In this document: positions 1 to 64,000 of the stretch, in pieces | How the letters are laid out: each line of letters starts with the position of its first letter | How positions within the stretch are numbered: position 1 is the first letter of the stretch | DNA from: Bacteroidales bacterium | GTDB lineage: Bacteria > Bacteroidota > Bacteroidia > Bacteroidales > UBA1402 | Direction of reading: 5' to 3' | DNA length: 64,000 bases | NCBI GenBank assembly: GCA_017468435.1 | Contig: JAFUIP010000011.1 | Coordinates: forward strand, 124,001-188,000 | Position numbers and translations under genes: made by a program | Notes under the pieces: model-generated | Seen by the model: only the letters and a program-made list of their open reading frames with translations | What the model was told of the DNA's origin: nothing | Database searches by the model: none

Positions 1-1
1 T

Positions 2-664
2 CTCGACCAAACTTACAAGGCTGAAAATCGTCCCATCCAGGAACAGGAAGAGATGTTCCAATTCATGATTTATGAATATGGTCGTCTGAAAGATTCTGTT
101 GCTTTGATGGAAATGTACAAAGAAGGTGTTCAACGTTTCTCTTTCAATACTTTCTACGCTCGTAGCCTGGTGAACGAATATTTGAGCAAGAACGACTTGG
201 ATGCAGCTTTGGGTTGGATTGAAACTGCTATCAATCAGGGTGATTCAACGGCAATCTTCTTCAACTTGAAGGCTCAGATTCTCGAACATAAGGGCGAATT
301 GAAAGAAGCTGAAAAGTTCTATTTGAAGGCTATTGAAAAGGATCCCGAATTTGCTGATGCCATGGGTAGCTTGGGTCGTATTTATTACAACGAAGCTGTT
401 GAAGAACTCGACCGCGTAAATAATATCAAAGACAATCGTAAGTATCAGGTCGCCAAGGCTAAAATGGAATCTTTCTTCTTGAAACCGCTTCCTTATATGG
501 AAAAGGCTCACGCTGTTAATCCTCAGGAAAGAGATTACATTGTTGCATTGAGAGGTATTTACTACAACTTGCAGGGTATTTATCATGGTGCCAAGAAAAC
601 GGCTTTGAGCAAAGAATACGAAGCTAAGTACAAAGAAATGGATGCAAAGATGAAGAGCCTCTAA
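2..664 (+). CDS. TPR repeat protein, C-terminal part (5' end outside window)
   Basis: The reading frame is open from the first bases of the window, so the start lies upstream; an internal ATG at 53 is probably not the true start. The visible 220 residues are helical. They contain at least two tetratricopeptide units, one around the stretch with KGELKEAEKFYLKAIEKDP and one before it, which indicates a protein-protein interaction scaffold. The C-terminal 60 residues are Lys/Glu/Tyr rich and end in MDAKMKSL. The gene is followed directly by a strong terminator, so it ends its transcription unit. Partner and function cannot be told from this fragment. Confidence 0.85.
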   Translation, partial: LDQTYKAENRPIQEQEEMFQFMIYEYGRLKDSVALMEMYKEGVQRFSFNTFYARSLVNEYLSKNDLDAALGWIETAINQGDSTAIFFNLKAQILEHKGELKEAEKFYLKAIEKDPEFADAMGSLGRIYYNEAVEELDRVNNIKDNRKYQVAKAKMESFFLKPLPYMEKAHAVNPQERDYIVALRGIYYNLQGIYHGAKKTALSKEYEAKYKEMDAKMKSL

Positions 665-697
665 TGGTTTTTGTCTAAAGAATCGTCTTACTCAACG

Positions 698-730
698 AAG
701 CCCCGAAGTCAATCGACTTTGGGGCTTTTA
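698..730 (+). terminator. Rho-independent terminator after the TPR gene
   Basis: A 13-bp stem (698-710 with 715-727, one G-T pair) has the 4-base loop AATC, and its right arm runs into a T-rich tail. It lies 34 bases after the TPR stop codon. Confidence 0.85.
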
Positions 731-925
731 TATTAATTGCTACTTTGTTTTTCAGTTTTGATTCCTGATTCCTGATGGAAGAGTGATGTCACTTATATTT
801 CCCTTAATACTCTCTTACGATTACAATTCAACATAATATTAATTATAGCACAAAAGTCACAAGAATTTGAAATTTGCAGAAATGTCCATCATCCCCATCC
901 ATGGATAAATTAAATCGCACTCAAT

Positions 926-2125
926 TTAGAAGAAATACACAGCTGCAGCGTCAAGTCGGAATACGTCGTGACGTACGGGATTAACCAATTGTGCCAAAGC
1001 CAATTCGCACCAAGTAACATTGTTGTATTCCAATTCTATGCCGATGCGCCAATTGGTCGGATTATAGGTATAACCCAAAGAAATGCGGAACAAATCGCCG
1101 ATATAACGATTGCCAAGATTGCCTTTGTAAATACCAAAACCATAGAAATCGCCATTGCTATTAATCTTTTCTTGCGTACCCAAATTGGCTGAATATCCGG
1201 CCAATAAGAATGCTTTGTGCAGTTGCCCGTACGATATGTTTGCGTACGTGGCAAAAGATTTATACTTGTGATATTCCTTGTTTCTGTCAATATAATAGCC
1301 TCCAATAATGTTGTGGTCGCTCAAGTTTTCGCCATACAAAACCTTGCCGGATGCTCTGAATAAGTCTTTTTGGTAATCTGCATACGCGATACCGGAGAAT
1401 CCATGAACCAGACGATTGACTTCACTAATAGGTTTAATGGCCTTATAATCAGCACCAAGACCGAATGTCAGATTGTTTAAACGATAATCGAGGCCCAAGA
1501 ATACATTGGGAATGACGGCATCTTTTTGATACTGAATGCTGTTTCCTTTAGGTCCGGCACTTTTGTACATGGTTTGATAAATGGCCGCTGCCGTCAAGGT
1601 AAGATCTTGAAAATGATGATTATAGCGAATTTGCGGGCTACGGTTGAATGGATTGAAAGGCGATCCGGTATTGATATTCAGCGTGGTAGGCATAATATGC
1701 GAAGTGAACATCGGATGCCAGGTCTGTCCCAAAAGCAAGGAAGAATGTTCCCATTGCAGCTGCGTATAGGCTTGACGCAAACGAATCCAAACATAATCGC
1801 TGCCGCCACTGAAGTCGGCCTCAATTTTTCCTTTGGCTTGCTTGGCGCCCAGAATGCCCGGTGCGTAGAAATCTGCGCCCATTCGCGTGGTGATACTATG
1901 CATACCAGCCGATGCTTGTTGGCCTTCGGGCGCTGCAAACAAAGAAAACAAATCGTTCACTGAATTGACACAATTACGGCTCTGTGCAAAGAAATCGGTG
2001 CGGATATGTCCATACACATCGAAACCTTTTTCAGGGGTTTCCTGGGCCAGCATGGCATTGGGACTAAGCAAGTGTCCGGCCATCATAGCGATGGCAATCA
2101 AAGATCCGGTGAAAGATTGTTTCAT
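926..2125 (-). CDS. Porin-like outer-membrane beta-barrel protein
   Basis: 399 residues. An N-terminal signal peptide of about 28 residues (MKQSFTGSLIAIAMMAGHLL, cleavage near LAQ-ETP) is followed by alternating polar/hydrophobic strands rich in Tyr, Asn and Gly, with a final aromatic residue pair (AAAVYFF) typical of outer-membrane barrels. The segment around residues 115-145 (LRQAYTQLQW, LLLGQTWHPMF) resembles DcaP/porin-type barrels, which suggests a diffusion channel. It starts 9 bases after the rimO stop and is probably the last gene of the rpmB-rimO operon. The substrate is unknown and the family assignment is by general character only. Confidence 0.7.
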   Translation of the reverse strand: MKQSFTGSLIAIAMMAGHLLSPNAMLAQETPEKGFDVYGHIRTDFFAQSRNCVNSVNDLFSLFAAPEGQQASAGMHSITTRMGADFYAPGILGAKQAKGKIEADFSGGSDYVWIRLRQAYTQLQWEHSSLLLGQTWHPMFTSHIMPTTLNINTGSPFNPFNRSPQIRYNHHFQDLTLTAAAIYQTMYKSAGPKGNSIQYQKDAVIPNVFLGLDYRLNNLTFGLGADYKAIKPISEVNRLVHGFSGIAYADYQKDLFRASGKVLYGENLSDHNIIGGYYIDRNKEYHKYKSFATYANISYGQLHKAFLLAGYSANLGTQEKINSNGDFYGFGIYKGNLGNRYIGDLFRISLGYTYNPTNWRIGIELEYNNVTWCELALAQLVNPVRHDVFRLDAAAVYFF

Positions 2126-2134
2126 TGTAAGTGT

Positions 2135-3427
2135 TTAATTATCAGTTATTTCTGCGAACAAATCGAAAGTGTCCGCTTGTGTTATGCGAGCCATGTAGAA
2201 GTCTCCAATGTTCAGCTCTCTGTCTTTGGTAATAAGAATTTCGGGATCCACTTCCGGGGAATCGTATTCGCTGCGGGCAATATAATAATCGTCCTCTTCC
2301 CTGTCTATAATGACTTTCAGGCACTTCCCCACTTTGGCTTGGTTGATTTCTTCTGAAATGCCGTGCTGAATTTCCATCAGCTCGTCTAAGCGAGCTTCTT
2401 TCACTTCTTGAGGCACATCGTCTTCGTAATGATCGCCGGAATAAGTGCCATCTTCGCTAGAGAAATAAAAGGCACCCATGCGTTCGAAACGAACCTTTTG
2501 CACAAATTCCTTCAACTGGCGGAAATCTTCTTCCGTTTCGCCCGGATGTCCGGTCATTAAAGTAGTACGAAGGTGAATATCAGGCACTTCCTTACGAATT
2601 TCTTCAATGAGTCGGTAGGTTTCTTCTGCATTGATATGGCGTTTCATTTGTTGCAGCATATGGTCGCTACAATGCTGGAAGGCCATGTCGAGATAATGAC
2701 AGATGTTCTTGCGTTCGCGCATCACACGTAAAATATCCATGGGGAAAAGATGAGGATACGTGTAATGCAAACGCAACCATTCAAGTCCTTCAATGTCAGA
2801 GAGTTTCTCCATTAATTCGGCCAAGTTGAACTTGCCGTAAAGGTCTTTTCCGTAGTAAGAGAGGTCTTGGGCAATCAGTTGTACTTCCTTTACCCCACCG
2901 GCCACCAGTTCTTCCACTTCGCGAACAATGTCTTCCATGGGACGAGAACGATGTTTTCCGGTAATCAGCGGAATGGCGCAGTAAGCGCAATGTCTATTGC
3001 AACCTTCTGATATTTTGACGTATGCGTAGTGCGAGGGCGTGGTCAGAATGCGTCTGTGTGCATCTTCTTCGCGGTAGCTGCAGCCCAAATCTGTTAAGAT
3101 GTTCGGCCAATTGAATTTGCCATAAAAGGCATCCACTTCGGGAATCTCTGCTTTTAATTCGTCGGCATAACGTTGTGAAAGACAGCCAAATACAAATAGT
3201 TTATCGATAATGCCTTCTTGTTTGGCCTGAGCATATTCCAGGATGGTTTCTATGGATTCCTCTTTGGCGTCCTGAATAAAACCGCAAGTATTGATGATGA
3301 CCACACCGTCTTCTATGTGATCGCTGTTATGGCTTACCTGAAATCCTGCCGCCTGCAACTGATAAAGCAAGCGTTCTGAATCGACCAGATTCTTCGAACA
3401 ACCTAATGAGATGATATGGGCTTTCAT
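2135..3427 (-). CDS. rimO: Ribosomal protein S12 methylthiotransferase RimO
   Basis: 430 residues, the usual size. RimO is a radical-SAM enzyme with two Fe-S clusters that adds a methylthio group to an aspartate of ribosomal protein S12. The N-terminal UPF0004 domain holds three cluster cysteines (C10, C48, C82). The radical-SAM motif CNRHCAYC gives C143, C147 and C150. A C-terminal TRAM domain (last 65 residues) binds RNA or protein. It follows ftsY by 5 bases in the ribosomal-protein operon, an arrangement common in Bacteroidales. RimO is distinguished from MiaB by the N-terminal ISLGCSKNLVDSE signature. Confidence 0.96.
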   Translation of the reverse strand: MKAHIISLGCSKNLVDSERLLYQLQAAGFQVSHNSDHIEDGVVIINTCGFIQDAKEESIETILEYAQAKQEGIIDKLFVFGCLSQRYADELKAEIPEVDAFYGKFNWPNILTDLGCSYREEDAHRRILTTPSHYAYVKISEGCNRHCAYCAIPLITGKHRSRPMEDIVREVEELVAGGVKEVQLIAQDLSYYGKDLYGKFNLAELMEKLSDIEGLEWLRLHYTYPHLFPMDILRVMRERKNICHYLDMAFQHCSDHMLQQMKRHINAEETYRLIEEIRKEVPDIHLRTTLMTGHPGETEEDFRQLKEFVQKVRFERMGAFYFSSEDGTYSGDHYEDDVPQEVKEARLDELMEIQHGISEEINQAKVGKCLKVIIDREEDDYYIARSEYDSPEVDPEILITKDRELNIGDFYMARITQADTFDLFAEITDN

Positions 3428-3432
3428 GCACT

Positions 3433-4395
3433 TTACGACAATTTGTCACCAAACAAAGAGTCAACGAACTCCTGACGATTGAATACTTGCAGATGATCGA
3501 TACCCTCGCCTATTCCGATATACTTGACGGGTACTTGGAATTGGTCGGAGATTCCGATGACAACGCCACCCTTGGCAGTTCCATCCAATTTGGTGATGGC
3601 CAATGCGTTCACTTCGGTGGCCTTGGTAAATTGCTTGGCTTGTTCAAAAGCATTCTGTCCGGTAGAGGCATCGAGCACCAACAAAACTTCGTGTGGAGCA
3701 TCGGGCACTACTTTCTGCATCACATTCTTGATTTTGCTAAGCTCGTTCATCAGTCCGATTTTGTTGTGGAGACGTCCGGCAGTATCGATGAGCACTATGT
3801 CGGCATCATTGGCTACAGCCGATTTCAGGGTGTCGAATACCACGGAAGCAGGATCTGCGCCCATTTTCTGTCGGATGACAGGGGCTCCTACTCTTTCGCC
3901 CCAGATTTCCAATTGTTCGATGGCAGCGGCGCGGAAAGTATCGGCAGCGCCCAAGTAAACCTTCTTGCCTTGTTGTTGGAATTGGTAAGCTAATTTTCCG
4001 ATGGTAGTGGTTTTACCCACGCCATTGACACCCACCACCATGATAACGTAAGGTTTGGATTTCAGCGGAGAATCGAAGTCCTTCAGTTCTTCCTGTTCGT
4101 TTTCGATGAGCAAATTGACAATCTCTTCCTTCAGGATAGAATGCAATTCGTTGGTGTTAAGATATTTGTCTCTTTTGATACGAGCTTCGATGCGTTCTAT
4201 GATACGCAAGGTGGTGTCAACGCCAACATCAGAAGTGATGAGGATTTCTTCCAATTCGTCCAATACCTCTTCGTCAACGGTGGATTTTCCGGCAATGGCG
4301 CGTCCAATCTTAGTGAATACGCTTTCTTTGGTTTTTGCCAAGCCCTGATCCAAATTGGCCTTCTTTTCTTTAGAGAAGAAACTGAAAATACCCAT
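3433..4395 (-). CDS. ftsY: Signal recognition particle receptor FtsY
   Basis: 320 residues. FtsY is the SRP-receptor GTPase that docks ribosome/SRP complexes at the inner membrane for co-translational insertion. The short N-terminal helical NG entry lacks the long acidic A domain of the E. coli protein, as is normal in this phylum. G1 is GVNGVGKTT (122-130), G3 is DTAGR (204-208) and G4 is TKLDG (268-272). It sits 83 bases downstream of the DUF4295 gene and 5 bases upstream of rimO, so it probably shares the ribosomal-protein operon promoter. Confidence 0.97.
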   Translation of the reverse strand: MGIFSFFSKEKKANLDQGLAKTKESVFTKIGRAIAGKSTVDEEVLDELEEILITSDVGVDTTLRIIERIEARIKRDKYLNTNELHSILKEEIVNLLIENEQEELKDFDSPLKSKPYVIMVVGVNGVGKTTTIGKLAYQFQQQGKKVYLGAADTFRAAAIEQLEIWGERVGAPVIRQKMGADPASVVFDTLKSAVANDADIVLIDTAGRLHNKIGLMNELSKIKNVMQKVVPDAPHEVLLVLDASTGQNAFEQAKQFTKATEVNALAITKLDGTAKGGVVIGISDQFQVPVKYIGIGEGIDHLQVFNRQEFVDSLFGDKLS

Positions 4396-4478
4396 AGATT
4401 ACCTTATTTATAATGTGTATAAATCAAAAATAGCTTGTTCCATAATGAAACAAGCTATTTGAATGATCGCATATCAAA

Positions 4479-4631
4479 TTATTTCTTGATATATTCGTTT
4501 ACTTTTTCGTTGGGAACCATCTCTTCATTGAAGGCGTAAGCACCAGTCTTAGGAGATTTTACCATTTTGATGATTTTCACAGAAGTACGACCTTCACCGG
4601 TCTGCATACTTGCAACTGCTTTCTTTGCCAT
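4479..4631 (-). CDS. DUF4295 small basic protein, 50 aa
   Basis: A 50-residue basic protein (MAKKAVASMQTGEGRTSVKI at the start, EYIKK at the end) encoded 10 bases after rpmG. This position and sequence match the DUF4295 family, found in Bacteroidota between the L33 and FtsY genes. Size, charge and linkage to two ribosomal protein genes suggest a ribosome-associated role, but none has been shown to my knowledge. The ORF is short and easily missed; the start is fixed by the MAKKA start that it shares with L33. Confidence 0.9.
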   Translation of the reverse strand: MAKKAVASMQTGEGRTSVKIIKMVKSPKTGAYAFNEEMVPNEKVNEYIKK

Positions 4632-4641
4632 AGTCTATACC

Positions 4642-4830
4642 TTATTTAATTTCTTTATGAACTGTGACACGTTTCAAAATGGGATTGTATTTTTTCAATT
4701 CCAAACGGCCAGTAGTATTCTTACGATTCTTGGTAGTAATGTAGCGAGATGTACCCGGCATACCACTTTCTTTGTGTTCGGTGCATTCCAAAATTACCTG
4801 CACTCTGTTTCCTTTTGCTTTCTTTGCCAT
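4642..4830 (-). CDS. rpmG: 50S ribosomal protein L33
   Basis: 62 residues. It begins [20 protein letters not shown] and contains the L33 signature [13 protein letters not shown]. The zinc-ribbon cysteines of C+ L33 forms are absent (one Cys only), so this is a zinc-independent form. It lies 14 bases downstream of rpmB and 10 bases upstream of DUF4295 in the same operon. Confidence 0.97.
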
Positions 4831-4844
4831 TGTGATAATCTCCC

Positions 4845-5105
4845 TTAGTTAAGAATTAATACATCTTCCATGCGCAAGTAACCTGCTGCAGCCGCATCTT
4901 TCATTGCTGCGTTCAAACCTTTACGGTTAATGTCACGCAATCCAGCTGCAGAAATAGTAAGTGCAATCCAACAATCTTGTTCTACCCAATAGAACTTTTT
5001 GCTGAACAGATTGACATTGAATTTTCTTTTCGTACGTCTCTTTGAGTGAGAAACGTTATTGCCAATCATTGCTTTTTTTCCTGTGATCTGACAAATTTTT
5101 GACAT
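4845..5105 (-). CDS. rpmB: 50S ribosomal protein L28
   Basis: 86 residues, a normal length. [20 protein letters not shown] is the conserved L28 start, followed by the basic [13 protein letters not shown] segment. It is the first gene of the leftward operon rpmB-rpmG-DUF4295-ftsY-rimO. A plausible -7 element is found about 48 bases upstream of the start. Confidence 0.97.
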
Positions 5106-5152
5106 TTCAATTGATATTTTATGGTTTAAATTTCTCTAATTTTTAGCGACTG

Positions 5153-5160
5153 CAAATGTC
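5153..5160 (-). promoter_or_regulatory. Putative -7 promoter element for rpmB operon
   Basis: Read on the minus strand the sequence is GACATTTG, a one-base departure from the Bacteroidota -7 consensus TAnnTTTG, placed 48 bases before the rpmB start. No clear -33 box is visible. Confidence 0.4.
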
Positions 5161-5250
5161 GGCTTTTTTTGTGGAATAAGCAACAATTCTTGTGATTATT
5201 TTACCTAAAAAATAAAATAATTTGACAACATTCTGAATATCAATCGTTTA

Positions 5251-6273
5251 TTATATTGCAACGCTTGAAAAAGGCGCAGCGTCAATAGGACAAAAGTCTT
5301 TATCTAAGTATTTGAAATAGCCACAGATAGCCACCATAGCCGCATTATCGGTGGTATAAGAGAATTTGGGCAGGTGGATATTCCAATGATAACGTTTTGC
5401 ATAGTCTTGAAAGGCTTCCCGCAGCGCGCTATTGGCAGAAACACCACCGGCCACCGCCACTTCCTTGATGCCGTATGCCTTGCTTGCCTTGTACAATTTG
5501 TCCATCAGAATCGAGACCACCGTTTTTTGCAAAGAAGCGCACAAATCATTCTTATTTTGTTCGATGAAATCGGGATTATTTGCCACTTCGTCGCGCAAAC
5601 GATACAGGAAAGAAGTCTTCAATCCGCTGAAGCTGTAATTGAAATCAGGAATCTGCGGTTTGCTGAATTTGAAGGCATCGGGATTACCCTCCTTGGCCAG
5701 TCGGTCTATGTGCGGGCCGCCGGGATAAGGCAAACCGAGCATTTTGGCACATTTGTCGAAAGCCTCTCCTGCTGCGTCATCTATGGTCTGGCCTATAATC
5801 TCCATGTCTTTGTACGACTTTACCAACACAATCTGTGAATTACCACCTGAAACCAGCAGGCAAAGGAATGGAAATACAGGTGTCTTGTGTTCTTCGTCTT
5901 TTTCCTGGATGAAATGGGCCAAAATATGCGCCTGCAAATGGTTTACCTCAATCATGGGAATGTCGAGTGCGCGGGCAAAACCCTTGGCAAAAGAGCTTCC
6001 CACCAGAAGAGAGCCCATCAGGCCAGGACCGCGGGTGTAGGCCAAGGCGCTGATATCTTCCTTCTTGATGCCGGCCTGCTTGATGGCCAAGTCGACAACC
6101 GGAACGATGTTGTGTTGATGAGCTCGCGATGCTAATTCAGGCACGACGCCGCCGTAAAGTTCGTGTACTTTCTGGCTGGCTATCACATTGGACAACAGGC
6201 AATCGCCCTTCAGCACGGCGGCAGAAGTATCGTCACAAGAAGATTCTATACCTAAGATATAAACAGATTCCAT
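5251..6273 (-). CDS. tsaD: tRNA N6-threonylcarbamoyladenosine synthase TsaD
   Basis: 340 residues, full length. TsaD transfers the threonylcarbamoyl group from TC-AMP to A37 of ANN-decoding tRNAs. The N-terminal ASKHA fold starts ILGIESSCDDTSAAV. The metal-binding NHLQAHILAH motif gives H112 and H116. PELASRAHQ and the LVSGGNS phosphate loop are present, and the C-terminal half carries VAVAGGVSANSALR. It is divergent from the tamB-like gene, with promoter elements for the two on opposite strands of the same 60-base gap. Confidence 0.97.
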   Translation of the reverse strand: MESVYILGIESSCDDTSAAVLKGDCLLSNVIASQKVHELYGGVVPELASRAHQHNIVPVVDLAIKQAGIKKEDISALAYTRGPGLMGSLLVGSSFAKGFARALDIPMIEVNHLQAHILAHFIQEKDEEHKTPVFPFLCLLVSGGNSQIVLVKSYKDMEIIGQTIDDAAGEAFDKCAKMLGLPYPGGPHIDRLAKEGNPDAFKFSKPQIPDFNYSFSGLKTSFLYRLRDEVANNPDFIEQNKNDLCASLQKTVVSILMDKLYKASKAYGIKEVAVAGGVSANSALREAFQDYAKRYHWNIHLPKFSYTTDNAAMVAICGYFKYLDKDFCPIDAAPFSSVAI

Positions 6274-6283
6274 TTTTTCTTTC

Positions 6284-6291
6284 TATCTTTG
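6284..6291 (+). promoter_or_regulatory. -7 promoter element for the tamB-like gene
   Basis: TATCTTTG matches TAnnTTTG exactly and lies 47 bases before the proposed TTG start at 6339. It overlaps the untranslated leader of the divergent tsaD transcript. Confidence 0.6.
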
Positions 6292-6322
6292 TCAGTTTTT
6301 ATGCATTTGCTCTAAGGGAACG

Positions 6323-6330
6323 CAAAAGTA
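6323..6330 (-). promoter_or_regulatory. -7 promoter element for tsaD
   Basis: On the minus strand TACTTTTG matches TAnnTTTG and lies 49 bases before the tsaD ATG. The predicted start sites of tsaD and of the rightward gene would give 5' leaders that overlap by roughly 20 bases. Confidence 0.6.
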
Positions 6331-6338
6331 CAATTATT

Positions 6339-9300
6339 TTGAGAAAGAAAACTCACATAGGGTATTTTATTCTGCCGATTATCATCGGTATTGCATTCTT
6401 GTTGTCGGATAACAGCCGTTTTCAGCAAGGAGTGATGCGCCCTGCCCTTTGTGCCTTTCTGAAAAAACAAAACCTTGATGTTGAGATAGATTCCTTGCGA
6501 TTCAAGTGGCACGATGCCTCGATAGAACTCTTCGGTGTGCATGCAAAAGACAGCTTAGGAAACGACTATCTCTCCTTAGGCAAAGCCGATGTCGATTTGC
6601 AATTGTTGCCGATTTTTTGGAAAGAGATTCAGGTGCGATCCTTGCGCTTGAACAGGCTTCACTTGAATCTATCCAATCTGCCTACATTTCAGCAGACGCC
6701 AAAGGCCGAAAAACAAACAAAGAAAGCTTTTTTAATAAACCTCCATCATGTCGTACTGACCGGATCTTCAATGTATTACCGCTTGCCTTCTCCTGTCAAT
6801 GAAGATTTGGAATATATTGAAGCCACGAATTTGCAGGCCAAGATGACCGGCATATGGAACAGCGATTATCAAGAGTTCTCTATAGATGGATTGTCTTTTG
6901 TCACCAATAATGGATTCGTACTCGACAATCTTGCTTTGACTGCAAGCCTGGAAAATCAAAGAAAGCTGGAAGTGACAAAATTTGAAATTTCCCTGCCTCA
7001 TTCTTATCTTTTGAGCGATTCCATCGATTTGATTTACCAAGTTGGTCAAAAGGATTCTTTGCAATTGTTGAGAGACTTCTGTGTCTATTCAACCTTGTCA
7101 AGCGAGGATTTTCCCACGCTTTCCCAAATATTCGAAGAGGCCGGTTTGGCGGATCGTAGAGCAGATATACATTTACATCTTTCTGGTGCTTCGCATCATG
7201 TCGTGGTAGAAGAATGCAAGCTGGAAGTGAATAAGTTCTTCGCGCTGAATGGCATGATGGATATTTATCAAGAATCCGCAGAAAACTGGCATATAGATAG
7301 TGATTGGGAAAATATTTATGTTCATACGGAGCTTGTGCCATACCTACAATCTTTGTTTCCGGAGAATAGATTCGATTTGCCTCTCATTGTCGAAAATCTC
7401 GAACGCCTGGCCTATAGCGGCAGCATTCAGGTTTATCCGCAACAATTGCTTATGTCAGGTCTTATTTCGAGCGCACCCGGTGTCTGTCAAACAAATGTCA
7501 ATTTGAAATACGATTCCATTGCTTCGACTTTCGATTGTCAAGCCTTTGTTGAAACGCCTTCGCTCGATTTGGCTCAGTTGTTGGACAATGAGATGTTTAA
7601 TGGAAACAGCGCTTTCAATGTGCGGATCGATGCCAAGCATTTAGGCGATTCACGATATAAGGCGCTTGCCGAAGCCAATATAGATCGTTTCGCTTTCAAT
7701 GATTATAATTATCAGGGAATTACTCTACAAGCTGATCTTGACGGAAAAGGTTTGTACAAGGCAAATATCGATGCGGATGATGATAATTGTAAGTTGGTTG
7801 CCGATTTTCAATTGGATGCTCGCGGAGAACGTTCCGATTGGACTTTGACCGGCGACTTCGATCAACTTAACCTGCAGGCTTTGCATTTCCTCGAAGGAAA
7901 CGAAGAAAATGCACATCTTTCATTCAATCTTGATGCGCACATGCAAGGCGACACCTTGGAGCGTCTGATTGGTTCTATCGTGGTGGATTCATTGGATTTC
8001 TATCATCACGGAGTTTCCTATCAACAGCCTCGCATTGAGTTGACAAGCAATTTGCACAACGATTACGCACATGTCAGCCTTAGCTCCGAGCAGGTGAATG
8101 CCGATGTGTACGGCGATATGAGTCTAAAACTCTTGTATCAGGAATTCAACGAGCAGATTGCCAGCCGTTACGTGCCCAGTTTGGTATCCAATTCGCAAAA
8201 ACATAAAAACAGCGTGTTGGGCAATCGATTCTCTTTCAGTGTTAACCTATCCTCGACCGAAGCGCTGGCGAAAGCTTTTTCTTTGCCGATTTCTGTGGTC
8301 GATACTGCGCAAATTGATGGTTACTACTACGATGAAAAGGGTATTTTTGCCTTGAATGTGGCCATTGACAGTCTTCGCCTGCAGCAGCAGTACATTACAG
8401 ACAGCCGTTTGTCTATTGACAATAGTGGATCGGATATGCTGAAACTTGAGTTGGCAAGTGCCTATCAGCCGGCTCCCGAAACCGATGCTTTCCATCTAAA
8501 ACTTGATGCCAAAGCCTTGAACGACAAGGTGGATATGGAAATTGGTATACAGTTGGACAATAAGGTGCCCTTTGCTCAGTCGCATAGTTCGCATCAGTTT
8601 TATCGCGATGAATCCGCTTCTCTTGCTTGTCAATCTTTGCTAAACGTTCCATACATTCTGTGGAAAGATTCTGAGTGGCAATTAGACACTACCTCAATAG
8701 ATTATTCTCAACATAAATTTTATATCCATGATTTCTCTTTCCACCACGACGATCAGTTTATTCGTTTGGATGGCTGCATATCCGACCAGGCCGAGGATAC
8801 GCTCAATGTTAACATTTCGGATATAGACTTAAAGTCGCTTACCCAATTGTTTCCTTTGAAAAAGAAAATTCCCAAGCCCATGTTGTTCGGTGCTTCCTTG
8901 TCGGCAAAAGCGGCAGTCAGAGCCTTGCTCGGAGAATTTATGCTCGATGCAGATGTCAAGGCCGAACATTTCGAAATCAACAATAGCCCCATGGGTGATC
9001 TCGAAGCCACGGCACGCTGGAACAATACGGATTCATGTCTGGAAATCAGTGGATCGTCGAAAAATGCAGATATGCACACCGGTGCTATTTTTGGAGAATA
9101 TCATATCGCAAAAGACTCCTTGTTCTTGGGTATACATTCCGAAGGTCTTCCCTTGGATTTTATATCATATTTTACCGATCCCATGCTGGATTTGAGCGCT
9201 CATGCCTATGGCGATATTAATATATATGGTAAGCCGGCGGCTATGAAATGGGATGTGGAAGCCGATGCCTTTGTGCCGGATGGCGAGCTGTATTCTTCTT

Positions 9301-10838
9301 TTATCAATACGCGTTATCGTTTTTCGGATTCCATTCATCTGACGCGTGGTAATATTCACTTCAATCAAATCGAATTGTTCGATGAATTCAACAATACCGC
9401 CATCTTGAACGGAGGTCTTTCGCATCAGAATTTTCTACGATATGGATACAATTTGTCTCTGAACATGAATCGTCTTCATTTGATGGATTTGCCTGCCTCT
9501 TCGGGTGATAACGGTTTTTACGGAGAAATTGTTGCCAGTGGATTGGCGCGCATGAGCGGCACGGATAATGATATTCAAATCGATTTGGACGTGCGCACCG
9601 AGGATCATACCAATTTTTTCATGACATTGTCGGAAAACTTGTCTGAGGGCGATTATTCCTTTATTGAATTCGTCAAGACGGACGATCGCGAAAACTTGGC
9701 CGACAAATCGATGGCCGGAACTACTGAACCTTTGCTGGCTGGGACAGATATGAGCAAATTGGGCAATGTTTCCGTGTCTATGGAACTTGAACTGACGCCA
9801 GCCGCCAATTTGATTCTGGTAACCAATGCGGCTTCTGGCGATGAAATGAGAATGAGTGGAAGCGGTACGCTCAGAATGTCTTACGATAACAATCAAGACC
9901 TTCAGTTGTACGGTCGTTACGAGCTTGAAAAAGGAAAATATGGTTTTACCTTCCAAGATTTGATTCACAGAGATTTTAATATTTTGCAAGGAAGTGCCAT
10001 CAACTTCTCGGGCGATGTGATGTCTGCCGACTTGGATATCAAGGCCAACTACTCTATTCTGAATGTGGAATTGTCTGATATTCTCGATGAAAGCGATATG
10101 GCTTCGCTCGATTTGAACCGTACCGGCATTCCGGTGAACTGTCAGATGAGTATTTCCGGAGAATTGCAACAGCCGGAAATCGTGCTCGGTTTGGAATTTC
10201 CTTCGGCCGACGAAGAATTGCGCCGTCGCATCATGAACATTATCAATACGGATGAATTGCTGAATCGTCAAATCGTTTACCTCTTGTTGCTCAATCGTTT
10301 TGCCGTGACCGATAATGTGCAGAATGCCGATGCGGGCGTCAATAACATGTCTGCGGTGGTGGATTTGGGCTTGAATTCATTGTCGAACCAGCTGAACAGA
10401 ATGATTTATCAGGTAATGGGCAGTGACAATCTTTCGCTCGACTTGAATTACCGTTATGACGATATGGCCGAAGGATTGGGCGAATGGCAGGTGGCTATGA
10501 CCGGACAATTGCTCGACAACCGTCTTTCCATTAACGGAAACATCGGTTCTCGCGAAGATTTGGTGAACGATAATACCCAATTCATCGGTGATTTCGATTT
10601 GGAATACAAATTCTCCCAGAATGGACGTTGGCGTCTGAAGGTATTCAATCGCTCCAATGACAGCCGCTACTTCAAATCTGCTTTGAACACACAGGGTGCA
10701 GGTTTGGTGTACAAGGAAACATTCAACTCCTTCTCGGAACTCCGTCGCGACATTATTGAGCGTATCGGCCGACAAATCAAGCGAAGCAAGGCCGAATCCG
10801 ATTTGCCTAAACGCAAAAAGAAAGCCCCGAAGCATTGA
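6339..10838 (+). CDS. tamB: TamB-like translocation/assembly module protein
   Basis: About 1499 residues from a TTG start at 6339. The frame stays open further upstream but would run antisense into tsaD and through the promoter. Directly after the start is a basic patch and one membrane anchor (residues about 8-24), then more than 1,000 residues of beta-strand-rich AsmA/DUF3971-like sequence. The C-terminal 350 residues have the TamB (DUF490) features: LQLYGRYELEKGKYGFTFQD, the DLDIKANYSI strand and DNRLSINGNIGS. TamB proteins are inner-membrane-anchored, span the periplasm, and assist outer-membrane protein or lipid transport. No partner tamA is in the window. Family call is strong; the start codon is inferred. 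Confidence 0.88.
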   Translation: MRKKTHIGYFILPIIIGIAFLLSDNSRFQQGVMRPALCAFLKKQNLDVEIDSLRFKWHDASIELFGVHAKDSLGNDYLSLGKADVDLQLLPIFWKEIQVRSLRLNRLHLNLSNLPTFQQTPKAEKQTKKAFLINLHHVVLTGSSMYYRLPSPVNEDLEYIEATNLQAKMTGIWNSDYQEFSIDGLSFVTNNGFVLDNLALTASLENQRKLEVTKFEISLPHSYLLSDSIDLIYQVGQKDSLQLLRDFCVYSTLSSEDFPTLSQIFEEAGLADRRADIHLHLSGASHHVVVEECKLEVNKFFALNGMMDIYQESAENWHIDSDWENIYVHTELVPYLQSLFPENRFDLPLIVENLERLAYSGSIQVYPQQLLMSGLISSAPGVCQTNVNLKYDSIASTFDCQAFVETPSLDLAQLLDNEMFNGNSAFNVRIDAKHLGDSRYKALAEANIDRFAFNDYNYQGITLQADLDGKGLYKANIDADDDNCKLVADFQLDARGERSDWTLTGDFDQLNLQALHFLEGNEENAHLSFNLDAHMQGDTLERLIGSIVVDSLDFYHHGVSYQQPRIELTSNLHNDYAHVSLSSEQVNADVYGDMSLKLLYQEFNEQIASRYVPSLVSNSQKHKNSVLGNRFSFSVNLSSTEALAKAFSLPISVVDTAQIDGYYYDEKGIFALNVAIDSLRLQQQYITDSRLSIDNSGSDMLKLELASAYQPAPETDAFHLKLDAKALNDKVDMEIGIQLDNKVPFAQSHSSHQFYRDESASLACQSLLNVPYILWKDSEWQLDTTSIDYSQHKFYIHDFSFHHDDQFIRLDGCISDQAEDTLNVNISDIDLKSLTQLFPLKKKIPKPMLFGASLSAKAAVRALLGEFMLDADVKAEHFEINNSPMGDLEATARWNNTDSCLEISGSSKNADMHTGAIFGEYHIAKDSLFLGIHSEGLPLDFISYFTDPMLDLSAHAYGDINIYGKPAAMKWDVEADAFVPDGELYSSFINTRYRFSDSIHLTRGNIHFNQIELFDEFNNTAILNGGLSHQNFLRYGYNLSLNMNRLHLMDLPASSGDNGFYGEIVASGLARMSGTDNDIQIDLDVRTEDHTNFFMTLSENLSEGDYSFIEFVKTDDRENLADKSMAGTTEPLLAGTDMSKLGNVSVSMELELTPAANLILVTNAASGDEMRMSGSGTLRMSYDNNQDLQLYGRYELEKGKYGFTFQDLIHRDFNILQGSAINFSGDVMSADLDIKANYSILNVELSDILDESDMASLDLNRTGIPVNCQMSISGELQQPEIVLGLEFPSADEELRRRIMNIINTDELLNRQIVYLLLLNRFAVTDNVQNADAGVNNMSAVVDLGLNSLSNQLNRMIYQVMGSDNLSLDLNYRYDDMAEGLGEWQVAMTGQLLDNRLSINGNIGSREDLVNDNTQFIGDFDLEYKFSQNGRWRLKVFNRSNDSRYFKSALNTQGAGLVYKETFNSFSELRRDIIERIGRQIKRSKAESDLPKRKKKAPKH

Positions 10839-10866
10839 ACGATGTTCTGAACTTCGAGGCTTTTTT
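10822..10866 (+). terminator. Terminator overlapping the end of the tamB-like gene
   Basis: An 11-bp stem with one mismatch (10822-10832 with 10852-10862) has a 19-base loop and then a T run. The left arm lies inside the last codons of the gene. A-rich sequence on the other side suggests it may also stop proS transcription from the right. Confidence 0.6.
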
Positions 10867-10895
10867 GTTGGATTATCTCAGGCTTCGATCTTTGA

Positions 10896-12368
10896 TCAAT
10901 ACGCCTTGGCGATGATAACGCGCTGAGCGGAGGGCTTGCCGGTGACCATACACTTGCCGGGCGTTTTGTCGCCTTCCAGAGGCACGCAACGGATGGTTGC
11001 CTTGGTTTCTTCCTTGATGCGTTCTTCCGTTTCGCTGGTGCCGTCCCAATGGCAAAGGAAGAATCCGCCGTCTTCGATGCGAGCCTTGAATTCGTCGTAA
11101 GAATCCACTTCGTAAATGCGACTGTCGCGAGCTGCTTTGGCTTTCTGGAACATATTGGCCTGGATATCGTCGAGCAAGTTCAAGATGTATTGACCCAATC
11201 CTTGCAATTCGCGGGTTTCCTTGGTCAAGGTGTCACGGCGTGCAATTTCGATGGTGCCGTTTTCCAAGTCGCGCATACCCATGGCCAAGCGCACGGGAAC
11301 GCCCTTCAATTCGTATTCTGCAAACTTCCAGCCCGGCTTCTTGGTGTCGTTGTTGTCGAATTTGACGCGGATACCGAGGGCTTTCAGTTCAGCCATGATT
11401 TGTTCGGCTTTTTCGGCCAATTGGGCTCTTTGTTCTTCGTTCTTGTAAATGGGAACAATCACCACTTGGTCGGGAGCCAATTTGGGAGGAAGCACCAAAC
11501 CATTGTCGTCGGAGTGTGTCATGATAAGCGCACCCATCAGACGGGTTGAAACGCCCCAAGAAGTAGCCCAAACATATTCAGGTTGATTTTCCTTATTGAC
11601 AAAAGTAACATCAAAAGCCTTGGCAAAATTCTGTCCGAGGAAGTGAGAAGTACCGGCCTGCAAAGCTTTTCCGTCTTGCATCATGGCTTCGATGGTATAG
11701 GTGTCGAGTGCGCCGGCAAAACGTTCGTTTTCCGATTTGACACCGCGAATCACGGGCATAGCCATGAAGTTTTCGGCGAAATCGCCATATACGTGCAACA
11801 TTCTGCGAGCTTCTTCTTCGGCTTCCTGGCGCGTGGCGTGAGCCGTATGACCTTCCTGCCACAAGAATTCAGCGGTACGCAAGAATAAACGGGTACGCAT
11901 TTCCCATCTTACCACATTGGCCCATTGATTGCACAAGATAGGCAGGTCGCGATAAGAGTGGATCCAGTTTTTATAAGTACTCCAGATAATGGTTTCAGAA
12001 GTAGGGCGAACAATCAGTTCTTCTTCCAATTTAGATGCAGGATCGGCAATAAGCTGGCTGCCGTCTTCGGCCATTTTCAAACGAGAGTGCGTCACAACGG
12101 CACATTCCTTGGCAAAGCCTTCCACGTGTTCGGCTTCGCGACTCAGGTACGATTTCGGGATGAACAATGGGAAATAAGCATTGACATGTCCGGTTTCCTT
12201 AAACATACGATCCAATTCGTCGCGCATCTTTTCCCAGATGGAATAACCATAAGGTTTGATAACCATACAACCGCGAACGGCAGAGTTTTCTGCCAAATCT
12301 GCCTTGACTACCAAGTCGTTGTACCATTGAGAATAATTCTCAGCTCTTGAAGTTAATTCTTTTGCCAT
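10896..12368 (-). CDS. proS: Prolyl-tRNA synthetase, archaeal/eukaryotic-type
   Basis: 490 residues. A class II synthetase that charges tRNA-Pro. The short form lacks the bacterial editing insertion between motifs 2 and 3, and has the ProS type 3 start ([18 protein letters not shown]). Motif 1 region is [11 protein letters not shown], the proline/ATP site is [11 protein letters not shown], and motif 2 is [22 protein letters not shown]-terminal zinc-like extension ends in the Tyr of VIIAKAY. It stands alone, with its own TAnnTTTG promoter element upstream. Confidence 0.96.
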
Positions 12369-12391
12369 AATTGTCTGTTAATTTCAAGCCG

Positions 12392-12399
12392 CAAAAGTA
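12392..12399 (-). promoter_or_regulatory. -7 promoter element for proS
   Basis: Minus-strand TACTTTTG matches TAnnTTTG and lies 23 bases before the proS ATG. Confidence 0.6.
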
Positions 12400-12500
12400 G
12401 TGTTTTTAAGCTGCAAAAACAAGTAAAAAATCTTATCAATATTTTGCGGTGGAAGCGAAGAAATAATTAACTTCGCCATTCGTCAAAAAATAAAAATACT

Positions 12501-14933
12501 GTGGATAAAATAATTGAAAATCTGAATGATAGACAAAAAGAGGCAGTGCTTTACAACCAAGGTCCCTCTTTGGTGATAGCCGGAGCAGGTTCGGGAAAAA
12601 CCAAAGTGCTGACCTGTAAAGTGGCCTGCTTGCTCAAGTTGGGCCTGGCACCATGGAACATTCTTGCCTTGACTTTTACCAACAAAGCGGCCCGCGAAAT
12701 GAAAGAGCGTGTGGCCAAACTGGTGGACCCTCGCTCGGCTTCGCGCCTATGGATGGGCACTTTTCACTCTCTGTTTCTGCGTATTCTCCGCACGGAAGCT
12801 GCTGCTTTCGGCTACCCCTCCGACTTCAGCGTCTATGATACCAACGATACGAAAAGTCTGTTGAAAACCATCATCAAAGAATTGCAACTCGACGACAAGA
12901 CTTATAAGGTGTCGTCGGTGGCGAGCCGCATTTCCAATGCCAAGAACGCGCTGATTTCGGCCGAAGATTACTTCAATTCGCCTGATATCCAACAAAGAGA
13001 CCGAGATAGTCGTATGCCTCGTGTGGCGCAGATTTATGCCCAGTATGTGGCTCGTTGTCGTCAGGCAAAGGCTATGGACTTCGACGATATTTTGTTCAAT
13101 ACGAATGTGCTTTTCCGCGATCATCCGGAAATTCTGGCGCAATGGCAGGAGCGTTTCCAATATATTCTGGTAGATGAGTATCAAGATACGAATGCTTCTC
13201 AGTATCTCATTGTCAAGAAGTTGGCTGAGCCGCATCATCGTGTTTGCGTGGTGGGAGACGATTCGCAAAGTATTTATTCATTCCGCGGGGCGAACATTGA
13301 GAATATCCTGAAATTTCAGAGCAATTATCCTGAAAGTAAGCTCTTTAAGCTGGAACAAAATTATCGTTCTACGCAGAACATCGTCAATATTGCGAATAGT
13401 TTGATTTCCAACAATCAAAACCGAATCAAAAAGGAAGTTTTCTCGCAACGCGAAAAAGGCAATCTCATCCAGATTATGGGAGCCATGAGCGATGTGGAAG
13501 AGGCTTATATGGTGGCCGGAAAAATTGCCGAAATGCGCAATCGCCAGTACGAGCATTGGGCCGATTTTGCCGTGCTTTACCGCACCAATGCGCAATCTCG
13601 TGTGCTGGAAGAAGCCATGCGCAAACGCAACATCCCTTATCGAGTGTACGGCGGCATGTCCTTCTATCAACACAAAGAAATCAAGGATATTCTCGCCTAC
13701 TTGCGTCTTATGCTCAATCCCGACGACGAAGAATCCATCAAGCGCGCTTTCAAATATCCTTCCAAAGGCATAGGCGATACCACGCTGAATAAGTTGCAAG
13801 ATGCTTCGCGTCAGCACGGCGTTTCTCTATGGACCGTGCTTGAAAGTCCTATTAATTATGGTGTGGTGGCCAATAACGGCACGCTCAACAAGCTGGCTGC
13901 TTTCCGTCAGATGATTGAGCAATTGCAGGCCAAGGTGAACGAACTGAGCGTGTACGACTTTACGCAGATGCTTTTGCAAGTGAGCGGCATCAGCCAGGAC
14001 ATGCTCAAGGAAACCGGCGTGGAAGGTATCACGCATCGCGAAAATGTGCAGTCGCTCTTGGCCGGTATGCACGAATTTTGTCAAACCCGCTTGGAAGAAG
14101 GTATCGAAGACACAAGCATGGCTGCTTATCTGTCTGAAGTGGCGCTCAATACCGATCAAGACGAAGAAGACAATGAAGATAAGGTTTTCCTGATGACGGT
14201 GCATGCTTCTAAGGGATTGGAATTCAATAATGTATTTGTGACAGGCATGGAGGAAAACATCTTTCCTTCCCAACGAAGTTGCGAATCTCAAGCCGAATTG
14301 GAAGAAGAACGTCGTTTGCTCTATGTGGCCATTACCCGTGCCGGAAACCGCTGTGCGCTGAGTTTTGCCAAGAGTCGTTTCCGCAATGGCAATACGGAGT
14401 TTTCGCGTCCGAGCCGTTTCTTGCGCGAATTGGATCCTCGCCTCATCGAACAAGGCAGCGCTTCCCTTTCATCGCCTTTCGGCGCTTCTCCCTTTGGCTC
14501 ATCATCCTCTTATGGTTCGTCTTCTTATGGTTCGTCTTATTCCGGCCAGTCTTCGTCCATGAATCTGCAGAGAAAACAAACTTATCCGCAAAGGACAAGC
14601 CCGATGCCTAAGCCTCGCAGCACGTCTCCGTCCATGAATACAGCTTCGTCCATGAGTGCAGAAAGTCCTCGTTCTTGGAAGAGAATGCCGGCCTCTCCTG
14701 CCACTGCTTCCACTGTCGGACAAGCTGTTCCCGGCAAGACAGGCCTTGCCTCCGTGCAAAGCAGTAAGGGAAATTTCGTGGTTGGGCAGAAAGTTTTGCA
14801 CGATCGTTTTGGCGAAGGCCGCATCACCAGTATAGAAGGACAAGGTGACAATTGTAAGATTGGCGTGGAATTTGTTCATTCGGGTTTCAAGATGCTTTTG
14901 CTGAAATTTGCCAGCATGCGTCCCATTGAATAA
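12501..14933 (+). CDS. pcrA: UvrD/PcrA-type superfamily 1 DNA helicase
   Basis: 810 residues with a GTG start. The 3'-5' helicase acts in nucleotide-excision repair and replication-fork clearance. Motif I is GAGSGKT (28-34), motif II DEYQDT (225-230), motif III GDDSQSIYSFRGA, motif IV YRSTQNIV, motif V VHASKGLEF and motif VI LLYVAITRA. After the helicase core, a low-complexity Ser/Gly/Tyr/Pro linker of about 100 residues leads to a C-terminal Tudor-like domain (GQKVLHDRFGEGRITSIEG) that binds RNA polymerase in PcrA. It begins a rightward group with the flavodiiron gene 20 bases downstream. Confidence 0.95.
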   Translation: MDKIIENLNDRQKEAVLYNQGPSLVIAGAGSGKTKVLTCKVACLLKLGLAPWNILALTFTNKAAREMKERVAKLVDPRSASRLWMGTFHSLFLRILRTEAAAFGYPSDFSVYDTNDTKSLLKTIIKELQLDDKTYKVSSVASRISNAKNALISAEDYFNSPDIQQRDRDSRMPRVAQIYAQYVARCRQAKAMDFDDILFNTNVLFRDHPEILAQWQERFQYILVDEYQDTNASQYLIVKKLAEPHHRVCVVGDDSQSIYSFRGANIENILKFQSNYPESKLFKLEQNYRSTQNIVNIANSLISNNQNRIKKEVFSQREKGNLIQIMGAMSDVEEAYMVAGKIAEMRNRQYEHWADFAVLYRTNAQSRVLEEAMRKRNIPYRVYGGMSFYQHKEIKDILAYLRLMLNPDDEESIKRAFKYPSKGIGDTTLNKLQDASRQHGVSLWTVLESPINYGVVANNGTLNKLAAFRQMIEQLQAKVNELSVYDFTQMLLQVSGISQDMLKETGVEGITHRENVQSLLAGMHEFCQTRLEEGIEDTSMAAYLSEVALNTDQDEEDNEDKVFLMTVHASKGLEFNNVFVTGMEENIFPSQRSCESQAELEEERRLLYVAITRAGNRCALSFAKSRFRNGNTEFSRPSRFLRELDPRLIEQGSASLSSPFGASPFGSSSSYGSSSYGSSYSGQSSSMNLQRKQTYPQRTSPMPKPRSTSPSMNTASSMSAESPRSWKRMPASPATASTVGQAVPGKTGLASVQSSKGNFVVGQKVLHDRFGEGRITSIEGQGDNCKIGVEFVHSGFKMLLLKFASMRPIE

Positions 14934-14953
14934 TTCATAATCAAACACATAAT

Positions 14954-16132
14954 ATGAAAACACTCACTAAAGACATCAAATATATCGGTGTCGATGATTT
15001 GGATTTAGATCTCTTTGAAGGTCAATATATTGTGCCCGAAGGAATGGCATACAATTCTTATCTTATTGTGGATGAGAAAGTTTGTGTGATGGATACTGTC
15101 GATGCCCGTAAAGGCGATGAATGGGCTGCCAATTTGGCCGAAGCCTTGCAAGCTCGTCAGCCCGACTATCTGGCAGTATTGCACATGGAACCCGACCATT
15201 CTGCCAACATCGTTCGTTTTTTGGAAGCTTATCCTTCGGCTATTTTGCTTTGCACCGACAAGGCTGCCAAGATGTTGACTCAGTTTTTCGATTACGATTT
15301 CTCCGGCCGCGTGCAGGTGGTGAAAGATGGCGAAAAACTCTCTTTGGGACAACACGAACTGCAATTTGTAACGGCGCCCATGGTGCATTGGCCGGAAGTG
15401 ATGATGGTTTACGAAAGCTGCGAACAAGTGCTTTTTGCTGCCGATGCCTTCGGTAAATTCGGCGCATTGGTCAATGAAACAGACGATTGGGCTTGCGAGG
15501 CGCGTCGTTATTATTTCAATATTGTCGGTAAATATGGTGCCCAAGTGCAAGCCGTACTGAAGAAAGTGTCCGCTTCTCCTATCCAAATGATCTGTCCGCT
15601 GCATGGTCCGGTTTTGAAGGAAAATCTTTCGTATTATCTGAATCTCTATCAAACCTGGAGTCAATATAAGCCTGAAACAGAAGGCGTTTTCATTGCTTTT
15701 GCCTCTATCTACGGAAATACTGCCAAGGCAGCGCATTATTTAGCCGATTGTCTGCGCGAAGCCGGTGTAAAAGTGGCTATCAGCGATTTGGCACGCGAAG
15801 ATCAGGCCGAAGTTTTGGAAGATGCTTTCCGTTACGATAGAATGGTCTTGCTGGCTGCCTCTTACGATGGTGGATTGTTTCCGCCCATGGAGGAATTCCT
15901 GATGCATCTGAAGGCCAAAACCTATCGTCAGCGTCGTGTAGCTTTGGTGGAAAACGGATCTTGGGCGCCTTCGGCCGGCCGTGTCATGAAGGAATATCTG
16001 ACGGCTATGAAGGAAATCGATTTGTACGAGCCGCTCATCAGCATTCGTTCTGCCATGAAAGACGCCGACAAAGAAGCTTTGAATGCTCTGGCGCTTGCTT
16101 TCTCAGCCGGACTTCTTCTCAAAGCTAAATAA
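14954..16132 (+). CDS. Flavodiiron protein (FprA-type O2/NO reductase)
   Basis: 392 residues. Flavodiiron proteins reduce oxygen to water or nitric oxide to N2O in anaerobes. The N-terminal metallo-beta-lactamase domain shows the full diiron ligand set H77, E79, D81, H145, D164 and H217 (motifs HMEPDHS, VHWPEV, AADAFG, CPLHGP). From about residue 245 a flavodoxin domain begins, with the FMN phosphate loop SIYGNTAK. There is no fused rubredoxin, so a separate electron donor is needed; none is nearby. It is probably co-transcribed with the helicase and with the YgjP-type gene. Confidence 0.93.
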   Translation: MKTLTKDIKYIGVDDLDLDLFEGQYIVPEGMAYNSYLIVDEKVCVMDTVDARKGDEWAANLAEALQARQPDYLAVLHMEPDHSANIVRFLEAYPSAILLCTDKAAKMLTQFFDYDFSGRVQVVKDGEKLSLGQHELQFVTAPMVHWPEVMMVYESCEQVLFAADAFGKFGALVNETDDWACEARRYYFNIVGKYGAQVQAVLKKVSASPIQMICPLHGPVLKENLSYYLNLYQTWSQYKPETEGVFIAFASIYGNTAKAAHYLADCLREAGVKVAISDLAREDQAEVLEDAFRYDRMVLLAASYDGGLFPPMEEFLMHLKAKTYRQRRVALVENGSWAPSAGRVMKEYLTAMKEIDLYEPLISIRSAMKDADKEALNALALAFSAGLLLKAK

Positions 16133-16160
16133 AGATTGATTTCTGCCGCGACCCCATACG

Positions 16161-16721
16161 ATGGACCCCATCCGCATTGTCATTACGCGAAGAAAAACCT
16201 CCCGTCTGTCCATGAGAATTGGCAAAGACGGGAGTGTTCGTGTTTCTGCGCCTTATTTTTATCCGAAAGCCAAGATAGAAGCTTTTATCGAGTCGCATCG
16301 TAGGTGGATGGCCGACGCTCTTGAACGTCATCAGGAAAAGTCGCGGCAACGTTCTGATTTTTACGCGCAATTGCCTTTGGAAGCTCCGGCTCAAAAACGG
16401 GCTGCCAAAGCTAAATTACAAGAATTGGTGACTCCCATGATTCAGGAATATGCCGGAATTATGTCGGTTTCTCCTTCGGTTATCGGCTTTAGGGCTAGCA
16501 CTTCGCGCTGGGGCTCCTGCAATGTGAAAACAAAGAAGATCAATTTCAGTCTTTATCTTTTGCTGCTTCCCGACAACTGCATCCGTCACATCGTGGTGCA
16601 CGAGCTGGCGCATCTCTTGGTTCCCAACCACGGCCCTCGCTTCTATGCTCTGATGGACAAGTACTTTCCCCAATGGAAAGCCGCCTCTTGCCAAACAAAG
16701 GAAATACTAAAAGGGTACTAA
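16161..16721 (+). CDS. YgjP-like (WLM/SprT-type) zinc metallopeptidase
   Basis: 186 residues. YgjP/DUF45 proteins have a zincin fold; the zinc motif is HELAH (147-151) with a third ligand H157 (VPNHGPRF). The family signature RASTSRWGSCN (111-121) precedes it. Proteins of this family are thought to be DNA-linked or general metallopeptidases, with no settled substrate. It starts 28 bases after the flavodiiron gene in the same direction. Confidence 0.88.
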   Translation: MDPIRIVITRRKTSRLSMRIGKDGSVRVSAPYFYPKAKIEAFIESHRRWMADALERHQEKSRQRSDFYAQLPLEAPAQKRAAKAKLQELVTPMIQEYAGIMSVSPSVIGFRASTSRWGSCNVKTKKINFSLYLLLLPDNCIRHIVVHELAHLLVPNHGPRFYALMDKYFPQWKAASCQTKEILKGY

Positions 16722-16757
16722 AAAAGACCAATCGCTTGAATAATAAGCAATCAGTCT
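16722..16757 (-). terminator. Terminator of the tRNA-Leu pair
   Basis: Read leftwards, an imperfect 14-bp stem with an AT-rich loop ends in a run of six T. It lies just past the 3' end of tRNA-Leu(CAG) and also just after the YgjP stop codon. Confidence 0.6.
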
Positions 16758-16762
16758 TAGCT

Positions 16763-16846
16763 TGGTGCCCAGAACAGGACTCGAACCTGCACGTCTCTCA
16801 ACACTCGCACCTGAAACGAGCGCGTCTACCATTCCGCCACCTGGGC
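16763..16846 (-). tRNA. tRNA-Leu(CAG), CCA encoded
   Basis: 84 bases including an encoded 3' CCA. Acceptor stem GCCCAGG pairs with TCTGGGC (one G-T pair). The anticodon stem CTCGT/GCGAG encloses TTCAGGT, giving anticodon CAG. A long variable arm and GGTTCGAGTCC T-arm confirm a class II leucine tRNA. Confidence 0.95.
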
Positions 16847-16871
16847 ATCAATAAATAATTGGATTTAAAAG

Positions 16872-16955
16872 TACCCAGGATGAGACTCGAACTCACACGG
16901 ACTAATGTCCACTACCCCCTCAAAGTAGCGTGTCTACCAATTCCACCACCTGGGT
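16872..16955 (-). tRNA. tRNA-Leu(GAG), CCA not encoded
   Basis: 84 bases. Acceptor stem ACCCAGG/CCTGGGT, anticodon stem CTACT/GGTAG around TTGAGGG giving anticodon GAG, long variable arm, T-arm GAGTTCGAGTCTC. Sequence after the discriminator A is CTT, so CCA must be added enzymatically, unlike the neighbouring CAG gene. Confidence 0.94.
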
Positions 16956-16960
16956 ATTAA

Positions 16961-16986
16961 AACGATAGCGACCATTGTCGCTATTG
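16961..16986 (-). terminator. Hairpin after the tRNA-Gly-linked element
   Basis: A perfect 8-bp stem (ATAGCGAC/GTCGCTAT) with loop CATT, followed leftwards by a short T run. It separates the tRNA-derived element from tRNA-Leu(GAG). Confidence 0.5.
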
Positions 16987-16994
16987 GTTGTTTT

Positions 16995-17065
16995 GAGCGG
17001 AAAACGAGACTCGAGCCCGCTGCGCGGGCATTTCTCGCGTCATGGTTAATGGGTCGCGAGTTCGA
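16995..17065. repeat. tRNA-Gly-derived palindromic element, copy 1
   Basis: Bases 16995-17014 are identical to the last 20 bases of the adjacent tRNA-Gly gene (17087-17106). A GC-rich hairpin follows (GCCCGC/GCGGGC). Then 17051-17065 repeats the tRNA variable/T-arm segment in the opposite orientation. The T-stem could still pair, but there is no 5' acceptor, D arm or anticodon arm, so this is not a working tRNA. A second copy with the same order is at 60916-60991. Confidence 0.75.
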
Positions 17066-17087
17066 ATCCAACATTTTCTTAACTCTG

Positions 17088-17160
17088 AGCGGAAAACGAG
17101 ACTCGAACTCGCGACCCTAACCTTGGCAAGGTTATGCTCTACCAACTGAGCTATTTCCGC
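17088..17160 (-). tRNA. tRNA-Gly(GCC), copy 1
   Basis: 73 bases. Acceptor stem GCGGAAA/TTTCCGC, D arm AGCTCAGTTGGTAGAGC, anticodon stem TAACC/GGTTA around TTGCCAA giving anticodon GCC, T-arm GCGAGTTCGAGTCTCGT. CCA is not encoded. An identical gene is at 61055-61127. Confidence 0.95.
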
Positions 17161-17220
17161 AGGTGCTATTGCCTTTGCTTTAGCGGCCACAAAAGTACAA
17201 AGATTTTTTATACTTACAAA

Positions 17221-18126
17221 TTATTTTATCAATTTTTCGAATGAGGCCGGCATTTTGCTTTCAAAGCACATTTTTTCACCGGTGATGGGGTGCGTGAACG
17301 ACAATTCGCAGGCATGAAGCGCAATTCTATTGATGTCATTCTTGTGTCCGCCGTACTTGATGTCGCCGGAAACCGGATAACCGATGCTGTTCATTTGTAC
17401 GCGAATCTGGTTCTTTCGGCTGGTGTCGAGGTTGAAATGCACCAGACTGTATTTGTCGTTGGTACGGAGCACCTGGTAATGTGTCACGGCCTTCAATCCA
17501 TCGTCGGGATTGTTGCTGGCATACACGATAAGCGCCTTGCTTTCCCACAAATACGAGGTAACCGTTCCCCTGCCGCTGCCATCGCCGGTGTTGAGTTGAC
17601 CTTCGAGTACGGCAATGTATTTGCGTTGGTTCACAGCAAAACGCCAGTTTTCTTGCATCAGCGCTTGCACTTCCTTGGTTTTGGCAAACAATAGCAGGCC
17701 GGAGGTTTCGCGATCGAGACGTTGCACCACAAAAACCTTGTTGCCGGGCGATTGTTGCTTTACGTACTCATTCAGAATGGAATACGCCGTTTTCGTTTTC
17801 TCGCGAGAGGTGGCCACAGACAAGAGTCCGGCGTCTTTTTCCACCACCATCAGGTATTTATCTTCGAATACCACCTTCAGTTTGGGGTGCTTCAATAGGC
17901 GTCCGGCAGCCTTGTCCCAATGCACTTCTACCACATCGTTTTTTTCCAAAGTATGATCGAATGCCCTGACAACCGTCTTATTGACTGTGATTTGCTGATG
18001 CGCGAGCAAAGACTTTACCGTGGTTCTTGACTGATCTTTCAAAGTGCTTAAAAGAAAGTTCAGCAACTGGTCGTTGGCGGCAGTTACCGTGTAGGTGGAA
18101 ATTCTATTTTTTCTGCTATTCTTCAT
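17221..18126 (-). CDS. RluA-family 23S/tRNA pseudouridine synthase
   Basis: 301 residues. An N-terminal S4 RNA-binding domain (about 15-75) precedes the RluA catalytic domain. The catalytic aspartate is D138 in QRLDRETSG, where the usual leading His of HRLD is Gln. LLLFAKT and the C-terminal RKNQIRVQM (His of HQIRVH replaced) are family signatures. It isomerises uridine to pseudouridine in structured RNA; the exact position (RluC/RluD-like) is not resolved. Confidence 0.92.
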   Translation of the reverse strand: MKNSRKNRISTYTVTAANDQLLNFLLSTLKDQSRTTVKSLLAHQQITVNKTVVRAFDHTLEKNDVVEVHWDKAAGRLLKHPKLKVVFEDKYLMVVEKDAGLLSVATSREKTKTAYSILNEYVKQQSPGNKVFVVQRLDRETSGLLLFAKTKEVQALMQENWRFAVNQRKYIAVLEGQLNTGDGSGRGTVTSYLWESKALIVYASNNPDDGLKAVTHYQVLRTNDKYSLVHFNLDTSRKNQIRVQMNSIGYPVSGDIKYGGHKNDINRIALHACELSFTHPITGEKMCFESKMPASFEKLIK

Positions 18127-18275
18127 CGTTCAAAATTTGCTGCGAAAATACTGCTTTAATTTCAATAGACCACTTGTGGAGTGCTAAAAAATCGGCCGTT
18201 TTGTATATTTTGTGTATATTCAATCAAATTCCATAATTTCTTCCCTATTTATGCAATTTTACATGATTAAATACT

Positions 18276-18283
18276 TATCTTCG
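18276..18283 (+). promoter_or_regulatory. -7 promoter element for the paaK cluster
   Basis: TATCTTCG, one base off TAnnTTTG, lies 38 bases before the paaK ATG. It would serve the four-gene paaK-ACT-microprotein-symporter cluster. Confidence 0.5.
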
Positions 18284-18321
18284 CGACTTAATTTTTAGAA
18301 ATAAATAACAAAATAGATAAT

Positions 18322-19617
18322 ATGTTTTTACATCCGGAAGAAGCTCTCGACAGAGAGGGCATTAGAGCCTTACAATGGCAGCGTTTGCAAGATACTTTGA
18401 AACAATGTCTTAGCTCAGTTTTTTACCGTCAACGCTTTCAGGAAGCGAATTTGACCATAGATGATATCACTTGTTTGGAAGATATCCGCAAGATTCCATT
18501 TACCACCAAAGCCGATTTGCGTGCCACTTATCCATTTGGCATGGCCTGCGTTCCTTTGGAAAAATGTGTGCGTTTGCATTCTTCCAGCGGCACAACGGGC
18601 AATCCGACCGTGATTCTTCATACCCAGAAAGACCTTGACGAATGGGCAAAAGCGGTGGCAAGATGTCTGCACATGGTGGGTCTTCGTCCGGGAGATGTTT
18701 TCCAGAATTCATCTGGTTATGGAATGTTTACCGGAGGTTTGGGCTTTCAATACGGAGCCGAACATTTAGGTATGCTCACCGTGCCAGCAGCGGCGGGAAA
18801 CACCCTGCGTCAGATTAAGTTTATCAAAGATTTCGGCACCACGGCTCTTCATGCCATTCCTTCTTATGCCACACGCCTATACGAAGTAATGCAGGAAGAA
18901 GGCGTGGATCCCCGCAGAGACACCAAGCTCAAAACATTGATTATAGGCGCCGAACCTCATAGCGAGGCCCAAAGAAAGCGCATAGAAGAAATGCTGGGCG
19001 TGAAGGCTTACAACAGCTTCGGAATGTCTGAAATGTGTGGCCCCGGCGTGGCTTTCGAATGTCAGGAACAGAATGGCTTGCACATCTGGGAAGATTATTA
19101 TCTGGTTGAAATTGTCGATCCTGAAACCCTGGAACCTGTGCCCGACGGCGAAGTGGGTGAATTGGTACTCACCACGCTCAACCGCGAAGCCATGCCCTTG
19201 CTGCGCTATCGTACCCGCGATTTGACGCGTATTCTTCCCGGCCAATGTCCTTGTGGACGTCAACATGTGCGTCTCGACCGTATGAAGGGCCGCAGCGACG
19301 ATATGATCATCTTGAAAGGTGTAAACATCTTCCCCATTCAGATTGAAACCATCTTAATGAAATTCAAGGAATTGGGCAGCGACTACCTCATTACCTTAGA
19401 CACAGCCGAAGACAACGACATCATGATTGTCGAAGTGGAACTGGGCGAACTCTTCACCGACGATTATGCCAAATTGCAGGCGCTCAACAAAGAAATCACT
19501 CGCCAGCTCAAAGACGAGATTTTGGTGACGCCGAAGGTGAAGCTCGTTCCGAGAAATTCATTGCCCAAGTCGGAAGGAAAAGCAGTGAGAGTGAAAGATT
19601 TACGTAAAAAATTCTAA
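18322..19617 (+). CDS. paaK: Phenylacetate-CoA ligase family protein
   Basis: 431 residues. Adenylate-forming ligase that activates aryl acids such as phenylacetate or indoleacetate to CoA thioesters. The AMP loop is SSSGTTGNP (87-95); GRSDDMIILKGVNIFP is the hinge motif of PaaK and the catalytic lysine is near the C-terminus (LPKSEGKAVRV). In anaerobic gut bacteria this gene often accompanies 2-oxoacid:ferredoxin oxidoreductases, which are not present here. It is followed after 12 bases by an ACT-domain gene. Confidence 0.93.
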   Translation: MFLHPEEALDREGIRALQWQRLQDTLKQCLSSVFYRQRFQEANLTIDDITCLEDIRKIPFTTKADLRATYPFGMACVPLEKCVRLHSSSGTTGNPTVILHTQKDLDEWAKAVARCLHMVGLRPGDVFQNSSGYGMFTGGLGFQYGAEHLGMLTVPAAAGNTLRQIKFIKDFGTTALHAIPSYATRLYEVMQEEGVDPRRDTKLKTLIIGAEPHSEAQRKRIEEMLGVKAYNSFGMSEMCGPGVAFECQEQNGLHIWEDYYLVEIVDPETLEPVPDGEVGELVLTTLNREAMPLLRYRTRDLTRILPGQCPCGRQHVRLDRMKGRSDDMIILKGVNIFPIQIETILMKFKELGSDYLITLDTAEDNDIMIVEVELGELFTDDYAKLQALNKEITRQLKDEILVTPKVKLVPRNSLPKSEGKAVRVKDLRKKF

Positions 19618-19629
19618 AGCAGAAAATAT

Positions 19630-20049
19630 ATGTTACATCAGATTTCCATTTTTATAGAAAACAAGCCAGGCACCTTGCACGAAACCCTGGGCATCATTAA
19701 GCAAGAGAATTTGCAAATCGTTGCTTCAAGTATTTCTGATACAGCAGAATACGGTATATACCGCGTGATTACGCAAAATCCTCAGGAAGCCTACGAGGCG
19801 CTCAAAAAACACTCCCTGACCATGATAATGTCTGAAGTATTGGCCATTTCCTTGGAAAATGTGGTGGGAACAGCGGCCGATACCATTTCCCTTTTCACGC
19901 AGGAAGGGCTTAACATCGAGTATCTTTACTCTTTCATGTGGCATCATAACGGCATCCTGATCATGCGTACCAACGACCAGGAAAAGGCCATGGAGATCAT
20001 CAAGAAGCATGCCTTGGTTTGCGTGGAAGAAAGTGATTTACAATTCTAA
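19630..20049 (+). CDS. Tandem ACT-domain protein
   Basis: 139 residues made of two ACT domains (about 3-67 and 70-138), each a beta-alpha-beta-beta-alpha-beta amino-acid-binding unit. The first starts HQISIFIENKPGTLHETLG. ACT-only proteins beside paaK are a known pairing and may sense an amino acid, perhaps an aromatic one, to control the ligase or its operon. No DNA-binding or catalytic domain is present. Confidence 0.92.
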   Translation: MLHQISIFIENKPGTLHETLGIIKQENLQIVASSISDTAEYGIYRVITQNPQEAYEALKKHSLTMIMSEVLAISLENVVGTAADTISLFTQEGLNIEYLYSFMWHHNGILIMRTNDQEKAMEIIKKHALVCVEESDLQF

Positions 20050-20063
20050 GCATCTCACATAAT

Positions 20064-20204
20064 ATGTTTGGTATCAGCGATCCCGGTATTTGGTTGGCCT
20101 ATTTGCTCGAATTGGCCTGCCTTGTTTTTGGTATATACTACGGCATCCGTTATTGGAACGAGGATGACGAAGAAGAGAATCTCACGAAACAGGAAAAACG
20201 ATGA
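20064..20204 (+). CDS. 46-residue membrane microprotein next to the symporter
   Basis: A short gene between the ACT gene and the symporter. It encodes 46 residues: a short N-terminal part with one membrane helix (LAYLLELACLVFGIYYGIRY) and a highly acidic then basic tail (DDEEEN, KQEKR). Its stop overlaps the symporter start as ATGA, so the two are translationally coupled. Size, topology and coupling resemble the small accessory proteins found before SSS-family symporters. A role in transporter stability is an inference. Confidence 0.85.
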   Translation: MFGISDPGIWLAYLLELACLVFGIYYGIRYWNEDDEEENLTKQEKR

Positions 20205-21778
20205 ATTACATTCTATTAGGTATCATTGCCATCGTCTATGTATTTATCTTGGTGGCATTGAGTTGGTATGCGTATAGAGGCACCAAAAGTGCCAGCGACT
20301 ATATGGTGGGCGGACGCAGCATGAACTCTGTGGTGATGGCGCTTTCGTATGGAGCCACTTTTATTTCGGCTTCGGCCATCGTGGGTTTCGGAGGCATGTC
20401 TGCCGCCTTCGGCATGGGATTGCAATGGCTCTGTCTGTTGAACATGCTGGTGGGTGTGGTCATCGCCTTCATCTTCTTCGGAAAGAAAACGCGACGCATA
20501 GGTTACTCCTTGGGTGCCAACACATTCCCTCAATTGATGGGACGTTTTTTCCATTCCAAGGCTTTGGAAATCATCAGCGCGGCCATCATTTTCATCGGTA
20601 TGCCGCTTTATGCGGCCGTGGTGATGAAAGGTGGCGCCGTTTTTGTAGAGGAAATTTTCCACATCGATTATCACTTAGCCTTGTTGGTGTTCACACTCAT
20701 CGTTTCGGTGTACGTCATTACCGGAGGCATGAAGGGCGTGATGTACACTTCTGCTTTCCAGGCAGTTCTGATGTTCGTCTGCATGTTCATTCTTTTAGTG
20801 GGATTGTACAAATCTTTAGGAATGGGTTTTGTAGAGGCTAACCAAATGCTCGATTCCATGGACGCGATGGTTCCTGAAAGCGTGGCGGCCATCGGACACC
20901 AAGGATGGGCCAAGATGCCTGTATTCGGATCGGAACAATGGTTCTCATTGGTCACTTCACTCATTTTGGGCGTCGGCATCGGATGTTTGGCGCAGCCGCA
21001 GCTCATTGTTCGCTTTCTTACCGTGCGAAGCAGCAAGCAACTCAATCAGGGTATTTTCATCGGATGTCTGTTCTTGTTTATCACCGTGGGCGTGGTGTAT
21101 CATGCCGGCGCACTTTCAAATTTGTATTTTTACCAGAATCATGGCAAAGTAGCCATGGAAATGGTTTCCGACATAGACAAGATTATTCCGCTCTTTATCA
21201 ATGAATCCATGCCCAACTGGTTCACCATCTTGCTGATGCTCTGCATTATCTCGGCCAGCATGTCCACTTTGAGTTCGCAATTCCATACCATGGGAACCTC
21301 GGTGGCTTCAGATATTTACGTGGATGGGATGAAAGACGGCCAAGCACCCAAGCATTTCACCAAATGGATCAAGTTGGGTGTACTCATTTCCATTGTCATC
21401 AGTTATGTGGTTTGCTACATGCTTAAGGAAAGTATCATTGCCAGAGGCACCGCCATGTTCATGGGTATGTGCGCCGCGGCCTTCCTGCCAACGTATTTCT
21501 GCATGCTTTATTGGAAGAAGGTGACGCGCCAAGGTGCTTTGTGGAGCGTGATAGCGGGATTTGTGGCCAGTCTGTTCTGTTTGGGATTCCTGCACAGGAA
21601 AGAAGCTGCCGCCATCGGACTTTGTCAGGCGATTTTCGGAAAACCAGTGTTGATTGAGGCCTATCCTTTCCCCTTGATAGATCCCATCGTTTTTGCGCTT
21701 CCCGTCTCGATTTTGGTCATTGTGGTGGTAAGTCTTTGCACGCAGCCTACTTCTCAAAAACAGGCAATGCAAAAATAA
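20201..21778 (+). CDS. Sodium:solute symporter (SSS family)
   Basis: 525 residues with about 13 membrane helices. It has the SSS core: an N-terminal helix then SYGATFISASAIVGFGG in the first core helix, and ITGGMKGVMYTSAFQAVLM in the region of the conserved sodium site. It imports an organic solute with sodium; linkage to paaK suggests an aromatic or carboxylic acid substrate, but this is inference. The last 32 bases overlap the 3' end of the convergent O-antigen-ligase-like gene. Confidence 0.93.
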   Translation: MNYILLGIIAIVYVFILVALSWYAYRGTKSASDYMVGGRSMNSVVMALSYGATFISASAIVGFGGMSAAFGMGLQWLCLLNMLVGVVIAFIFFGKKTRRIGYSLGANTFPQLMGRFFHSKALEIISAAIIFIGMPLYAAVVMKGGAVFVEEIFHIDYHLALLVFTLIVSVYVITGGMKGVMYTSAFQAVLMFVCMFILLVGLYKSLGMGFVEANQMLDSMDAMVPESVAAIGHQGWAKMPVFGSEQWFSLVTSLILGVGIGCLAQPQLIVRFLTVRSSKQLNQGIFIGCLFLFITVGVVYHAGALSNLYFYQNHGKVAMEMVSDIDKIIPLFINESMPNWFTILLMLCIISASMSTLSSQFHTMGTSVASDIYVDGMKDGQAPKHFTKWIKLGVLISIVISYVVCYMLKESIIARGTAMFMGMCAAAFLPTYFCMLYWKKVTRQGALWSVIAGFVASLFCLGFLHRKEAAAIGLCQAIFGKPVLIEAYPFPLIDPIVFALPVSILVIVVVSLCTQPTSQKQAMQK

Positions 21779-23591
21779 CGTAGCCTTGTAAACTATCGAG
21801 GTTTTCTACGCCTTTCTTTCTGATAATGAAGGAACAAGGTGCATAATTGCCCAAGTTTTCCACAGAAAGTTGCAAGCGTTGCCATTGGCCTTTTCCCTGT
21901 AAATGGTAGGATGTAAAAAAGTAATCGAGCCTTTCGCCATGGCGTTTGAAAGATTGCAACAAGACCTCGTTTCCGTCGAAGTCTTCGCTTACGAAACACC
22001 ATACGCTGAAAGACTTGTAGGCCGGTGATGGCACATACACCGACGATGAAAACTCAGCTGCCTGCAACTCGTTTCTGTAGGCCGACTCTACCCCGGCTTC
22101 TATCTTGTATCCCTTGCATTTGTCCAATGAAGAAGGATATGGCATAGGAAGTTGTTTTTCTACTTTGTAATGCTTCACTTGTGCGTAAGTACGCGGGTTT
22201 CGTGGATTGTATCCCTGATCCATTTTCAGGAAAACAAGCCAAAGCAAAGCTATTAAAGCCAATATGATGAAGCAAGTGTTTTTAAGCTTGATAGCCAAAT
22301 CATTGCAGCACGATTTCTCATTCGTCGATGGAGATGTGTCTAAATATGCGCAAAGCAAGAGGAAGTTGGCCCATAGAAGCAGGCCGTGAATGGTTTGCGT
22401 GAAGGCTTCTACCATCAACAAAAGATAAAGCGGAATGGCCAAAGCCAGCAGGAATTGTCTGTTTTCCTTGTTTTTTACCGAAAAGAATGGCCCAATCATC
22501 ATGAAAAGCACGAGTAAAAGTCCGGGCAATCCAAGCTCTATCCAAGTGTTGAGCAAGGTATTGTGCGCGTGTCTTCTCTTGATGCTCAATCCGTTTTCGG
22601 CATATTTCTCATCGAGTTTGTCTTTCAAATCACCGCTTCCGACGCCAAACAGCCATTGCCCCTCTTCGGTAAGAATCTCCATGCTCGCTTGCCAAATATT
22701 CGAGCGACTGTCGTCTTTTTTAATGGCATCAGGATCGGTCTGCTCTATCAGTTTCAGTCTGTCGTTGTGAAATCTTGTGTAAAAGGTCCAGCCGATGCCG
22801 CCGGCCAAAACCAGCATCAGGAGCAATAGGAGGCCCCATTGTTTGAAAGATTTACTTTTGAATAAGAAAGAGGCAAATGCGAAAATGATTAGAGCCGCCA
22901 GCGCCAGCAATGGCGTACGACCTTTCAAAAACAGCAAGTGTACCAAAATGAATAAGGCATACAGCCCGAAAATGCCCAGGTAGGTTTTCTTTCCCCAAGA
23001 AGCGCTCAAATCTTGACGCAGATACCATAGACAAACCAGCGCCATCAATTGCATGATGCCAAAATATGACCGGTGTTTGAAGTCCATGGCAATCCTCACG
23101 AATTGGTCGGAAACGCTTTTTTGGTACAAATAACGCCCTTCTTCGTTGAAAAGATAGTCGGCAAAAGGTAATACCAAGGTCAACAGCAAAGAAATCATGG
23201 CGCCGATGACGAAAGCCAAAAGCATGGGTTTCAGGCGATATTTATCGTTGAATCCGAAAACAGCCATCAGCGGAAGCAGGGCAAAAGCCAATCTGCGCTC
23301 CAAAACTTTCATAGCATAATCCATGTTATCGGAATACAGGAAAGATATCAGCATCAGTAGAAAAAAGGCGCCTGCAGCGAGCAAGGGAGCCTTATTGGCC
23401 GAGAAAGAAGGCCGCAGGTATCGTTTATCGGCCACGACATCGAAAACCCAGGTACATGCCCATGCAAAAAAGACTTTCAGCATCAGAGCATCTGGCCAGG
23501 TGAGCGAAAAGACCATCAGTATAGCCATGGCGTAATTGAGCCAGGCAAAGGCGTTTCTGTATTTTTGTCCGTTGGAAAGGCTTGATGTCAT
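21747..23591 (-). CDS. O-antigen ligase/polymerase-like membrane protein
   Basis: 614 residues with about 12 membrane helices in the first 440 residues and a larger periplasmic C-terminal domain. The Wzy_C signature is in the long loop and flank (FLKGRTPLLALAALIIFAFA, HAHNTLLNTWIELGLPGLLL). Such proteins join or polymerise O-antigen units on lipid A-core. The last 170 residues look like a carbohydrate-binding-like beta domain, unusual for WaaL. No other O-antigen gene adjoins it. It overlaps the symporter gene by 32 bases at its 3' end. Confidence 0.82.
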   Translation of the reverse strand: MTSSLSNGQKYRNAFAWLNYAMAILMVFSLTWPDALMLKVFFAWACTWVFDVVADKRYLRPSFSANKAPLLAAGAFFLLMLISFLYSDNMDYAMKVLERRLAFALLPLMAVFGFNDKYRLKPMLLAFVIGAMISLLLTLVLPFADYLFNEEGRYLYQKSVSDQFVRIAMDFKHRSYFGIMQLMALVCLWYLRQDLSASWGKKTYLGIFGLYALFILVHLLFLKGRTPLLALAALIIFAFASFLFKSKSFKQWGLLLLLMLVLAGGIGWTFYTRFHNDRLKLIEQTDPDAIKKDDSRSNIWQASMEILTEEGQWLFGVGSGDLKDKLDEKYAENGLSIKRRHAHNTLLNTWIELGLPGLLLVLFMMIGPFFSVKNKENRQFLLALAIPLYLLLMVEAFTQTIHGLLLWANFLLLCAYLDTSPSTNEKSCCNDLAIKLKNTCFIILALIALLWLVFLKMDQGYNPRNPRTYAQVKHYKVEKQLPMPYPSSLDKCKGYKIEAGVESAYRNELQAAEFSSSVYVPSPAYKSFSVWCFVSEDFDGNEVLLQSFKRHGERLDYFFTSYHLQGKGQWQRLQLSVENLGNYAPCSFIIRKKGVENLDSLQGYVIFALPVFEK

Positions 23592-23614
23592 AAGTTTTCG
23601 TTGGAAAATATGCG

Positions 23615-23622
23615 CAAAAGTA
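23615..23622 (-). promoter_or_regulatory. -7 promoter element for the O-antigen ligase-like gene
   Basis: Minus-strand TACTTTTG matches TAnnTTTG, 23 bases before the ATG. Confidence 0.55.
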
Positions 23623-23634
23623 AGCCTTTTTTTC

Positions 23635-23642
23635 TAATTTCG
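23635..23642 (+). promoter_or_regulatory. -7 promoter element for rlmD
   Basis: TAATTTCG, one base off TAnnTTTG, lies 23 bases before the GTG start of rlmD and back to back with the divergent promoter. Confidence 0.45.
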
Positions 23643-23665
23643 CACTTTCATTCAAAACAAGCAAA

Positions 23666-25126
23666 GTGGGAAGAAGAAATAAAGAAAAAATCGTTCTGGA
23701 GAACGTTGAAATACAATCGGTTGCAGCTGAAGGAAAGGCCCTGGCCAGAGTAGATAACATGGTGGTTTTCGTGCCCTTCGGTGCGCCCGGCGATGTGGTG
23801 GATATTCAGATTTTGAAAAAACGCAAACAACATGCCGAGGGTCGTATTGTGCGATATGTAAAGTACGCGGAAGAACGTTGTCAGCCATTCTGTGAGCATT
23901 TCGGTGTTTGCGGCGGTTGTCAGTGGCAGCATTTGCCCTACGAGGCACAATTGCGCCACAAACAGCAACAAGTGCTTGACAACCTGAAGCATATAGGCAA
24001 AGTACCACTGCCCGAATGTCGTCCCATCCTTGGCTCGGAAAACATCATGTATTACCGCAACAAGTTGGAATTCACCTTCTCCGACAAACCTTGGCGCACG
24101 GCAGAAGAAATGGCTTCTGAGGTAGATTTTGCCACGCTCGACCAGCATGCATTGGGTTTCCATATTCCCGGCATGTTCGATAAGGTCTTGGATATCAAGC
24201 ATTGTTATTTGCAGGAATCCTTCTCCGATGAAGTTCGTCTCTTTATCCGTCAATTCTGCGTGGAACATGACTACGAGTTTTTCAACCTCCGTCAGCAGGA
24301 GGGTTTGATGCGTAACATGATTGTGCGTACGGCTTCCACCGGCGAAAAAATGCTCATCGTGGTTTTCTATCGCGAAGAACAAGAAAAGATTGAGGCTTTG
24401 ATGCAAGCCATTGCCGATCGTTTCCCGGAAATCACTTCCCTGCTCTATGTAGTGAACAACAAAGGCAACGATACCATCTTCGACAGAGACATCAAGGTGT
24501 TCAAAGGCCGAGATTATATTATGGAACAGATGGAGAATCTGCAGTTTAAGATTGGCCCGAAATCTTTCTACCAGACCAATTCGGCACAAGCCTATCGCTT
24601 GTATAGTGTGGTGCGCGAGCTGGCCGACTTGCAAGGCAAGGAACTGGTGTACGACTTGTATACCGGTACCGGCACCATCGCCAATTTCGTGGCCGCCAAG
24701 GCTCGCCAGGTGATTGGCGTGGAATATGTGCCCGAAGCCATAGAAGATGCCAAGGTAAACGCCCGACTCAACCACATAGACAATGCGCTCTTCTTTGCCG
24801 GTGACGTGAAAGATATTGTCAATGATGCATTTATCGAAAAGTACGGACGTCCCGATGTCTTGATTACCGATCCGCCTCGTGCCGGCATGCATACGGATGT
24901 CATTGTCACCATTTTGAAGGCGCGTCCCAAAAAGGTGGTGTACGTAAGTTGCAATCCTGCCACTCAAGCCCGCGATATCAATCTATTGGACGAAGCTTAC
25001 CGCGTGACTGCCATTCAGACGGTGGATATGTTCCCCCATACCCAACACGTGGAAAATGTGCTTTGCTTGGAACTGAAGTCGCCTTCGGAACATGAAGATG
25101 CTTCAAAGCAGGAAAACGAGGCCTAA
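23666..25126 (+). CDS. rlmD: 23S rRNA (uracil-5)-methyltransferase, RlmD family
   Basis: 486 residues from a GTG start. An N-terminal TRAM domain (about 8-65) is followed by the Fe-S cluster cysteines C76, C82 and C85 (CEHFGVCGGC) and a fourth Cys in DIKHCYLQ. The Rossmann methyltransferase domain has the SAM motif LYTGTGTIANF, and the catalytic cysteine is in VYVSCNPATQARDI. It methylates uridine (m5U) in 23S rRNA. The last 24 bases overlap the convergent permease gene. Confidence 0.94.
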   Translation: MGRRNKEKIVLENVEIQSVAAEGKALARVDNMVVFVPFGAPGDVVDIQILKKRKQHAEGRIVRYVKYAEERCQPFCEHFGVCGGCQWQHLPYEAQLRHKQQQVLDNLKHIGKVPLPECRPILGSENIMYYRNKLEFTFSDKPWRTAEEMASEVDFATLDQHALGFHIPGMFDKVLDIKHCYLQESFSDEVRLFIRQFCVEHDYEFFNLRQQEGLMRNMIVRTASTGEKMLIVVFYREEQEKIEALMQAIADRFPEITSLLYVVNNKGNDTIFDRDIKVFKGRDYIMEQMENLQFKIGPKSFYQTNSAQAYRLYSVVRELADLQGKELVYDLYTGTGTIANFVAAKARQVIGVEYVPEAIEDAKVNARLNHIDNALFFAGDVKDIVNDAFIEKYGRPDVLITDPPRAGMHTDVIVTILKARPKKVVYVSCNPATQARDINLLDEAYRVTAIQTVDMFPHTQHVENVLCLELKSPSEHEDASKQENEA

Positions 25127-26158
25127 AACCAAAGCAATCAGCGCTTTCATTCCTTTCATCACAAAGAATGTCTTCTTCGATTCAGCGAAGAGAGGCAATG
25201 CGCTGTGTCCGTCTTGCACGATGGAATTGGCCAACAACACGATAAAGGGAATACTGCCGCTCAGGTACAGACTGATGAAGACCAAATGCGGTCCGGATTG
25301 TGGAATCAGACCCACTAAAATGGCCAAGAACAAGAGTACCATCGTGTTCTGATTGATCCAATCTAAAGCGCTCACTTTACCACTTATCCAATGAATGAGG
25401 AGCAAAGCGGCCAGTGTCCAAAGGAAAATGCGCAGAAAATGATGCTTGATGACATGTCCCCAGAGATGATGTTCCAAGAAATGATCGTTCACAATGACCA
25501 CCGTCACAAGCACTAAGAGCGCGAGCAAGAGAAAAATCATGTTGAACCACTTCTCTTCCATGGGCAAATGCAGGTGCATTCCCTCGTGCGCATGAGAATG
25601 CTCGAATCCGCCCAGCAACAGGATGACGATAAAAGAAATCAAACCGCAGAGCAGCAAAGCGCGGGCAAAACTCATGTGTTTCAGATGTTGTTTCCATTGC
25701 TTGGCCATCTCGCGCAGAGAGGCATAATGTTCGTGATGAATCTCAAAATGTGCCATTTCTTTCTGATGCACAGATTGTTTTGGACCGAATCGCCAGCAAA
25801 GCCAGCCGACCAGAATGGAGATCAAAAATAGTATCAGCATGATGATGCCCGTTGTCTGTGGCATTTGTACCAACATGACAAAGGTTTCGTCGCCTATATT
25901 GCTGAGCATGGCAGCCATCAAGGCTCCAAAATGGAAAATGCCGTGAGTATAAAGGGAGACAGCGGCAAAGCCACCGAAACAACCGGGAATCGTTCCCAAA
26001 ACAGCAGCAAGAACAATTTGCCAAAACGGAGAGCGTAGCAAAGATTGGCTCCACTTCCCTTGCGTGGCGATATTCAGCACTTCGATAAAGAGCATAATCA
26101 CCAGCACGAAAGCCGTAATCATTACGGTTTCACGCAGTACATCGCTGATAAAGTGCAT
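25103..26158 (-). CDS. Putative 10-TM heavy-metal/arsenic exporter (ArsP_2 type)
   Basis: 351 residues with about ten membrane helices. The two halves show related GxIPxxG loops (VLGTIPGCFGGFAAVS and VGLIPQSGPHLVFIS), as in the ArsP_2/putative manganese exporter family. A histidine-rich loop (about residues 186-200, FEHSHAHEGMHLH) is likely a metal-binding site. Metal specificity is not determined. Its start lies just 1 base after the rlmB stop, so it is the last gene of the dnaN-rlmB run. Confidence 0.82.
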   Translation of the reverse strand: MHFISDVLRETVMITAFVLVIMLFIEVLNIATQGKWSQSLLRSPFWQIVLAAVLGTIPGCFGGFAAVSLYTHGIFHFGALMAAMLSNIGDETFVMLVQMPQTTGIIMLILFLISILVGWLCWRFGPKQSVHQKEMAHFEIHHEHYASLREMAKQWKQHLKHMSFARALLLCGLISFIVILLLGGFEHSHAHEGMHLHLPMEEKWFNMIFLLLALLVLVTVVIVNDHFLEHHLWGHVIKHHFLRIFLWTLAALLLIHWISGKVSALDWINQNTMVLLFLAILVGLIPQSGPHLVFISLYLSGSIPFIVLLANSIVQDGHSALPLFAESKKTFFVMKGMKALIALVLGLVFLL

Positions 26159-26159
26159 T

Positions 26160-26915
26160 TTATCTTTGTTTGATAGCTTCGTAAATCATGATGCCGGCAG
26201 CTACCGAAACATTCAGGGAAGCAATGTTTCCGCGCATGGGTATTTGTACCAATTCGTCGCAAATGCGCAGGTTTTCCACCGCAATGCCTTCGTCTTCAGA
26301 TCCCATCACGATGGCCAAAGGTCCTTGATACTGAGCATCCGTGTAAGAAGCAGAAGCCTTTTCCGTGGCAGCCACCAAGTGAATACCTGAATCCTTCATG
26401 AATCGAAGCGCTTCGCGCAAACTGCTTTCGCGACAAACGGGCAAGGTATGCAAGGCTCCGGCCGATGTCTTGATGGCATCTGCATTGACGGTAACACTCT
26501 CGTTCATAGGAATAACGATGGCATCCACACCGGCGCAGGCGCAGGTTCTGGCAATGGCACCAAAATTGCGCACATCGGTCAGACGGTCGAGCACCACGAT
26601 GAAAGGATCCTTGCCTTCTTCGTACAAATTGGGAATAATCTGCTCCAGGCGCTGATAAGTAACCGGCGACATGAAAGCAATGACACCTTGATGATTTTTG
26701 GTGGTGATATGATTGAGTTTTTCCTGCGGAACGCGTTGCACAGGAATATTGCTGCCTTTGAGCGCGGCGAAAAGTTCTTTCGACAAATCGCCTTCGAGAT
26801 TCTTGCGAATCCAGATTTTATCTACATCCTTGCCGGCGGCAATGGCTTCCAATACGGCACGAATGCCGAAAATCATTTCGTTTCCTCCCCTGGGAGCAGG
26901 TCTTTTATAATACAT
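26160..26915 (-). CDS. rlmB: 23S rRNA (guanosine-2'-O)-methyltransferase RlmB
   Basis: 251 residues. SpoU/TrmH family with the trefoil-knot SAM site: motif 1 NFGAIARTCACAG, motif 2 VMGSEDEGI and motif 3 IPMRGNIASLNVSVAAG. An N-terminal substrate-binding domain (residues 10-85, beginning IFGIRAVLEAI) is the RlmB type. It acts on G2251 of 23S rRNA or an equivalent site. It lies 12 bases downstream of recN in the dnaN operon. Confidence 0.94.
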   Translation of the reverse strand: MYYKRPAPRGGNEMIFGIRAVLEAIAAGKDVDKIWIRKNLEGDLSKELFAALKGSNIPVQRVPQEKLNHITTKNHQGVIAFMSPVTYQRLEQIIPNLYEEGKDPFIVVLDRLTDVRNFGAIARTCACAGVDAIVIPMNESVTVNADAIKTSAGALHTLPVCRESSLREALRFMKDSGIHLVAATEKASASYTDAQYQGPLAIVMGSEDEGIAVENLRICDELVQIPMRGNIASLNVSVAAGIMIYEAIKQR

Positions 26916-26927
26916 AATGTTAATGAG

Positions 26928-28583
26928 TTAGCACGATTCCAATAATAATTTTGCATTGTCGAGGGCCGCCTGAGAAACACTGTCGCCACTGAGCATTTTG
27001 GCGAGCTCCTGCAGTCTTTCCTCCGGAAGCAACAAACGAGCATTGCTGATGGCCTGTTCGCCTTCTTCCGATTTATATACCTTATAATGATGTTCTCCTT
27101 TGGCGGCAATCTGAGGTAAGTGCGTGATACACAATACCTGTCTGTGCATGGCGATGGCTTGCATCAATTTAGCCATCTTGTGCGCGATTTCACCGGAAAC
27201 GCCGGTATCGATCTCGTCAAACAAAAGACAAGCGCAAGAACTCACTTCTGCCATCATTGCTTTGATACAGAGCATCAAACGAGAAATTTCACCACCGGAT
27301 GCGATTTGTGTGATCGATTGCACGGCCACATTTTTATTGGCCGAAAACAGGAAGGTCACTCGGTCGGCTCCGTTCTGATCGGCTTGTTTTTCTTCGATTT
27401 GTACTTGAAAACGCGCGTGCGGCATACCCAATTGTTGCAACTGCGTACACATATAGGTTTCCATATTTTTCACCACGGCGCGACGTTTCTTGCTCAATTT
27501 CGAAGCAGCAGACAAGACTTTTTGATGATACTCTTCCATTTTTTTCTTTGCTGCAGCCAAAGCTTCATCGCCTTGATCTATGTATTGCAGCTTGTCCGCC
27601 AAGGAAGTGGTCAGTTCCATCAAGGCTTCGACAGAATCACAATGATGTTTTCGTTGCAAGTCGTAAAGCAGGTTCAGACGATCTTCCACTTGCATGAGAG
27701 CTTGCGGATCTACCTCAGTTTGCTGGCTCCAGCGTTCCATGTCGCGTTGCAAGTCTTTCAGTTCGATCAGACAAGATTCCAAACGCTGATGCGCCTCTTC
27801 CATATCTGGAAATATCTTTTGCAACTGAGAGGCCGTATTCACCGCATTTTTCAACTGCGCACAGATACCCGTGGTGTCTGCACTTAAACCTTGTTCAATC
27901 GAGTCTAATCCGGCTTTGATGTCTTCGGCATGCGTCAACCATTCCCGCTGAGATTCCAGGGCTTCTTGCTCCCCTTCTTTCAGATGAGCATCGGCCAACT
28001 GGCTATATTGAAATTGCAGATAATCTTGTTCTTGACGTTGTTTTTGCAGGTTCTCTTCCAATGTCGCCGCCTCTTTGCGAGAATCTTCGTAAGCCTTGAA
28101 CAAGGCTTGATAAGCTTGCAACTCCGCTTGGTTTCCGGCAATCATATCCAGCACGTTCAGTTGGAAACTATCTTTCCCCAACCATAGGTTTTCGTGCTGA
28201 GAATGAATGTCAACCAAGATTTGTCCCAATTCTTTGAGTAGGTTTAACGAAACCGGTGAATCGTTCACGAAGGCCCTGGATTTTCCGTTGGCCGAAAGTT
28301 CGCGACGAATGACACAGGAACAAGGATCATATTCCAGGTCGTTGATTTCAAAAAAAGATTTTAGGCGCTCGATATCGGTAAATTCCGCTTCGAGCACACA
28401 TCGTTCGGCTCCCTCTTTGATAGATTTCAAATCGGCTCTCTGTCCGAGAATCAAGCCGAGAGCTCCAATCATCACCGACTTTCCCGCGCCGGTTTCGCCG
28501 GTGATCACCGACAATCCCTTATCGAAGGTCAGTTCGAGAGATTCTACCAATACATAATTGCTGATACTTAGTCTGTGTAACAT
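26928..28583 (-). CDS. recN: DNA repair ATPase RecN
   Basis: 551 residues. An SMC-like ATPase for double-strand break repair. Walker A is GETGAGKS (29-36), flanked by the conserved start LSISNYVLVESLEL. A long central coiled coil (about 155-355) leads to the C-terminal ABC signature region (ITQIASGGEISRLMLCIKAM) and Walker B (ACLLFDEIDTGVSGEIA). It lies immediately downstream of the DUF4835 gene (4 bases). Confidence 0.96.
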   Translation of the reverse strand: MLHRLSISNYVLVESLELTFDKGLSVITGETGAGKSVMIGALGLILGQRADLKSIKEGAERCVLEAEFTDIERLKSFFEINDLEYDPCSCVIRRELSANGKSRAFVNDSPVSLNLLKELGQILVDIHSQHENLWLGKDSFQLNVLDMIAGNQAELQAYQALFKAYEDSRKEAATLEENLQKQRQEQDYLQFQYSQLADAHLKEGEQEALESQREWLTHAEDIKAGLDSIEQGLSADTTGICAQLKNAVNTASQLQKIFPDMEEAHQRLESCLIELKDLQRDMERWSQQTEVDPQALMQVEDRLNLLYDLQRKHHCDSVEALMELTTSLADKLQYIDQGDEALAAAKKKMEEYHQKVLSAASKLSKKRRAVVKNMETYMCTQLQQLGMPHARFQVQIEEKQADQNGADRVTFLFSANKNVAVQSITQIASGGEISRLMLCIKAMMAEVSSCACLLFDEIDTGVSGEIAHKMAKLMQAIAMHRQVLCITHLPQIAAKGEHHYKVYKSEEGEQAISNARLLLPEERLQELAKMLSGDSVSQAALDNAKLLLESC

Positions 28584-28587
28584 GATA

Positions 28588-29484
28588 TTAGTTTTCTTTA
28601 ATGGCTTCTATACGACCACTTTGACCCGGATACAACTGCACCAGAAGGTCGTAAATGGCGTCTTTTTCTTTTTGGGGCGCTTTGGAATAAATTTGAATCA
28701 CTTCGTCCAACTTGGCATCAGAGAAATTGCTCAACAAAGGCGAACGGGCATCGTTGTTCTTGATGGTTTCCAACAAGGTCAAAGCCTTGCCGACATTGGC
28801 TCTCGCCTCTTCCATGTTGTCATACATCATGTCCAAGCCCAAACGATGATACTGATAAGCCAACTGTCTGTAAACCTGTTGCGTTTCGTTGGTAATAGCA
28901 TCCATCCAAGACCAGCAGTTGTTGTCGTCGGCATGCGCTTTCCAATTGTCGCCCAATGAGCCTTGTGCCTGGGTGACAATGTGTTGGGCTTGCTGGAAGA
29001 AAAATTCTCCACCCTTGGGTGAAAAAGTATCAAAATCCATTCCCATAATGAAATACACCCAGAAAACGATGGTTGCCGTCAGGTTATCGGAAATATTGTT
29101 GGGATTGTATTCTAAGGTCTGCCCCTCTTGATACTCAAATTCCAAAGATTGACGCAAATTCAAAATGGGCGAAACATAAGAAGCATTGAACACCGGCCGG
29201 CGCGACTGTATCTGCAATTCCACCGTGTGCACATTGTCTTCCGTTTTCTGGAAAATGAACATGAATCCACAATCGATTTTCTCTTGTCGTCCGAAAGTGA
29301 GTTCTGTCCAATGTTGCGTGTTGAGAAATTCCGTCAGGTTGTTCTTGAAACTTTCGTACACCGCCTTATCTGTACCACCAATTTGGTCCGTGTTGATTTG
29401 GACACGGCAATTCAGTTCCTGAGCTTTTAGGCAAAGGCTTTCTATCAAAAGACATAAGATACAGATTAAGAGGTTCTTTCTCAT
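28588..29484 (-). CDS. DUF4835 protein (PorD-type, type IX secretion-linked)
   Basis: 298 residues with an N-terminal signal peptide (MRKNLLICILCLLIESLCLK). The body begins LNCRVQINTDQI and has the conserved HWTELTFGRQEKIDCGFMF pattern of DUF4835. This family has been called PorD and linked to the Bacteroidota type IX secretion system; I am recalling that assignment without a check here. It sits between coaBC and recN, a common Bacteroidales order. No other type IX genes occur in the window. Confidence 0.85.
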   Translation of the reverse strand: MRKNLLICILCLLIESLCLKAQELNCRVQINTDQIGGTDKAVYESFKNNLTEFLNTQHWTELTFGRQEKIDCGFMFIFQKTEDNVHTVELQIQSRRPVFNASYVSPILNLRQSLEFEYQEGQTLEYNPNNISDNLTATIVFWVYFIMGMDFDTFSPKGGEFFFQQAQHIVTQAQGSLGDNWKAHADDNNCWSWMDAITNETQQVYRQLAYQYHRLGLDMMYDNMEEARANVGKALTLLETIKNNDARSPLLSNFSDAKLDEVIQIYSKAPQKEKDAIYDLLVQLYPGQSGRIEAIKEN

Positions 29485-29490
29485 ACGAAA

Positions 29491-30693
29491 TTAATTCAGA
29501 TGAAGGTTGTTCAAGAGATAATCCACGATGTCACGAGCCACTTCCTGCTTGTGCTTCAGAGGATAATCCAAAGTTTCTGTGGCAGAAATGATGCTCACTT
29601 TGTTGGTGTCGTGGCGGAATCCGGCACCCTTGTCCTGCAAGGAATTCAGCACGATAGCATCCAAGTTCTTCTTTTGCAGTTTGTTTTGAGCATTGCTCAT
29701 CTCGTTATGCGTTTCCAGGGCAAAGCCAATCAACTTCTGATCTGCCGTCTTTATTCTACCCAAAGCAGCTGCAATATCCTGATTAGGCGTTAATTGTATG
29801 CACAAATCTTCGGCACCTCGCTTTATTTTCTGATCGGCTACGCAGATGGGTTTGAAATCGGCCACGGCAGCGCAAAGAATGCCGACATCGCAAGTGGGAA
29901 ATTCCTTCATGCAAGCTTCATACATTTCATCAGCGCTCTCGATATCAATGCGTTGGATGTTTCCGGCAGGCGTTTCCAATTGAACGGGCCCCGAAATAAG
30001 GCAAACTTCAGCTCCACGACGAGCGCATTCTCCGGCCAAGGCATAAGCCATCTTGCCGGAAGAATAATTGCCGATAAAACGCACAGGATCAATCTTTTCG
30101 TAAGTTGGACCGGCAGTAATGAGAACACGCTTTCCGCTCATTTCAGCAACTTGAGCAAAATATTGTTCTAAATACTCCACAATGGCTTCCGGTTCCTCCA
30201 TTCTGCCCTTGCCTTCCAGTCCACTGGCCAATTCGCCGAATCCGGGTTCAATGATGTGATTGCCATAGGATTGAAGCAGTTTCAGGTTGGCTTGTGTGCT
30301 GGGATGCTTGTACATATCCAGGTCCATGGCCGGCGAAACAAAGACCGGTGCCTTCATCGACAGATAGGTGGTAATGAGCATATTGTCAGCTACGCCATGA
30401 GCCATTTTGCCGATGGAGGCAGCCGTGGCGGGCGCAATGAGCATGGCATCTGCCCAGAGTCCCAAATCTACATGGCTGTGCCATTGGCCATCGTTGGCAG
30501 CGAAAAACTCGCTCACCACGGGCTTTCCCGACAAGGGCGACAAGGTGACCGGTGTAATGAATTCTTTGGCAGCCGGTGTCATCACCACTTGCACTTCTGC
30601 CCCTTTCTTTACCAAAAGACGCAAGAGATAGGCCGCCTTGTAGGCCGCGATGCTTCCGGTGATGCCCAATACGATATGCTTTCCTTGTAACAT
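29491..30693 (-). CDS. coaBC: Bifunctional CoaBC: phosphopantothenoylcysteine synthetase/decarboxylase
   Basis: 400 residues. The N-terminal flavoprotein domain (1-180, start GKHIVLGITGSIAAYKAAYL) is the CoaC decarboxylase, with the SPAMDLDMY segment near the substrate site. The C-terminal half (from about 185, VLITAGPTYEKIDPVRFIGN) is the CoaB ligase with the dimer-interface NYSSGKMAYALA. Together they make 4'-phosphopantetheine in CoA synthesis. It lies 2 bases after the exonuclease gene. Confidence 0.95.
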   Translation of the reverse strand: MLQGKHIVLGITGSIAAYKAAYLLRLLVKKGAEVQVVMTPAAKEFITPVTLSPLSGKPVVSEFFAANDGQWHSHVDLGLWADAMLIAPATAASIGKMAHGVADNMLITTYLSMKAPVFVSPAMDLDMYKHPSTQANLKLLQSYGNHIIEPGFGELASGLEGKGRMEEPEAIVEYLEQYFAQVAEMSGKRVLITAGPTYEKIDPVRFIGNYSSGKMAYALAGECARRGAEVCLISGPVQLETPAGNIQRIDIESADEMYEACMKEFPTCDVGILCAAVADFKPICVADQKIKRGAEDLCIQLTPNQDIAAALGRIKTADQKLIGFALETHNEMSNAQNKLQKKNLDAIVLNSLQDKGAGFRHDTNKVSIISATETLDYPLKHKQEVARDIVDYLLNNLHLN

Positions 30694-30695
30694 AA

Positions 30696-31472
30696 TTAAA
30701 ACAAAGTGTTTTGGGTGTTAAGACGAATTCTAGTCAATACTTGTTTGGTGTTCAGGGCAAAATCGCCTTGCATCATCCAGGAATAATAACCGGGATCTCT
30801 GCGAAGCACTTCTTGCACAGGGACATCCTTGTATTTACCGAAATTGAATACTTCTTCGTTTTTGTCGTTATATACAATGCGTCCGGCGAAATCCACGTTT
30901 CTGCTTTGGCGGGAGAAATCGGCCAGGAAATTCACATCGTTCTCCAAAACATCGGAATAATGATCGAGCTGAGCCTTCAAGACTTCGTATGTAGCCAGCG
31001 TATCGGCTTGTGCACCATGAGCGCCTTCCAATTCCTTGCCACAATAAAAACGATAAGCTGCGCTCAAAGTGCGTTGTTCCATCTTATGGAAAATCACCTG
31101 AACGTCAATCATTTTTCTTGCACTTAAATCGATGTCGATGCCGTGACGCAAAAATTCTTCGGCCAATAAAGGAATGTCAAAACGATTCGAATTGAAACCG
31201 GCCAAGTCGCAACCCTTGATATCGTGGGCGATTTCCTTGCCAATTTCCTTGAACGTGGGACAATCCTTCACGTCTTCATCGCTGATATGATGCACGGCTG
31301 TTGCGCCCGCAGGAATGGGAATCATGGGATTCACTCGGAAGGTTTTGCATTCTTCCTTGCCGTTGGGAGAAACTTTCAGATAGGAAATCTCCACGATACG
31401 GTCGTACACCACATTGGTGCCGGTGGTTTCCAAATCGAAGAAAACGATGGGATTTTTAAGATTCAGTTTCAT
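30696..31472 (-). CDS. DnaQ-like 3'-5' exonuclease
   Basis: 258 residues. DEDDh exonuclease domain (about 8-165): D-E pair in FFDLETTG, second Asp in LAGFNSNRFDIPLL, and H-D in HGAQADTLATYEVL. The C-terminal 60 residues (VFNFGKYKDVPVQEVL) form a small extra domain seen in similar Bacteroidota exonucleases. It lies directly downstream of dnaN, which supports a role as an epsilon-like proofreading or repair nuclease. No polymerase gene is in the window. Confidence 0.93.
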   Translation of the reverse strand: MKLNLKNPIVFFDLETTGTNVVYDRIVEISYLKVSPNGKEECKTFRVNPMIPIPAGATAVHHISDEDVKDCPTFKEIGKEIAHDIKGCDLAGFNSNRFDIPLLAEEFLRHGIDIDLSARKMIDVQVIFHKMEQRTLSAAYRFYCGKELEGAHGAQADTLATYEVLKAQLDHYSDVLENDVNFLADFSRQSRNVDFAGRIVYNDKNEEVFNFGKYKDVPVQEVLRRDPGYYSWMMQGDFALNTKQVLTRIRLNTQNTLF

Positions 31473-31487
31473 ACGCAGTGAGCCACA

Positions 31488-32630
31488 TTAAGCTTTAATC
31501 ATCATAGGCATCAACAGCATCAGCAAATCTTCGCCATCATTGTTTTCGGAAGGCATGACCAAAGCAGCGCGTGCGGCGTCTGAAAGTTTGATGATCACGT
31601 CCTTGGTTTCGATATTGCTGAGCATGGTCATCAAGAAAAGCGCCTTGAAACCGATAACGATGCCATCTCCATCATATTGACAAGGAACATTTTCCTGAGC
31701 AGATGTAGAGAAGTCTATATTTTGAGCCGAAATCTGAATATTGTTGTCCTTGATTTCCAAACGGATCAGACCGGTGGCTTCGTCCGTGCAAAGAGAAACG
31801 CGCTTCAAAGCCGAGAGCATGGTCAGACGATCCACCCAAATGGTGTAAGGATTGTTCTGAGGAATAACGGCGTTGTAGTTGGGGAAACGGCCTTCGATAA
31901 GCAATGAAGAGACGCTATAGTCGGGCAAGTGCATCATCCAGCTCTTTTCGCCGAACACAAGTTGAATATCGCAGTTTTCCTTGGCCAAAATCATTTTCAG
32001 AATGTTCAAGGGTTTTTTGCGGAGAATCAGCAAAGACGAATCGCCCTCGGTGATCTTGCCGCTGAACTTACTGTTTTTCAGGCGAACCAATTTGTGCGCA
32101 TCGGTGGCCACGAAGGTGATGTCCTGAGCCGTTACATCCAATACCACACCGTTCATGACAGGACGTAAAACATCGTCGCCCGTAGCGAACATAGTTGACG
32201 AAATGCCCTTGAGCAAGGTTTCCGAGTTGATGCTCAATTCACATCTGACATCAGAAACAGGTTTCAGGTTGGGATATTCGTCGCTGTTCAAAGAGGTTGC
32301 TGCGAAATTGAAAGTACCGTTGCGATACAAAATATTGACGGCTAAAGTATCTTTATCCACTTCGATGCGGACCGGCTGTTCGGACAATTCCTTGATGGAA
32401 TCGTAAAAACTCTTGGCAGGAATCGTAAAGTTGAAGTTTTCGTCTGCGTCGATAAGATCCATGCGAGAGACGATGGTGGTTTCCTGGTCCGAGGCGCGGA
32501 TAAGCAATTTATTGTCTTCGACGGTCAGGAGAAAGTCACTCAAGATGGGCAAAGAAGCATTGGGCACAATAATTTTGCTCATGATTGCCAAGCGGCTGTT
32601 CAATTCTGAACTTGATACTGTAAATCTCAT
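31488..32630 (-). CDS. dnaN: DNA polymerase III beta clamp
   Basis: 380 residues, near the family length. Three repeated clamp domains of about 125 residues each form the ring that tethers DNA polymerase III. The start MRFTVSSSELNSRLAIMSKI and the C-terminal LLMLLMPMMI (usual PMRI region) are typical. It is the first gene of the leftward run dnaN-exonuclease-coaBC-DUF4835-recN-rlmB-permease. A TAnnTTTG element lies upstream. dnaN is not next to dnaA here, as is normal in Bacteroidales. Confidence 0.96.
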   Translation of the reverse strand: MRFTVSSSELNSRLAIMSKIIVPNASLPILSDFLLTVEDNKLLIRASDQETTIVSRMDLIDADENFNFTIPAKSFYDSIKELSEQPVRIEVDKDTLAVNILYRNGTFNFAATSLNSDEYPNLKPVSDVRCELSINSETLLKGISSTMFATGDDVLRPVMNGVVLDVTAQDITFVATDAHKLVRLKNSKFSGKITEGDSSLLILRKKPLNILKMILAKENCDIQLVFGEKSWMMHLPDYSVSSLLIEGRFPNYNAVIPQNNPYTIWVDRLTMLSALKRVSLCTDEATGLIRLEIKDNNIQISAQNIDFSTSAQENVPCQYDGDGIVIGFKALFLMTMLSNIETKDVIIKLSDAARAALVMPSENNDGEDLLMLLMPMMIKA

Positions 32631-32709
32631 AATGTTAGCGTATTAATTGTTATTATTTTCTTTCTGAATTCTTTCTTAATGCGGGTTGGAATCTTCCGGC
32701 TCAGACAAA

Positions 32710-32717
32710 CAAAGATA
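32710..32717 (-). promoter_or_regulatory. -7 promoter element for the dnaN operon
   Basis: Minus-strand TATCTTTG matches TAnnTTTG and lies 79 bases before the dnaN ATG, close after the murB stop codon. Confidence 0.55.
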
Positions 32718-32724
32718 GCGTATT

Positions 32725-33738
32725 TTATTTCAAAATCACCACCTCCGGGTACAATTTTATATGGAATTTTTCCTCCACATCGGCAGCAATTTTTTCATAC
32801 AGACGATAGATGTCTTCTCCATGGGCATTTCCGTGATTGACAAGCACCAGCGCCTGCGTTTCGCAAACTCCTGCATCACCTTCGCGATAGCCCTTCCAAC
32901 CGGCTTTATCGATAAGCCAAGCTGCTGAAATCTTGACACTTCCATCCTTCTGTGGCCATGACGGCATATCGGGATAATCGGCTTGTAAGGCTGCGAAATC
33001 GGCCTGCGGAATACAGGGATTCTTAAAGAAACTGCCGGCATTGCCCAATTTGTCGGGATCAGGTAACTTGCTGTTCCTGATTGACAAAACCGCTTGGCGA
33101 ACATTGGACAAAGAGACTTCTCCCAAAGCTTCCACTTCTTCTTTCAGTTTTCCATAATCCAAACAGAACGAAGGTTTTTTGCTCAATCTGAAGTGCACGT
33201 AGCAAACAATGTACAGCTCTTTCCAATCTTCTTTGAAACGACTCATGCGATAGCCGAAACAACATTCTTCGGCTTTGAGGGTCTTCAATTGCAGCGTTTC
33301 ACGGTCGAATACCTGCACGGCCTCGATGCAATCTTTGGCTTCCACGCCGTAGGCACCGATGTTTTGCACAGGACTGGCTCCCACTTCTCCGGGAATGCCC
33401 GAAAGATTTTGCAATCCGCCCCAGCCTTTTTCCACCGTCAATGCCACCCATTCATCCCAATTGATGCCGGCTCCGGCTTGTAGCAGAAGGCTGTCTTCGT
33501 CTTCTTCCAGAATCTTCCAATCTTTGATGCAGGAATGCAGCAAAATCCCCTCATAATCTTTGCAGAAAAGCAAATTGCAACAGCCGCCCACGGGCATGAT
33601 AGGCAAGGCGAAATCGTTGGCTTCCACGAGAATCTGACGCAGTTCATCCACATGGGCATATTCTACCCAATACTCGGTTTTTGCCGGGCAATGAAAACTA
33701 TGTTTATCTTGTAAATCAATATCTTTCTGAATCAACAT
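32725..33738 (-). CDS. murB: UDP-N-acetylenolpyruvoylglucosamine reductase
   Basis: 337 residues from ATG at 33738. A longer reading frame exists upstream, but it would contain the -7 promoter element, so the shorter start is chosen. FAD-binding PCMH domain: PVGGCCNLLF and LLHSCIKDWKI; catalytic Ser region NAGSFFKNPCIP; last half has the MurB C-terminal domain (ISAAWLIDKAGWKGYREGDA). Reduces enolpyruvyl-UDP-GlcNAc to UDP-MurNAc in peptidoglycan synthesis. It is of the Gram-negative (type I) form. Confidence 0.95.
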   Translation of the reverse strand: MLIQKDIDLQDKHSFHCPAKTEYWVEYAHVDELRQILVEANDFALPIMPVGGCCNLLFCKDYEGILLHSCIKDWKILEEDEDSLLLQAGAGINWDEWVALTVEKGWGGLQNLSGIPGEVGASPVQNIGAYGVEAKDCIEAVQVFDRETLQLKTLKAEECCFGYRMSRFKEDWKELYIVCYVHFRLSKKPSFCLDYGKLKEEVEALGEVSLSNVRQAVLSIRNSKLPDPDKLGNAGSFFKNPCIPQADFAALQADYPDMPSWPQKDGSVKISAAWLIDKAGWKGYREGDAGVCETQALVLVNHGNAHGEDIYRLYEKIAADVEEKFHIKLYPEVVILK

Positions 33739-33757
33739 AAGCCATAAATTAATCTTG

Positions 33758-33765
33758 CGAAGATA
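33758..33765 (-). promoter_or_regulatory. -7 promoter element for murB
   Basis: Minus-strand TATCTTCG, one base from TAnnTTTG, 19 bases before the chosen murB start. Divergent from the element at 33789. Confidence 0.5.
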
Positions 33766-33788
33766 AGTATAATCTTGCAATAATTAAG

Positions 33789-33796
33789 TACATTTG
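33789..33796 (+). promoter_or_regulatory. -7 promoter element for the glycosyltransferase
   Basis: TACATTTG matches TAnnTTTG, 19 bases before the ATG. Confidence 0.5.
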
Positions 33797-33815
33797 CGCA
33801 CTATCTTTCTTTGTT

Positions 33816-34754
33816 ATGATATCAGTTGTCATTCCAGTTTTCAATCGCGCCAATACGCTGATGCGATGCCTTCAATCTTTTGAGCAGCAAGCATTTCGCC
33901 CGCTCGAACTGATTTTGGTGGACAATAATTCACAAGACAACTCCTATCAGCTTTGCCTTGATTTCCAGGCAAAGTACCAATCGGACAATTTTCAGATCAA
34001 GGTGTTGCGCGAAACAAAGACCGGTGCTTGTGCGGCACGCAATGCGGGGCTGAGAGCGGCCGGTGGCGATTATCTCTATTTTTTCGATTCTGACGATGAA
34101 GTCTATCCTGAAATGTTTCCCTATCTCGATGCCCTCATCAAAGCCTATCCGCAAAAGGCTATGATCTTGATGCGCAGTCATTTGGAAACTGCCGGAAAGA
34201 AGCGTCTGCATCCTAAGCGCTGTGCTGTCGATGCGGCCCAGCATTTAGTGGACCCCTTGGTGGTGACGCATTCTTTTTTGCTTCGTCGTAAGTCCCTGGA
34301 AAACATTCCGATATGGAATGAGGAACTATCGCGCTGGCAAGATTTCGATTATGCTTTCAAGTTGTTGTGGCTCTTGCGCAACGAGGATATCCTCTTCGCA
34401 GACAAGGCTTTGTATTTGATTCATGCTTCCGAAGATTCCATTTCTGGATTCTCCTACTCGAAAGATGCCGAAGCGCTTGAAAATGCCTTGGCTTCCATTG
34501 AAAGATTTATCGAGGAGAACGATGCTGACAATGAAAGACTCCGCGCGGCTTTGGCTTTTAGAAAAGTTTCGCTCGCGGCTTTGTTACTGGCTGAAAACAC
34601 TTTGGCGGCACAAGACTTGGAGACCTGGGAAGCGTACGCACACCAATCCATTCGCGCGGCATCAAAAAAATACCGCCCCTTGCTGCGTTTGCACTTGGCT
34701 TACAGCAAAAGAGGCGGTAGAGGTTTCTGGAGAATTTTCTCCCTGTTTATCTAA
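33816..34754 (+). CDS. Family 2 glycosyltransferase
   Basis: 312 residues. GT-A fold: N-terminal MISVVIPVFNRANTLMRCL, the nucleotide-sugar site LILVDNNSQDNS, AARNAGLRAAGGDYLYFFDSDDE with the DxD motif, and ELSRWQDFDYAFKLLW in the acceptor half. The last 70 residues are helical and the protein has no membrane helix at its start. It transfers a sugar to a lipid, protein or polysaccharide acceptor, not identified. It stands alone between divergent murB and convergent pectinesterase. Confidence 0.9.
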   Translation: MISVVIPVFNRANTLMRCLQSFEQQAFRPLELILVDNNSQDNSYQLCLDFQAKYQSDNFQIKVLRETKTGACAARNAGLRAAGGDYLYFFDSDDEVYPEMFPYLDALIKAYPQKAMILMRSHLETAGKKRLHPKRCAVDAAQHLVDPLVVTHSFLLRRKSLENIPIWNEELSRWQDFDYAFKLLWLLRNEDILFADKALYLIHASEDSISGFSYSKDAEALENALASIERFIEENDADNERLRAALAFRKVSLAALLLAENTLAAQDLETWEAYAHQSIRAASKKYRPLLRLHLAYSKRGGRGFWRIFSLFI

Positions 34755-34782
34755 ATTGTTTTCTGAACTGTGTTGCTGAAAA

Positions 34783-35778
34783 TTATTTCTTCAACAACAG
34801 CGGATTCCAATCGCCCATCACATTTTCGAGGGTATATTCCTTGGCTTCCTTCTTTGTCAGTTGCTTAGACCATGCCACGCGCTTGTCGTAGGCAGCACCT
34901 TCGCCCGTGTTTTCAAATTCATAGTAGCGGGCAGTCTGTTCGTTTTCGGCCTTTCCCCAATTGTGCCAACCTTCGGGACGCATGAAAGAACCCATGTCGC
35001 AATGCATGAAAAGCGTCATGCCATATTGACGCCAAGGACGTCCGAGGTACATTTTCTTTACAATGTCTGCTGCCGTAATCTTGCAATTGTTGAAGATGTA
35101 ACCATACTTCACGTATTCGGGCGTAGAAGCAGCCGTGATGTAAGAATCGCGTTTGCAGTGGAGCTGACAAGCTTCGAACCAAGCCGTCGAAGGACCGAAA
35201 ATATAGTCGGTAGTGCCTTCTATGTAGCAGTTTTCGAAATAGTTGCGCGTTTGTTCACGTCCGGTGTAGATGGTATCCTGGTTGCCCAGAATATTGCAAT
35301 TGAAGAAAGCTACTCTGTCGCCTTCCACGTGCAATGCCACGGCCTGGCCTTTCTGCTCGGCATTGTTTTCGATGGTCAGGTTCTGGAAGGTGATGTCATT
35401 GCCTTGAACCAAAACCGTATGCGTGCGGAAAGTGCCCATCTTCATGGCCGTGCCGGGAATGTTGATATTGGCATGATCGTCGTAAGTGATGATGGTGTTT
35501 TCTTTGTCTTCACCGATGAAATCCACGTTGGTAATCCAAGTATGGACGGTCACTTTTTCTTTGTAAACACCTTTCTTGATGTAAACCACCGTACGTTCGC
35601 CGGGCTTGAAAGCGCGGATAGATTCAATGGCGTCCTGGATGTTTCTGAAATCGCCTGAACCATCGCGAGCCACTACAATGTCGTACTTCTTCGTTTCAGC
35701 AGCCTTTTCTTGTGCGGAAACCGTGAACCCCATGGCCATCAAGCCAAGAGTCAACAAAAATAATCTGATCGTTTTCAT
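34783..35778 (-). CDS. Secreted pectinesterase (CE8)
   Basis: 331 residues from ATG at 35778, which starts a clean signal peptide (MKTIRLFLLTLGLMAMGFTV, then SAQ). The upstream in-frame ATG would add residues inside glnN. Right-handed beta helix of carbohydrate esterase 8: VARDGSGDFRNIQDAI near the start, catalytic Asp region NCNILGNQDTIYTGREQTRN and CYIEGTTDYIFGPSTAWFE, and the catalytic Arg in LGRPWRQYG. It de-methylesterifies pectin in the periplasm or outside. The ATG overlaps the glnN TAA by one base, so it is translationally coupled to glutamine synthetase. Confidence 0.93.
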   Translation of the reverse strand: MKTIRLFLLTLGLMAMGFTVSAQEKAAETKKYDIVVARDGSGDFRNIQDAIESIRAFKPGERTVVYIKKGVYKEKVTVHTWITNVDFIGEDKENTIITYDDHANINIPGTAMKMGTFRTHTVLVQGNDITFQNLTIENNAEQKGQAVALHVEGDRVAFFNCNILGNQDTIYTGREQTRNYFENCYIEGTTDYIFGPSTAWFEACQLHCKRDSYITAASTPEYVKYGYIFNNCKITAADIVKKMYLGRPWRQYGMTLFMHCDMGSFMRPEGWHNWGKAENEQTARYYEFENTGEGAAYDKRVAWSKQLTKKEAKEYTLENVMGDWNPLLLKK

Positions 35779-37967
35779 TATCGTATAAATAAAAGTTCTC
35801 TGTATTTGGGCAAAGGCCATAATTCATTGTCAACCATCAATTCGAGTTCGTCAATCATGTCGCGGATTTTGCCGAAGAAAGGCTCTACCGTGTCGTGATA
35901 AGCAATGGCTTTTTCTCTTTCCTGCGGAATGCGGTTGGCCACTTTTCGTGATTCGACCATGGCATCGGTCAATTGCTGAATTTGCTCGATATAATATTCT
36001 ATCTTCTTGATTTTCTCCGATTTATCCACAGAAAGAACCTGATATTCTTCGTCTTTATATAGCGTCTTCAATTTAAACAGATTATCGAGCAGAGAAGATT
36101 GATATTTGATGGCTACCGGAACGATGTGATTCAGGGCCAAATCGCCTAAAACGCGGGCTTCAATCTGGATTTTCTTGGTGTAGGTTTCCCATTTCACCTC
36201 GTTACGGGCGGCCAATTCCTTTTCGTTCAGAACTTTTGTCTGTGCAAACAAAGCAATGCTGGATTCCTTCAGATAAGCATCGTATTGCAAAGGAATGCTG
36301 TTTTCGCAATCCAGACCACGGCGAGCCGCTTCGGCTTTCCATTCATCGCTGTAACCATTTCCTTCGAAACAAATAGGCTTGGCGATGCGGATGTATTCAC
36401 GCAACAAGGCATATAAGGCTTGTTCCTTGCTTTCGCCCTTGGCCATGCGTTCTTTCATGGCCTGGTTGAAATCCATCAACTGACCGGCCACAGCGGTGTT
36501 CAGCACAATCATGGACGAGGCACAGTTGGCCGAAGAACCGGCGGCACGGAACTCGAAACGATTACCGGTAAAGGCAAAAGGAGAAGTTCGGTTTCGGTCG
36601 GTGTTGTCGAGCATCAATTCGGGAATGACGCTCACGTTCAAGTTCAGTTTAGACTTGGATTTCATTTTGAGGCCGTCTTCTGAATCTTCCTTTTCGAAAT
36701 CGGCCAGCAATTGTGTGAGTTGAGCGCCCAAGAAAACCGAAATAATGGCCGGAGGCGCTTCGTTCGCTCCCAGACGATAAGCATTTCCCGCACTTGCCAC
36801 AGAAGCCTTCAGCAAAGCATTATGCTTGTGAACGGCCATGAGCGTATTCACCAAAAACGTGACAAAGAGCAGATTGTCTTTGGGATGCTTGCCCGGGGCA
36901 AAGAGATTGATGCCTGTGTCGGTGGTCAGCGACCAATTGCAGTGCTTTCCCGAACCATTGATGCCGGCGAAAGGCTTTTCGTGCAACAACACCCTGAAAT
37001 GATGTTTGGGCGCCACTTTGCGCATCAAATCCATCAACACCAGATTGTGATCGACGGCCAGGTTGGTTTCCTCGTAAATGGGCGCAAATTCAAACTGATT
37101 GGGAGCCACCTCATTGTGACGGGTTTTCAAGGGAATTCCCAATTTATAAGCTTCCAGTTCGAGGTCTTTCATGTATTCCACCACACGTTTGGGAATGGAT
37201 CCGAAATAATGGTCTTCCAATTGTTGGTTCTTGGCCGATTCGTGTCCCATGATGGTACGTCCGCACATCATCAGGTCGGGACGAGCCGAGAACAAAGCTT
37301 CATCCACCAAGAAATATTCCTGTTCCCAACCCAAGTTGGAAGTCACTCTTTTTACATCGTCCAGGAAGAAGGCACAAGTTTCCTTCGCGGCTTCGCAAAC
37401 TGCCGACAAAGATTTGAGCAAAGGCGTCTTGTAATCGAGCGCTTCGCCTGTGTATGAAATGAAAATAGTGGGAATACAGAGCGTGTCATCCACGATGAAA
37501 GCCGGCGAGGAAGGATCCCAGGCGCTGTAACCACGAGCCTCGAATGTGTTGCGGATACCGCCGTTGGGAAAACTCGAAGCATCGGGCTCTTGTTGCACCA
37601 ACAATTTGCCGTTGAATTCTTCCATCACTTTGTAAGGACCGTCCTTTTGAATGAAGGAATCGTGTTTTTCGGCCGTTCCGTCGTTGAGCGGATGAAACCA
37701 GTGCGTATAGTGTGTGGCGCCTTTTTTCATGGCCCACTTCTTCATGGCAAGTGCCACGCTTTCTGCAATTTCCGTATCTATTGCCTTGCCTGCGGCGATG
37801 GCTTCTTCTACCTTCTTAAAAACTTTGCGCGACATATACTTGCGCATGGTGTCTATATTGAAGACGTTTTCGCCATAAATGGCGGCAATATTCTTGGGCA
37901 ATGCCTGTGCCGGAACCACTTTATGGTCGAAGGCTTCCTGCACGAGATTGAACCTCAGTGTCGACAT
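35778..37967 (-). CDS. glnN: Type III glutamine synthetase
   Basis: 729 residues, the long GSIII form typical of Bacteroides. It makes glutamine from glutamate and ammonia. Catalytic core segments are ENGGIR-like SFPNGGIRNTFEARGYSAWD, QEYFLVDEALF, RHNEVAPNQFEFAP and NGSGKHCNWSL. The C-terminal part (from about 560) is the GSIII helical extension ending MIDELELMVDNELWPLPKYR. Upstream is a TAnnTTTG element. The next gene, a pectinesterase, is coupled by overlapping stop and start codons. Confidence 0.96.
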   Translation of the reverse strand: MSTLRFNLVQEAFDHKVVPAQALPKNIAAIYGENVFNIDTMRKYMSRKVFKKVEEAIAAGKAIDTEIAESVALAMKKWAMKKGATHYTHWFHPLNDGTAEKHDSFIQKDGPYKVMEEFNGKLLVQQEPDASSFPNGGIRNTFEARGYSAWDPSSPAFIVDDTLCIPTIFISYTGEALDYKTPLLKSLSAVCEAAKETCAFFLDDVKRVTSNLGWEQEYFLVDEALFSARPDLMMCGRTIMGHESAKNQQLEDHYFGSIPKRVVEYMKDLELEAYKLGIPLKTRHNEVAPNQFEFAPIYEETNLAVDHNLVLMDLMRKVAPKHHFRVLLHEKPFAGINGSGKHCNWSLTTDTGINLFAPGKHPKDNLLFVTFLVNTLMAVHKHNALLKASVASAGNAYRLGANEAPPAIISVFLGAQLTQLLADFEKEDSEDGLKMKSKSKLNLNVSVIPELMLDNTDRNRTSPFAFTGNRFEFRAAGSSANCASSMIVLNTAVAGQLMDFNQAMKERMAKGESKEQALYALLREYIRIAKPICFEGNGYSDEWKAEAARRGLDCENSIPLQYDAYLKESSIALFAQTKVLNEKELAARNEVKWETYTKKIQIEARVLGDLALNHIVPVAIKYQSSLLDNLFKLKTLYKDEEYQVLSVDKSEKIKKIEYYIEQIQQLTDAMVESRKVANRIPQEREKAIAYHDTVEPFFGKIRDMIDELELMVDNELWPLPKYRELLFIR

Positions 37968-38002
37968 AATTCTCTACAAATTTGTTTAGCTATAAATTTC
38001 GG

Positions 38003-38010
38003 CAAAATTA
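38003..38010 (-). promoter_or_regulatory. -7 promoter element for glnN-pectinesterase
   Basis: Minus-strand TAATTTTG matches TAnnTTTG, 35 bases before the glnN ATG. Confidence 0.55.
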
Positions 38011-38032
38011 ATCATATTTCAAAAACTCTGAC

Positions 38033-38040
38033 TACTTTTG
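38033..38040 (+). promoter_or_regulatory. -7 promoter element for pdxB
   Basis: TACTTTTG matches TAnnTTTG and lies 36 bases before ATG 38077. A longer reading frame starting at 38038 would begin inside this element. Confidence 0.6.
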
Positions 38041-38076
38041 GCCATCAATTTTGTGCCGAACAAATGCTCAAAAATA

Positions 38077-39120
38077 ATGAAAATCTGTATCGACGATAAG
38101 ATTCCATACGTGAAAGGTGTTTTTGAGCCTTATGCGGAGGTGGAGTACATGCCGGGCGGCCTTGCGTCGCCCGGCATGGTCCGCCATGCTGACGCGCTCA
38201 TGATACGCACGCGCACCCATTGCAACGAAGCCTTGCTCAAGGATTCTTCTGTGCGTTTCATTGCCACGGCCACCATTGGCTACGACCACATCGACCAAGC
38301 CTTCTGCCAACGACAAGGCATTGCCTGGACCAATGCGGCGGGCTGCAATGCCGATTCTGTGGCCATGTATGTTTTATCGGCCCTGCACTGCTTGGCTTCG
38401 AAGCAAGGATTTTCGCTGAAAGATAAAACCATAGGCATAGTCGGATTGGGAAATGTAGGCGAAAGAGTGGCCATTTTGGCTGCTAAGGAAGGTTGTCGTG
38501 TACTCAAAAACGATCCTCCCAAACAGAAAGCCATGCAGGCCGCTCGTTCGCAGTCTGACAATGAGCTTGTTTTCAGGGAAAAACCTGAGGATTTTGTTTC
38601 CTTGGATCAAGTTTTGCGCGAGTCCGACATCATCAGTTTGCATCCCTTGCTCAGTTACGAAGGTGAAGATGCCACTTATCATTTGTTTGATGCCGACAGA
38701 TTGTCGCAACTTCGTTCGAATCAGATACTTATCAATGCTTCTCGCGGAGAAGTGGTCGATAACCGGGCCTTGAAAGTTATATTGAAAGAAAAACGCCTGC
38801 AAGCCTGCGTGTTGGATGTTTGGGAAAACGAACCCTCCATCGATGCCGAACTGCTCTCTTTGGTGGATATTGCCACGCCGCACATTGCCGGATATGCCAT
38901 AGATGGAAAGGCCAACGGCAGCACGATGAGCGTCCGCGCCATCGCACGTTTTTTCGGTATGGAGGCTTTGTACCATTGGACGGCCGGCCCCTTGCCCGAA
39001 TCCACGCCGCCCTACGACATTTTGCTCGACGACAGCGCCTTACGGCAAAATCCTTTGCAATTCGAAGCCCTGCGCACGAAGGCTGCCATTACCAAAGTAT
39101 TGAGCCAAAACCAAGTCTGA
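38077..39120 (+). CDS. pdxB: Erythronate-4-phosphate dehydrogenase
   Basis: 347 residues. The start at 38077 is chosen because the -7 element sits just upstream. D-2-hydroxyacid dehydrogenase fold: KICIDDKIPYVKGVFEPY (PdxB-type start), NADH loop GIVGLGNVGERVA, catalytic Arg in LINASRGEVVDN, Glu in DVWENEP and His in ATPHIAGY. The PdxB-specific C-terminal dimerisation domain is shortened. It oxidises 4-phosphoerythronate in vitamin B6 synthesis. Its stop is one base before the convergent GH35 stop. Confidence 0.94.
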   Translation: MKICIDDKIPYVKGVFEPYAEVEYMPGGLASPGMVRHADALMIRTRTHCNEALLKDSSVRFIATATIGYDHIDQAFCQRQGIAWTNAAGCNADSVAMYVLSALHCLASKQGFSLKDKTIGIVGLGNVGERVAILAAKEGCRVLKNDPPKQKAMQAARSQSDNELVFREKPEDFVSLDQVLRESDIISLHPLLSYEGEDATYHLFDADRLSQLRSNQILINASRGEVVDNRALKVILKEKRLQACVLDVWENEPSIDAELLSLVDIATPHIAGYAIDGKANGSTMSVRAIARFFGMEALYHWTAGPLPESTPPYDILLDDSALRQNPLQFEALRTKAAITKVLSQNQV

Positions 39121-39121
39121 A

Positions 39122-41062
39122 TCACTTGGCGCCCGGTGCGGCATCATTGCCTTGATTTTCTGCCTGAACCGATGAGTTTTGCAAAACTTGTCGTTCTATT
39201 TTTACCGCATCCTCCGGTAGGCATTCTTTGCGAAGCATATCGATGATGGGCGATGCAAGACCTTGCATTGTAATTTCCTCAGGACCAATAATATCCATCA
39301 CTACAATTTCGTTTTTTCCCTTCTTCAACCAAACAGCGGGACAATAGAGCGTCTGCTGCGGACCCACCTTCCAGAATCTTCCCAAGCAATGTCCGTTTAC
39401 CCAGACAAAACCTTTTCCCCAAGTGGAAAGGTCCAAGAAGCTGTCTCCCCTCTTTTTTAACTTGAATTCTGCCTTGTAATAGCCCGGCTTTTTCCCTACG
39501 ATCTTGTTCCATTCGACTGGATATGTACGCGCATCTATCAAGTATATCTCCCAGTCTTTCAGTAAGATAACTTCTTCCGCACTTTTAATCAGTTCTACTT
39601 TTTCCGTGATGCCTTTGTGGTCGTGAATCTGGCGGGAATAATTGATGCGTCCCATAGCTTCTACAAAAATGCGCAAGGTATCTCCTTGATTCACAGCAGG
39701 CATTCTCAGCGTATGCTGCTCTTTTAGTCCGCGATAGAGTTCGCCTATCAGTTTGTCGTTCACGAAAATACGTGCAAAATCATGTGGCTCCGTGATACGC
39801 AAATATCCACCTTCTGGGCAAGCCGGCAAAGCACAGGCATAAAGTGCTGAACCATAACCGAAATCCATTTCTTCGAAACTTTGCACTTGCTCGGAAGTTA
39901 TCACCCGACAAACATTACTTTCCAAAGGAGCATAGCCGCTAAAGTCAATGTTATTCAGCTTAATAATGGGTTTGGCCAGGGGAATCTCTGGCAATGGCTT
40001 ATCGGAATATTCCTGTAACAAAGCTCTGAGTTTGTGATATTTGTCTGTTGCAGCACCTTGTTCGTTGATGGGAGCGTCGTAATCGTAGGAGGTACAATCG
40101 GGCGAGAAATGTGTGTTGTTGGCGCCGGCCCAATGCGCAAAAGAGGTGCCGCCGTGTGTCATGTAGAGCGAGAAAGAAATGCCGTTTTCAAGCATGGTGC
40201 CAATGCCTTTTACCATAGCATCGGCCGAGCGTGTTTCGTGCTTGCGTCCCCATCCGTCGAACCAGCCGCTCCAATATTCGGAACACATCAGCGGTGCATC
40301 GGGTCGTATGGTGCGCAGGGTTTTGAATTGAGACAAGGGCTTGGCATTGGTGCCGAAATTCAGCGTCCAGATAAGATCGTCGAGGGCATTGTTTTGGAAA
40401 TTGCTCGACCAATCGCATTGAAACATGGCGGTGCCTTCCCATCCGGCTGCTCGCAAGCTGTCGCGCATGGCGCTCATGTAGGCTTTGTCTGTGCCATACG
40501 AGCCAAATTCGTTTTCCACCTGCACCATCAGAATATTGCCTCCATTTTTCAGCATGAATGGCTGTAGTTCCTTGGCCAATCGTCTTTGAAAACGCCCCAC
40601 GGCTTGCATGAAATTCTTATTCAGAGAGCGAAGTTCCATGTTCTCCTTTTTCAATAGCCACCAAGGCAATCCGCCCATTTCCCATTCGGCGCAAACATAG
40701 GGTCCGGGACGCACAATCACCCACATATCGTGTTTTTGGCAAAGTTTCAGAAAACGAGACAATTCTCTTTCGCCTTCAAAATTAAAAACACCTTCTTCCT
40801 CTTCGTGGTAATTCCAAAAGACATAAATACATATCGTATTCATTCCAAGCGCCTTGCACATTTGTATGCGATGTTCCCAATACTCTGCCGGAATGCGCGC
40901 GTAATGAATTTCAGCCGCCTTGATAAGAAATGGCTCTCCATCCAAGAGAAAATGTCCCTTGCCGGCTTCGAAGGTATGTACTTTGCTTTTACTTGCCGCC
41001 GAAAGTTCGGTGCTAATAGAAATACTGAAAATCAGAGATATAATAATTATCAATCGTTTCAT
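39122..41062 (-). CDS. Secreted GH35 beta-galactosidase
   Basis: 646 residues from ATG at 41062; the frame extends 8 codons upstream into the promoter. Signal peptide MKRLIIIISLIFSISIST. GH35 TIM barrel: catalytic acid E185 in VENEFGSYG and nucleophile E262 in CSEYWSGW, with WNYHEEEEGVF and GPYVCAEWEMGGLPWWL. Two beta-sandwich domains follow, with jelly-roll motifs (KGFVWVNGHCLGRFWKVGPQ). It removes terminal beta-galactose from glycans, in the periplasm or at the surface. It is not adjacent to a SusC/SusD pair. Confidence 0.93.
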   Translation of the reverse strand: MKRLIIIISLIFSISISTELSAASKSKVHTFEAGKGHFLLDGEPFLIKAAEIHYARIPAEYWEHRIQMCKALGMNTICIYVFWNYHEEEEGVFNFEGERELSRFLKLCQKHDMWVIVRPGPYVCAEWEMGGLPWWLLKKENMELRSLNKNFMQAVGRFQRRLAKELQPFMLKNGGNILMVQVENEFGSYGTDKAYMSAMRDSLRAAGWEGTAMFQCDWSSNFQNNALDDLIWTLNFGTNAKPLSQFKTLRTIRPDAPLMCSEYWSGWFDGWGRKHETRSADAMVKGIGTMLENGISFSLYMTHGGTSFAHWAGANNTHFSPDCTSYDYDAPINEQGAATDKYHKLRALLQEYSDKPLPEIPLAKPIIKLNNIDFSGYAPLESNVCRVITSEQVQSFEEMDFGYGSALYACALPACPEGGYLRITEPHDFARIFVNDKLIGELYRGLKEQHTLRMPAVNQGDTLRIFVEAMGRINYSRQIHDHKGITEKVELIKSAEEVILLKDWEIYLIDARTYPVEWNKIVGKKPGYYKAEFKLKKRGDSFLDLSTWGKGFVWVNGHCLGRFWKVGPQQTLYCPAVWLKKGKNEIVVMDIIGPEEITMQGLASPIIDMLRKECLPEDAVKIERQVLQNSSVQAENQGNDAAPGAK

Positions 41063-41083
41063 TTCGTTCTTTGTTGTTTCAGA

Positions 41084-41091
41084 CAAAGATA
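41084..41091 (-). promoter_or_regulatory. -7 promoter element for the GH35 gene
   Basis: Minus-strand TATCTTTG matches TAnnTTTG, 21 bases before the chosen start. Confidence 0.6.
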
Positions 41092-41108
41092 GTTAAGATT
41101 CTTTTTAA

Positions 41109-41116
41109 TATCTTCG
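41109..41116 (+). promoter_or_regulatory. -7 promoter element for the OMP gene at 41156
   Basis: TATCTTCG, one base from TAnnTTTG, 39 bases before the start. Confidence 0.45.
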
Positions 41117-41155
41117 CGGCACTAAATATAATGCAGATAAAAATTTGAAGACAAT

Positions 41156-42166
41156 ATGAAAAAGAACCTATCTATCCTTTTGGCTTGCTTTCTTTTAACA
41201 GGAAACCTCGCCCTTGCACAAGACGCTACCATGTCTAGTGATTTTGCACAATCGTCGGACACCAAGGCTCAGCGCCTCTCATTTTTCAATCATCTCGATG
41301 TGGCTGTAGAAGCCGGTAGCACCGGTATAGGTTTTGATGTAGCTACCAATCTTGGCAACAGTCTTCGTCTGCGCGCCGGATTCTCAGCCATGCCGGAATT
41401 TACTTTAGGTATGAACTTTGGCGTGGATGTCGATGAACAATTGGGTCGCACGGCCGAGGAAGGCACAGGCGAAAGCACTTTCGACAAACTCTCCAACATG
41501 ATCGAAGGAATGACCGGCACCAAGGTGAGTCAGAATATTGAAATGCTCTGTAAACCAAACTTCTACAACTTCAAACTTTTGCTCGATATCCATCCTTTCC
41601 AGAACAAGAAATGGTATTTCAGCCCGGGTGTTTTCATTGGTTCTGCCAAGATTGGACATGCGTATAATGCGCCGGAATCCATGCCCACGCTGTACGCGGC
41701 CAATATGTATAACACCATGTACAACAACGCCATGAATGATGAACCTATTATCGTGATGGGCTCTTTCGAATTGTACCCCACTGAGAAACTGATTGAAGAA
41801 ATGTTTTCTTACGGAGAACTCGGATTCAAGGTGGGTAACAGAATCTCGGATGGCTCTGCCTATAAGATGATGCCTAACGAATATTGCATGGTCAGTGCCG
41901 ACATGAAGGTAAATGCCGTAAAACCTTATCTTGGTTTTGGTTACGGTGGCAATGCCCTGGCATCTTCCAACAAGAAATTAAAATTTTCATTCGATTGCGG
42001 TCTGCTTTTCTGGGGTGGCGTTCCCAGCCTTGTTACTCACGATGGCACCGATTTGGTGCACGATGTCACCGGCATTGAAGGCAAAATGGGTCAATGCGTC
42101 GATCTGGTAAAGTGTCTCAAAGTCTTCCCAGTCATCAACCTCCGCTTAACGAGAACGATTTTTTAA
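41156..42166 (+). CDS. Secreted/outer-membrane beta-rich protein
   Basis: 336 residues with a signal peptide (MKKNLSILLACFLLTGNLAL, then AQD). The mature part starts FFNHLDVAVEAGSTGIGFDV, which resembles the first strands of small outer-membrane barrels, and ends LKVFPVINLRLTRTIF with the terminal Phe of such proteins. No known family name recognised. It is followed by a terminator, stands as a single gene and has its own promoter element. Confidence 0.7.
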   Translation: MKKNLSILLACFLLTGNLALAQDATMSSDFAQSSDTKAQRLSFFNHLDVAVEAGSTGIGFDVATNLGNSLRLRAGFSAMPEFTLGMNFGVDVDEQLGRTAEEGTGESTFDKLSNMIEGMTGTKVSQNIEMLCKPNFYNFKLLLDIHPFQNKKWYFSPGVFIGSAKIGHAYNAPESMPTLYAANMYNTMYNNAMNDEPIIVMGSFELYPTEKLIEEMFSYGELGFKVGNRISDGSAYKMMPNEYCMVSADMKVNAVKPYLGFGYGGNALASSNKKLKFSFDCGLLFWGGVPSLVTHDGTDLVHDVTGIEGKMGQCVDLVKCLKVFPVINLRLTRTIF

Positions 42167-42197
42167 ACTTCCGCTCGGCTTCGCTCCGGATGCAAGC

Positions 42198-42235
42198 AAA
42201 AATGCGACACCGTTCTGTAACGATGCCGCATTTTC
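42198..42235 (+). terminator. Terminator hairpin after the OMP gene
   Basis: AAAATGCG pairs with CGCATTTT, with inner pairs CCGTT/AACG, followed by T-rich sequence. It lies 32 bases after the stop codon. Confidence 0.6.
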
Positions 42236-42270
42236 TTTATTTTGCAAATAGCGTTCTGTTTCGCGATGTC

Positions 42271-44421
42271 TTATCTGGCGATTTTCTTCACCAATTTCTG
42301 TCCGTTGATGATGTAAAGACCTTCGGGCAAACGATCGAAATCTTCTTCGCAAGTGCCCACCTTGACACCCTGCAGTGTGTAAATGGCAGTAATGCCGGTA
42401 TTCATTTCCACGACTTCCAAAGCATCGGGCTTTGCCTTGACAATGATTTTGCAGGTAGCTGTGCAATTGCCAGACTGTGCTGTAATGATGGCTTCGCCGG
42501 CCTTCAAAGTGGTGACTATTCCATCTACAACGGTGGCGATGCGCTCGTCCGAACTGCTCCAGACAATGCTTTTATCTGTCGCATTATCAGGCGTAACGGT
42601 AGCCACCAACCTTAGCGATTCGCCTTCTGTCAGTTCCACTTCGGTCTTATCGAGCGTGATACCGCCAACAGGAATGACTTTCGCTTTGACAATGATCTTG
42701 CAAGTGGCCATAAATTCGCCGGCCTTGGCTGTAATCACGGCTTCGCCCACCTTCAGGCAAGAAACAGCACCATTCACAACGCTAGCGACACTTTCGTCAG
42801 AACTGCTCCAAGTGATGGTTTTGTCGGTAGCATCAGCAGGCGTGATAGTGGCCACCAGTGTTACCGATTCGCCCTCGGTCAGTTCTACTTCGGTTTTGTC
42901 GAGCGTGATGCCGTTAACGGGAACATCGGGTGTGTCGGGCTGATCCTGGCTTTGTTTTGCTTTTACGATGAAGGTACATGTGGCCGTGTGTTCACTGGCT
43001 TTGGCACTAACGACAACTTCTCCGGCTTTCCATGTGCTGACAAGTCCTTCTGACACCGTTGCAATGCTGTTGTCAGAGCTGCTCCAAGTAATGGTTTTAT
43101 CCGTGGCATTGTCGGGAGAAACGCTGGCTACCAATTGGAAAGTTTCGCCTTCAGTCAGTTCTACGCTGCTTTTATTAAGCGTAATGCCGCTCACGGGAAT
43201 CACTTTTGCTTTTACCGTAATCGTGCAATTTGCCGAAAAATCGCCCGCCTTGGCCGTAATGACTGCTGTTCCTGCCTTCAAAGTGCTAACCAAACCATTG
43301 GAAACGCTTGCGATACTGTTATCGGAGCTGCTCCAGGTAATGGTTTTATCCGTGGCATTGTCGGGAGAAACGCTTGCTTCCAACTGGAAAGTTTCGCCTT
43401 CGGTCAGTTCTATAGCACTCTTGTTGAGCTTAATGCCGCTCACGGGAATCACTTTATTGGCTTCGTATTCTTCGGGAGAAACCACCTTGATTTCATCGGG
43501 AGAACCTGCAGGCACTTTCAAATAAGCCTTGTTGGCCGGCAAATAATCGAGAGAAACTTTCTTGAAAACCAGTTCACCGGCTGCGTTCAGGCCTAGCACG
43601 CGCATGGTATTGGCATCGTAGGCAGTCAGGTTCCTGTGAGCTTTGGTTCTATTGCAGAAATACACACCTCCCAAAAGATTATCCTTAGGCGCAGTCGTAC
43701 TCTTATCGACGATATCGAGCTTGTTGGTGGCGGGATTGTTGGTGGCACACTTAATCAGCATGGGCGTTGCACTGGGAAGCACTTCCCCGCTGAATTCCTT
43801 ATACACTGCCATTCCTTGATCTACCTTATATATATAGTAGGCCTTCATGCCTGCAGAATACATGCTAAAAGGGAAAGAAGCGTAAAAAGAAGCATAGTAG
43901 CCATCTTTCGTCTGGAATTCGGGTGTGATGCCAAAATAATTATCAGCATCTGCCTTCACCGGATGCACATACCAATCTCGGTAAGTGCCTTTGGCATTGG
44001 TACCGAGCACGCCATCCACCACTGAACTCATTTCTACATCTCCTAAGTACATTTTCAAATAATCATTGCTTTGAAAAGCCTTGTAGGTGTTGCCGTCTTT
44101 GTTGAGAGAAACCTTCAGATAGTAGCCGATAATTTCGTAGGTGTCAGTACCTTGTGCGTAAAATTTAAAACCCGCACTGGTTTCGTGAACGTACAGAATA
44201 GAACTAGGATCCGATACTACATTGCTGAAGTTTTTGTATAGTTCCACTGCCCCCAAATCGGCAGAAGTAGATGCAATATCGATACTTCCCCTATTGTCTC
44301 TCACGGTGATATATCTTTCCGAACCAACATTCTGGATACGATAATAACCATTACCCTCCAACTTTGCTGACAGGGGAAGAATACATATAGAAAGCAATAA
44401 GGCAATAAGTAGTTTTTTCAT
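42271..44421 (-). CDS. Surface protein with four BIG2 Ig-like repeats
   Basis: 716 residues from ATG at 44421 (signal peptide MKKLLIALLLSICILPLSA); the frame extends 7 codons upstream. N-terminal 320 residues form an unnamed beta-rich region (KLEGNGYYRIQNVGSERYIT). Four BIG2 domains (about 324-664) start VIPVSG, VIPVSG, VPVNG and VIPVGG. The C-terminal 45 residues (TGITAIYTLQGVKVG, LPEGLYIINGQKLVKK) resemble a type A sorting domain of the type IX secretion system. Likely an exported adhesin or glycan-binding protein; function is not known. Confidence 0.85.
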   Translation of the reverse strand: MKKLLIALLLSICILPLSAKLEGNGYYRIQNVGSERYITVRDNRGSIDIASTSADLGAVELYKNFSNVVSDPSSILYVHETSAGFKFYAQGTDTYEIIGYYLKVSLNKDGNTYKAFQSNDYLKMYLGDVEMSSVVDGVLGTNAKGTYRDWYVHPVKADADNYFGITPEFQTKDGYYASFYASFPFSMYSAGMKAYYIYKVDQGMAVYKEFSGEVLPSATPMLIKCATNNPATNKLDIVDKSTTAPKDNLLGGVYFCNRTKAHRNLTAYDANTMRVLGLNAAGELVFKKVSLDYLPANKAYLKVPAGSPDEIKVVSPEEYEANKVIPVSGIKLNKSAIELTEGETFQLEASVSPDNATDKTITWSSSDNSIASVSNGLVSTLKAGTAVITAKAGDFSANCTITVKAKVIPVSGITLNKSSVELTEGETFQLVASVSPDNATDKTITWSSSDNSIATVSEGLVSTWKAGEVVVSAKASEHTATCTFIVKAKQSQDQPDTPDVPVNGITLDKTEVELTEGESVTLVATITPADATDKTITWSSSDESVASVVNGAVSCLKVGEAVITAKAGEFMATCKIIVKAKVIPVGGITLDKTEVELTEGESLRLVATVTPDNATDKSIVWSSSDERIATVVDGIVTTLKAGEAIITAQSGNCTATCKIIVKAKPDALEVVEMNTGITAIYTLQGVKVGTCEEDFDRLPEGLYIINGQKLVKKIAR
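42430..43452 (-). repeat. Tandem BIG2-domain repeat, four units
   Basis: Unit boundaries: 43204-43452 (249 bp), 42925-43203 (279 bp, with a linker QSQDQPDTPD), 42679-42924 (246 bp), 42430-42678 (249 bp). Units 1 and 2 share a 35-base stretch around 43090-43125 and 43340-43375 that is identical at the DNA level, which suggests recent duplication or conversion. Confidence 0.85.
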
Positions 44422-44435
44422 ATAAAGAAAATTAT

Positions 44436-44470
44436 CCAACAACCACCAGGATAAACCTGATGATTGTTGG
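44436..44470 (-). terminator. Hairpin between the OmpA-like and BIG2 genes
   Basis: A 15-bp stem (44436-44450 with 44456-44470, two G-T pairs) has a 5-base loop. It lies just after the OmpA-like stop codon in the direction of transcription and before the BIG2 start, so it may cut or reduce read-through. Confidence 0.6.
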
Positions 44471-44493
44471 ATGATAAGATGTTTACGTCAAGA

Positions 44494-45684
44494 TTATTTC
44501 TGAACAATGCAGATAGCAACACGGTTTTCAGCAGGCGTTCCGTAAGGCTGTACGCTTGCTCCCTTGAAATCGATGGTCATGCGAGATTCGGCAATACCTT
44601 CTTCTTTCAAAGCCTTGGCAACAGCATTGGCACGAAGTTCAGATTTGTGCATGTTTACTCTGTCGGTACCGGTGGCGTTGTCGGCATAACCGGTGATGAG
44701 TACAACTGTAGTAGGATTCTGCTTCATGTAATTGGCAATTTCACTTACCTTGCCCATTTCTGACTTGGTAATCTTGGCACTACCAATGCCGAAAACAATG
44801 TCGCGTTGGAAAGGTTGAGCAGCTTCTCTTTCGGCAGCTGCAACAGCTTCAGCAATCACTTTGTCTTGTGCAGCCTTGGTTTCTTCCAAGTCTTTTTCCA
44901 AAGCATTTACCTTTTCTTCCATAGGAGCGACTTTCTTGTCAACATATTCCTGAACGATTTCTTCTACAGACTTGGTAGGTTCAACAGCGCGATGTTCGTG
45001 AGTCTTGCCGAAGCAATACTTAACACCGGCCAATGCGTTGAAATACCAGTCACTGTTGCCGGCTTGTTTTGAATTATATTTGTCAGAAAGAGTCACAGCC
45101 TGCACTTCGATACCGGCGCTCAGGTTGTCAGTGATGCGGAAATCACCGGCCAAACCAACATGACCATTCAAGAAGGCCTTGGTGCCATCCCACAAATATT
45201 CGAGAGCATCGTCGGGAAAGTTTCCGGTCTGACTAAGAGAAGCTTTCAAATCGTCGTTTGCAGTAGCGGCTTTATCGTTAGCAAAAGTAACATTAAGGCC
45301 CAAACCTGCGATAGCGCTCAATGAAAACAAACGATCGGGATTGTAACCGCAGATAGCGTTAGTAATATTGAATGTTCCATCCAAAGAAGGAGCAACATAA
45401 TTCCAAGCCCAACGAGCATCATCCTGACCAGCCTTGCTTTGCCATGCATTGATACCGAAACGAGCACCAAGCAATTCGCTAAATTGACGACCAAAGGTCA
45501 ATTGAGCATTAGGAGCAACCAATTTGCCGAATGATACTTCACCCAAAGTATATTGAGCACCAAACTGTCCTTGTACATACCAATGAGGTACAAAAACATT
45601 TTCAGTCTTTTCTGCCTCTTGTGCGCTCAAGCCGAATAAAGCTACAGCAGCGAGACACGACAATATAAATTTCTTTACTTTCAT
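44494..45684 (-). CDS. OmpA-family outer-membrane protein
   Basis: 396 residues. Signal peptide (MKVKKFILSCLAAVALFGLS, AQE). N-terminal barrel (about 35-235) begins FVPHWYVQGQFGAQYTLGE. A coiled-coil segment (VEEIVQEYVDKKVAPMEEKV to IAEAVAAAERE, about 245-300) precedes a C-terminal peptidoglycan-binding OmpA domain: TTVVLITGYADNATGTD, VNMHKSELRANAVAKAL and NRVAICIVQK. It anchors the outer membrane to peptidoglycan. It lies 36 bases downstream of the giant coiled-coil lipoprotein gene, so both are likely one transcript. Confidence 0.93.
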   Translation of the reverse strand: MKVKKFILSCLAAVALFGLSAQEAEKTENVFVPHWYVQGQFGAQYTLGEVSFGKLVAPNAQLTFGRQFSELLGARFGINAWQSKAGQDDARWAWNYVAPSLDGTFNITNAICGYNPDRLFSLSAIAGLGLNVTFANDKAATANDDLKASLSQTGNFPDDALEYLWDGTKAFLNGHVGLAGDFRITDNLSAGIEVQAVTLSDKYNSKQAGNSDWYFNALAGVKYCFGKTHEHRAVEPTKSVEEIVQEYVDKKVAPMEEKVNALEKDLEETKAAQDKVIAEAVAAAEREAAQPFQRDIVFGIGSAKITKSEMGKVSEIANYMKQNPTTVVLITGYADNATGTDRVNMHKSELRANAVAKALKEEGIAESRMTIDFKGASVQPYGTPAENRVAICIVQK

Positions 45685-45720
45685 AGTTTTTCTAATTTAA
45701 ATGTTTATCCCTCAATGTGT

Positions 45721-48282
45721 TTATTTTACCTGAATATAATACTTGGTATTGCTGATATAACCAGAGAAGTCAACAGCAGAATAAGTGATTTCGTAGGTAT
45801 AACCAGACTGACCATTGAAGTTGATAGCGCGGGTCTGACCATCCAATACGGTGTTCAAATCGCCGGTGTTAGCAGCTCTGGCAACGCTTTCAACGCTATT
45901 TCCATGGCTATCGAAAGCAGCCGTTACAGCCACAAACTTCTTCATGGCAGGTGCCAAGATTTCACCGGTGTAGCTGGTGGGAACCAAAACAGCAGAAGCA
46001 GCATTAATCTGGCTAGGAGCAGCCTTGATAGAACTCAACTGAGCAAAACCATCGGTAGTGCTAACCAACATAGTGGGTTGCAATTTGCTGTTGATAGAGT
46101 TAAGCAGACTGCAAAGCTTGTTGTTGATCTTGTCGAGGTATTCATTCAATTTGTTTTCAACCTTTACGAGAACATCATTTACCTTATTTTCTACATCTTC
46201 AATCTTGCCGTTAAAGCTAGACAACATATCATTTACGTCGTCCAAAATGCTGTCGAGGTCATCGAGGGTGCCACCCAATTGACCAAGAACATCTTCAGAA
46301 GGAATTGAAATGGTTGTATTAATATTAACAGGAATATCGATATCCTTAACAATAGCAACTTTGCCGTTTACAATGTCACTCTTCTTGATTTCAACTTTTT
46401 GAGCAGGAACAACTACTTCACCCACCTGGATAGAACCATCATATACAGGCACCGTAATAGGAGTTGTCCAAACTTCTGTTACATCAGCAATGGGAACATC
46501 AACTTCTTCATTCAAATGATAGGTAATAACATCATGATATTCAAAGTTGAATGAAATAGTATCTTCAATAATACCTGCCAAGTTGATAGCTTGCAATTTC
46601 AGAGAAAGATCGTTCAAGCCCAAGTCAGGAATACTGATGGTACCAATTCGGTCGAACACTTTGTTTATCAAACTGCTTACGCGACCAATGCCGGGGAATG
46701 ATTCAACATTAAGATCGGCCAAAGAGTTGTAAGAAAGAGGCTTAACAGCCACAGCGGCTACACCATAATCTGAATATACACTGTGTTTGCCCAATGAATC
46801 AGTATAGATAGCTTCTACTGCATAAGCATCAGCGATATCGTTTACGGCATTGTACAGAGTCGTGATAGCATTGCTCAAGTTTACACCGTCACCGATAGAT
46901 TTGAAATCAGCCAAAACATTTTTCAAGTCTTCTACTTCAACGCGGATTTGAGCCTTGTCGATATTGGCAGGATCCAAAGTAGCAGATACTTCGTAGAAAC
47001 CATTGTTAGCTGCACGGGTGTAACCGAAGTTGAGTTTCTTTTCAGACTTAACCAGCGGGCCGAGAACAACGGCAGATTCTTCACCAAGACTGTTCTTCAA
47101 ACCAAGCTTAATACCGGTGGTGTCAACATCGTTGGGGTTGATGGTGAGATACAAAGTACCGGCATTGCCTTCAGTACCAACAAGAACGTCATTCTTGTAA
47201 CCGAAAGAAGTTTCGGTAAAACCAAGGAATGCGGCTTCAGCATCGGTAAACGCAGCAGAAGGATCCACATAGTTGGAAGTGCGAACGGTCGGGAACTTCA
47301 ATTCGTTGGCGGGGCTTGAAATAACATTGTAATAAGCAGCCAAGATGTTAGATCTCATACCGGTAGGCAAGTTGAAATAACCAACAACGGGGCTGTAAGC
47401 ACCATTCACAACTACACTTGAGATACGCTTGTTCAAACGGTTTTCAACGATATTCATTCGCTTTTCGAGATCGGTCAAAGCATCGCGGATTTCAGAAACA
47501 GCTGTCTGCAAATCTTTGATATCTTGCTTGAGCAATTCGTCGGCATCTTGGAGATCCTTGATTTGAGAAGAGTGAGTGGCAAGTGTGGCGGTAGCAGCAA
47601 CCACGGCAGCATCAAGAATGCCAACCTGAGTCTGCAAGCTCTTGATTTTGCTTTCGTTTTCTCTAATCTTATTCCAAATAGCAGCCGTGTCGCAATTGCA
47701 AGACTTAATCTTGGCCAATTCTTCTTTCAACCACTTGATTTCAGAAGCATTGGTAGCAACAGCAACAGCAACCTTACCTACAGAGTCGAGAGCTGCAGCA
47801 TACTTGGTGTTGATTTCCGTTCTGAGAACCGTTGCTACACTATCCAACGCCTTGTCAACATAAGCAATGGTAGCATAAGTCTTAAAGATGTATTCGATGG
47901 TGTCAGCATGGATTTTCTGAATGCTATCCAAAGCATGCAATGTGCTATCAACCTTGATCTTCGCATCTTCCAATACTTCGATGCGACCATCCAATTCAGC
48001 TACATCTTGCAAAAGAGCCACAATACTATCAGAGTTTTCCTTGTCGGCTTTTTCCAACTCAATGTGCTTGGCGGCACAATTGTCTTTACATTCGTTAATT
48101 GCATTTTCCAATGCGGTCTGCAAATCGGCGAGATCTGCGCTCATATCCGCATTCAAATCAGCAATCTGGCCCTTCAATTCTGCATTGACATCGGCAACGT
48201 AGTCGTTACAAGAAGAGAAGAACATGCCCACAGCACATATCACTGATACGGACATGATCAATTTTCCAAATTTTTTCTTCAT
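45721..48282 (-). CDS. Large coiled-coil surface lipoprotein
   Basis: 853 residues from ATG at 48282 (MKKKFGKLIMSVSVICAVGM). Lipobox FSSC puts the lipidated cysteine at C25, followed by NDYVADVNAELKG. Residues 35-300 are mostly heptad-like coiled coil with two Cys pairs (INECKDNC, IKSCNCD). A beta-rich domain occupies about 305-660. A second coiled coil (about 665-745, LDDLDSILDDVNDMLSSFNG to KINNKLCSLLNSINSKL) precedes a C-terminal beta-sandwich ending NTKYYIQVK. Probably a stalked surface or periplasmic lipoprotein paired with the OmpA-like protein. No family recognised. Confidence 0.82.
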   Translation of the reverse strand: MKKKFGKLIMSVSVICAVGMFFSSCNDYVADVNAELKGQIADLNADMSADLADLQTALENAINECKDNCAAKHIELEKADKENSDSIVALLQDVAELDGRIEVLEDAKIKVDSTLHALDSIQKIHADTIEYIFKTYATIAYVDKALDSVATVLRTEINTKYAAALDSVGKVAVAVATNASEIKWLKEELAKIKSCNCDTAAIWNKIRENESKIKSLQTQVGILDAAVVAATATLATHSSQIKDLQDADELLKQDIKDLQTAVSEIRDALTDLEKRMNIVENRLNKRISSVVVNGAYSPVVGYFNLPTGMRSNILAAYYNVISSPANELKFPTVRTSNYVDPSAAFTDAEAAFLGFTETSFGYKNDVLVGTEGNAGTLYLTINPNDVDTTGIKLGLKNSLGEESAVVLGPLVKSEKKLNFGYTRAANNGFYEVSATLDPANIDKAQIRVEVEDLKNVLADFKSIGDGVNLSNAITTLYNAVNDIADAYAVEAIYTDSLGKHSVYSDYGVAAVAVKPLSYNSLADLNVESFPGIGRVSSLINKVFDRIGTISIPDLGLNDLSLKLQAINLAGIIEDTISFNFEYHDVITYHLNEEVDVPIADVTEVWTTPITVPVYDGSIQVGEVVVPAQKVEIKKSDIVNGKVAIVKDIDIPVNINTTISIPSEDVLGQLGGTLDDLDSILDDVNDMLSSFNGKIEDVENKVNDVLVKVENKLNEYLDKINNKLCSLLNSINSKLQPTMLVSTTDGFAQLSSIKAAPSQINAASAVLVPTSYTGEILAPAMKKFVAVTAAFDSHGNSVESVARAANTGDLNTVLDGQTRAINFNGQSGYTYEITYSAVDFSGYISNTKYYIQVK

Positions 48283-48386
48283 GATTAAAAAGTTAAAAAA
48301 CATATTAAAATATCTAATTATCAATTTATTATATGATCGTAGTCTTCTTTTTTCTATCAAAAATCTCCTACGTACATATTAGGGTG

Positions 48387-48394
48387 CAAAATTA
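48387..48394 (-). promoter_or_regulatory. -7 promoter element for the lipoprotein-OmpA pair
   Basis: Minus-strand TAATTTTG matches TAnnTTTG, 104 bases before the lipoprotein ATG, so the leader would be long (about 100 bases) and AT rich, as for abundant outer-membrane proteins. The intergenic stretch holds no other gene. Confidence 0.5.
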
Positions 48395-48504
48395 CTTATT
48401 AATATCTTTTCTGCAACGATTGTGGCGCTATTTTATTAAAAAAAATTGGTACATTTTGATACACTTTATTTTGGGGCAGCTAATTAAGAATCAATCTCTT
48501 TGTA

Positions 48505-48512
48505 TATTTTTG
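48505..48512 (+). promoter_or_regulatory. -7 promoter element for the GH10 xylanase
   Basis: TATTTTTG matches TAnnTTTG, 35 bases before the ATG at 48548. A start at 48500 in the open frame would precede it. Confidence 0.5.
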
Positions 48513-48547
48513 CATCCATAAAACAAATTCGAAACAAAGTGACAAGA

Positions 48548-49663
48548 ATGAAAACAAATATGACACGCAGAAGCTTATTGGCCATTGGCTTTATTGTGGC
48601 AAGAAGTCTCTTTCTCGATGCACAAATGCCAGCACAAGAAAACATTGCACAAGGCATGAAAGATGCTTACAAAGATTATTTCATGGTGGGAGTGGCTGTC
48701 AATCAACGAAATATATCTGTGCCGGAGCAGCAGGCATTATTGCTTCAAGAGTTCAACAGCATCACGGCCGAGAACGACATGAAACCCGGCCCCACCGAGC
48801 CTCAAGAAGGCGTTTATCGCTGGGAAAAGGCCGATGCCATCGCCAATTTTTGCCGGGAAAACGGACTGAAAATGCGCGGACATTGTCTTATGTGGCACAA
48901 TCAGACCTGCCGCTGGATGTACGAAGATAATCCCGATAAAGAAGTCTTTTTAGCCCGGATGCGCAGTCATATCCACGCCGTGGTGAGCAGATATAAAGAT
49001 GTGGTGTATTGCTGGGATGTTGTCAATGAGGCACTTACCGACGACGCCATGGCAGAAGATCCGTATCGCCAATCTCCCATGTACAAGATTGCCGGCGAAG
49101 ATTTCATCTTTAAGGCTTTCGAATATGCCCGCGAGGCCGATCCCGATGCCCTGCTCTTCTACAACGACTACAACGAATGCGACCCTGTCAAATCGCAACG
49201 CATGGCAGATATGGTGAAAAGAATGAAAAAAGCGGGCGTTCCCATCGATGGAATCGGTATGCAAGGCCATTACAACATCTATAGTCCTACGGAAAAAGAA
49301 TTGGAGCAAGCCATCCGGAAATTTCGCAAAGTGGTGGATCATATCCACGTCACCGAGCTGGACATTCGCGTGAACAAGGACATGGGCGGGAACTTGCGTT
49401 TCAGTCGAGAAGGCATGGAAATCAGCGATTCCACCGAACAATTCCTGGCCGACCAATACGCCCGCGTTTTCCACGTTTTCCGCAAATATCACAAAGTTAT
49501 TGATTGCGTCACTTTCTGGAACCTGAGCGACAAAGATTCATGGTTGGGCGTTCGCAATTATGCCACGCCCTTCGACGCTGATTATCAGCCCAAGAGAGCC
49601 TACGAATATATAGTCGAAAAGAAGGCTCCGCTTTGGCCGCAACCTGAAAAATCTGATAAATGA
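48548..49663 (+). CDS. GH10 endo-1,4-beta-xylanase
   Basis: 371 residues from ATG at 48548; the frame is open further upstream, past the promoter. Weak signal peptide (LLAIGFIVARSLFLDA). GH10 barrel complete: acid/base E161 in WDVVNEAL and nucleophile E270 in HVTELDIR, with FNSITAENDMKPG, RGHCLMWHNQ and FYNDYNE. Hydrolyses internal xylan bonds. It is a single-domain enzyme with no binding module and no adjacent SusC/SusD genes. Its stop is 7 bases before the convergent gene. Confidence 0.93.
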   Translation: MKTNMTRRSLLAIGFIVARSLFLDAQMPAQENIAQGMKDAYKDYFMVGVAVNQRNISVPEQQALLLQEFNSITAENDMKPGPTEPQEGVYRWEKADAIANFCRENGLKMRGHCLMWHNQTCRWMYEDNPDKEVFLARMRSHIHAVVSRYKDVVYCWDVVNEALTDDAMAEDPYRQSPMYKIAGEDFIFKAFEYAREADPDALLFYNDYNECDPVKSQRMADMVKRMKKAGVPIDGIGMQGHYNIYSPTEKELEQAIRKFRKVVDHIHVTELDIRVNKDMGGNLRFSREGMEISDSTEQFLADQYARVFHVFRKYHKVIDCVTFWNLSDKDSWLGVRNYATPFDADYQPKRAYEYIVEKKAPLWPQPEKSDK

Positions 49664-49670
49664 GTTTTAT

Positions 49671-50282
49671 CTATCTCAAAAGCGGCAAGATTTCTTTCTC
49701 GAAAATAGATTTTTCTATCAGGCGATAGTGTGGCTCGTAATGCAAATTATAAGCCTTGCTGTGGTGTACGGCGTAATGGCCTTGTGCCAACAAATCTTCG
49801 ATAGCTTTGGCATCTTCCTCGTAATGAGGCAAATTGAGTTTCATGGAGCGGATAATCTTTTCAATCTTTTTCCATTCTTTGGCCCAATCTTCTACTTCGA
49901 TGGCAGGCAAAGCCGTGACGCTGCGGATAAAAGCCGAAAAGAAAACTTCGTAAGAAATAGCTCCGCTGGTAATGGCTGCCAGGGAAACACGATAATAGGC
50001 GGCTCTTTCGGCAGATGCCTCATACAAAGGCACATTCACATTCTTTACCTGCGATAATTCCTGACGCAGATAGGCTCCGGCTCGCGCTGTGTCAGAAACG
50101 ATATGCCCCGGGCCGAAGCGATCTTGGAAAAAGTTTTTGTAAATATCCTGCAAAGTAGATGCTGGATATTGCTCCATCTGGCGAGCCACCGCAAAACGAA
50201 CTTGCTTCCTGTTGAGCGCCTGCATGGAAACAGCCGGAACAACAAGAAGCAAGAAGATTATAATGAGATACTTACGCATCAT
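49671..50282 (-). CDS. Exported protein of unknown function, 203 aa
   Basis: 203 residues. Its ATG overlaps the DUF362 stop as ATGA, which fixes the start and implies coupling. Signal peptide MMRKYLIIIFLLLVVPAVSM. The mature part is helical and amphipathic, with the conserved-looking FFQDRFGPGHIVSDTARAGA and LPHYEEDAKAIEDLLAQGHY blocks. I do not recognise the family. Context with a DUF362 protein and an M28 peptidase suggests a cell-envelope role, not tested. Confidence 0.75.
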   Translation of the reverse strand: MMRKYLIIIFLLLVVPAVSMQALNRKQVRFAVARQMEQYPASTLQDIYKNFFQDRFGPGHIVSDTARAGAYLRQELSQVKNVNVPLYEASAERAAYYRVSLAAITSGAISYEVFFSAFIRSVTALPAIEVEDWAKEWKKIEKIIRSMKLNLPHYEEDAKAIEDLLAQGHYAVHHSKAYNLHYEPHYRLIEKSIFEKEILPLLR

Positions 50283-51268
50283 TTCTTATCTATGCTGCGA
50301 AGTACGTATTCGCGAGAGCCCAAACCAATGGCAGCTGCATGCTCAATGATGTGAACACCATGTCGCGAGTTGATTCGCTTAATCAAATCGGCTGCGTCGT
50401 CGCCTTTCGTCGAAGGATAATTGAAGACCAGATCCACGCAAGCTTGATCGAGGGCCACCGGGTCCAAAGAAGCCAAAATGCCGATGTCGTTCATCTTGGG
50501 TGCGGCCGGATGCGCATCGCAATCACAATCGACAGACAGATTGTTCATCACGTTGATATAGACAACTTTACCATCGAAATAATCGTGAACAGACTGGGCG
50601 GCAGAAGCCATAGCTTCGATAAAATGATCTTGCTTGGCCGTATGTGTCCAGATTTTTTCCTTTTTATCGGTCTTTCCGGCAGAGTGAATATAAGCCTTGC
50701 CGTTGGCAGAAGCGATACCAATAGACTGATTCTTCAACACACCGCCGAAGCCGCCCATGGCATGACCTTTGAAGTGTGCTAAATTAATCAGATAGTCGTA
50801 GTTAAGCAGATTTTTACCCACGATATTATATTTAATATGTAAGGTATCGCTCACAGGGATAATGGTTTCCTCTTCGCCGTCAAGCAAATCGACGGGTGCG
50901 ATGGCAGAAAATCCGTGTTCATCGAACACTTTCAGGTGCTCTTTCGTGGTGTTGCGACGGCCGGGATAAGCCGTGTTGCATTCCACGATGGTACCGTTCA
51001 CTTTGCTGACAAGATCCTTGATAAGAGCAGGTTGGAGGAAGTTTTTACCGCCGGGTTCACCGGTTGAAATCTTCACGGCCACTTTACCTTCGGGCTTTAC
51101 ACCCAGCGCATCATACACTTTGACAAGCGATTCGGGCGTGATTTCCGTGGTCATGAATACCACGGGTTTTCCGTTAACGACATTGGGATTTTTGCGGCCG
51201 GCTGCGCAGAACAAAAAGAATGCGAGCGACAACACAATCAGGATGGAAAAAAATCTCGATAATTTCAT
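50279..51268 (-). CDS. DUF362 domain protein
   Basis: 329 residues from ATG at 51268 (the frame extends 10 codons upstream). Hydrophobic start with an FLFCAAG segment that could be a signal or lipoprotein signal. The DUF362 body shows AVKISTGEPGGKNFLQP, LINLAHFKGHAMGGFGGVLK and MNDIGILASLDPVALDQACV. DUF362 proteins may bind Fe-S clusters, but no CxxCxxC set is present here. Overlaps the downstream gene by 4 bases and follows the M28 gene by 42 bases. Confidence 0.9.
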   Translation of the reverse strand: MKLSRFFSILIVLSLAFFLFCAAGRKNPNVVNGKPVVFMTTEITPESLVKVYDALGVKPEGKVAVKISTGEPGGKNFLQPALIKDLVSKVNGTIVECNTAYPGRRNTTKEHLKVFDEHGFSAIAPVDLLDGEEETIIPVSDTLHIKYNIVGKNLLNYDYLINLAHFKGHAMGGFGGVLKNQSIGIASANGKAYIHSAGKTDKKEKIWTHTAKQDHFIEAMASAAQSVHDYFDGKVVYINVMNNLSVDCDCDAHPAAPKMNDIGILASLDPVALDQACVDLVFNYPSTKGDDAADLIKRINSRHGVHIIEHAAAIGLGSREYVLRSIDKK

Positions 51269-51310
51269 CTTTGTTATGTTAAATCTGTTAGTATTCAAGT
51301 AGTATCACCA

Positions 51311-53032
51311 TTATTTACTTATATAAAGGTCGGTCAATGCCAGGATTACTTTGACGTGCAAGTAAGCTAGCATCAAAACCGCGCCGAAAGCACCGATGGT
51401 GAGCGCCATGGCCAGGGCGTAGAGGAACGAAAGACTGTGCAACAGAATAAACGCAATGGCTATCAGATACCAGCATCGGAGCGAAGTGAGCCTATGTAAC
51501 AATAATGCCATCGTGGCGGCGAACAAAGGAATCAGGAACATCAGGTTTTCGTTGATGGCAAGCAACAGTGCCAAGCTCAATATCATGAGAATCAGCAAAA
51601 CAGCATAGAGATGATTATTGGCATACAATCGAGCTGCCGTTTGCGGAGCGCTTTTGCGTATAGAATGAGAACTTTGTCTTTGAATGTTCTTTCGTTGACG
51701 CCAATAGAAGAATCCCATCAGACATACCATGAGCAAAGCGGTGATAATCATAATGATATTGTCGGCCTTCACGCCTTGCACAATACCGAAAGGCTTGAAG
51801 ATGGCACCGGAAGCCAAGCAACTCAAATAAGCAATCAATTCTCCTATCAGAAGCACGCCGATGGCCATCAGGAGCGTTTTCAGCGCAGCCGGCCAGATTT
51901 GAGCGAATTTTGCTCTGCCTCTCATCAAATCAAGCAACAAAAGCAGAATAAAAATGATGTATATACCTACATTTATCCAAGTATAGGTTGTTTTAGAGAA
52001 GTTGAACAGACCCAGCAAAGGCATGCTGAAGTTGATGCTGTTTTCGTCTGATCTCAAGACATCCTTATCGGAATAAAGAGGATTGGTAAGATATTCTTCA
52101 ACCAAAGGAACTATCTGAGAGCCATAATGTTGAATCGATTTTGGCGTGACAAAAGAAAAATTGTCGAGATTGGTGTGATAATGATTGATATCGGAGATGG
52201 TAGAAAAGTTCAGGCCGGGAATATCATCCTTAACAATGGTAAAATCAGTAAAGTTGGGCATAAAACCATATACCACCGTGGTCAGAGAGTAAGTGTGTGG
52301 ATAGCGGGCCGTTTGCTGATAAAGTTTTACCAATTCCTTGCTTCCGGGAGAGGTTTCGAACAACAAGGCCGGGCCAAAAGGACCACGGGCTTCCACATTA
52401 ATCATCAAACCAACTTGGTCAAACACTTCGCGATGTTCACGCCAAAGCGCCTTCATTCCCTGCATACCGGGTTCTTCGGCGTCGGTAAACAAGATTTTAA
52501 AGGATTGTTTCCACTCGGAACGATACTTAAGTGCCTGATTGAGTGTTTCCAAAATAACCCCCACTCCGTAGCCGTCGTCGGCCGCGCCATACGACCAAAC
52601 CGTATCCTGGCGGGGCATGGGTTGAGAATAACGCGAATCGTAATGCGCCACCATCATAAGCGAAGTGTTCTGATTGTCAGCGCTATCTGCATGAAGCGGA
52701 GCGAATTCGGCCAAAACATTGTAAGCATCGAAAGTATAGACAACATGCTTGTTTTCAGGGCCTACCAAATTCTTGTGTTCAAATACCGTGATGCTGTCGG
52801 CGCCCATTTCTTGCAGTCTTTCCAAGAGATACTGACGCACCTTTGCTCTTTCCTCAGGATGCGCCACCGAGTGATGCTCCTGCGAAATTACCTTGATATC
52901 TTTCACCACTCTCTCTGCAGAAAAACCTTCTGAATCAATATCTTGCACCTTCTGACGAGTCCAAAGACCAAAGGCAATCAGGCTTACCAAAGCAATCGTG
53001 GCCAGCAAAATCGATAATTTAGTTCTACTCAT
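51311..53032 (-). CDS. Membrane-anchored M28 zinc peptidase
   Basis: 573 residues. An N-terminal helix anchors the protein, then an M28 domain (about 40-320) with zinc ligands in VAHYDSRYSQP, GAADDGYGVGVILE and LFTDAEEPGMQG. The C-terminal 220 residues hold about 7 membrane helices. The fold is that of aminopeptidases or glutaminyl cyclase-like peptidases with a membrane extension (similar layout to ER metallopeptidase-like bacterial proteins). Substrate unknown. First gene of a three-gene leftward operon with its own -7 element. Confidence 0.9.
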   Translation of the reverse strand: MSRTKLSILLATIALVSLIAFGLWTRQKVQDIDSEGFSAERVVKDIKVISQEHHSVAHPEERAKVRQYLLERLQEMGADSITVFEHKNLVGPENKHVVYTFDAYNVLAEFAPLHADSADNQNTSLMMVAHYDSRYSQPMPRQDTVWSYGAADDGYGVGVILETLNQALKYRSEWKQSFKILFTDAEEPGMQGMKALWREHREVFDQVGLMINVEARGPFGPALLFETSPGSKELVKLYQQTARYPHTYSLTTVVYGFMPNFTDFTIVKDDIPGLNFSTISDINHYHTNLDNFSFVTPKSIQHYGSQIVPLVEEYLTNPLYSDKDVLRSDENSINFSMPLLGLFNFSKTTYTWINVGIYIIFILLLLLDLMRGRAKFAQIWPAALKTLLMAIGVLLIGELIAYLSCLASGAIFKPFGIVQGVKADNIIMIITALLMVCLMGFFYWRQRKNIQRQSSHSIRKSAPQTAARLYANNHLYAVLLILMILSLALLLAINENLMFLIPLFAATMALLLHRLTSLRCWYLIAIAFILLHSLSFLYALAMALTIGAFGAVLMLAYLHVKVILALTDLYISK

Positions 53033-53079
53033 AATTCTTCTAAATAATTCCTCTCTAATCTATTTGATATGACAAGCGG

Positions 53080-53087
53080 CAAAGGTA
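53080..53087 (-). promoter_or_regulatory. -7 promoter element for the M28 operon
   Basis: Minus-strand TACCTTTG matches TAnnTTTG, 47 bases before the M28 start. Confidence 0.55.
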
Positions 53088-53117
53088 ATCATTTTCGTGT
53101 CACTTGCTAATAGAAAT

Positions 53118-53741
53118 TTACCTAATGAAACTCATGGTGGACTTTTCTTCGTCGGAGGGACGGCCGGGCGCAGGTTTGCCTTGCGCGCATTTCAGCTGCC
53201 AAGCCATGTTACGGGCAAGTGTGCGCATGGTCTGCATGCCTTCGCCATCGTTGGCGGCCTCGCCGGGAGTGCGGCCATACACAATGTTCCAATATTGCGA
53301 AGAAACCACCGGCATATTCATGATATGGAAAGGCATATTGAGCGATTCGAAAGCAGCTGTTGCTCCACCTCTGCGACACACGGCAATAGAAGCGGCAGGC
53401 TTGCCCGAAATGCTTGCGCCATTGGAATAAAAAGCACGTTGGATGACAGACAATAAAGCTCCATTTGGTTGACCATAATACACCGGAGAGCCTACAATGA
53501 GGCCATCTACTTCGGCAAATTTTTCCGATATGCGGTTGCATACATCGTCGTCGAAAATGCAACGACCAAGGCCTTTGGCAGAACATTGTCCGCAAGCTGC
53601 GCAACCTCTGACAGGCGCGTTTCCAATCCACATGGTTTCTGTTTCAATTCCTTCTTTATCAAGCTGTTTAGCCACTTCTGCCAATGCGGTGGCCGTATTT
53701 CCCTGCTTGCGAGGGCTTCCATTAATCAATAAAACTTTCAT
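53118..53741 (-). CDS. NAD(P)H-dependent FMN reductase / flavodoxin-like protein
   Basis: 207 residues. Flavodoxin-like fold: FMN phosphate loop GSPRKQGNTATAL at the start, and the redox-type cysteine segment VRGCAACGQCSAKG (residues about 46-60) followed by GSPVYYGQPNG. The iron-sulfur flavoprotein-like Cys set is common in this family. Reduces quinones or other small electron acceptors with FMN. No redox partner adjoins it; downstream is the M28 operon, upstream the DNA-repair pair. Confidence 0.9.
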   Translation of the reverse strand: MKVLLINGSPRKQGNTATALAEVAKQLDKEGIETETMWIGNAPVRGCAACGQCSAKGLGRCIFDDDVCNRISEKFAEVDGLIVGSPVYYGQPNGALLSVIQRAFYSNGASISGKPAASIAVCRRGGATAAFESLNMPFHIMNMPVVSSQYWNIVYGRTPGEAANDGEGMQTMRTLARNMAWQLKCAQGKPAPGRPSDEEKSTMSFIR

Positions 53742-53852
53742 GTTTGTTTATGTGTTGGATTTTTTCAATTGCTTCCACAAAATTACAGAATTCAGCATAT
53801 CTGAGCAATTCGTCTGTCATATTTCGTAAGGAAATATTTCCGGCACAGAGCA

Positions 53853-54665
53853 TCACAAGGCATCGACCATGCGGGTACGAAACGACTCGCGTGCCTTGCG
53901 GACATAGAGTTTGACCACATCTTTGGGCAGATTCGACGAGCGGACAAATGCCCTTGTTGCATCGGGAAACTTGGCCAGCGCAGTCGCCAACAGCCACGCC
54001 ACGCCCATTCGCACATAGTACGGCTCCGCGCCCTGCACAGTGCCTTGTTGCGCCACCTTCGGCTTGCCTTTGACGCTCTTATACTTTGACTTTATGCGCC
54101 CGAAATCGAGCTCGTTGATGCGATGGAAGATTCGTTCGAGCCAGTCTTCATTAAGGAAATAGCACATCGTCACCACCACCGCAAAACGCACCTCAAACTC
54201 GTGTTTGGAGCCGAACCAAGGCTGCAAAAAATCCCACAAAACTGCCTTGTCGGCACGCGTCATCCACTTGGCGTGAGCGCAGTAGGAGTCGCACACCGCC
54301 CAATTATCCAGCACGGGCACATAGCGCTTTAACATGGCCAAACGTTCGTCAAGCGAGCATTTTTGAAGATTGATAAGATAGCCCCAAATGACGGTTTCCT
54401 CGTAGCAAAGGCTCTCGCTCGACACTGCCTCAAAAGCACGAATCACTTCGGCTCCATTGGTGCAAATTTGACGCGTTCCATCGGGCATAACGACCTCACC
54501 GCCCTCGCGTGCGAGTTGCTTTGCCACCTGCTTAATCTCGGGCGAATGAAGCCCCATAACACGCCTTTCGGGCAGCGCATTCACTATTCGCAAATGTCCC
54601 TCTCTGTAATGCGAATCATACAAAAAACGTTCACAAACCAAAGGCGCTATAAGATGTTCTATCAT
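53853..54665 (-). CDS. AlkD-like DNA alkylation repair protein
   Basis: 270 residues, all-helical HEAT-like repeats (start MIEHLIAPLVCERFLYDSHY). Family markers: RVMGLHSPEIKQVAKQLARE, DNWAVCDSYCAHAKWM (in AlkD this region carries the catalytic Asp), SKHEFEVRFAVVVTMCYFL and YYVRMGVAWLLATALAK. AlkD removes cationic alkylated bases without flipping. It lies 42 bases after the GNAT-MGMT gene, probably the same operon. Confidence 0.9.
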   Translation of the reverse strand: MIEHLIAPLVCERFLYDSHYREGHLRIVNALPERRVMGLHSPEIKQVAKQLAREGGEVVMPDGTRQICTNGAEVIRAFEAVSSESLCYEETVIWGYLINLQKCSLDERLAMLKRYVPVLDNWAVCDSYCAHAKWMTRADKAVLWDFLQPWFGSKHEFEVRFAVVVTMCYFLNEDWLERIFHRINELDFGRIKSKYKSVKGKPKVAQQGTVQGAEPYYVRMGVAWLLATALAKFPDATRAFVRSSNLPKDVVKLYVRKARESFRTRMVDAL

Positions 54666-54707
54666 TTCTTGTTCAAGTTGGTCAATGCGCCGAGTGCGCT
54701 CATCAGG

Positions 54708-55583
54708 TTATTTTTCAGCTTCTTTTTTCAATAATTGTCGTTTTAGTTCCAAGACTTCGCCCTCGCGCTGACCCAAATATCCACCCATACCACCATCGGC
54801 CGACAAAACCCGATGACAAGGCACTTCGGGCGCAAAGGGATTACGTTTAAGTGCTTGTCCCACCGCTTGCGCAGAACCACAACCCACTTGACGAGCCAAG
54901 GCGCTGTAAGTGATGGTTTTTCCCGCCGGAATATCCAGCAAGGCCAAATACACTCGTCGTTGAAATTCGCTGATAAAATCTGCTCGACTGACACGCTGAC
55001 GAATATCGTAAGGACTTTGTTTTTGCAAATGCCACATCGCATGACCGAAAAAATCGCGCTCGCCCACCGGCTCGAAGCCCTGCGAACGATATAATCTATC
55101 TGCTTGAGGATTTTCTTTGTCCACAATAAGGCCTATGCGACTGTAGCCTTGTTCAAATATTTTTTCGCAAAATGCATGCAAGAGCACTTTACCAAGTCCT
55201 TTTCCACGAAAAGGCGGCAAAATGGCAATGGAGTCCAGGTAATATTCGCCCGCTTGCGTTTCGTCGGCAATATCCGGCCGTTTTCCCGTCCGTTTCTGAA
55301 TGATATCCAAGGTGGTTTTTCTGAGTTTTTCCAAGTCTGCTCCATCATAAGCCACCACGGCACCCGCCGGAAGGCCTTCGTATTCAAGTATGAGCGCACG
55401 ACGCCAACTATATTGCGTGTTGCTTGAGGCCGCCACTGCTGTCAATGCCGACAAATAATCTTCGCCACAATATTGTTGCAAACTCTGCTCATCACCAATA
55501 GCCATTGCCACCGCCTGCGCAATCGTTGTCGCATCGCCCTTTCGCACCTCGCGAATATTGATTTTATTGTAGATTGAATTCAT
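54708..55583 (-). CDS. GNAT acetyltransferase fused to MGMT alkyltransferase
   Basis: 291 residues from ATG at 55583 (a longer frame extends upstream through the promoter). Residues about 7-175 are a GNAT acetyltransferase with the acetyl-CoA loop RGKGLGKVLL. Residues about 190-285 are an O6-methylguanine-DNA methyltransferase: FQRRVYLALLDIPAGKTITY and the active site PCHR with C256. The MGMT part is the C-terminal catalytic domain only. Followed 42 bases later by an AlkD-like gene, forming an alkylation-repair pair. Confidence 0.92.
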   Translation of the reverse strand: MNSIYNKINIREVRKGDATTIAQAVAMAIGDEQSLQQYCGEDYLSALTAVAASSNTQYSWRRALILEYEGLPAGAVVAYDGADLEKLRKTTLDIIQKRTGKRPDIADETQAGEYYLDSIAILPPFRGKGLGKVLLHAFCEKIFEQGYSRIGLIVDKENPQADRLYRSQGFEPVGERDFFGHAMWHLQKQSPYDIRQRVSRADFISEFQRRVYLALLDIPAGKTITYSALARQVGCGSAQAVGQALKRNPFAPEVPCHRVLSADGGMGGYLGQREGEVLELKRQLLKKEAEK

Positions 55584-55587
55584 GCTG

Positions 55588-55595
55588 CAAAGATA
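55588..55595 (-). promoter_or_regulatory. -7 promoter element for the GNAT-MGMT gene, 4 bases from ATG
   Basis: Minus-strand TATCTTTG matches TAnnTTTG exactly and is separated from the ATG by only CAGC, so transcription would begin at or next to the start codon. Confidence 0.6.
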
Positions 55596-55922
55596 AGATA
55601 AAAGATGGAGCGCAGGTTCGACAGTCCGCAATGGTATAAAAAAAAGCTTAGAAAACTCTGAGACTTGATTGAGAGCGGGAAACGAGAGTTTAACCTGTGT
55701 TCGCCCATCATTTTGAAACCGAAAATCTTGCGATTTTTTAGGTTTACTTTTGAGCCCCGAAGTAACGGTTTCGACCGCTTTTTCGGTACCGAATTTACCG
55801 CACTCTTCTCTCCTTAATCCTTGTACTCTAATCACTTATACTTAGGCATTTTTTTAATTACAAAGTACAACTAAAAATCAGTTAAAAAAATATTATTCTT
55901 TTCTCGAAATAGAACGATTAAA
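55596..55922. other. Non-coding stretch with a tRNA-Gly-like relic
   Basis: About 330 bases with no convincing gene. It contains a degenerate copy of a tRNA-Gly 3' end at 55673-55694 and is otherwise AT rich, with no other structure recognised. Confidence 0.6.
55673..55694 (-). repeat. Degenerate match to the tRNA-Gly 3' end
   Basis: Bases 55673-55694 match the end of the tRNA-Gly gene (GAGCGGAAAACGAGACTCGA pattern) at about 18 of 22 positions, in the same orientation as the full tRNA-Gly genes at 17088 and 61055. Confidence 0.45.
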
Positions 55923-55967
55923 AAAACCTCAAAAGTAAACACGAAAAATGCGTTCGCTTTTGAGGTT
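55919..55967 (-). terminator. Terminator of the ATPase gene
   Basis: A perfect 11-bp stem (AACCTCAAAAG at 55925-55935 with CTTTTGAGGTT at 55957-55967) is followed on the minus strand by a T run. Confidence 0.8.
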
Positions 55968-55995
55968 GTTTAGGGGTGTAGATTGATATGTCTTT

Positions 55996-57411
55996 CTATG
56001 AGAATAAATCCTCCAAGGTTATCTCATTTTGGACTATTCCGGAATGAGCGTTTGCCTTAATACCAAATGTGGTCACCATTGTCAGATGGACAGCCTTTCG
56101 TGTATTGGTTGCATTTATAAATGCCGACTTCTTGTTTCGAAGTATTTGCTCGTATTCTGCGTCGATTACATACTCAGATAATGAATACTTCATCTCACAG
56201 AGATTGATGACCTGGTCTTTTCTATCGATAAGCAAATCAATTTGTGCTCCATCACTCGTCTCATCAGTTTCTTTGCGCCACGAATATACATTACTCAACA
56301 CGCCAGCAATGCCCAATGCTGCCTTTATTTGCTGCATGTGGGCCATACACAAACGCTCAAAAGCCAGACCGCTCCAAGCACGATGCATCGCCGAGTCTAT
56401 GGATGCCGACCAGAAATGCTCATCGTTATTCTCGTTTTGCCGGATAAACTTAAAGTAAAAGAGCGTGTAGTTATCAATAAGCTGATAAATAGCCTGCTTG
56501 ATTTTCTTGCCAAAGCCGTTGTATTTTCGGATAAATCCACAATGCTCGAGTTCGTCCAGAACCTTGCTTAATGCACCGTTGCTATACTTATCGGTGGCTA
56601 CTATTATTTCCTCTCTGGTCATACCAGCCTTTTTCTTACCCAAAGCAGTTACTATATCTATATACTGCTCTGGCGATTTGAATAGCGATGCATAGAGCTG
56701 ATTAAACTCGTTTGATAGTTTACCATTCTTGGCAAAGATAATCTTGTCTATATTTTGAGCGAGGCTCAACCCCTTTTCGAGCAGGCTCCAATAGTATGGA
56801 ATACCTCCCAACACCATATAGCACTCTGCGAGTTGATATCGACTCATTTCAAGTCCCTTGCTTTCGGCAAACATCTCACACTCCTTCAGAGTGAAAGGTT
56901 GCAGGGATATCTGCTTGGTAACTCTATTATGGAGCCCCCCGTGGTCGTTAATCACTTTATTGATAATCCAGGATGTCGCAGAGCCGCAGATAATCAAAAC
57001 GATGTCTTTACGTGCCGATGCCCAACCATTCCAAAAGTGCTCAAATGCAGAGATAAAGTTGGAGCGAGCGGTATCCATCCATGGCAGCTCATCCAAAAAT
57101 ACAATCTTCTTCTCGTCTGTTGAGTTCTTCAAATATGCTGAAAGCAGACTAAATGCCTCCAACCACGATTTCGGTATAGGACAGTCGTCATATCCAGCAT
57201 CACGAAGTGAGATGGCAAAACTAAATAGTTGTTCCTTGGTATTACCCTTTGCTAAACCAGTGTGTTGGAATGTAAACTTGTAGCCGAAAGTTTCGCGAAT
57301 AAGATATGTCTTACCCACACGCCTACGGCCATACACCGCAACAAACTCCGAGTTCTCCGATTGAACTGCTGAATGCAATATCTGCTGCTCTTCTTTTCTA
57401 CCGATTATCAT
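55996..57411 (-). CDS. Orphan AAA ATPase with DUF234/nuclease-like C-terminus
   Basis: 471 residues. N-terminal AAA_14/archaeal-type ATPase: Walker A GRRRVGKT (28-35), Walker B IVFLDELPW (D107, E108), sensor region IICGSATSWI. A middle winged-helix-like part (about 265-320, GALSKVLDELEHCGFI) and a C-terminal segment with a PD-(D/E)xK-like pattern D392...E406xK408 (QIDLLIDRKD, NLCEMKYS). The family is widespread, often next to mobile elements, with no settled role. It has a strong terminator and its own promoter element; no partner gene is adjacent. Confidence 0.88.
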   Translation of the reverse strand: MIIGRKEEQQILHSAVQSENSEFVAVYGRRRVGKTYLIRETFGYKFTFQHTGLAKGNTKEQLFSFAISLRDAGYDDCPIPKSWLEAFSLLSAYLKNSTDEKKIVFLDELPWMDTARSNFISAFEHFWNGWASARKDIVLIICGSATSWIINKVINDHGGLHNRVTKQISLQPFTLKECEMFAESKGLEMSRYQLAECYMVLGGIPYYWSLLEKGLSLAQNIDKIIFAKNGKLSNEFNQLYASLFKSPEQYIDIVTALGKKKAGMTREEIIVATDKYSNGALSKVLDELEHCGFIRKYNGFGKKIKQAIYQLIDNYTLFYFKFIRQNENNDEHFWSASIDSAMHRAWSGLAFERLCMAHMQQIKAALGIAGVLSNVYSWRKETDETSDGAQIDLLIDRKDQVINLCEMKYSLSEYVIDAEYEQILRNKKSAFINATNTRKAVHLTMVTTFGIKANAHSGIVQNEITLEDLFS

Positions 57412-57432
57412 AACTTTTACTTTTAGCTACTG

Positions 57433-57440
57433 CAAATATA
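57433..57440 (-). promoter_or_regulatory. -7 promoter element for the AAA ATPase
   Basis: Minus-strand TATATTTG matches TAnnTTTG, 21 bases before the start. Confidence 0.5.
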
Positions 57441-57524
57441 ATACAAAAATCTATTATAATTTGCCAAATCGCATTAAAAAATCGAGATTTGGCAGATTAT
57501 AAGCAAAAATAATAGCGATTTGGT

Positions 57525-57565
57525 GATAAAATAGCCCGCCCAACGCAAATGTTCAGCGGGCTTAT
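57525..57565 (-). terminator. Terminator after the decayed genes
   Basis: Minus-strand AGCCCGC/GCGGGCT 7-bp stem followed by ATTTTAT. It comes just after the end of the alcohol dehydrogenase fragment. Confidence 0.6.
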
Positions 57566-57570
57566 GGTTT

Positions 57571-57753
57571 CTAGAATCTCCTCTTTCGAGGAGTACAAAC
57601 GCCGTTCTGCATAAGGTCGCCGAGTAACGCCTCAACCACGCCAACCAACTCGTGGCCAACGGTTATGCCGGGCACAGCACGAGGCACACAGCCGTGCTTG
57701 ATATGCAGATCGCTGGTACAGATACTGCCGAGCGTAATGCGCAGAATGGGCAT
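57571..57753 (-). pseudogene. Alcohol dehydrogenase fragment
   Basis: A short frame (60 codons) contains, at codons 2-41, an internal piece of a zinc-dependent alcohol dehydrogenase N-terminal GroES-like domain: SICTSDLHIKHGCVPRAVPG then ITVGHELVGVVE. The C-terminal ALLGDLMQNGV tail has no match to that family. The normal gene would have about 350 residues; here only about 40 remain. It lies out of frame with, and directly joined to, a broken flavodoxin gene. Confidence 0.8.
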
Positions 57754-58075
57754 CGCGCCAAGCGTGTTTTGCCTCCTCGGAGAAACTGCCGAGTTCGTAA
57801 TTGTCGTACTTCGCCACCTGGCAAGTGTTGTAGCCGATGATGCGTTCTGGCTCGCCGAGAGCCGTTGTGAGGCACCACTCCATCGTGCCGAAATGGTTGC
57901 TGTTGTTGCGCTCGGGCGTGCCGTTCATCGTCTCGACAAGCACCACCGGCATACGCTTCGGTGCGGTCAGGCTGTAATCGTTATACGAGAGCCACGGGAA
58001 CGCCAGACGCTGCAACAGCTGCGCCGTGTTCATACTCTTTCGCGGACTACCATCCACAATCACAATCTTTTTCAT
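57740..58075 (-). pseudogene. Flavodoxin-family protein gene, internally deleted
   Basis: A frame running from ATG at 58075 starts KKIVIVDGSPRKSMNTAQLL, the FMN loop of a flavodoxin/NADPH reductase, then jumps after about 22 residues to RLAFPWLSYNDYSLTAPKRM, which in family members comes far later. An in-frame loss of roughly 80 residues is inferred. It ends EEAKHAWRDAH, where sequence of the alcohol dehydrogenase fragment begins in another frame. The order flavodoxin then ADH, downstream of an AraC gene, fits a former redox operon. Confidence 0.8.
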
Positions 58076-58124
58076 ATCGCAATGTTTTTACTTAAAATCG
58101 TTCAAGGTATATGCCATATCAAAG

Positions 58125-58955
58125 TTACACATTTTTTCGATACTCGGTTGGGGTTATGCCGACTTCGCGTTTGAAGAAGCGACAAAAATAGGGCGTTGTT
58201 GAGAAATTAAGTTCCTCGGCAATCTGCTCGATGGTAAGCCCCGAACTGCGCAGAAGCAGTTTTGCTTGCAGTGTTACAGCACGATTTATCCAATCACTCG
58301 CCGCAGTGCCACTTGTCTCAAAGACCAAACGGCTGAGGTATTGAGGCGATATATTCATTCGCTCGGCATAGAACGGTAGGTCGTGTTTGCCTCGACGCGT
58401 GTTAAGTTGCTCGACAAACAGGCGAAACAACTCCTCTCTGCGCCCCTTTGCGTGGTGGCTAATCGCTATACTATCCACAATGCGATAGTGTAGCGACAGT
58501 AGTAGGTGTTCAACGCTCCGCCTATCGAATGGTTGTGTAGCCGAAATGGTGTATATCAGTCGAAAATACTCCTCCATCCACAGCTCGTGTTCCCTGCCAA
58601 CAAGGTACTCCTCTTTGATATTTTCACTCGCTGCGGAGAGCGTAAATCCCAACAAATCGACTACCGAGTTCGCATCATAGTCGAGAATCTCCGCCACGGA
58701 GTTTTGTCCTATATAGAGTGCCTCACCCTCCGAAATTATATATTCACGAAGGTTGATAGAGAAGCGGACAAAACCACTCAACACCCTGACGATGCGGTTC
58801 TCCATAAAGCGGTATGGCTCGCCCCTCTTCATCACGCGCCCAATAGCTACAGCGACCTCGACGCCTCGATTAATAGCAAAATCGGGGTGCGAAATAAGTG
58901 TCGCATCCTTAAACTCCGCAAGAGTATCTATCGCAATTTTGTTTATCTGTGCCAT
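58125..58955 (-). CDS. AraC-family transcriptional regulator
   Basis: 276 residues. N-terminal cupin-like sensing part (about 1-150, e.g. VKRGEPYRFMENRIVRVLSG-like strands) and a C-terminal double helix-turn-helix (about 178-272): ERMNISPQYLSRLVFETSG and SSGLTIEQIAEELNFSTTPYFC. It lies 49 bases upstream of the flavodoxin/ADH relics, in the same direction; perhaps these were its targets. Its -7 element ends 4 bases before the ATG, so the mRNA may be leaderless. Confidence 0.9.
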   Translation of the reverse strand: MAQINKIAIDTLAEFKDATLISHPDFAINRGVEVAVAIGRVMKRGEPYRFMENRIVRVLSGFVRFSINLREYIISEGEALYIGQNSVAEILDYDANSVVDLLGFTLSAASENIKEEYLVGREHELWMEEYFRLIYTISATQPFDRRSVEHLLLSLHYRIVDSIAISHHAKGRREELFRLFVEQLNTRRGKHDLPFYAERMNISPQYLSRLVFETSGTAASDWINRAVTLQAKLLLRSSGLTIEQIAEELNFSTTPYFCRFFKREVGITPTEYRKNV

Positions 58956-58959
58956 ATTG

Positions 58960-58967
58960 CAAGGATA
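58960..58967 (-). promoter_or_regulatory. -7-like promoter element 4 bases before the araC ATG
   Basis: Minus-strand TATCCTTG, one base off TAnnTTTG, is separated from the ATG by CAAT. Confidence 0.45.
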
Positions 58968-59094
58968 ATATAAAAGAGGATAATTTGCTACAAAAATAGT
59001 AATTAAGTATTGAAAAGATAATAAACAACCTTTCTAGGATAACAGCCGACAGCATAAAAATGGCGAACTTTGCATAAACTCAAAAACCTAACAA

Positions 59095-59709
59095 ATGAAA
59101 AAGTTTATCAAAAACTACGCGCTCGAAATCTACACTGTAATTTCACTCGGCCTGCTACTTGCAGGTGCATTGATGGATGACCTCTCGGTAATCCAGAAGT
59201 TTGTAATGGTTTTCAACTTGCTCTTCATCCTCCACGAGTGGGAAGAGGGACACTATCCTGGTGGTTTTATTGACCTTATATCGGGTATGATTGGCAAGGA
59301 TGTGCCTGTTGAGACCAAGCGTGCAAGCCGCATCCCTACGGGCATTCTGCTTATTGCCTTTACCTTTGTTCCATTCTTCTGGGATGACTGCGTGATTTTC
59401 ATATTGGTAACCGCAACTCTTGGCATATTTGAGGGCATTGTTCATATGATGGGAATTAGAGTCTTCCGCTTGCCAAAGTTCTATTCGCCAGGAATGGTAA
59501 CAGCGGAGTTGGAGTTGTTGGTGAGTGTGGCGTTGATTGTGTGGTTAGAGCAGAACAACCTCGCTTCGGCATCGGATTATGTCTTGGGTGTTGTGATTAT
59601 GATTGCTTGCTTTGTGGCAATGCAACGCACGCTTGTATGGATGGTTGGAATAAAGTATAGCGACCTTCCCAAATACATTCGCAAACAGTGGCAAAATAGA
59701 CAAAACTAA
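59095..59709 (+). CDS. HXXEE domain membrane protein
   Basis: 204 residues with about five membrane helices. The HXXEE motif is HEWEE (47-51) at the end of the first helix pair (NLLFILHEWEEGHYPGG). Function of the family is unknown; the charged motif in a membrane helix suggests a metal- or proton-linked site. It diverges from the AraC gene with a 139-base gap that holds no other gene. Confidence 0.85.
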   Translation: MKKFIKNYALEIYTVISLGLLLAGALMDDLSVIQKFVMVFNLLFILHEWEEGHYPGGFIDLISGMIGKDVPVETKRASRIPTGILLIAFTFVPFFWDDCVIFILVTATLGIFEGIVHMMGIRVFRLPKFYSPGMVTAELELLVSVALIVWLEQNNLASASDYVLGVVIMIACFVAMQRTLVWMVGIKYSDLPKYIRKQWQNRQN

Positions 59710-59721
59710 TTAGAGTTATAT

Positions 59722-60315
59722 TTACTCTCTATCCCACGATTTCTGCTTGTCCTCGTCAGTAATTGGTCGCACAACACGGCATGGATTACCCACTGCAACC
59801 ACATTCGAGGGGATATCCTTGACCACCACCGAGCCACCGCCAATCACGACATTCGAGCCGATGGTAACGCCTGGCATAACCTGCACGCCAGCGCCAATCC
59901 ACACATTGTCGCCCACCGTGATAGGATAGGCGTACTCCAAACCTCGATTTCTGCGTTCGGCATCAATGGGGTGTCCAGCAGTGTGAAAACCACAGTTGGG
60001 GGCAATGAAGACATTGTTGCCGAACTTCACCTTAGCGCAGTCGAGAATCACTGTGTTGTGGTTAGCGAAGAAGTTCTCGCCAATCTCGATATTATAGCCG
60101 TAGTCGCACCAAAACGGAGCAACAATCGAGAAACTATCGCCCGCGGTTTTGCCCAATAATTGACGCATAATCTTCTGCTGCCCAATGATGTCCGAAGGTC
60201 TCAAGTGGTTGAAATCATAGCAGAGATCCTTTGCCACCTTGCGCTCTTCAATAAGGTCTGAATCGTTGTTTGCATCATACAACACCTGATGCAACATCTT
60301 CTCTTTTTCGGTCAT
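59722..60315 (-). CDS. Maltose O-acetyltransferase-like sugar acetyltransferase
   Basis: 197 residues from ATG at 60315, which follows a GGGAAAGG ribosome-binding-like stretch; the frame also opens at a TTG at 60351. Start MTEKEKMLHQVLYDANND is typical of maltose acetyltransferases. Left-handed beta helix of hexapeptide repeats (NVWIGAGVQVMPGVTIGSN, VVIGGGSVVVKDIPSN) and the catalytic His in GFHTAGHPIDAERR. It transfers acetyl from acetyl-CoA to sugar hydroxyls. Translationally close to the upstream TIGR04076 gene. Confidence 0.92.
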   Translation of the reverse strand: MTEKEKMLHQVLYDANNDSDLIEERKVAKDLCYDFNHLRPSDIIGQQKIMRQLLGKTAGDSFSIVAPFWCDYGYNIEIGENFFANHNTVILDCAKVKFGNNVFIAPNCGFHTAGHPIDAERRNRGLEYAYPITVGDNVWIGAGVQVMPGVTIGSNVVIGGGSVVVKDIPSNVVAVGNPCRVVRPITDEDKQKSWDRE

Positions 60316-60343
60316 CGCCTTTCCCGTCTCAAATAATGTGTGC

Positions 60344-60646
60344 TTATTCAACTACTTCAACATAAAAACTGACCGGTCGAAAGCCGTCATTGCACGAGAG
60401 CATAGCCGAATGGGGATTCTTCATCCATCCATCAAAGAAGTTACCCCCGCCCGCAGCCAACTCGCGCACAAATGGCAACAGCGTCTCCCAAGCGCTATCG
60501 CACATACCCTCAGGCTTAGCACAATTCTCCACGATAAAGGTCTGCCCAAAACGCATATCGCAAGTATGTTCAATAGGATTTTCGTATTGCGCCATAAGGT
60601 CTGCATACTGCGTAATACGCATCACGGTAATTCTAATCTTCTTCAT
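60344..60646 (-). CDS. TIGR04076 family protein, 100 aa
   Basis: 100 residues. The pattern VMRITQYADLMAQYEN near the start, CDMRFGQTFIVE, then PEGMCDSAWETLLPFVREL and AAGGGNFFDGWMKNPHSAML matches the TIGR04076 family of small bacterial proteins with several conserved cysteines. Function unknown. It lies upstream of the sugar acetyltransferase in the same direction, with the stop 28 bases before the acetyltransferase ATG; between them is a possible coupling TTG start. Confidence 0.85.
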   Translation of the reverse strand: MKKIRITVMRITQYADLMAQYENPIEHTCDMRFGQTFIVENCAKPEGMCDSAWETLLPFVRELAAGGGNFFDGWMKNPHSAMLSCNDGFRPVSFYVEVVE

Positions 60647-60880
60647 CCAATCTCACCATTTATTCTTCGTTTAACAACCGAAAAAGCCTTCTGATAGAGT
60701 GCCGAGTCTGCCATTGTCTTGAGCATCTCCCTAAATCGACTCATCGGCACGGCAAAGGTTTTATTTTACCCCAAAGGTAACGATTTATTTTGCACGCCAC
60801 TCCGCAAAGCATATTTCTTTTTCTCTGCGCGCGGCCGGGTTTTATGGGTCGCTCCTTCAAGTCTCATTTTCAAACAAAAA
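60647..60880. other. Non-coding stretch with the first 23-base direct repeat
   Basis: No gene seen. Holds the first copy (60830-60852) of a 23-base direct repeat, CGCGGCCGGGTTTTATGGGTCGC split as below, found again at 60961-60983 inside the tRNA-derived element. Confidence 0.55.
60830..60852 (+). repeat. Direct repeat, copy 1 (23 bases)
   Basis: Begins CGCGGCCGGGTTTTATGG and is identical over 23 bases to 60961-60983, which lies 131 bases away within the tRNA-Gly-derived element. Confidence 0.85.
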
Positions 60881-60904
60881 AAAGCAGTCATTTCTGACTG
60901 CTTT
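60873..60904 (-). terminator. Terminator-like hairpin
   Basis: A perfect 9-bp stem AAAGCAGTC/GACTGCTTT with a 6-base loop, followed on the minus strand by a T run. It lies just left of the tRNA-derived element. Confidence 0.65.
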
Positions 60905-60915
60905 CATTTGTTTGA

Positions 60916-60991
60916 GAGCGGAAAACGAGACTCGAGCCCGCGCTACGCGCGGACATTGCTCGCGGCCGGGTTTTATGGGTCGCGAGTTCGA
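60916..60991. repeat. tRNA-Gly-derived palindromic element, copy 2
   Basis: Starts with 20 bases identical to the tRNA-Gly 3' end (60916-60935), then a GC-rich hairpin (CCGCG/CGCGG), a variable stretch that contains the direct repeat at 60961-60983, and an inverted tRNA T-arm piece (GGGTCGCGAGTTCGA to 60991). Same order as the element at 16995-17065; the middle differs. Confidence 0.75.
60961..60983 (+). repeat. Direct repeat, copy 2 (23 bases)
   Basis: Identical over 23 bases to 60830-60852; the spacing is 131 bases. Confidence 0.85.
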
Positions 60992-61012
60992 CAGCTGCTA
61001 TTGTCATAAAAT

Positions 61013-61046
61013 CAAAAAAAGGATAGCTTGTGACTATCCTTTTTCT
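61013..61046 (-). terminator. Terminator of tRNA-Gly copy 2
   Basis: A perfect 11-bp stem AAAAAGGATAG/CTATCCTTTTT with a 7-base loop lies 9 bases past the tRNA 3' end, with T runs on both strands. Confidence 0.85.
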
Positions 61047-61054
61047 TGATTTTG

Positions 61055-61127
61055 AGCGGAAAACGAGACTCGAACTCGCGACCCTAACCTTGGCAAGGTT
61101 ATGCTCTACCAACTGAGCTATTTCCGC
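61055..61127 (-). tRNA. tRNA-Gly(GCC), copy 2
   Basis: 73 bases, identical over its length to tRNA-Gly at 17088-17160: acceptor GCGGAAA/TTTCCGC, anticodon GCC, no encoded CCA. Followed leftwards by a terminator and then by the second copy of the tRNA-derived element. Confidence 0.95.
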
Positions 61128-61241
61128 GATTGCGAGTGCAAAAGTAGTACAAATTTCTGAACTCGCAAATTTTTCAATCAATTATTTTTAAGAAAAATTT
61201 TTATATGCGGATTTTCAATAGATTACAAATGAAGATTTTTT

Positions 61242-62435
61242 TTACTTCACTTTAATCTTTTCACGAATTTCGGCAGGAATAGCATCCTTGTGAACCAAAA
61301 TATTGATGGTTTTGTAAGCAACAAAAGCTTTAGAAGCGTACCAAGTACCCTTATACGTGTTGTTAGTACCCCAAGAATTCTTCACCATATAATAAGGTTT
61401 GCCATTCTGATCTTCGGCAATACCATAAATCATCATACCATGGTCGTCGGTAGATTCCCAGTTGTCGTAAGCCGTCTGACGCATTTCGGGAGTTACGTCG
61501 AGTTCGGGCATAGGCTTAGAAGTCAATTCTTTGCGTTTATCTTCCTTGCTCAAGCCCAACCAACGGGCAGCATCAGAACCCGTCAGATCAGAACCACTTT
61601 CATCAACAGCCACGGCAATGCCTTGACGCGTAAATCCGGTTTCGCTCACGTCAGAACCCCAAGCCACGGGATAACCAGTGTTGATGGCGTTGTCGATGAT
61701 GGCAATCAGTTCGTCCATGGTCACATTGTAAGATTGTCCCCAGCGCCAGTTGTCTTGTACTTCGATGACAAACTTTTCATACAGAGGATGATGCAAGCAA
61801 GCGCCCACAGAAATATAATCGTCCATGTTCAAGCCCAATTCGGCAGCGAAAGACTTGGGCGTATATTCTTTGCCTTTGTAGGTAAATTTTTCGGGACATT
61901 CGCCCAAATAAGTATCATAAATAGCAGACAAGCCTTCTTTCCAAACGGGAGTCAACTTCTTCAAATTTCCTTTGGCGATGGCATCTACATAGGCACCGGC
62001 AACGGCATCCAATTCATTGTGGACAGGCAACATTTCGCCGTAACGAATGCCGGGCATGGCATCCTGAGGAACAATACCATAATGTTTCCAACAATAAACA
62101 GCGTCATAGAAACTGCCACCGGGCGAGAAGGAAACGTCTCCATGCAAGCGCACACTCTTTTCAGCGCGATCTATCATAGTGTGATGCACCACAAACATTT
62201 CGGCCAAATCGTATTCACCCTTGCCCATGCGGAGCAATTCCGATTCGAAAAAAGCCAAAGAAGAAAAACTCCAACAAGTGCTCGAGCGGTTCTGATTTTT
62301 GATACTGGTGATAGGCACTTCCACTTTGGTGGTAAATTTGAAGCCCTTGTCGTTCTTGGCTTCAGCGGGAGTCTGAGCGCTCAAAGTCAGCATAAACAAA
62401 GCTGCAAGGCTCACTGAAAAAAATTTGTTCATCAT
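61242..62435 (-). CDS. Secreted C1 (papain-type, bleomycin hydrolase-like) cysteine peptidase
   Basis: 397 residues with a signal peptide (MMNKFFSVSLAALFMLTLSA). Papain-family site: oxyanion Gln Q48 and nucleophile C54 in NQNRSSTCWSF, His H332 in STDDHGMMIYG, Asn N353 in VKNSWGTNN. The layout is that of C1B aminopeptidase/bleomycin hydrolases, but exported. Its catalytic set is complete. It probably works in the periplasm or is surface-delivered as a peptidase for peptide feeding. No neighbouring gene is in its operon. Confidence 0.93.
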   Translation of the reverse strand: MMNKFFSVSLAALFMLTLSAQTPAEAKNDKGFKFTTKVEVPITSIKNQNRSSTCWSFSSLAFFESELLRMGKGEYDLAEMFVVHHTMIDRAEKSVRLHGDVSFSPGGSFYDAVYCWKHYGIVPQDAMPGIRYGEMLPVHNELDAVAGAYVDAIAKGNLKKLTPVWKEGLSAIYDTYLGECPEKFTYKGKEYTPKSFAAELGLNMDDYISVGACLHHPLYEKFVIEVQDNWRWGQSYNVTMDELIAIIDNAINTGYPVAWGSDVSETGFTRQGIAVAVDESGSDLTGSDAARWLGLSKEDKRKELTSKPMPELDVTPEMRQTAYDNWESTDDHGMMIYGIAEDQNGKPYYMVKNSWGTNNTYKGTWYASKAFVAYKTINILVHKDAIPAEIREKIKVK

Positions 62436-62505
62436 TATTATGTTTTAAAAATTGTCGTCAAAAACGAGGCAAATTTATATTCTTCGAAGGGAAAAAGCAA
62501 ATCAA

Positions 62506-63402
62506 TCAATGTCCAATCTGATAGCGCACTCCTGCCTGAATACGATGCGGCGCGGCATCTTTCAAGCCATGTTGATATTGCAGGAAACAATCCAATGCAG
62601 GCAGATGATACGTGGCTTTGAAGCGCAAAACCCTATGCTGATCTCCTTTTTTAAGCCATCCTTCGTAGCCGCCGAAAACCGCTTCTGTAGAGATATTTCC
62701 GCTGTCGGCTTTCAATTTGAGCGCATAAATGGGCGCGTCGTTCTGGTATTTATTCTTCATCTGATACGAAAGAAATCCAAAATTCGTCACTAACCTGAGA
62801 CGACGGACAAAGGCCGATTGACTTTCCCATAAATTCTTGCCGCCTTCCATCATGAAATAATAACCCGGCGTATCGAAATAACGCGAATTGCGCTGAGATT
62901 TTTCCGAACTGGTTTTCATGGTGATATTGGCAATGATTTCGGGGATAAAGCCCTGCTCGTGCCAAATGGCGATGCGCGTGGTAAAATAAATGGAGCCCAC
63001 CATCTCGAAAGTACGGCCGTCTTCTGCCATGGAAACACGTTTGTCGCGAACTTCCCTTGTCACTTGTGCATGTTCGAGCATGCTACCCCAGGCACTGAAA
63101 CTAGCCCTGTCGGAGATGATATATTCAGCATGGAAAGCCATGTTTTGTGTTTGATCGCCATCGCCCCAGAACACATCGGACGAAAGCTCGAAAGAATGAT
63201 GTGATGGAATGCGGGCATCCTGAACTTCGGGAAGCGGCAAGGCATTCGGACCAAAATAACCCTGCGTATAAGTGTAAAGTGCATACATATTGCCATGCTG
63301 ACGTACATATCCGTGCAAATCGGCCCACCAATCGGGCGCCGGCTGCGCGAAAGAAAATAAGGTGCAACATAATGCAGCTAAAAAACTCAGCTTGGCTTTC
63401 AT
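62506..63402 (-). CDS. Outer-membrane beta-barrel-like protein
   Basis: 298 residues with a signal peptide (MKAKLSFLAALCCTLFSFAQ). The mature protein is a run of amphipathic strands rich in aromatic residues; segments include DWWADLHGYVRQHGNMYALY and YHLPALDCFLQYQHGLKD, with the last residues RYQIGH. No family recognised, though the pattern fits small Bacteroidota barrel proteins. It diverges from the PAP2 gene and lies 70 bases upstream of the C1 peptidase start. Confidence 0.72.
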   Translation of the reverse strand: MKAKLSFLAALCCTLFSFAQPAPDWWADLHGYVRQHGNMYALYTYTQGYFGPNALPLPEVQDARIPSHHSFELSSDVFWGDGDQTQNMAFHAEYIISDRASFSAWGSMLEHAQVTREVRDKRVSMAEDGRTFEMVGSIYFTTRIAIWHEQGFIPEIIANITMKTSSEKSQRNSRYFDTPGYYFMMEGGKNLWESQSAFVRRLRLVTNFGFLSYQMKNKYQNDAPIYALKLKADSGNISTEAVFGGYEGWLKKGDQHRVLRFKATYHLPALDCFLQYQHGLKDAAPHRIQAGVRYQIGH

Positions 63403-63433
63403 CAGATTTATTTTGGAAAGATGGCAAAATTAC

Positions 63434-63441
63434 TACCTTTG
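63434..63441 (+). promoter_or_regulatory. -7 promoter element for the PAP2 gene
   Basis: TACCTTTG matches TAnnTTTG, 22 bases before the ATG at 63464. Confidence 0.5.
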
Positions 63442-63463
63442 CGAGCATTATGCAAATAGAATC

Positions 63464-64000
63464 ATGAAGAGAGTACTGATTTTCGTTTTATCTTTTTTAC
63501 TTATTGGCGGACAAGCATTTGCGCAGAAAGATTCCAGCATGATACTACCCTATTCCGACTGGTATTCTTTCGAGGCGCCGGAAAAAGGCTACACCGAGAA
63601 GTTCTTGAAGTCAAGCATCGCACCTTTGGCATTGGCTGGAGCCGGATTGTTGATACAAGCCAACGAGCCCTTTAAACACGAATTGCAGACGCATCTCGAT
63701 TGGAACAAGGATTTTCGCGTTCCCATGTACGAAGACGAACTGCGCTGGGCTCCTTATTATGTGGGCTTCATGTTGCCCGTTTTTGGTGTATATCCCAAGC
63801 ATAAAGCCTTGCATGCCATTCCTTTGGCCATTGGAGCCTATTGCTTGGCAGACGTTTGTGTTTCTTCTTTAAAGAGAAGCACCGGCATACAACGGCCCAA
63901 CGAAAAATTGCATCATCTGTATAATTCATTTCCATCGCAACACACGTCCATGAGTTTTGTGGCGGCCACTATCCTGCATCACGAATATGGCCATTACAGT
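63464..64000 (+). CDS. PAP2-family phosphatase, N-terminal part (3' end outside window)
   Basis: 179 codons are visible before the window edge. Signal peptide MKRVLIFVLSFLLIGGQAFA, then a short extracellular part and membrane helices. PAP2 motifs are recognisable: SLKRSTGIQRPNE (the KxxxxxxRP signature) and NSFPSQHTSMSFVAATI (the PSxHT motif with catalytic His). Such enzymes dephosphorylate lipid phosphates or undecaprenyl pyrophosphate; a lipid A phosphatase is another option in Bacteroidota. Confidence 0.88.
   Translation, partial: MKRVLIFVLSFLLIGGQAFAQKDSSMILPYSDWYSFEAPEKGYTEKFLKSSIAPLALAGAGLLIQANEPFKHELQTHLDWNKDFRVPMYEDELRWAPYYVGFMLPVFGVYPKHKALHAIPLAIGAYCLADVCVSSLKRSTGIQRPNEKLHHLYNSFPSQHTSMSFVAATILHHEYGHYS

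Follow-up and report, generated by a model that had tools for sequence, protein, structure and literature searches.

The window, a stretch of 64,000 nucleotides from a Bacteroidales genome assembly (1.84 Mb, 70% complete), carries on its minus strand a gene for a large lipoprotein followed by a gene for an OmpA-family protein, each with one match within its own genome. Two further linked genes lie beyond this pair, and the features of the cassette are as follows.

41156-42166, plus strand: linked gene 4, encoding a 336-aa outer-membrane beta-barrel with a CarO-like fold.
42271-44421, minus strand: linked gene 3, encoding a 716-aa secreted protein with a conserved N-terminal domain and four Big_2 repeats.
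44434-44472, minus strand: terminator-like hairpin after the OmpA gene, with a 17-bp stem and a T-rich tail.
44494-45684, minus strand: OmpA-family gene, encoding 396 aa with a signal peptide, a putative barrel-like domain at the N-terminus, a linker and an OmpA domain (residues 298-378).
45721-48282, minus strand: lipoprotein gene, encoding 853 aa with a lipobox (C25), a stalk (residues 28-284) and a head (residues 285-853).
45724-47430, minus strand: head region of the lipoprotein gene, divergent and mosaic across species; the last 120 residues weakly resemble an FN3/Ig-type sandwich.
47431-48202, minus strand: coiled-coil stalk (residues 28-284), with cysteine pairs C65/C69 and C195/C197 and an SCNCDTAA joint to the head.
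48387-48416, minus strand: promoter-like element of the Bacteroidota type, TTG-N19-TAATTTTG, followed by a leader of ~100 nt.

A sequence-only reading of the same DNA had placed both open reading frames at 44494-48282 with 36 bases between them; both are present on the minus strand, the lipoprotein gene lying upstream, and the gap measured 36 bp. The same reading had described an 853-residue lipoprotein with its lipidation site at C25, and the 853-aa product does begin with a signal peptide and lipobox (MKKKFGKLIMSVSVICAVGMFFSSC25). The cysteine that follows the signal peptide stands in the context FSSC25 in the window and is conserved as xSC in 8/8 sequences. Hydrophobic periodicity near 3.5 is significant over approximately residues 15-294 and 645-770 and absent in between, although positions past 320 come from a gapped row of the alignment and are off by up to 17. 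The predicted architecture of a long coiled coil with two cysteine pairs, a beta-rich middle and a second coil was recovered, with the second coil lying inside the head at about residues 660-755.

No named family had been recognised for the lipoprotein, and searches of Pfam, NCBIfam and PHROGs were in line with this, returning only generic coiled-coil matches that fell below curated cutoffs where such cutoffs exist. A PDB sequence search with the lipoprotein gave nothing useful, and no YadA-type or other anchor domain was found among all the Pfam matches that the head gave with E no higher than 0.1. The AF2 model of the head had a pLDDT of 60, which is low confidence; Foldseek and VIA-align matched it to Ig/FN3-type folds with Z no higher than 7.7, and this assignment was set aside as one that may reflect merely a common arrangement.

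Homologues of the lipoprotein were sought with a two-sequence profile first and with head-only profiles next. The closest locus belongs to a congener (G001; 72% identity for the lipoprotein, 90% for the OmpA protein), whose cassette matches the one in RGIG371, a Bacteroidales MAG from cattle colon (L034/L035), and the two were counted as one genome. Confident homologues were also detected in G242, G382 and G402 of one genus, in G122, G410 and G415 of another, and in G385; with the window and the congener, the profile searches gave nine carrier genomes in four Bacteroidales families. In other genomes, the head profile also gave short, unconfirmed hits of 19-24 bits, mainly over its coiled-coil part; these were excluded from the counts. 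Among 395 genomes of the phylum, those outside the order gave no full-length match, and inside genera the lipoprotein is patchy (2/6, 3/9 and 3/15 genomes, many of the MAGs being incomplete). At all eight loci that are not cut short by a contig end, an OmpA-family gene lies 36-82 bp downstream of the lipoprotein gene; when adjacency was examined in other Bacteroidota, the pair thus proved to be conserved and co-occurring in the four families.

Assignment of the second gene as OmpA-like was upheld by a match of 54.8 bits to PF00691 (cutoff 27.2) and by PDB matches to OmpA/Pal-type domains. The N-terminal part of the protein scored 13.6 against OMP_b-brl in the window and 19.6 in a homologue, the cutoff being 28.7. 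One earlier claim did not survive the family alignment: a coiled-coil linker in the OmpA protein had been taken as a feature common to the pair, but the homologues carry short, unrelated linkers.

Specificity of the partnership is apparent from the distribution of the OmpA subfamily. Among 29 genomes in four genera, subfamily members scoring above 430 bits were present in 8/9 lipoprotein carriers, the ninth having its locus cut short by a contig end, and in 0/20 close relatives that lack the lipoprotein, where the best OmpA scores were below 200 bits. Random assignment would produce this pattern with a chance of ~2e-6, by a hand calculation that ignores relatedness. Across 324 genomes of the order, every score above 590 bits came from a genome with the lipoprotein. 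Four further genomes of the order scored 330-353 bits, and in two of these (G322 and G300) a large lipoprotein with the lipobox CKDYDDD is encoded just upstream; lower-scoring OmpA relatives elsewhere had no such lipoprotein beside them, among the matches listed and examined.

The two CKDYDDD lipoproteins (L115:4393-7641 and L116:8316-11291) resemble the window family in having a lipobox, a large size, a related OmpA gene downstream and, in one of the two, a long coiled-coil stalk; the other has almost no coiled coil. At L115, one small lipoprotein gene is situated between the CKDYDDD lipoprotein gene and the OmpA gene. Homology of the window head to the CKDYDDD heads was not detected (hhalign probability below 1%), and an NP-x-x-(V/I) motif constitutes a suggestive likeness. 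The occurrence of these lipoproteins together with related OmpA proteins suggests a wider modular class.

Upstream of the lipoprotein gene, the element at 48387-48416 is probably the promoter of the two-gene unit. It fits TTG/TAATTTTG, which we take to be the Bacteroidota promoter consensus, and the congener keeps TTGCAG and TTTGCACCCTAAT while the flanks diverge; the last ~47 nt of the leader are identical. One promoter with a long leader, as proposed earlier, is thus plausible. After the OmpA gene, a strong hairpin is found in 8/8 loci, with differing sequences, and no terminator was detected in the lipoprotein-OmpA gap at the loci examined; the region contained no Rfam families. Because the hairpin follows OmpA, the gap lacks a terminator and the promoter-like element and leader are kept, the unit is most likely bicistronic, which accords with the co-expression anticipated for the pair. 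At three loci of one genus (L059:9490-9567, L074:7922-8000 and L082:4079-4160), the gap contains a conserved short hairpin, TCAAGTGGGACTnGTTCCCACTTGA, that has no T-run and is possibly an element for mRNA processing or stoichiometry.

The architecture of the stalk is exchanged between homologues. In G122 and G410 (loci L060 and L083), most of the coil gives way to collagen-like G-X-Y repeats that score 56 and 40 bits against PF01391 (cutoff 27.2) and are broken up by modules of ~33 residues, while the lipobox, the SC[NGK]CDTAA joint, a short coil and the homologous head are all retained. Because collagen folds as a triple helix, the simplest arrangement compatible with both stalk types is a parallel homotrimer, and the stalk is most likely homotrimeric; the stalk-like structure proposed for the window gains from this exchange the implication of a trimer. 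Counting against the trimer, the window lipoprotein has no G-X-Y repeats and its coiled coil may be dimeric. All eight stalks examined contain a CxC or CxxxC motif, and we infer that this motif is a candidate interchain lock. The repeated modules that interrupt the stalks at L060:6254-9298 and L083:6918-9252 (SAFDLWKES...DLDNDGDIDEADMLLWMKG) give a weak EF-hand match and are possibly calcium-binding spacers. The G402 copy (L082:2330-2480) has an in-frame stop exactly at the stalk/head border, with the remaining head open downstream; the gene may be broken, the assembly may be wrong at this point, or the head may be translated separately.

Stalk and head also differ in how fast they diverge. 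Between the window and its congener, dS is 0.21 for the stalk and 0.98 for the head, compared with 0.6-1.7 for flanking genes, and DNA identity falls from ~90% to 41% at a sharp edge near 47340 and fluctuates along the head. Expression level is ruled out as the cause of the dS contrast because the difference sits within one gene. The pattern is mosaic and can be explained either by recombination affecting the stalk region or by a special constraint on that region; selection on the stalk sequence could be part of the signal. Divergence of the head fits surface exposure.

The published lipoprotein export signal (LES) consists of CS(D/E)2, K-(D/E)2 or Q-A-(D/E)2 after the cysteine (PMC6222051). 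The window sequence, CNDYVAD, is acidic and matches in part, and the homologues (CKDYEEDD, CKDYNED, CKDTDED and CKDYESDD) are likewise acidic and do not reproduce the exact motif. Because CNDYVAD is only a partial signal, outward orientation is putative.

The two linked genes had been missed by the earlier reading of the pair. Gene 3 encodes a constant N-terminal domain to which a varying set of Ig-like repeats is attached (four Big_2 repeats in the window, none in G385 and G415); its homologues (L059, L060, L074, L075, L082, L084 and the window) range from 383 to 1,214 aa, apparently by repeat number. Of three homologues scanned, only that of G385 passed the cutoff for a type IX sorting tail, and the gene 3 product is possibly type IX cargo. 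A weak match to ricin-type lectins was found in a gene 3 homologue. The gene 4 model matches the CarO barrel with an E of 1e-9, and the gene aligns in 7/7 loci where it is visible; in G385 it lies on the opposite side of the lipoprotein gene, showing that gene 4 is linked but its order is not fixed. A GH35 beta-galactosidase-like gene (39122-41086) and a GH10 xylanase-like gene (48545-49663) flank the cassette in the window and in the congener, and not in the other families.

The reading that we favour, with a probability of roughly 0.57, is that the two genes specify a trimeric fibre with a lipid anchor, which the OmpA partner ties to peptidoglycan. The fibre would work in the manner of AtaA/TpgA but belong to a different family. 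According to this model, the lipoprotein would be lipidated at C25 and transported to the outer membrane, where three copies would join in parallel through the stalk, by a coiled coil in the window protein and by a collagen triple helix in certain relatives. The trimer would probably be locked covalently at the conserved CxC or CxxxC motif, and the variable head would be held tens of nanometres off the membrane. Translated from the same mRNA, the OmpA partner would insert in the outer membrane, bind peptidoglycan and so fasten the fibre complex to the wall. The fibre would probably serve for attachment to a neighbouring cell, a glycan or a host surface, and recombination would diversify the heads above a common stalk.

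The main rival to this model, which we consider unlikely, has the lipoprotein facing inward as a periplasmic spacer that, together with the OmpA protein, bridges the outer membrane and peptidoglycan in the manner of SlpA/OmpM. Such a spacer would account for the peptidoglycan-binding domain of the partner and for a lipoprotein export signal that is merely partial, and the long trimeric coiled coils of SlpA do bridge the periplasm (PMC9388160). However, divergence is much faster in the head than in the stalk, as expected of a surface tip and not of a buried spacer. Moreover, the ~257-residue stalk would measure ~38 nm by hand estimate, longer than the SlpA stalk (28 nm), and space would also be needed for a head of 570 residues; the patchy presence of the lipoprotein inside genera also argues against a spacer.

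A looser arrangement, in which a surface lipoprotein is co-expressed with an OmpA-type stabiliser of general function and the two are not physically coupled, is similarly doubtful: OmpA proteins are common in these genomes, but the pair draws on a single subfamily, which among the 29 relatives is confined to those with the lipoprotein, and different families retain the two-gene unit and its terminator-like hairpin. The linked genes raise the alternative of a surface complex for nutrient or glycan capture, with the products of genes 3 and 4 serving as binding protein and channel. The CarO-barrel-like fold of gene 4, the lectin match in the gene 3 homologue and the GH10 and GH35 genes beside the window cassette would all suit this role; nevertheless, the cassette contains no SusC/SusD pair and the GH neighbours are missing from the loci of other families, and we regard a capture complex as improbable.

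A broader form of this reading is more tentative, and we place it a little short of even odds. Here, the fibres would represent a previously unnamed modular class of lipid-anchored trimeric surface structures in Bacteroidales. Every fibre would have an OmpA wall anchor of its own, commonly accompanied by a barrel and a protein with Ig repeats; recombination would exchange the stalks (coiled coil or collagen) and the heads, leaving the anchor operon constant.

Work on trimeric fibre adhesins has mostly concerned proteobacterial type V autotransporters, and we found no account in the literature of a Bacteroidales surface lipoprotein that combines a coiled coil with an OmpA operon. A relation to the Bacteroidota BAM complex was considered and discarded, the paper on that complex mentioning neither OmpA nor coiled coils. 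If the model is correct, large unnamed surface lipoproteins in host-associated MAGs would acquire testable names and partners, and the family would show coiled coil and collagen naturally interchanged at the same position, together with exchange of heads between species.

Several known systems share parts of this design. The collagen-stalk homologues recall in outline the trimeric collagen-stalk adhesins Lcl of Legionella and Scl of streptococci; Lcl is a lollipop-shaped trimer with a coiled coil at the N-terminus, followed by a collagen stalk and a head at the C-terminus (PMC11162425). A collagen-stalk homologue nonetheless scored far below the cutoffs of the Lcl and Scl family models, and the window lipoprotein differs from both in lacking collagen, in having a head unmatched by their models, and in its lipid anchor and OmpA partner. 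Deinococcus SlpA and OmpM similarly combine a long trimeric coiled coil with a peptidoglycan-binding function, but they do so in one chain with an SLH domain and a large barrel, whereas the window system uses two genes, an OmpA domain and a lipid anchor; neither an SLH domain nor a barrel was found among the Pfam matches to the head or among the best 25 whole-protein matches. The likeness to AtaA/TpgA consists in a fibre gene and an OmpA-domain gene placed in one operon and is a resemblance of function only. TpgA is an OmpA-domain protein that is co-transcribed with the trimeric fibre AtaA in Acinetobacter, binds peptidoglycan and is needed for display of the fibre (PMC5861075). As a type V autotransporter, AtaA is anchored through a barrel at its C-terminus, whereas the window fibre would be anchored by an N-terminal lipid and end in a C-terminal head, with no YadA-type anchor found. 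If the model holds, a lipoprotein fibre with a dedicated OmpA partner would be the gut Bacteroidales equivalent of the trimeric adhesins.
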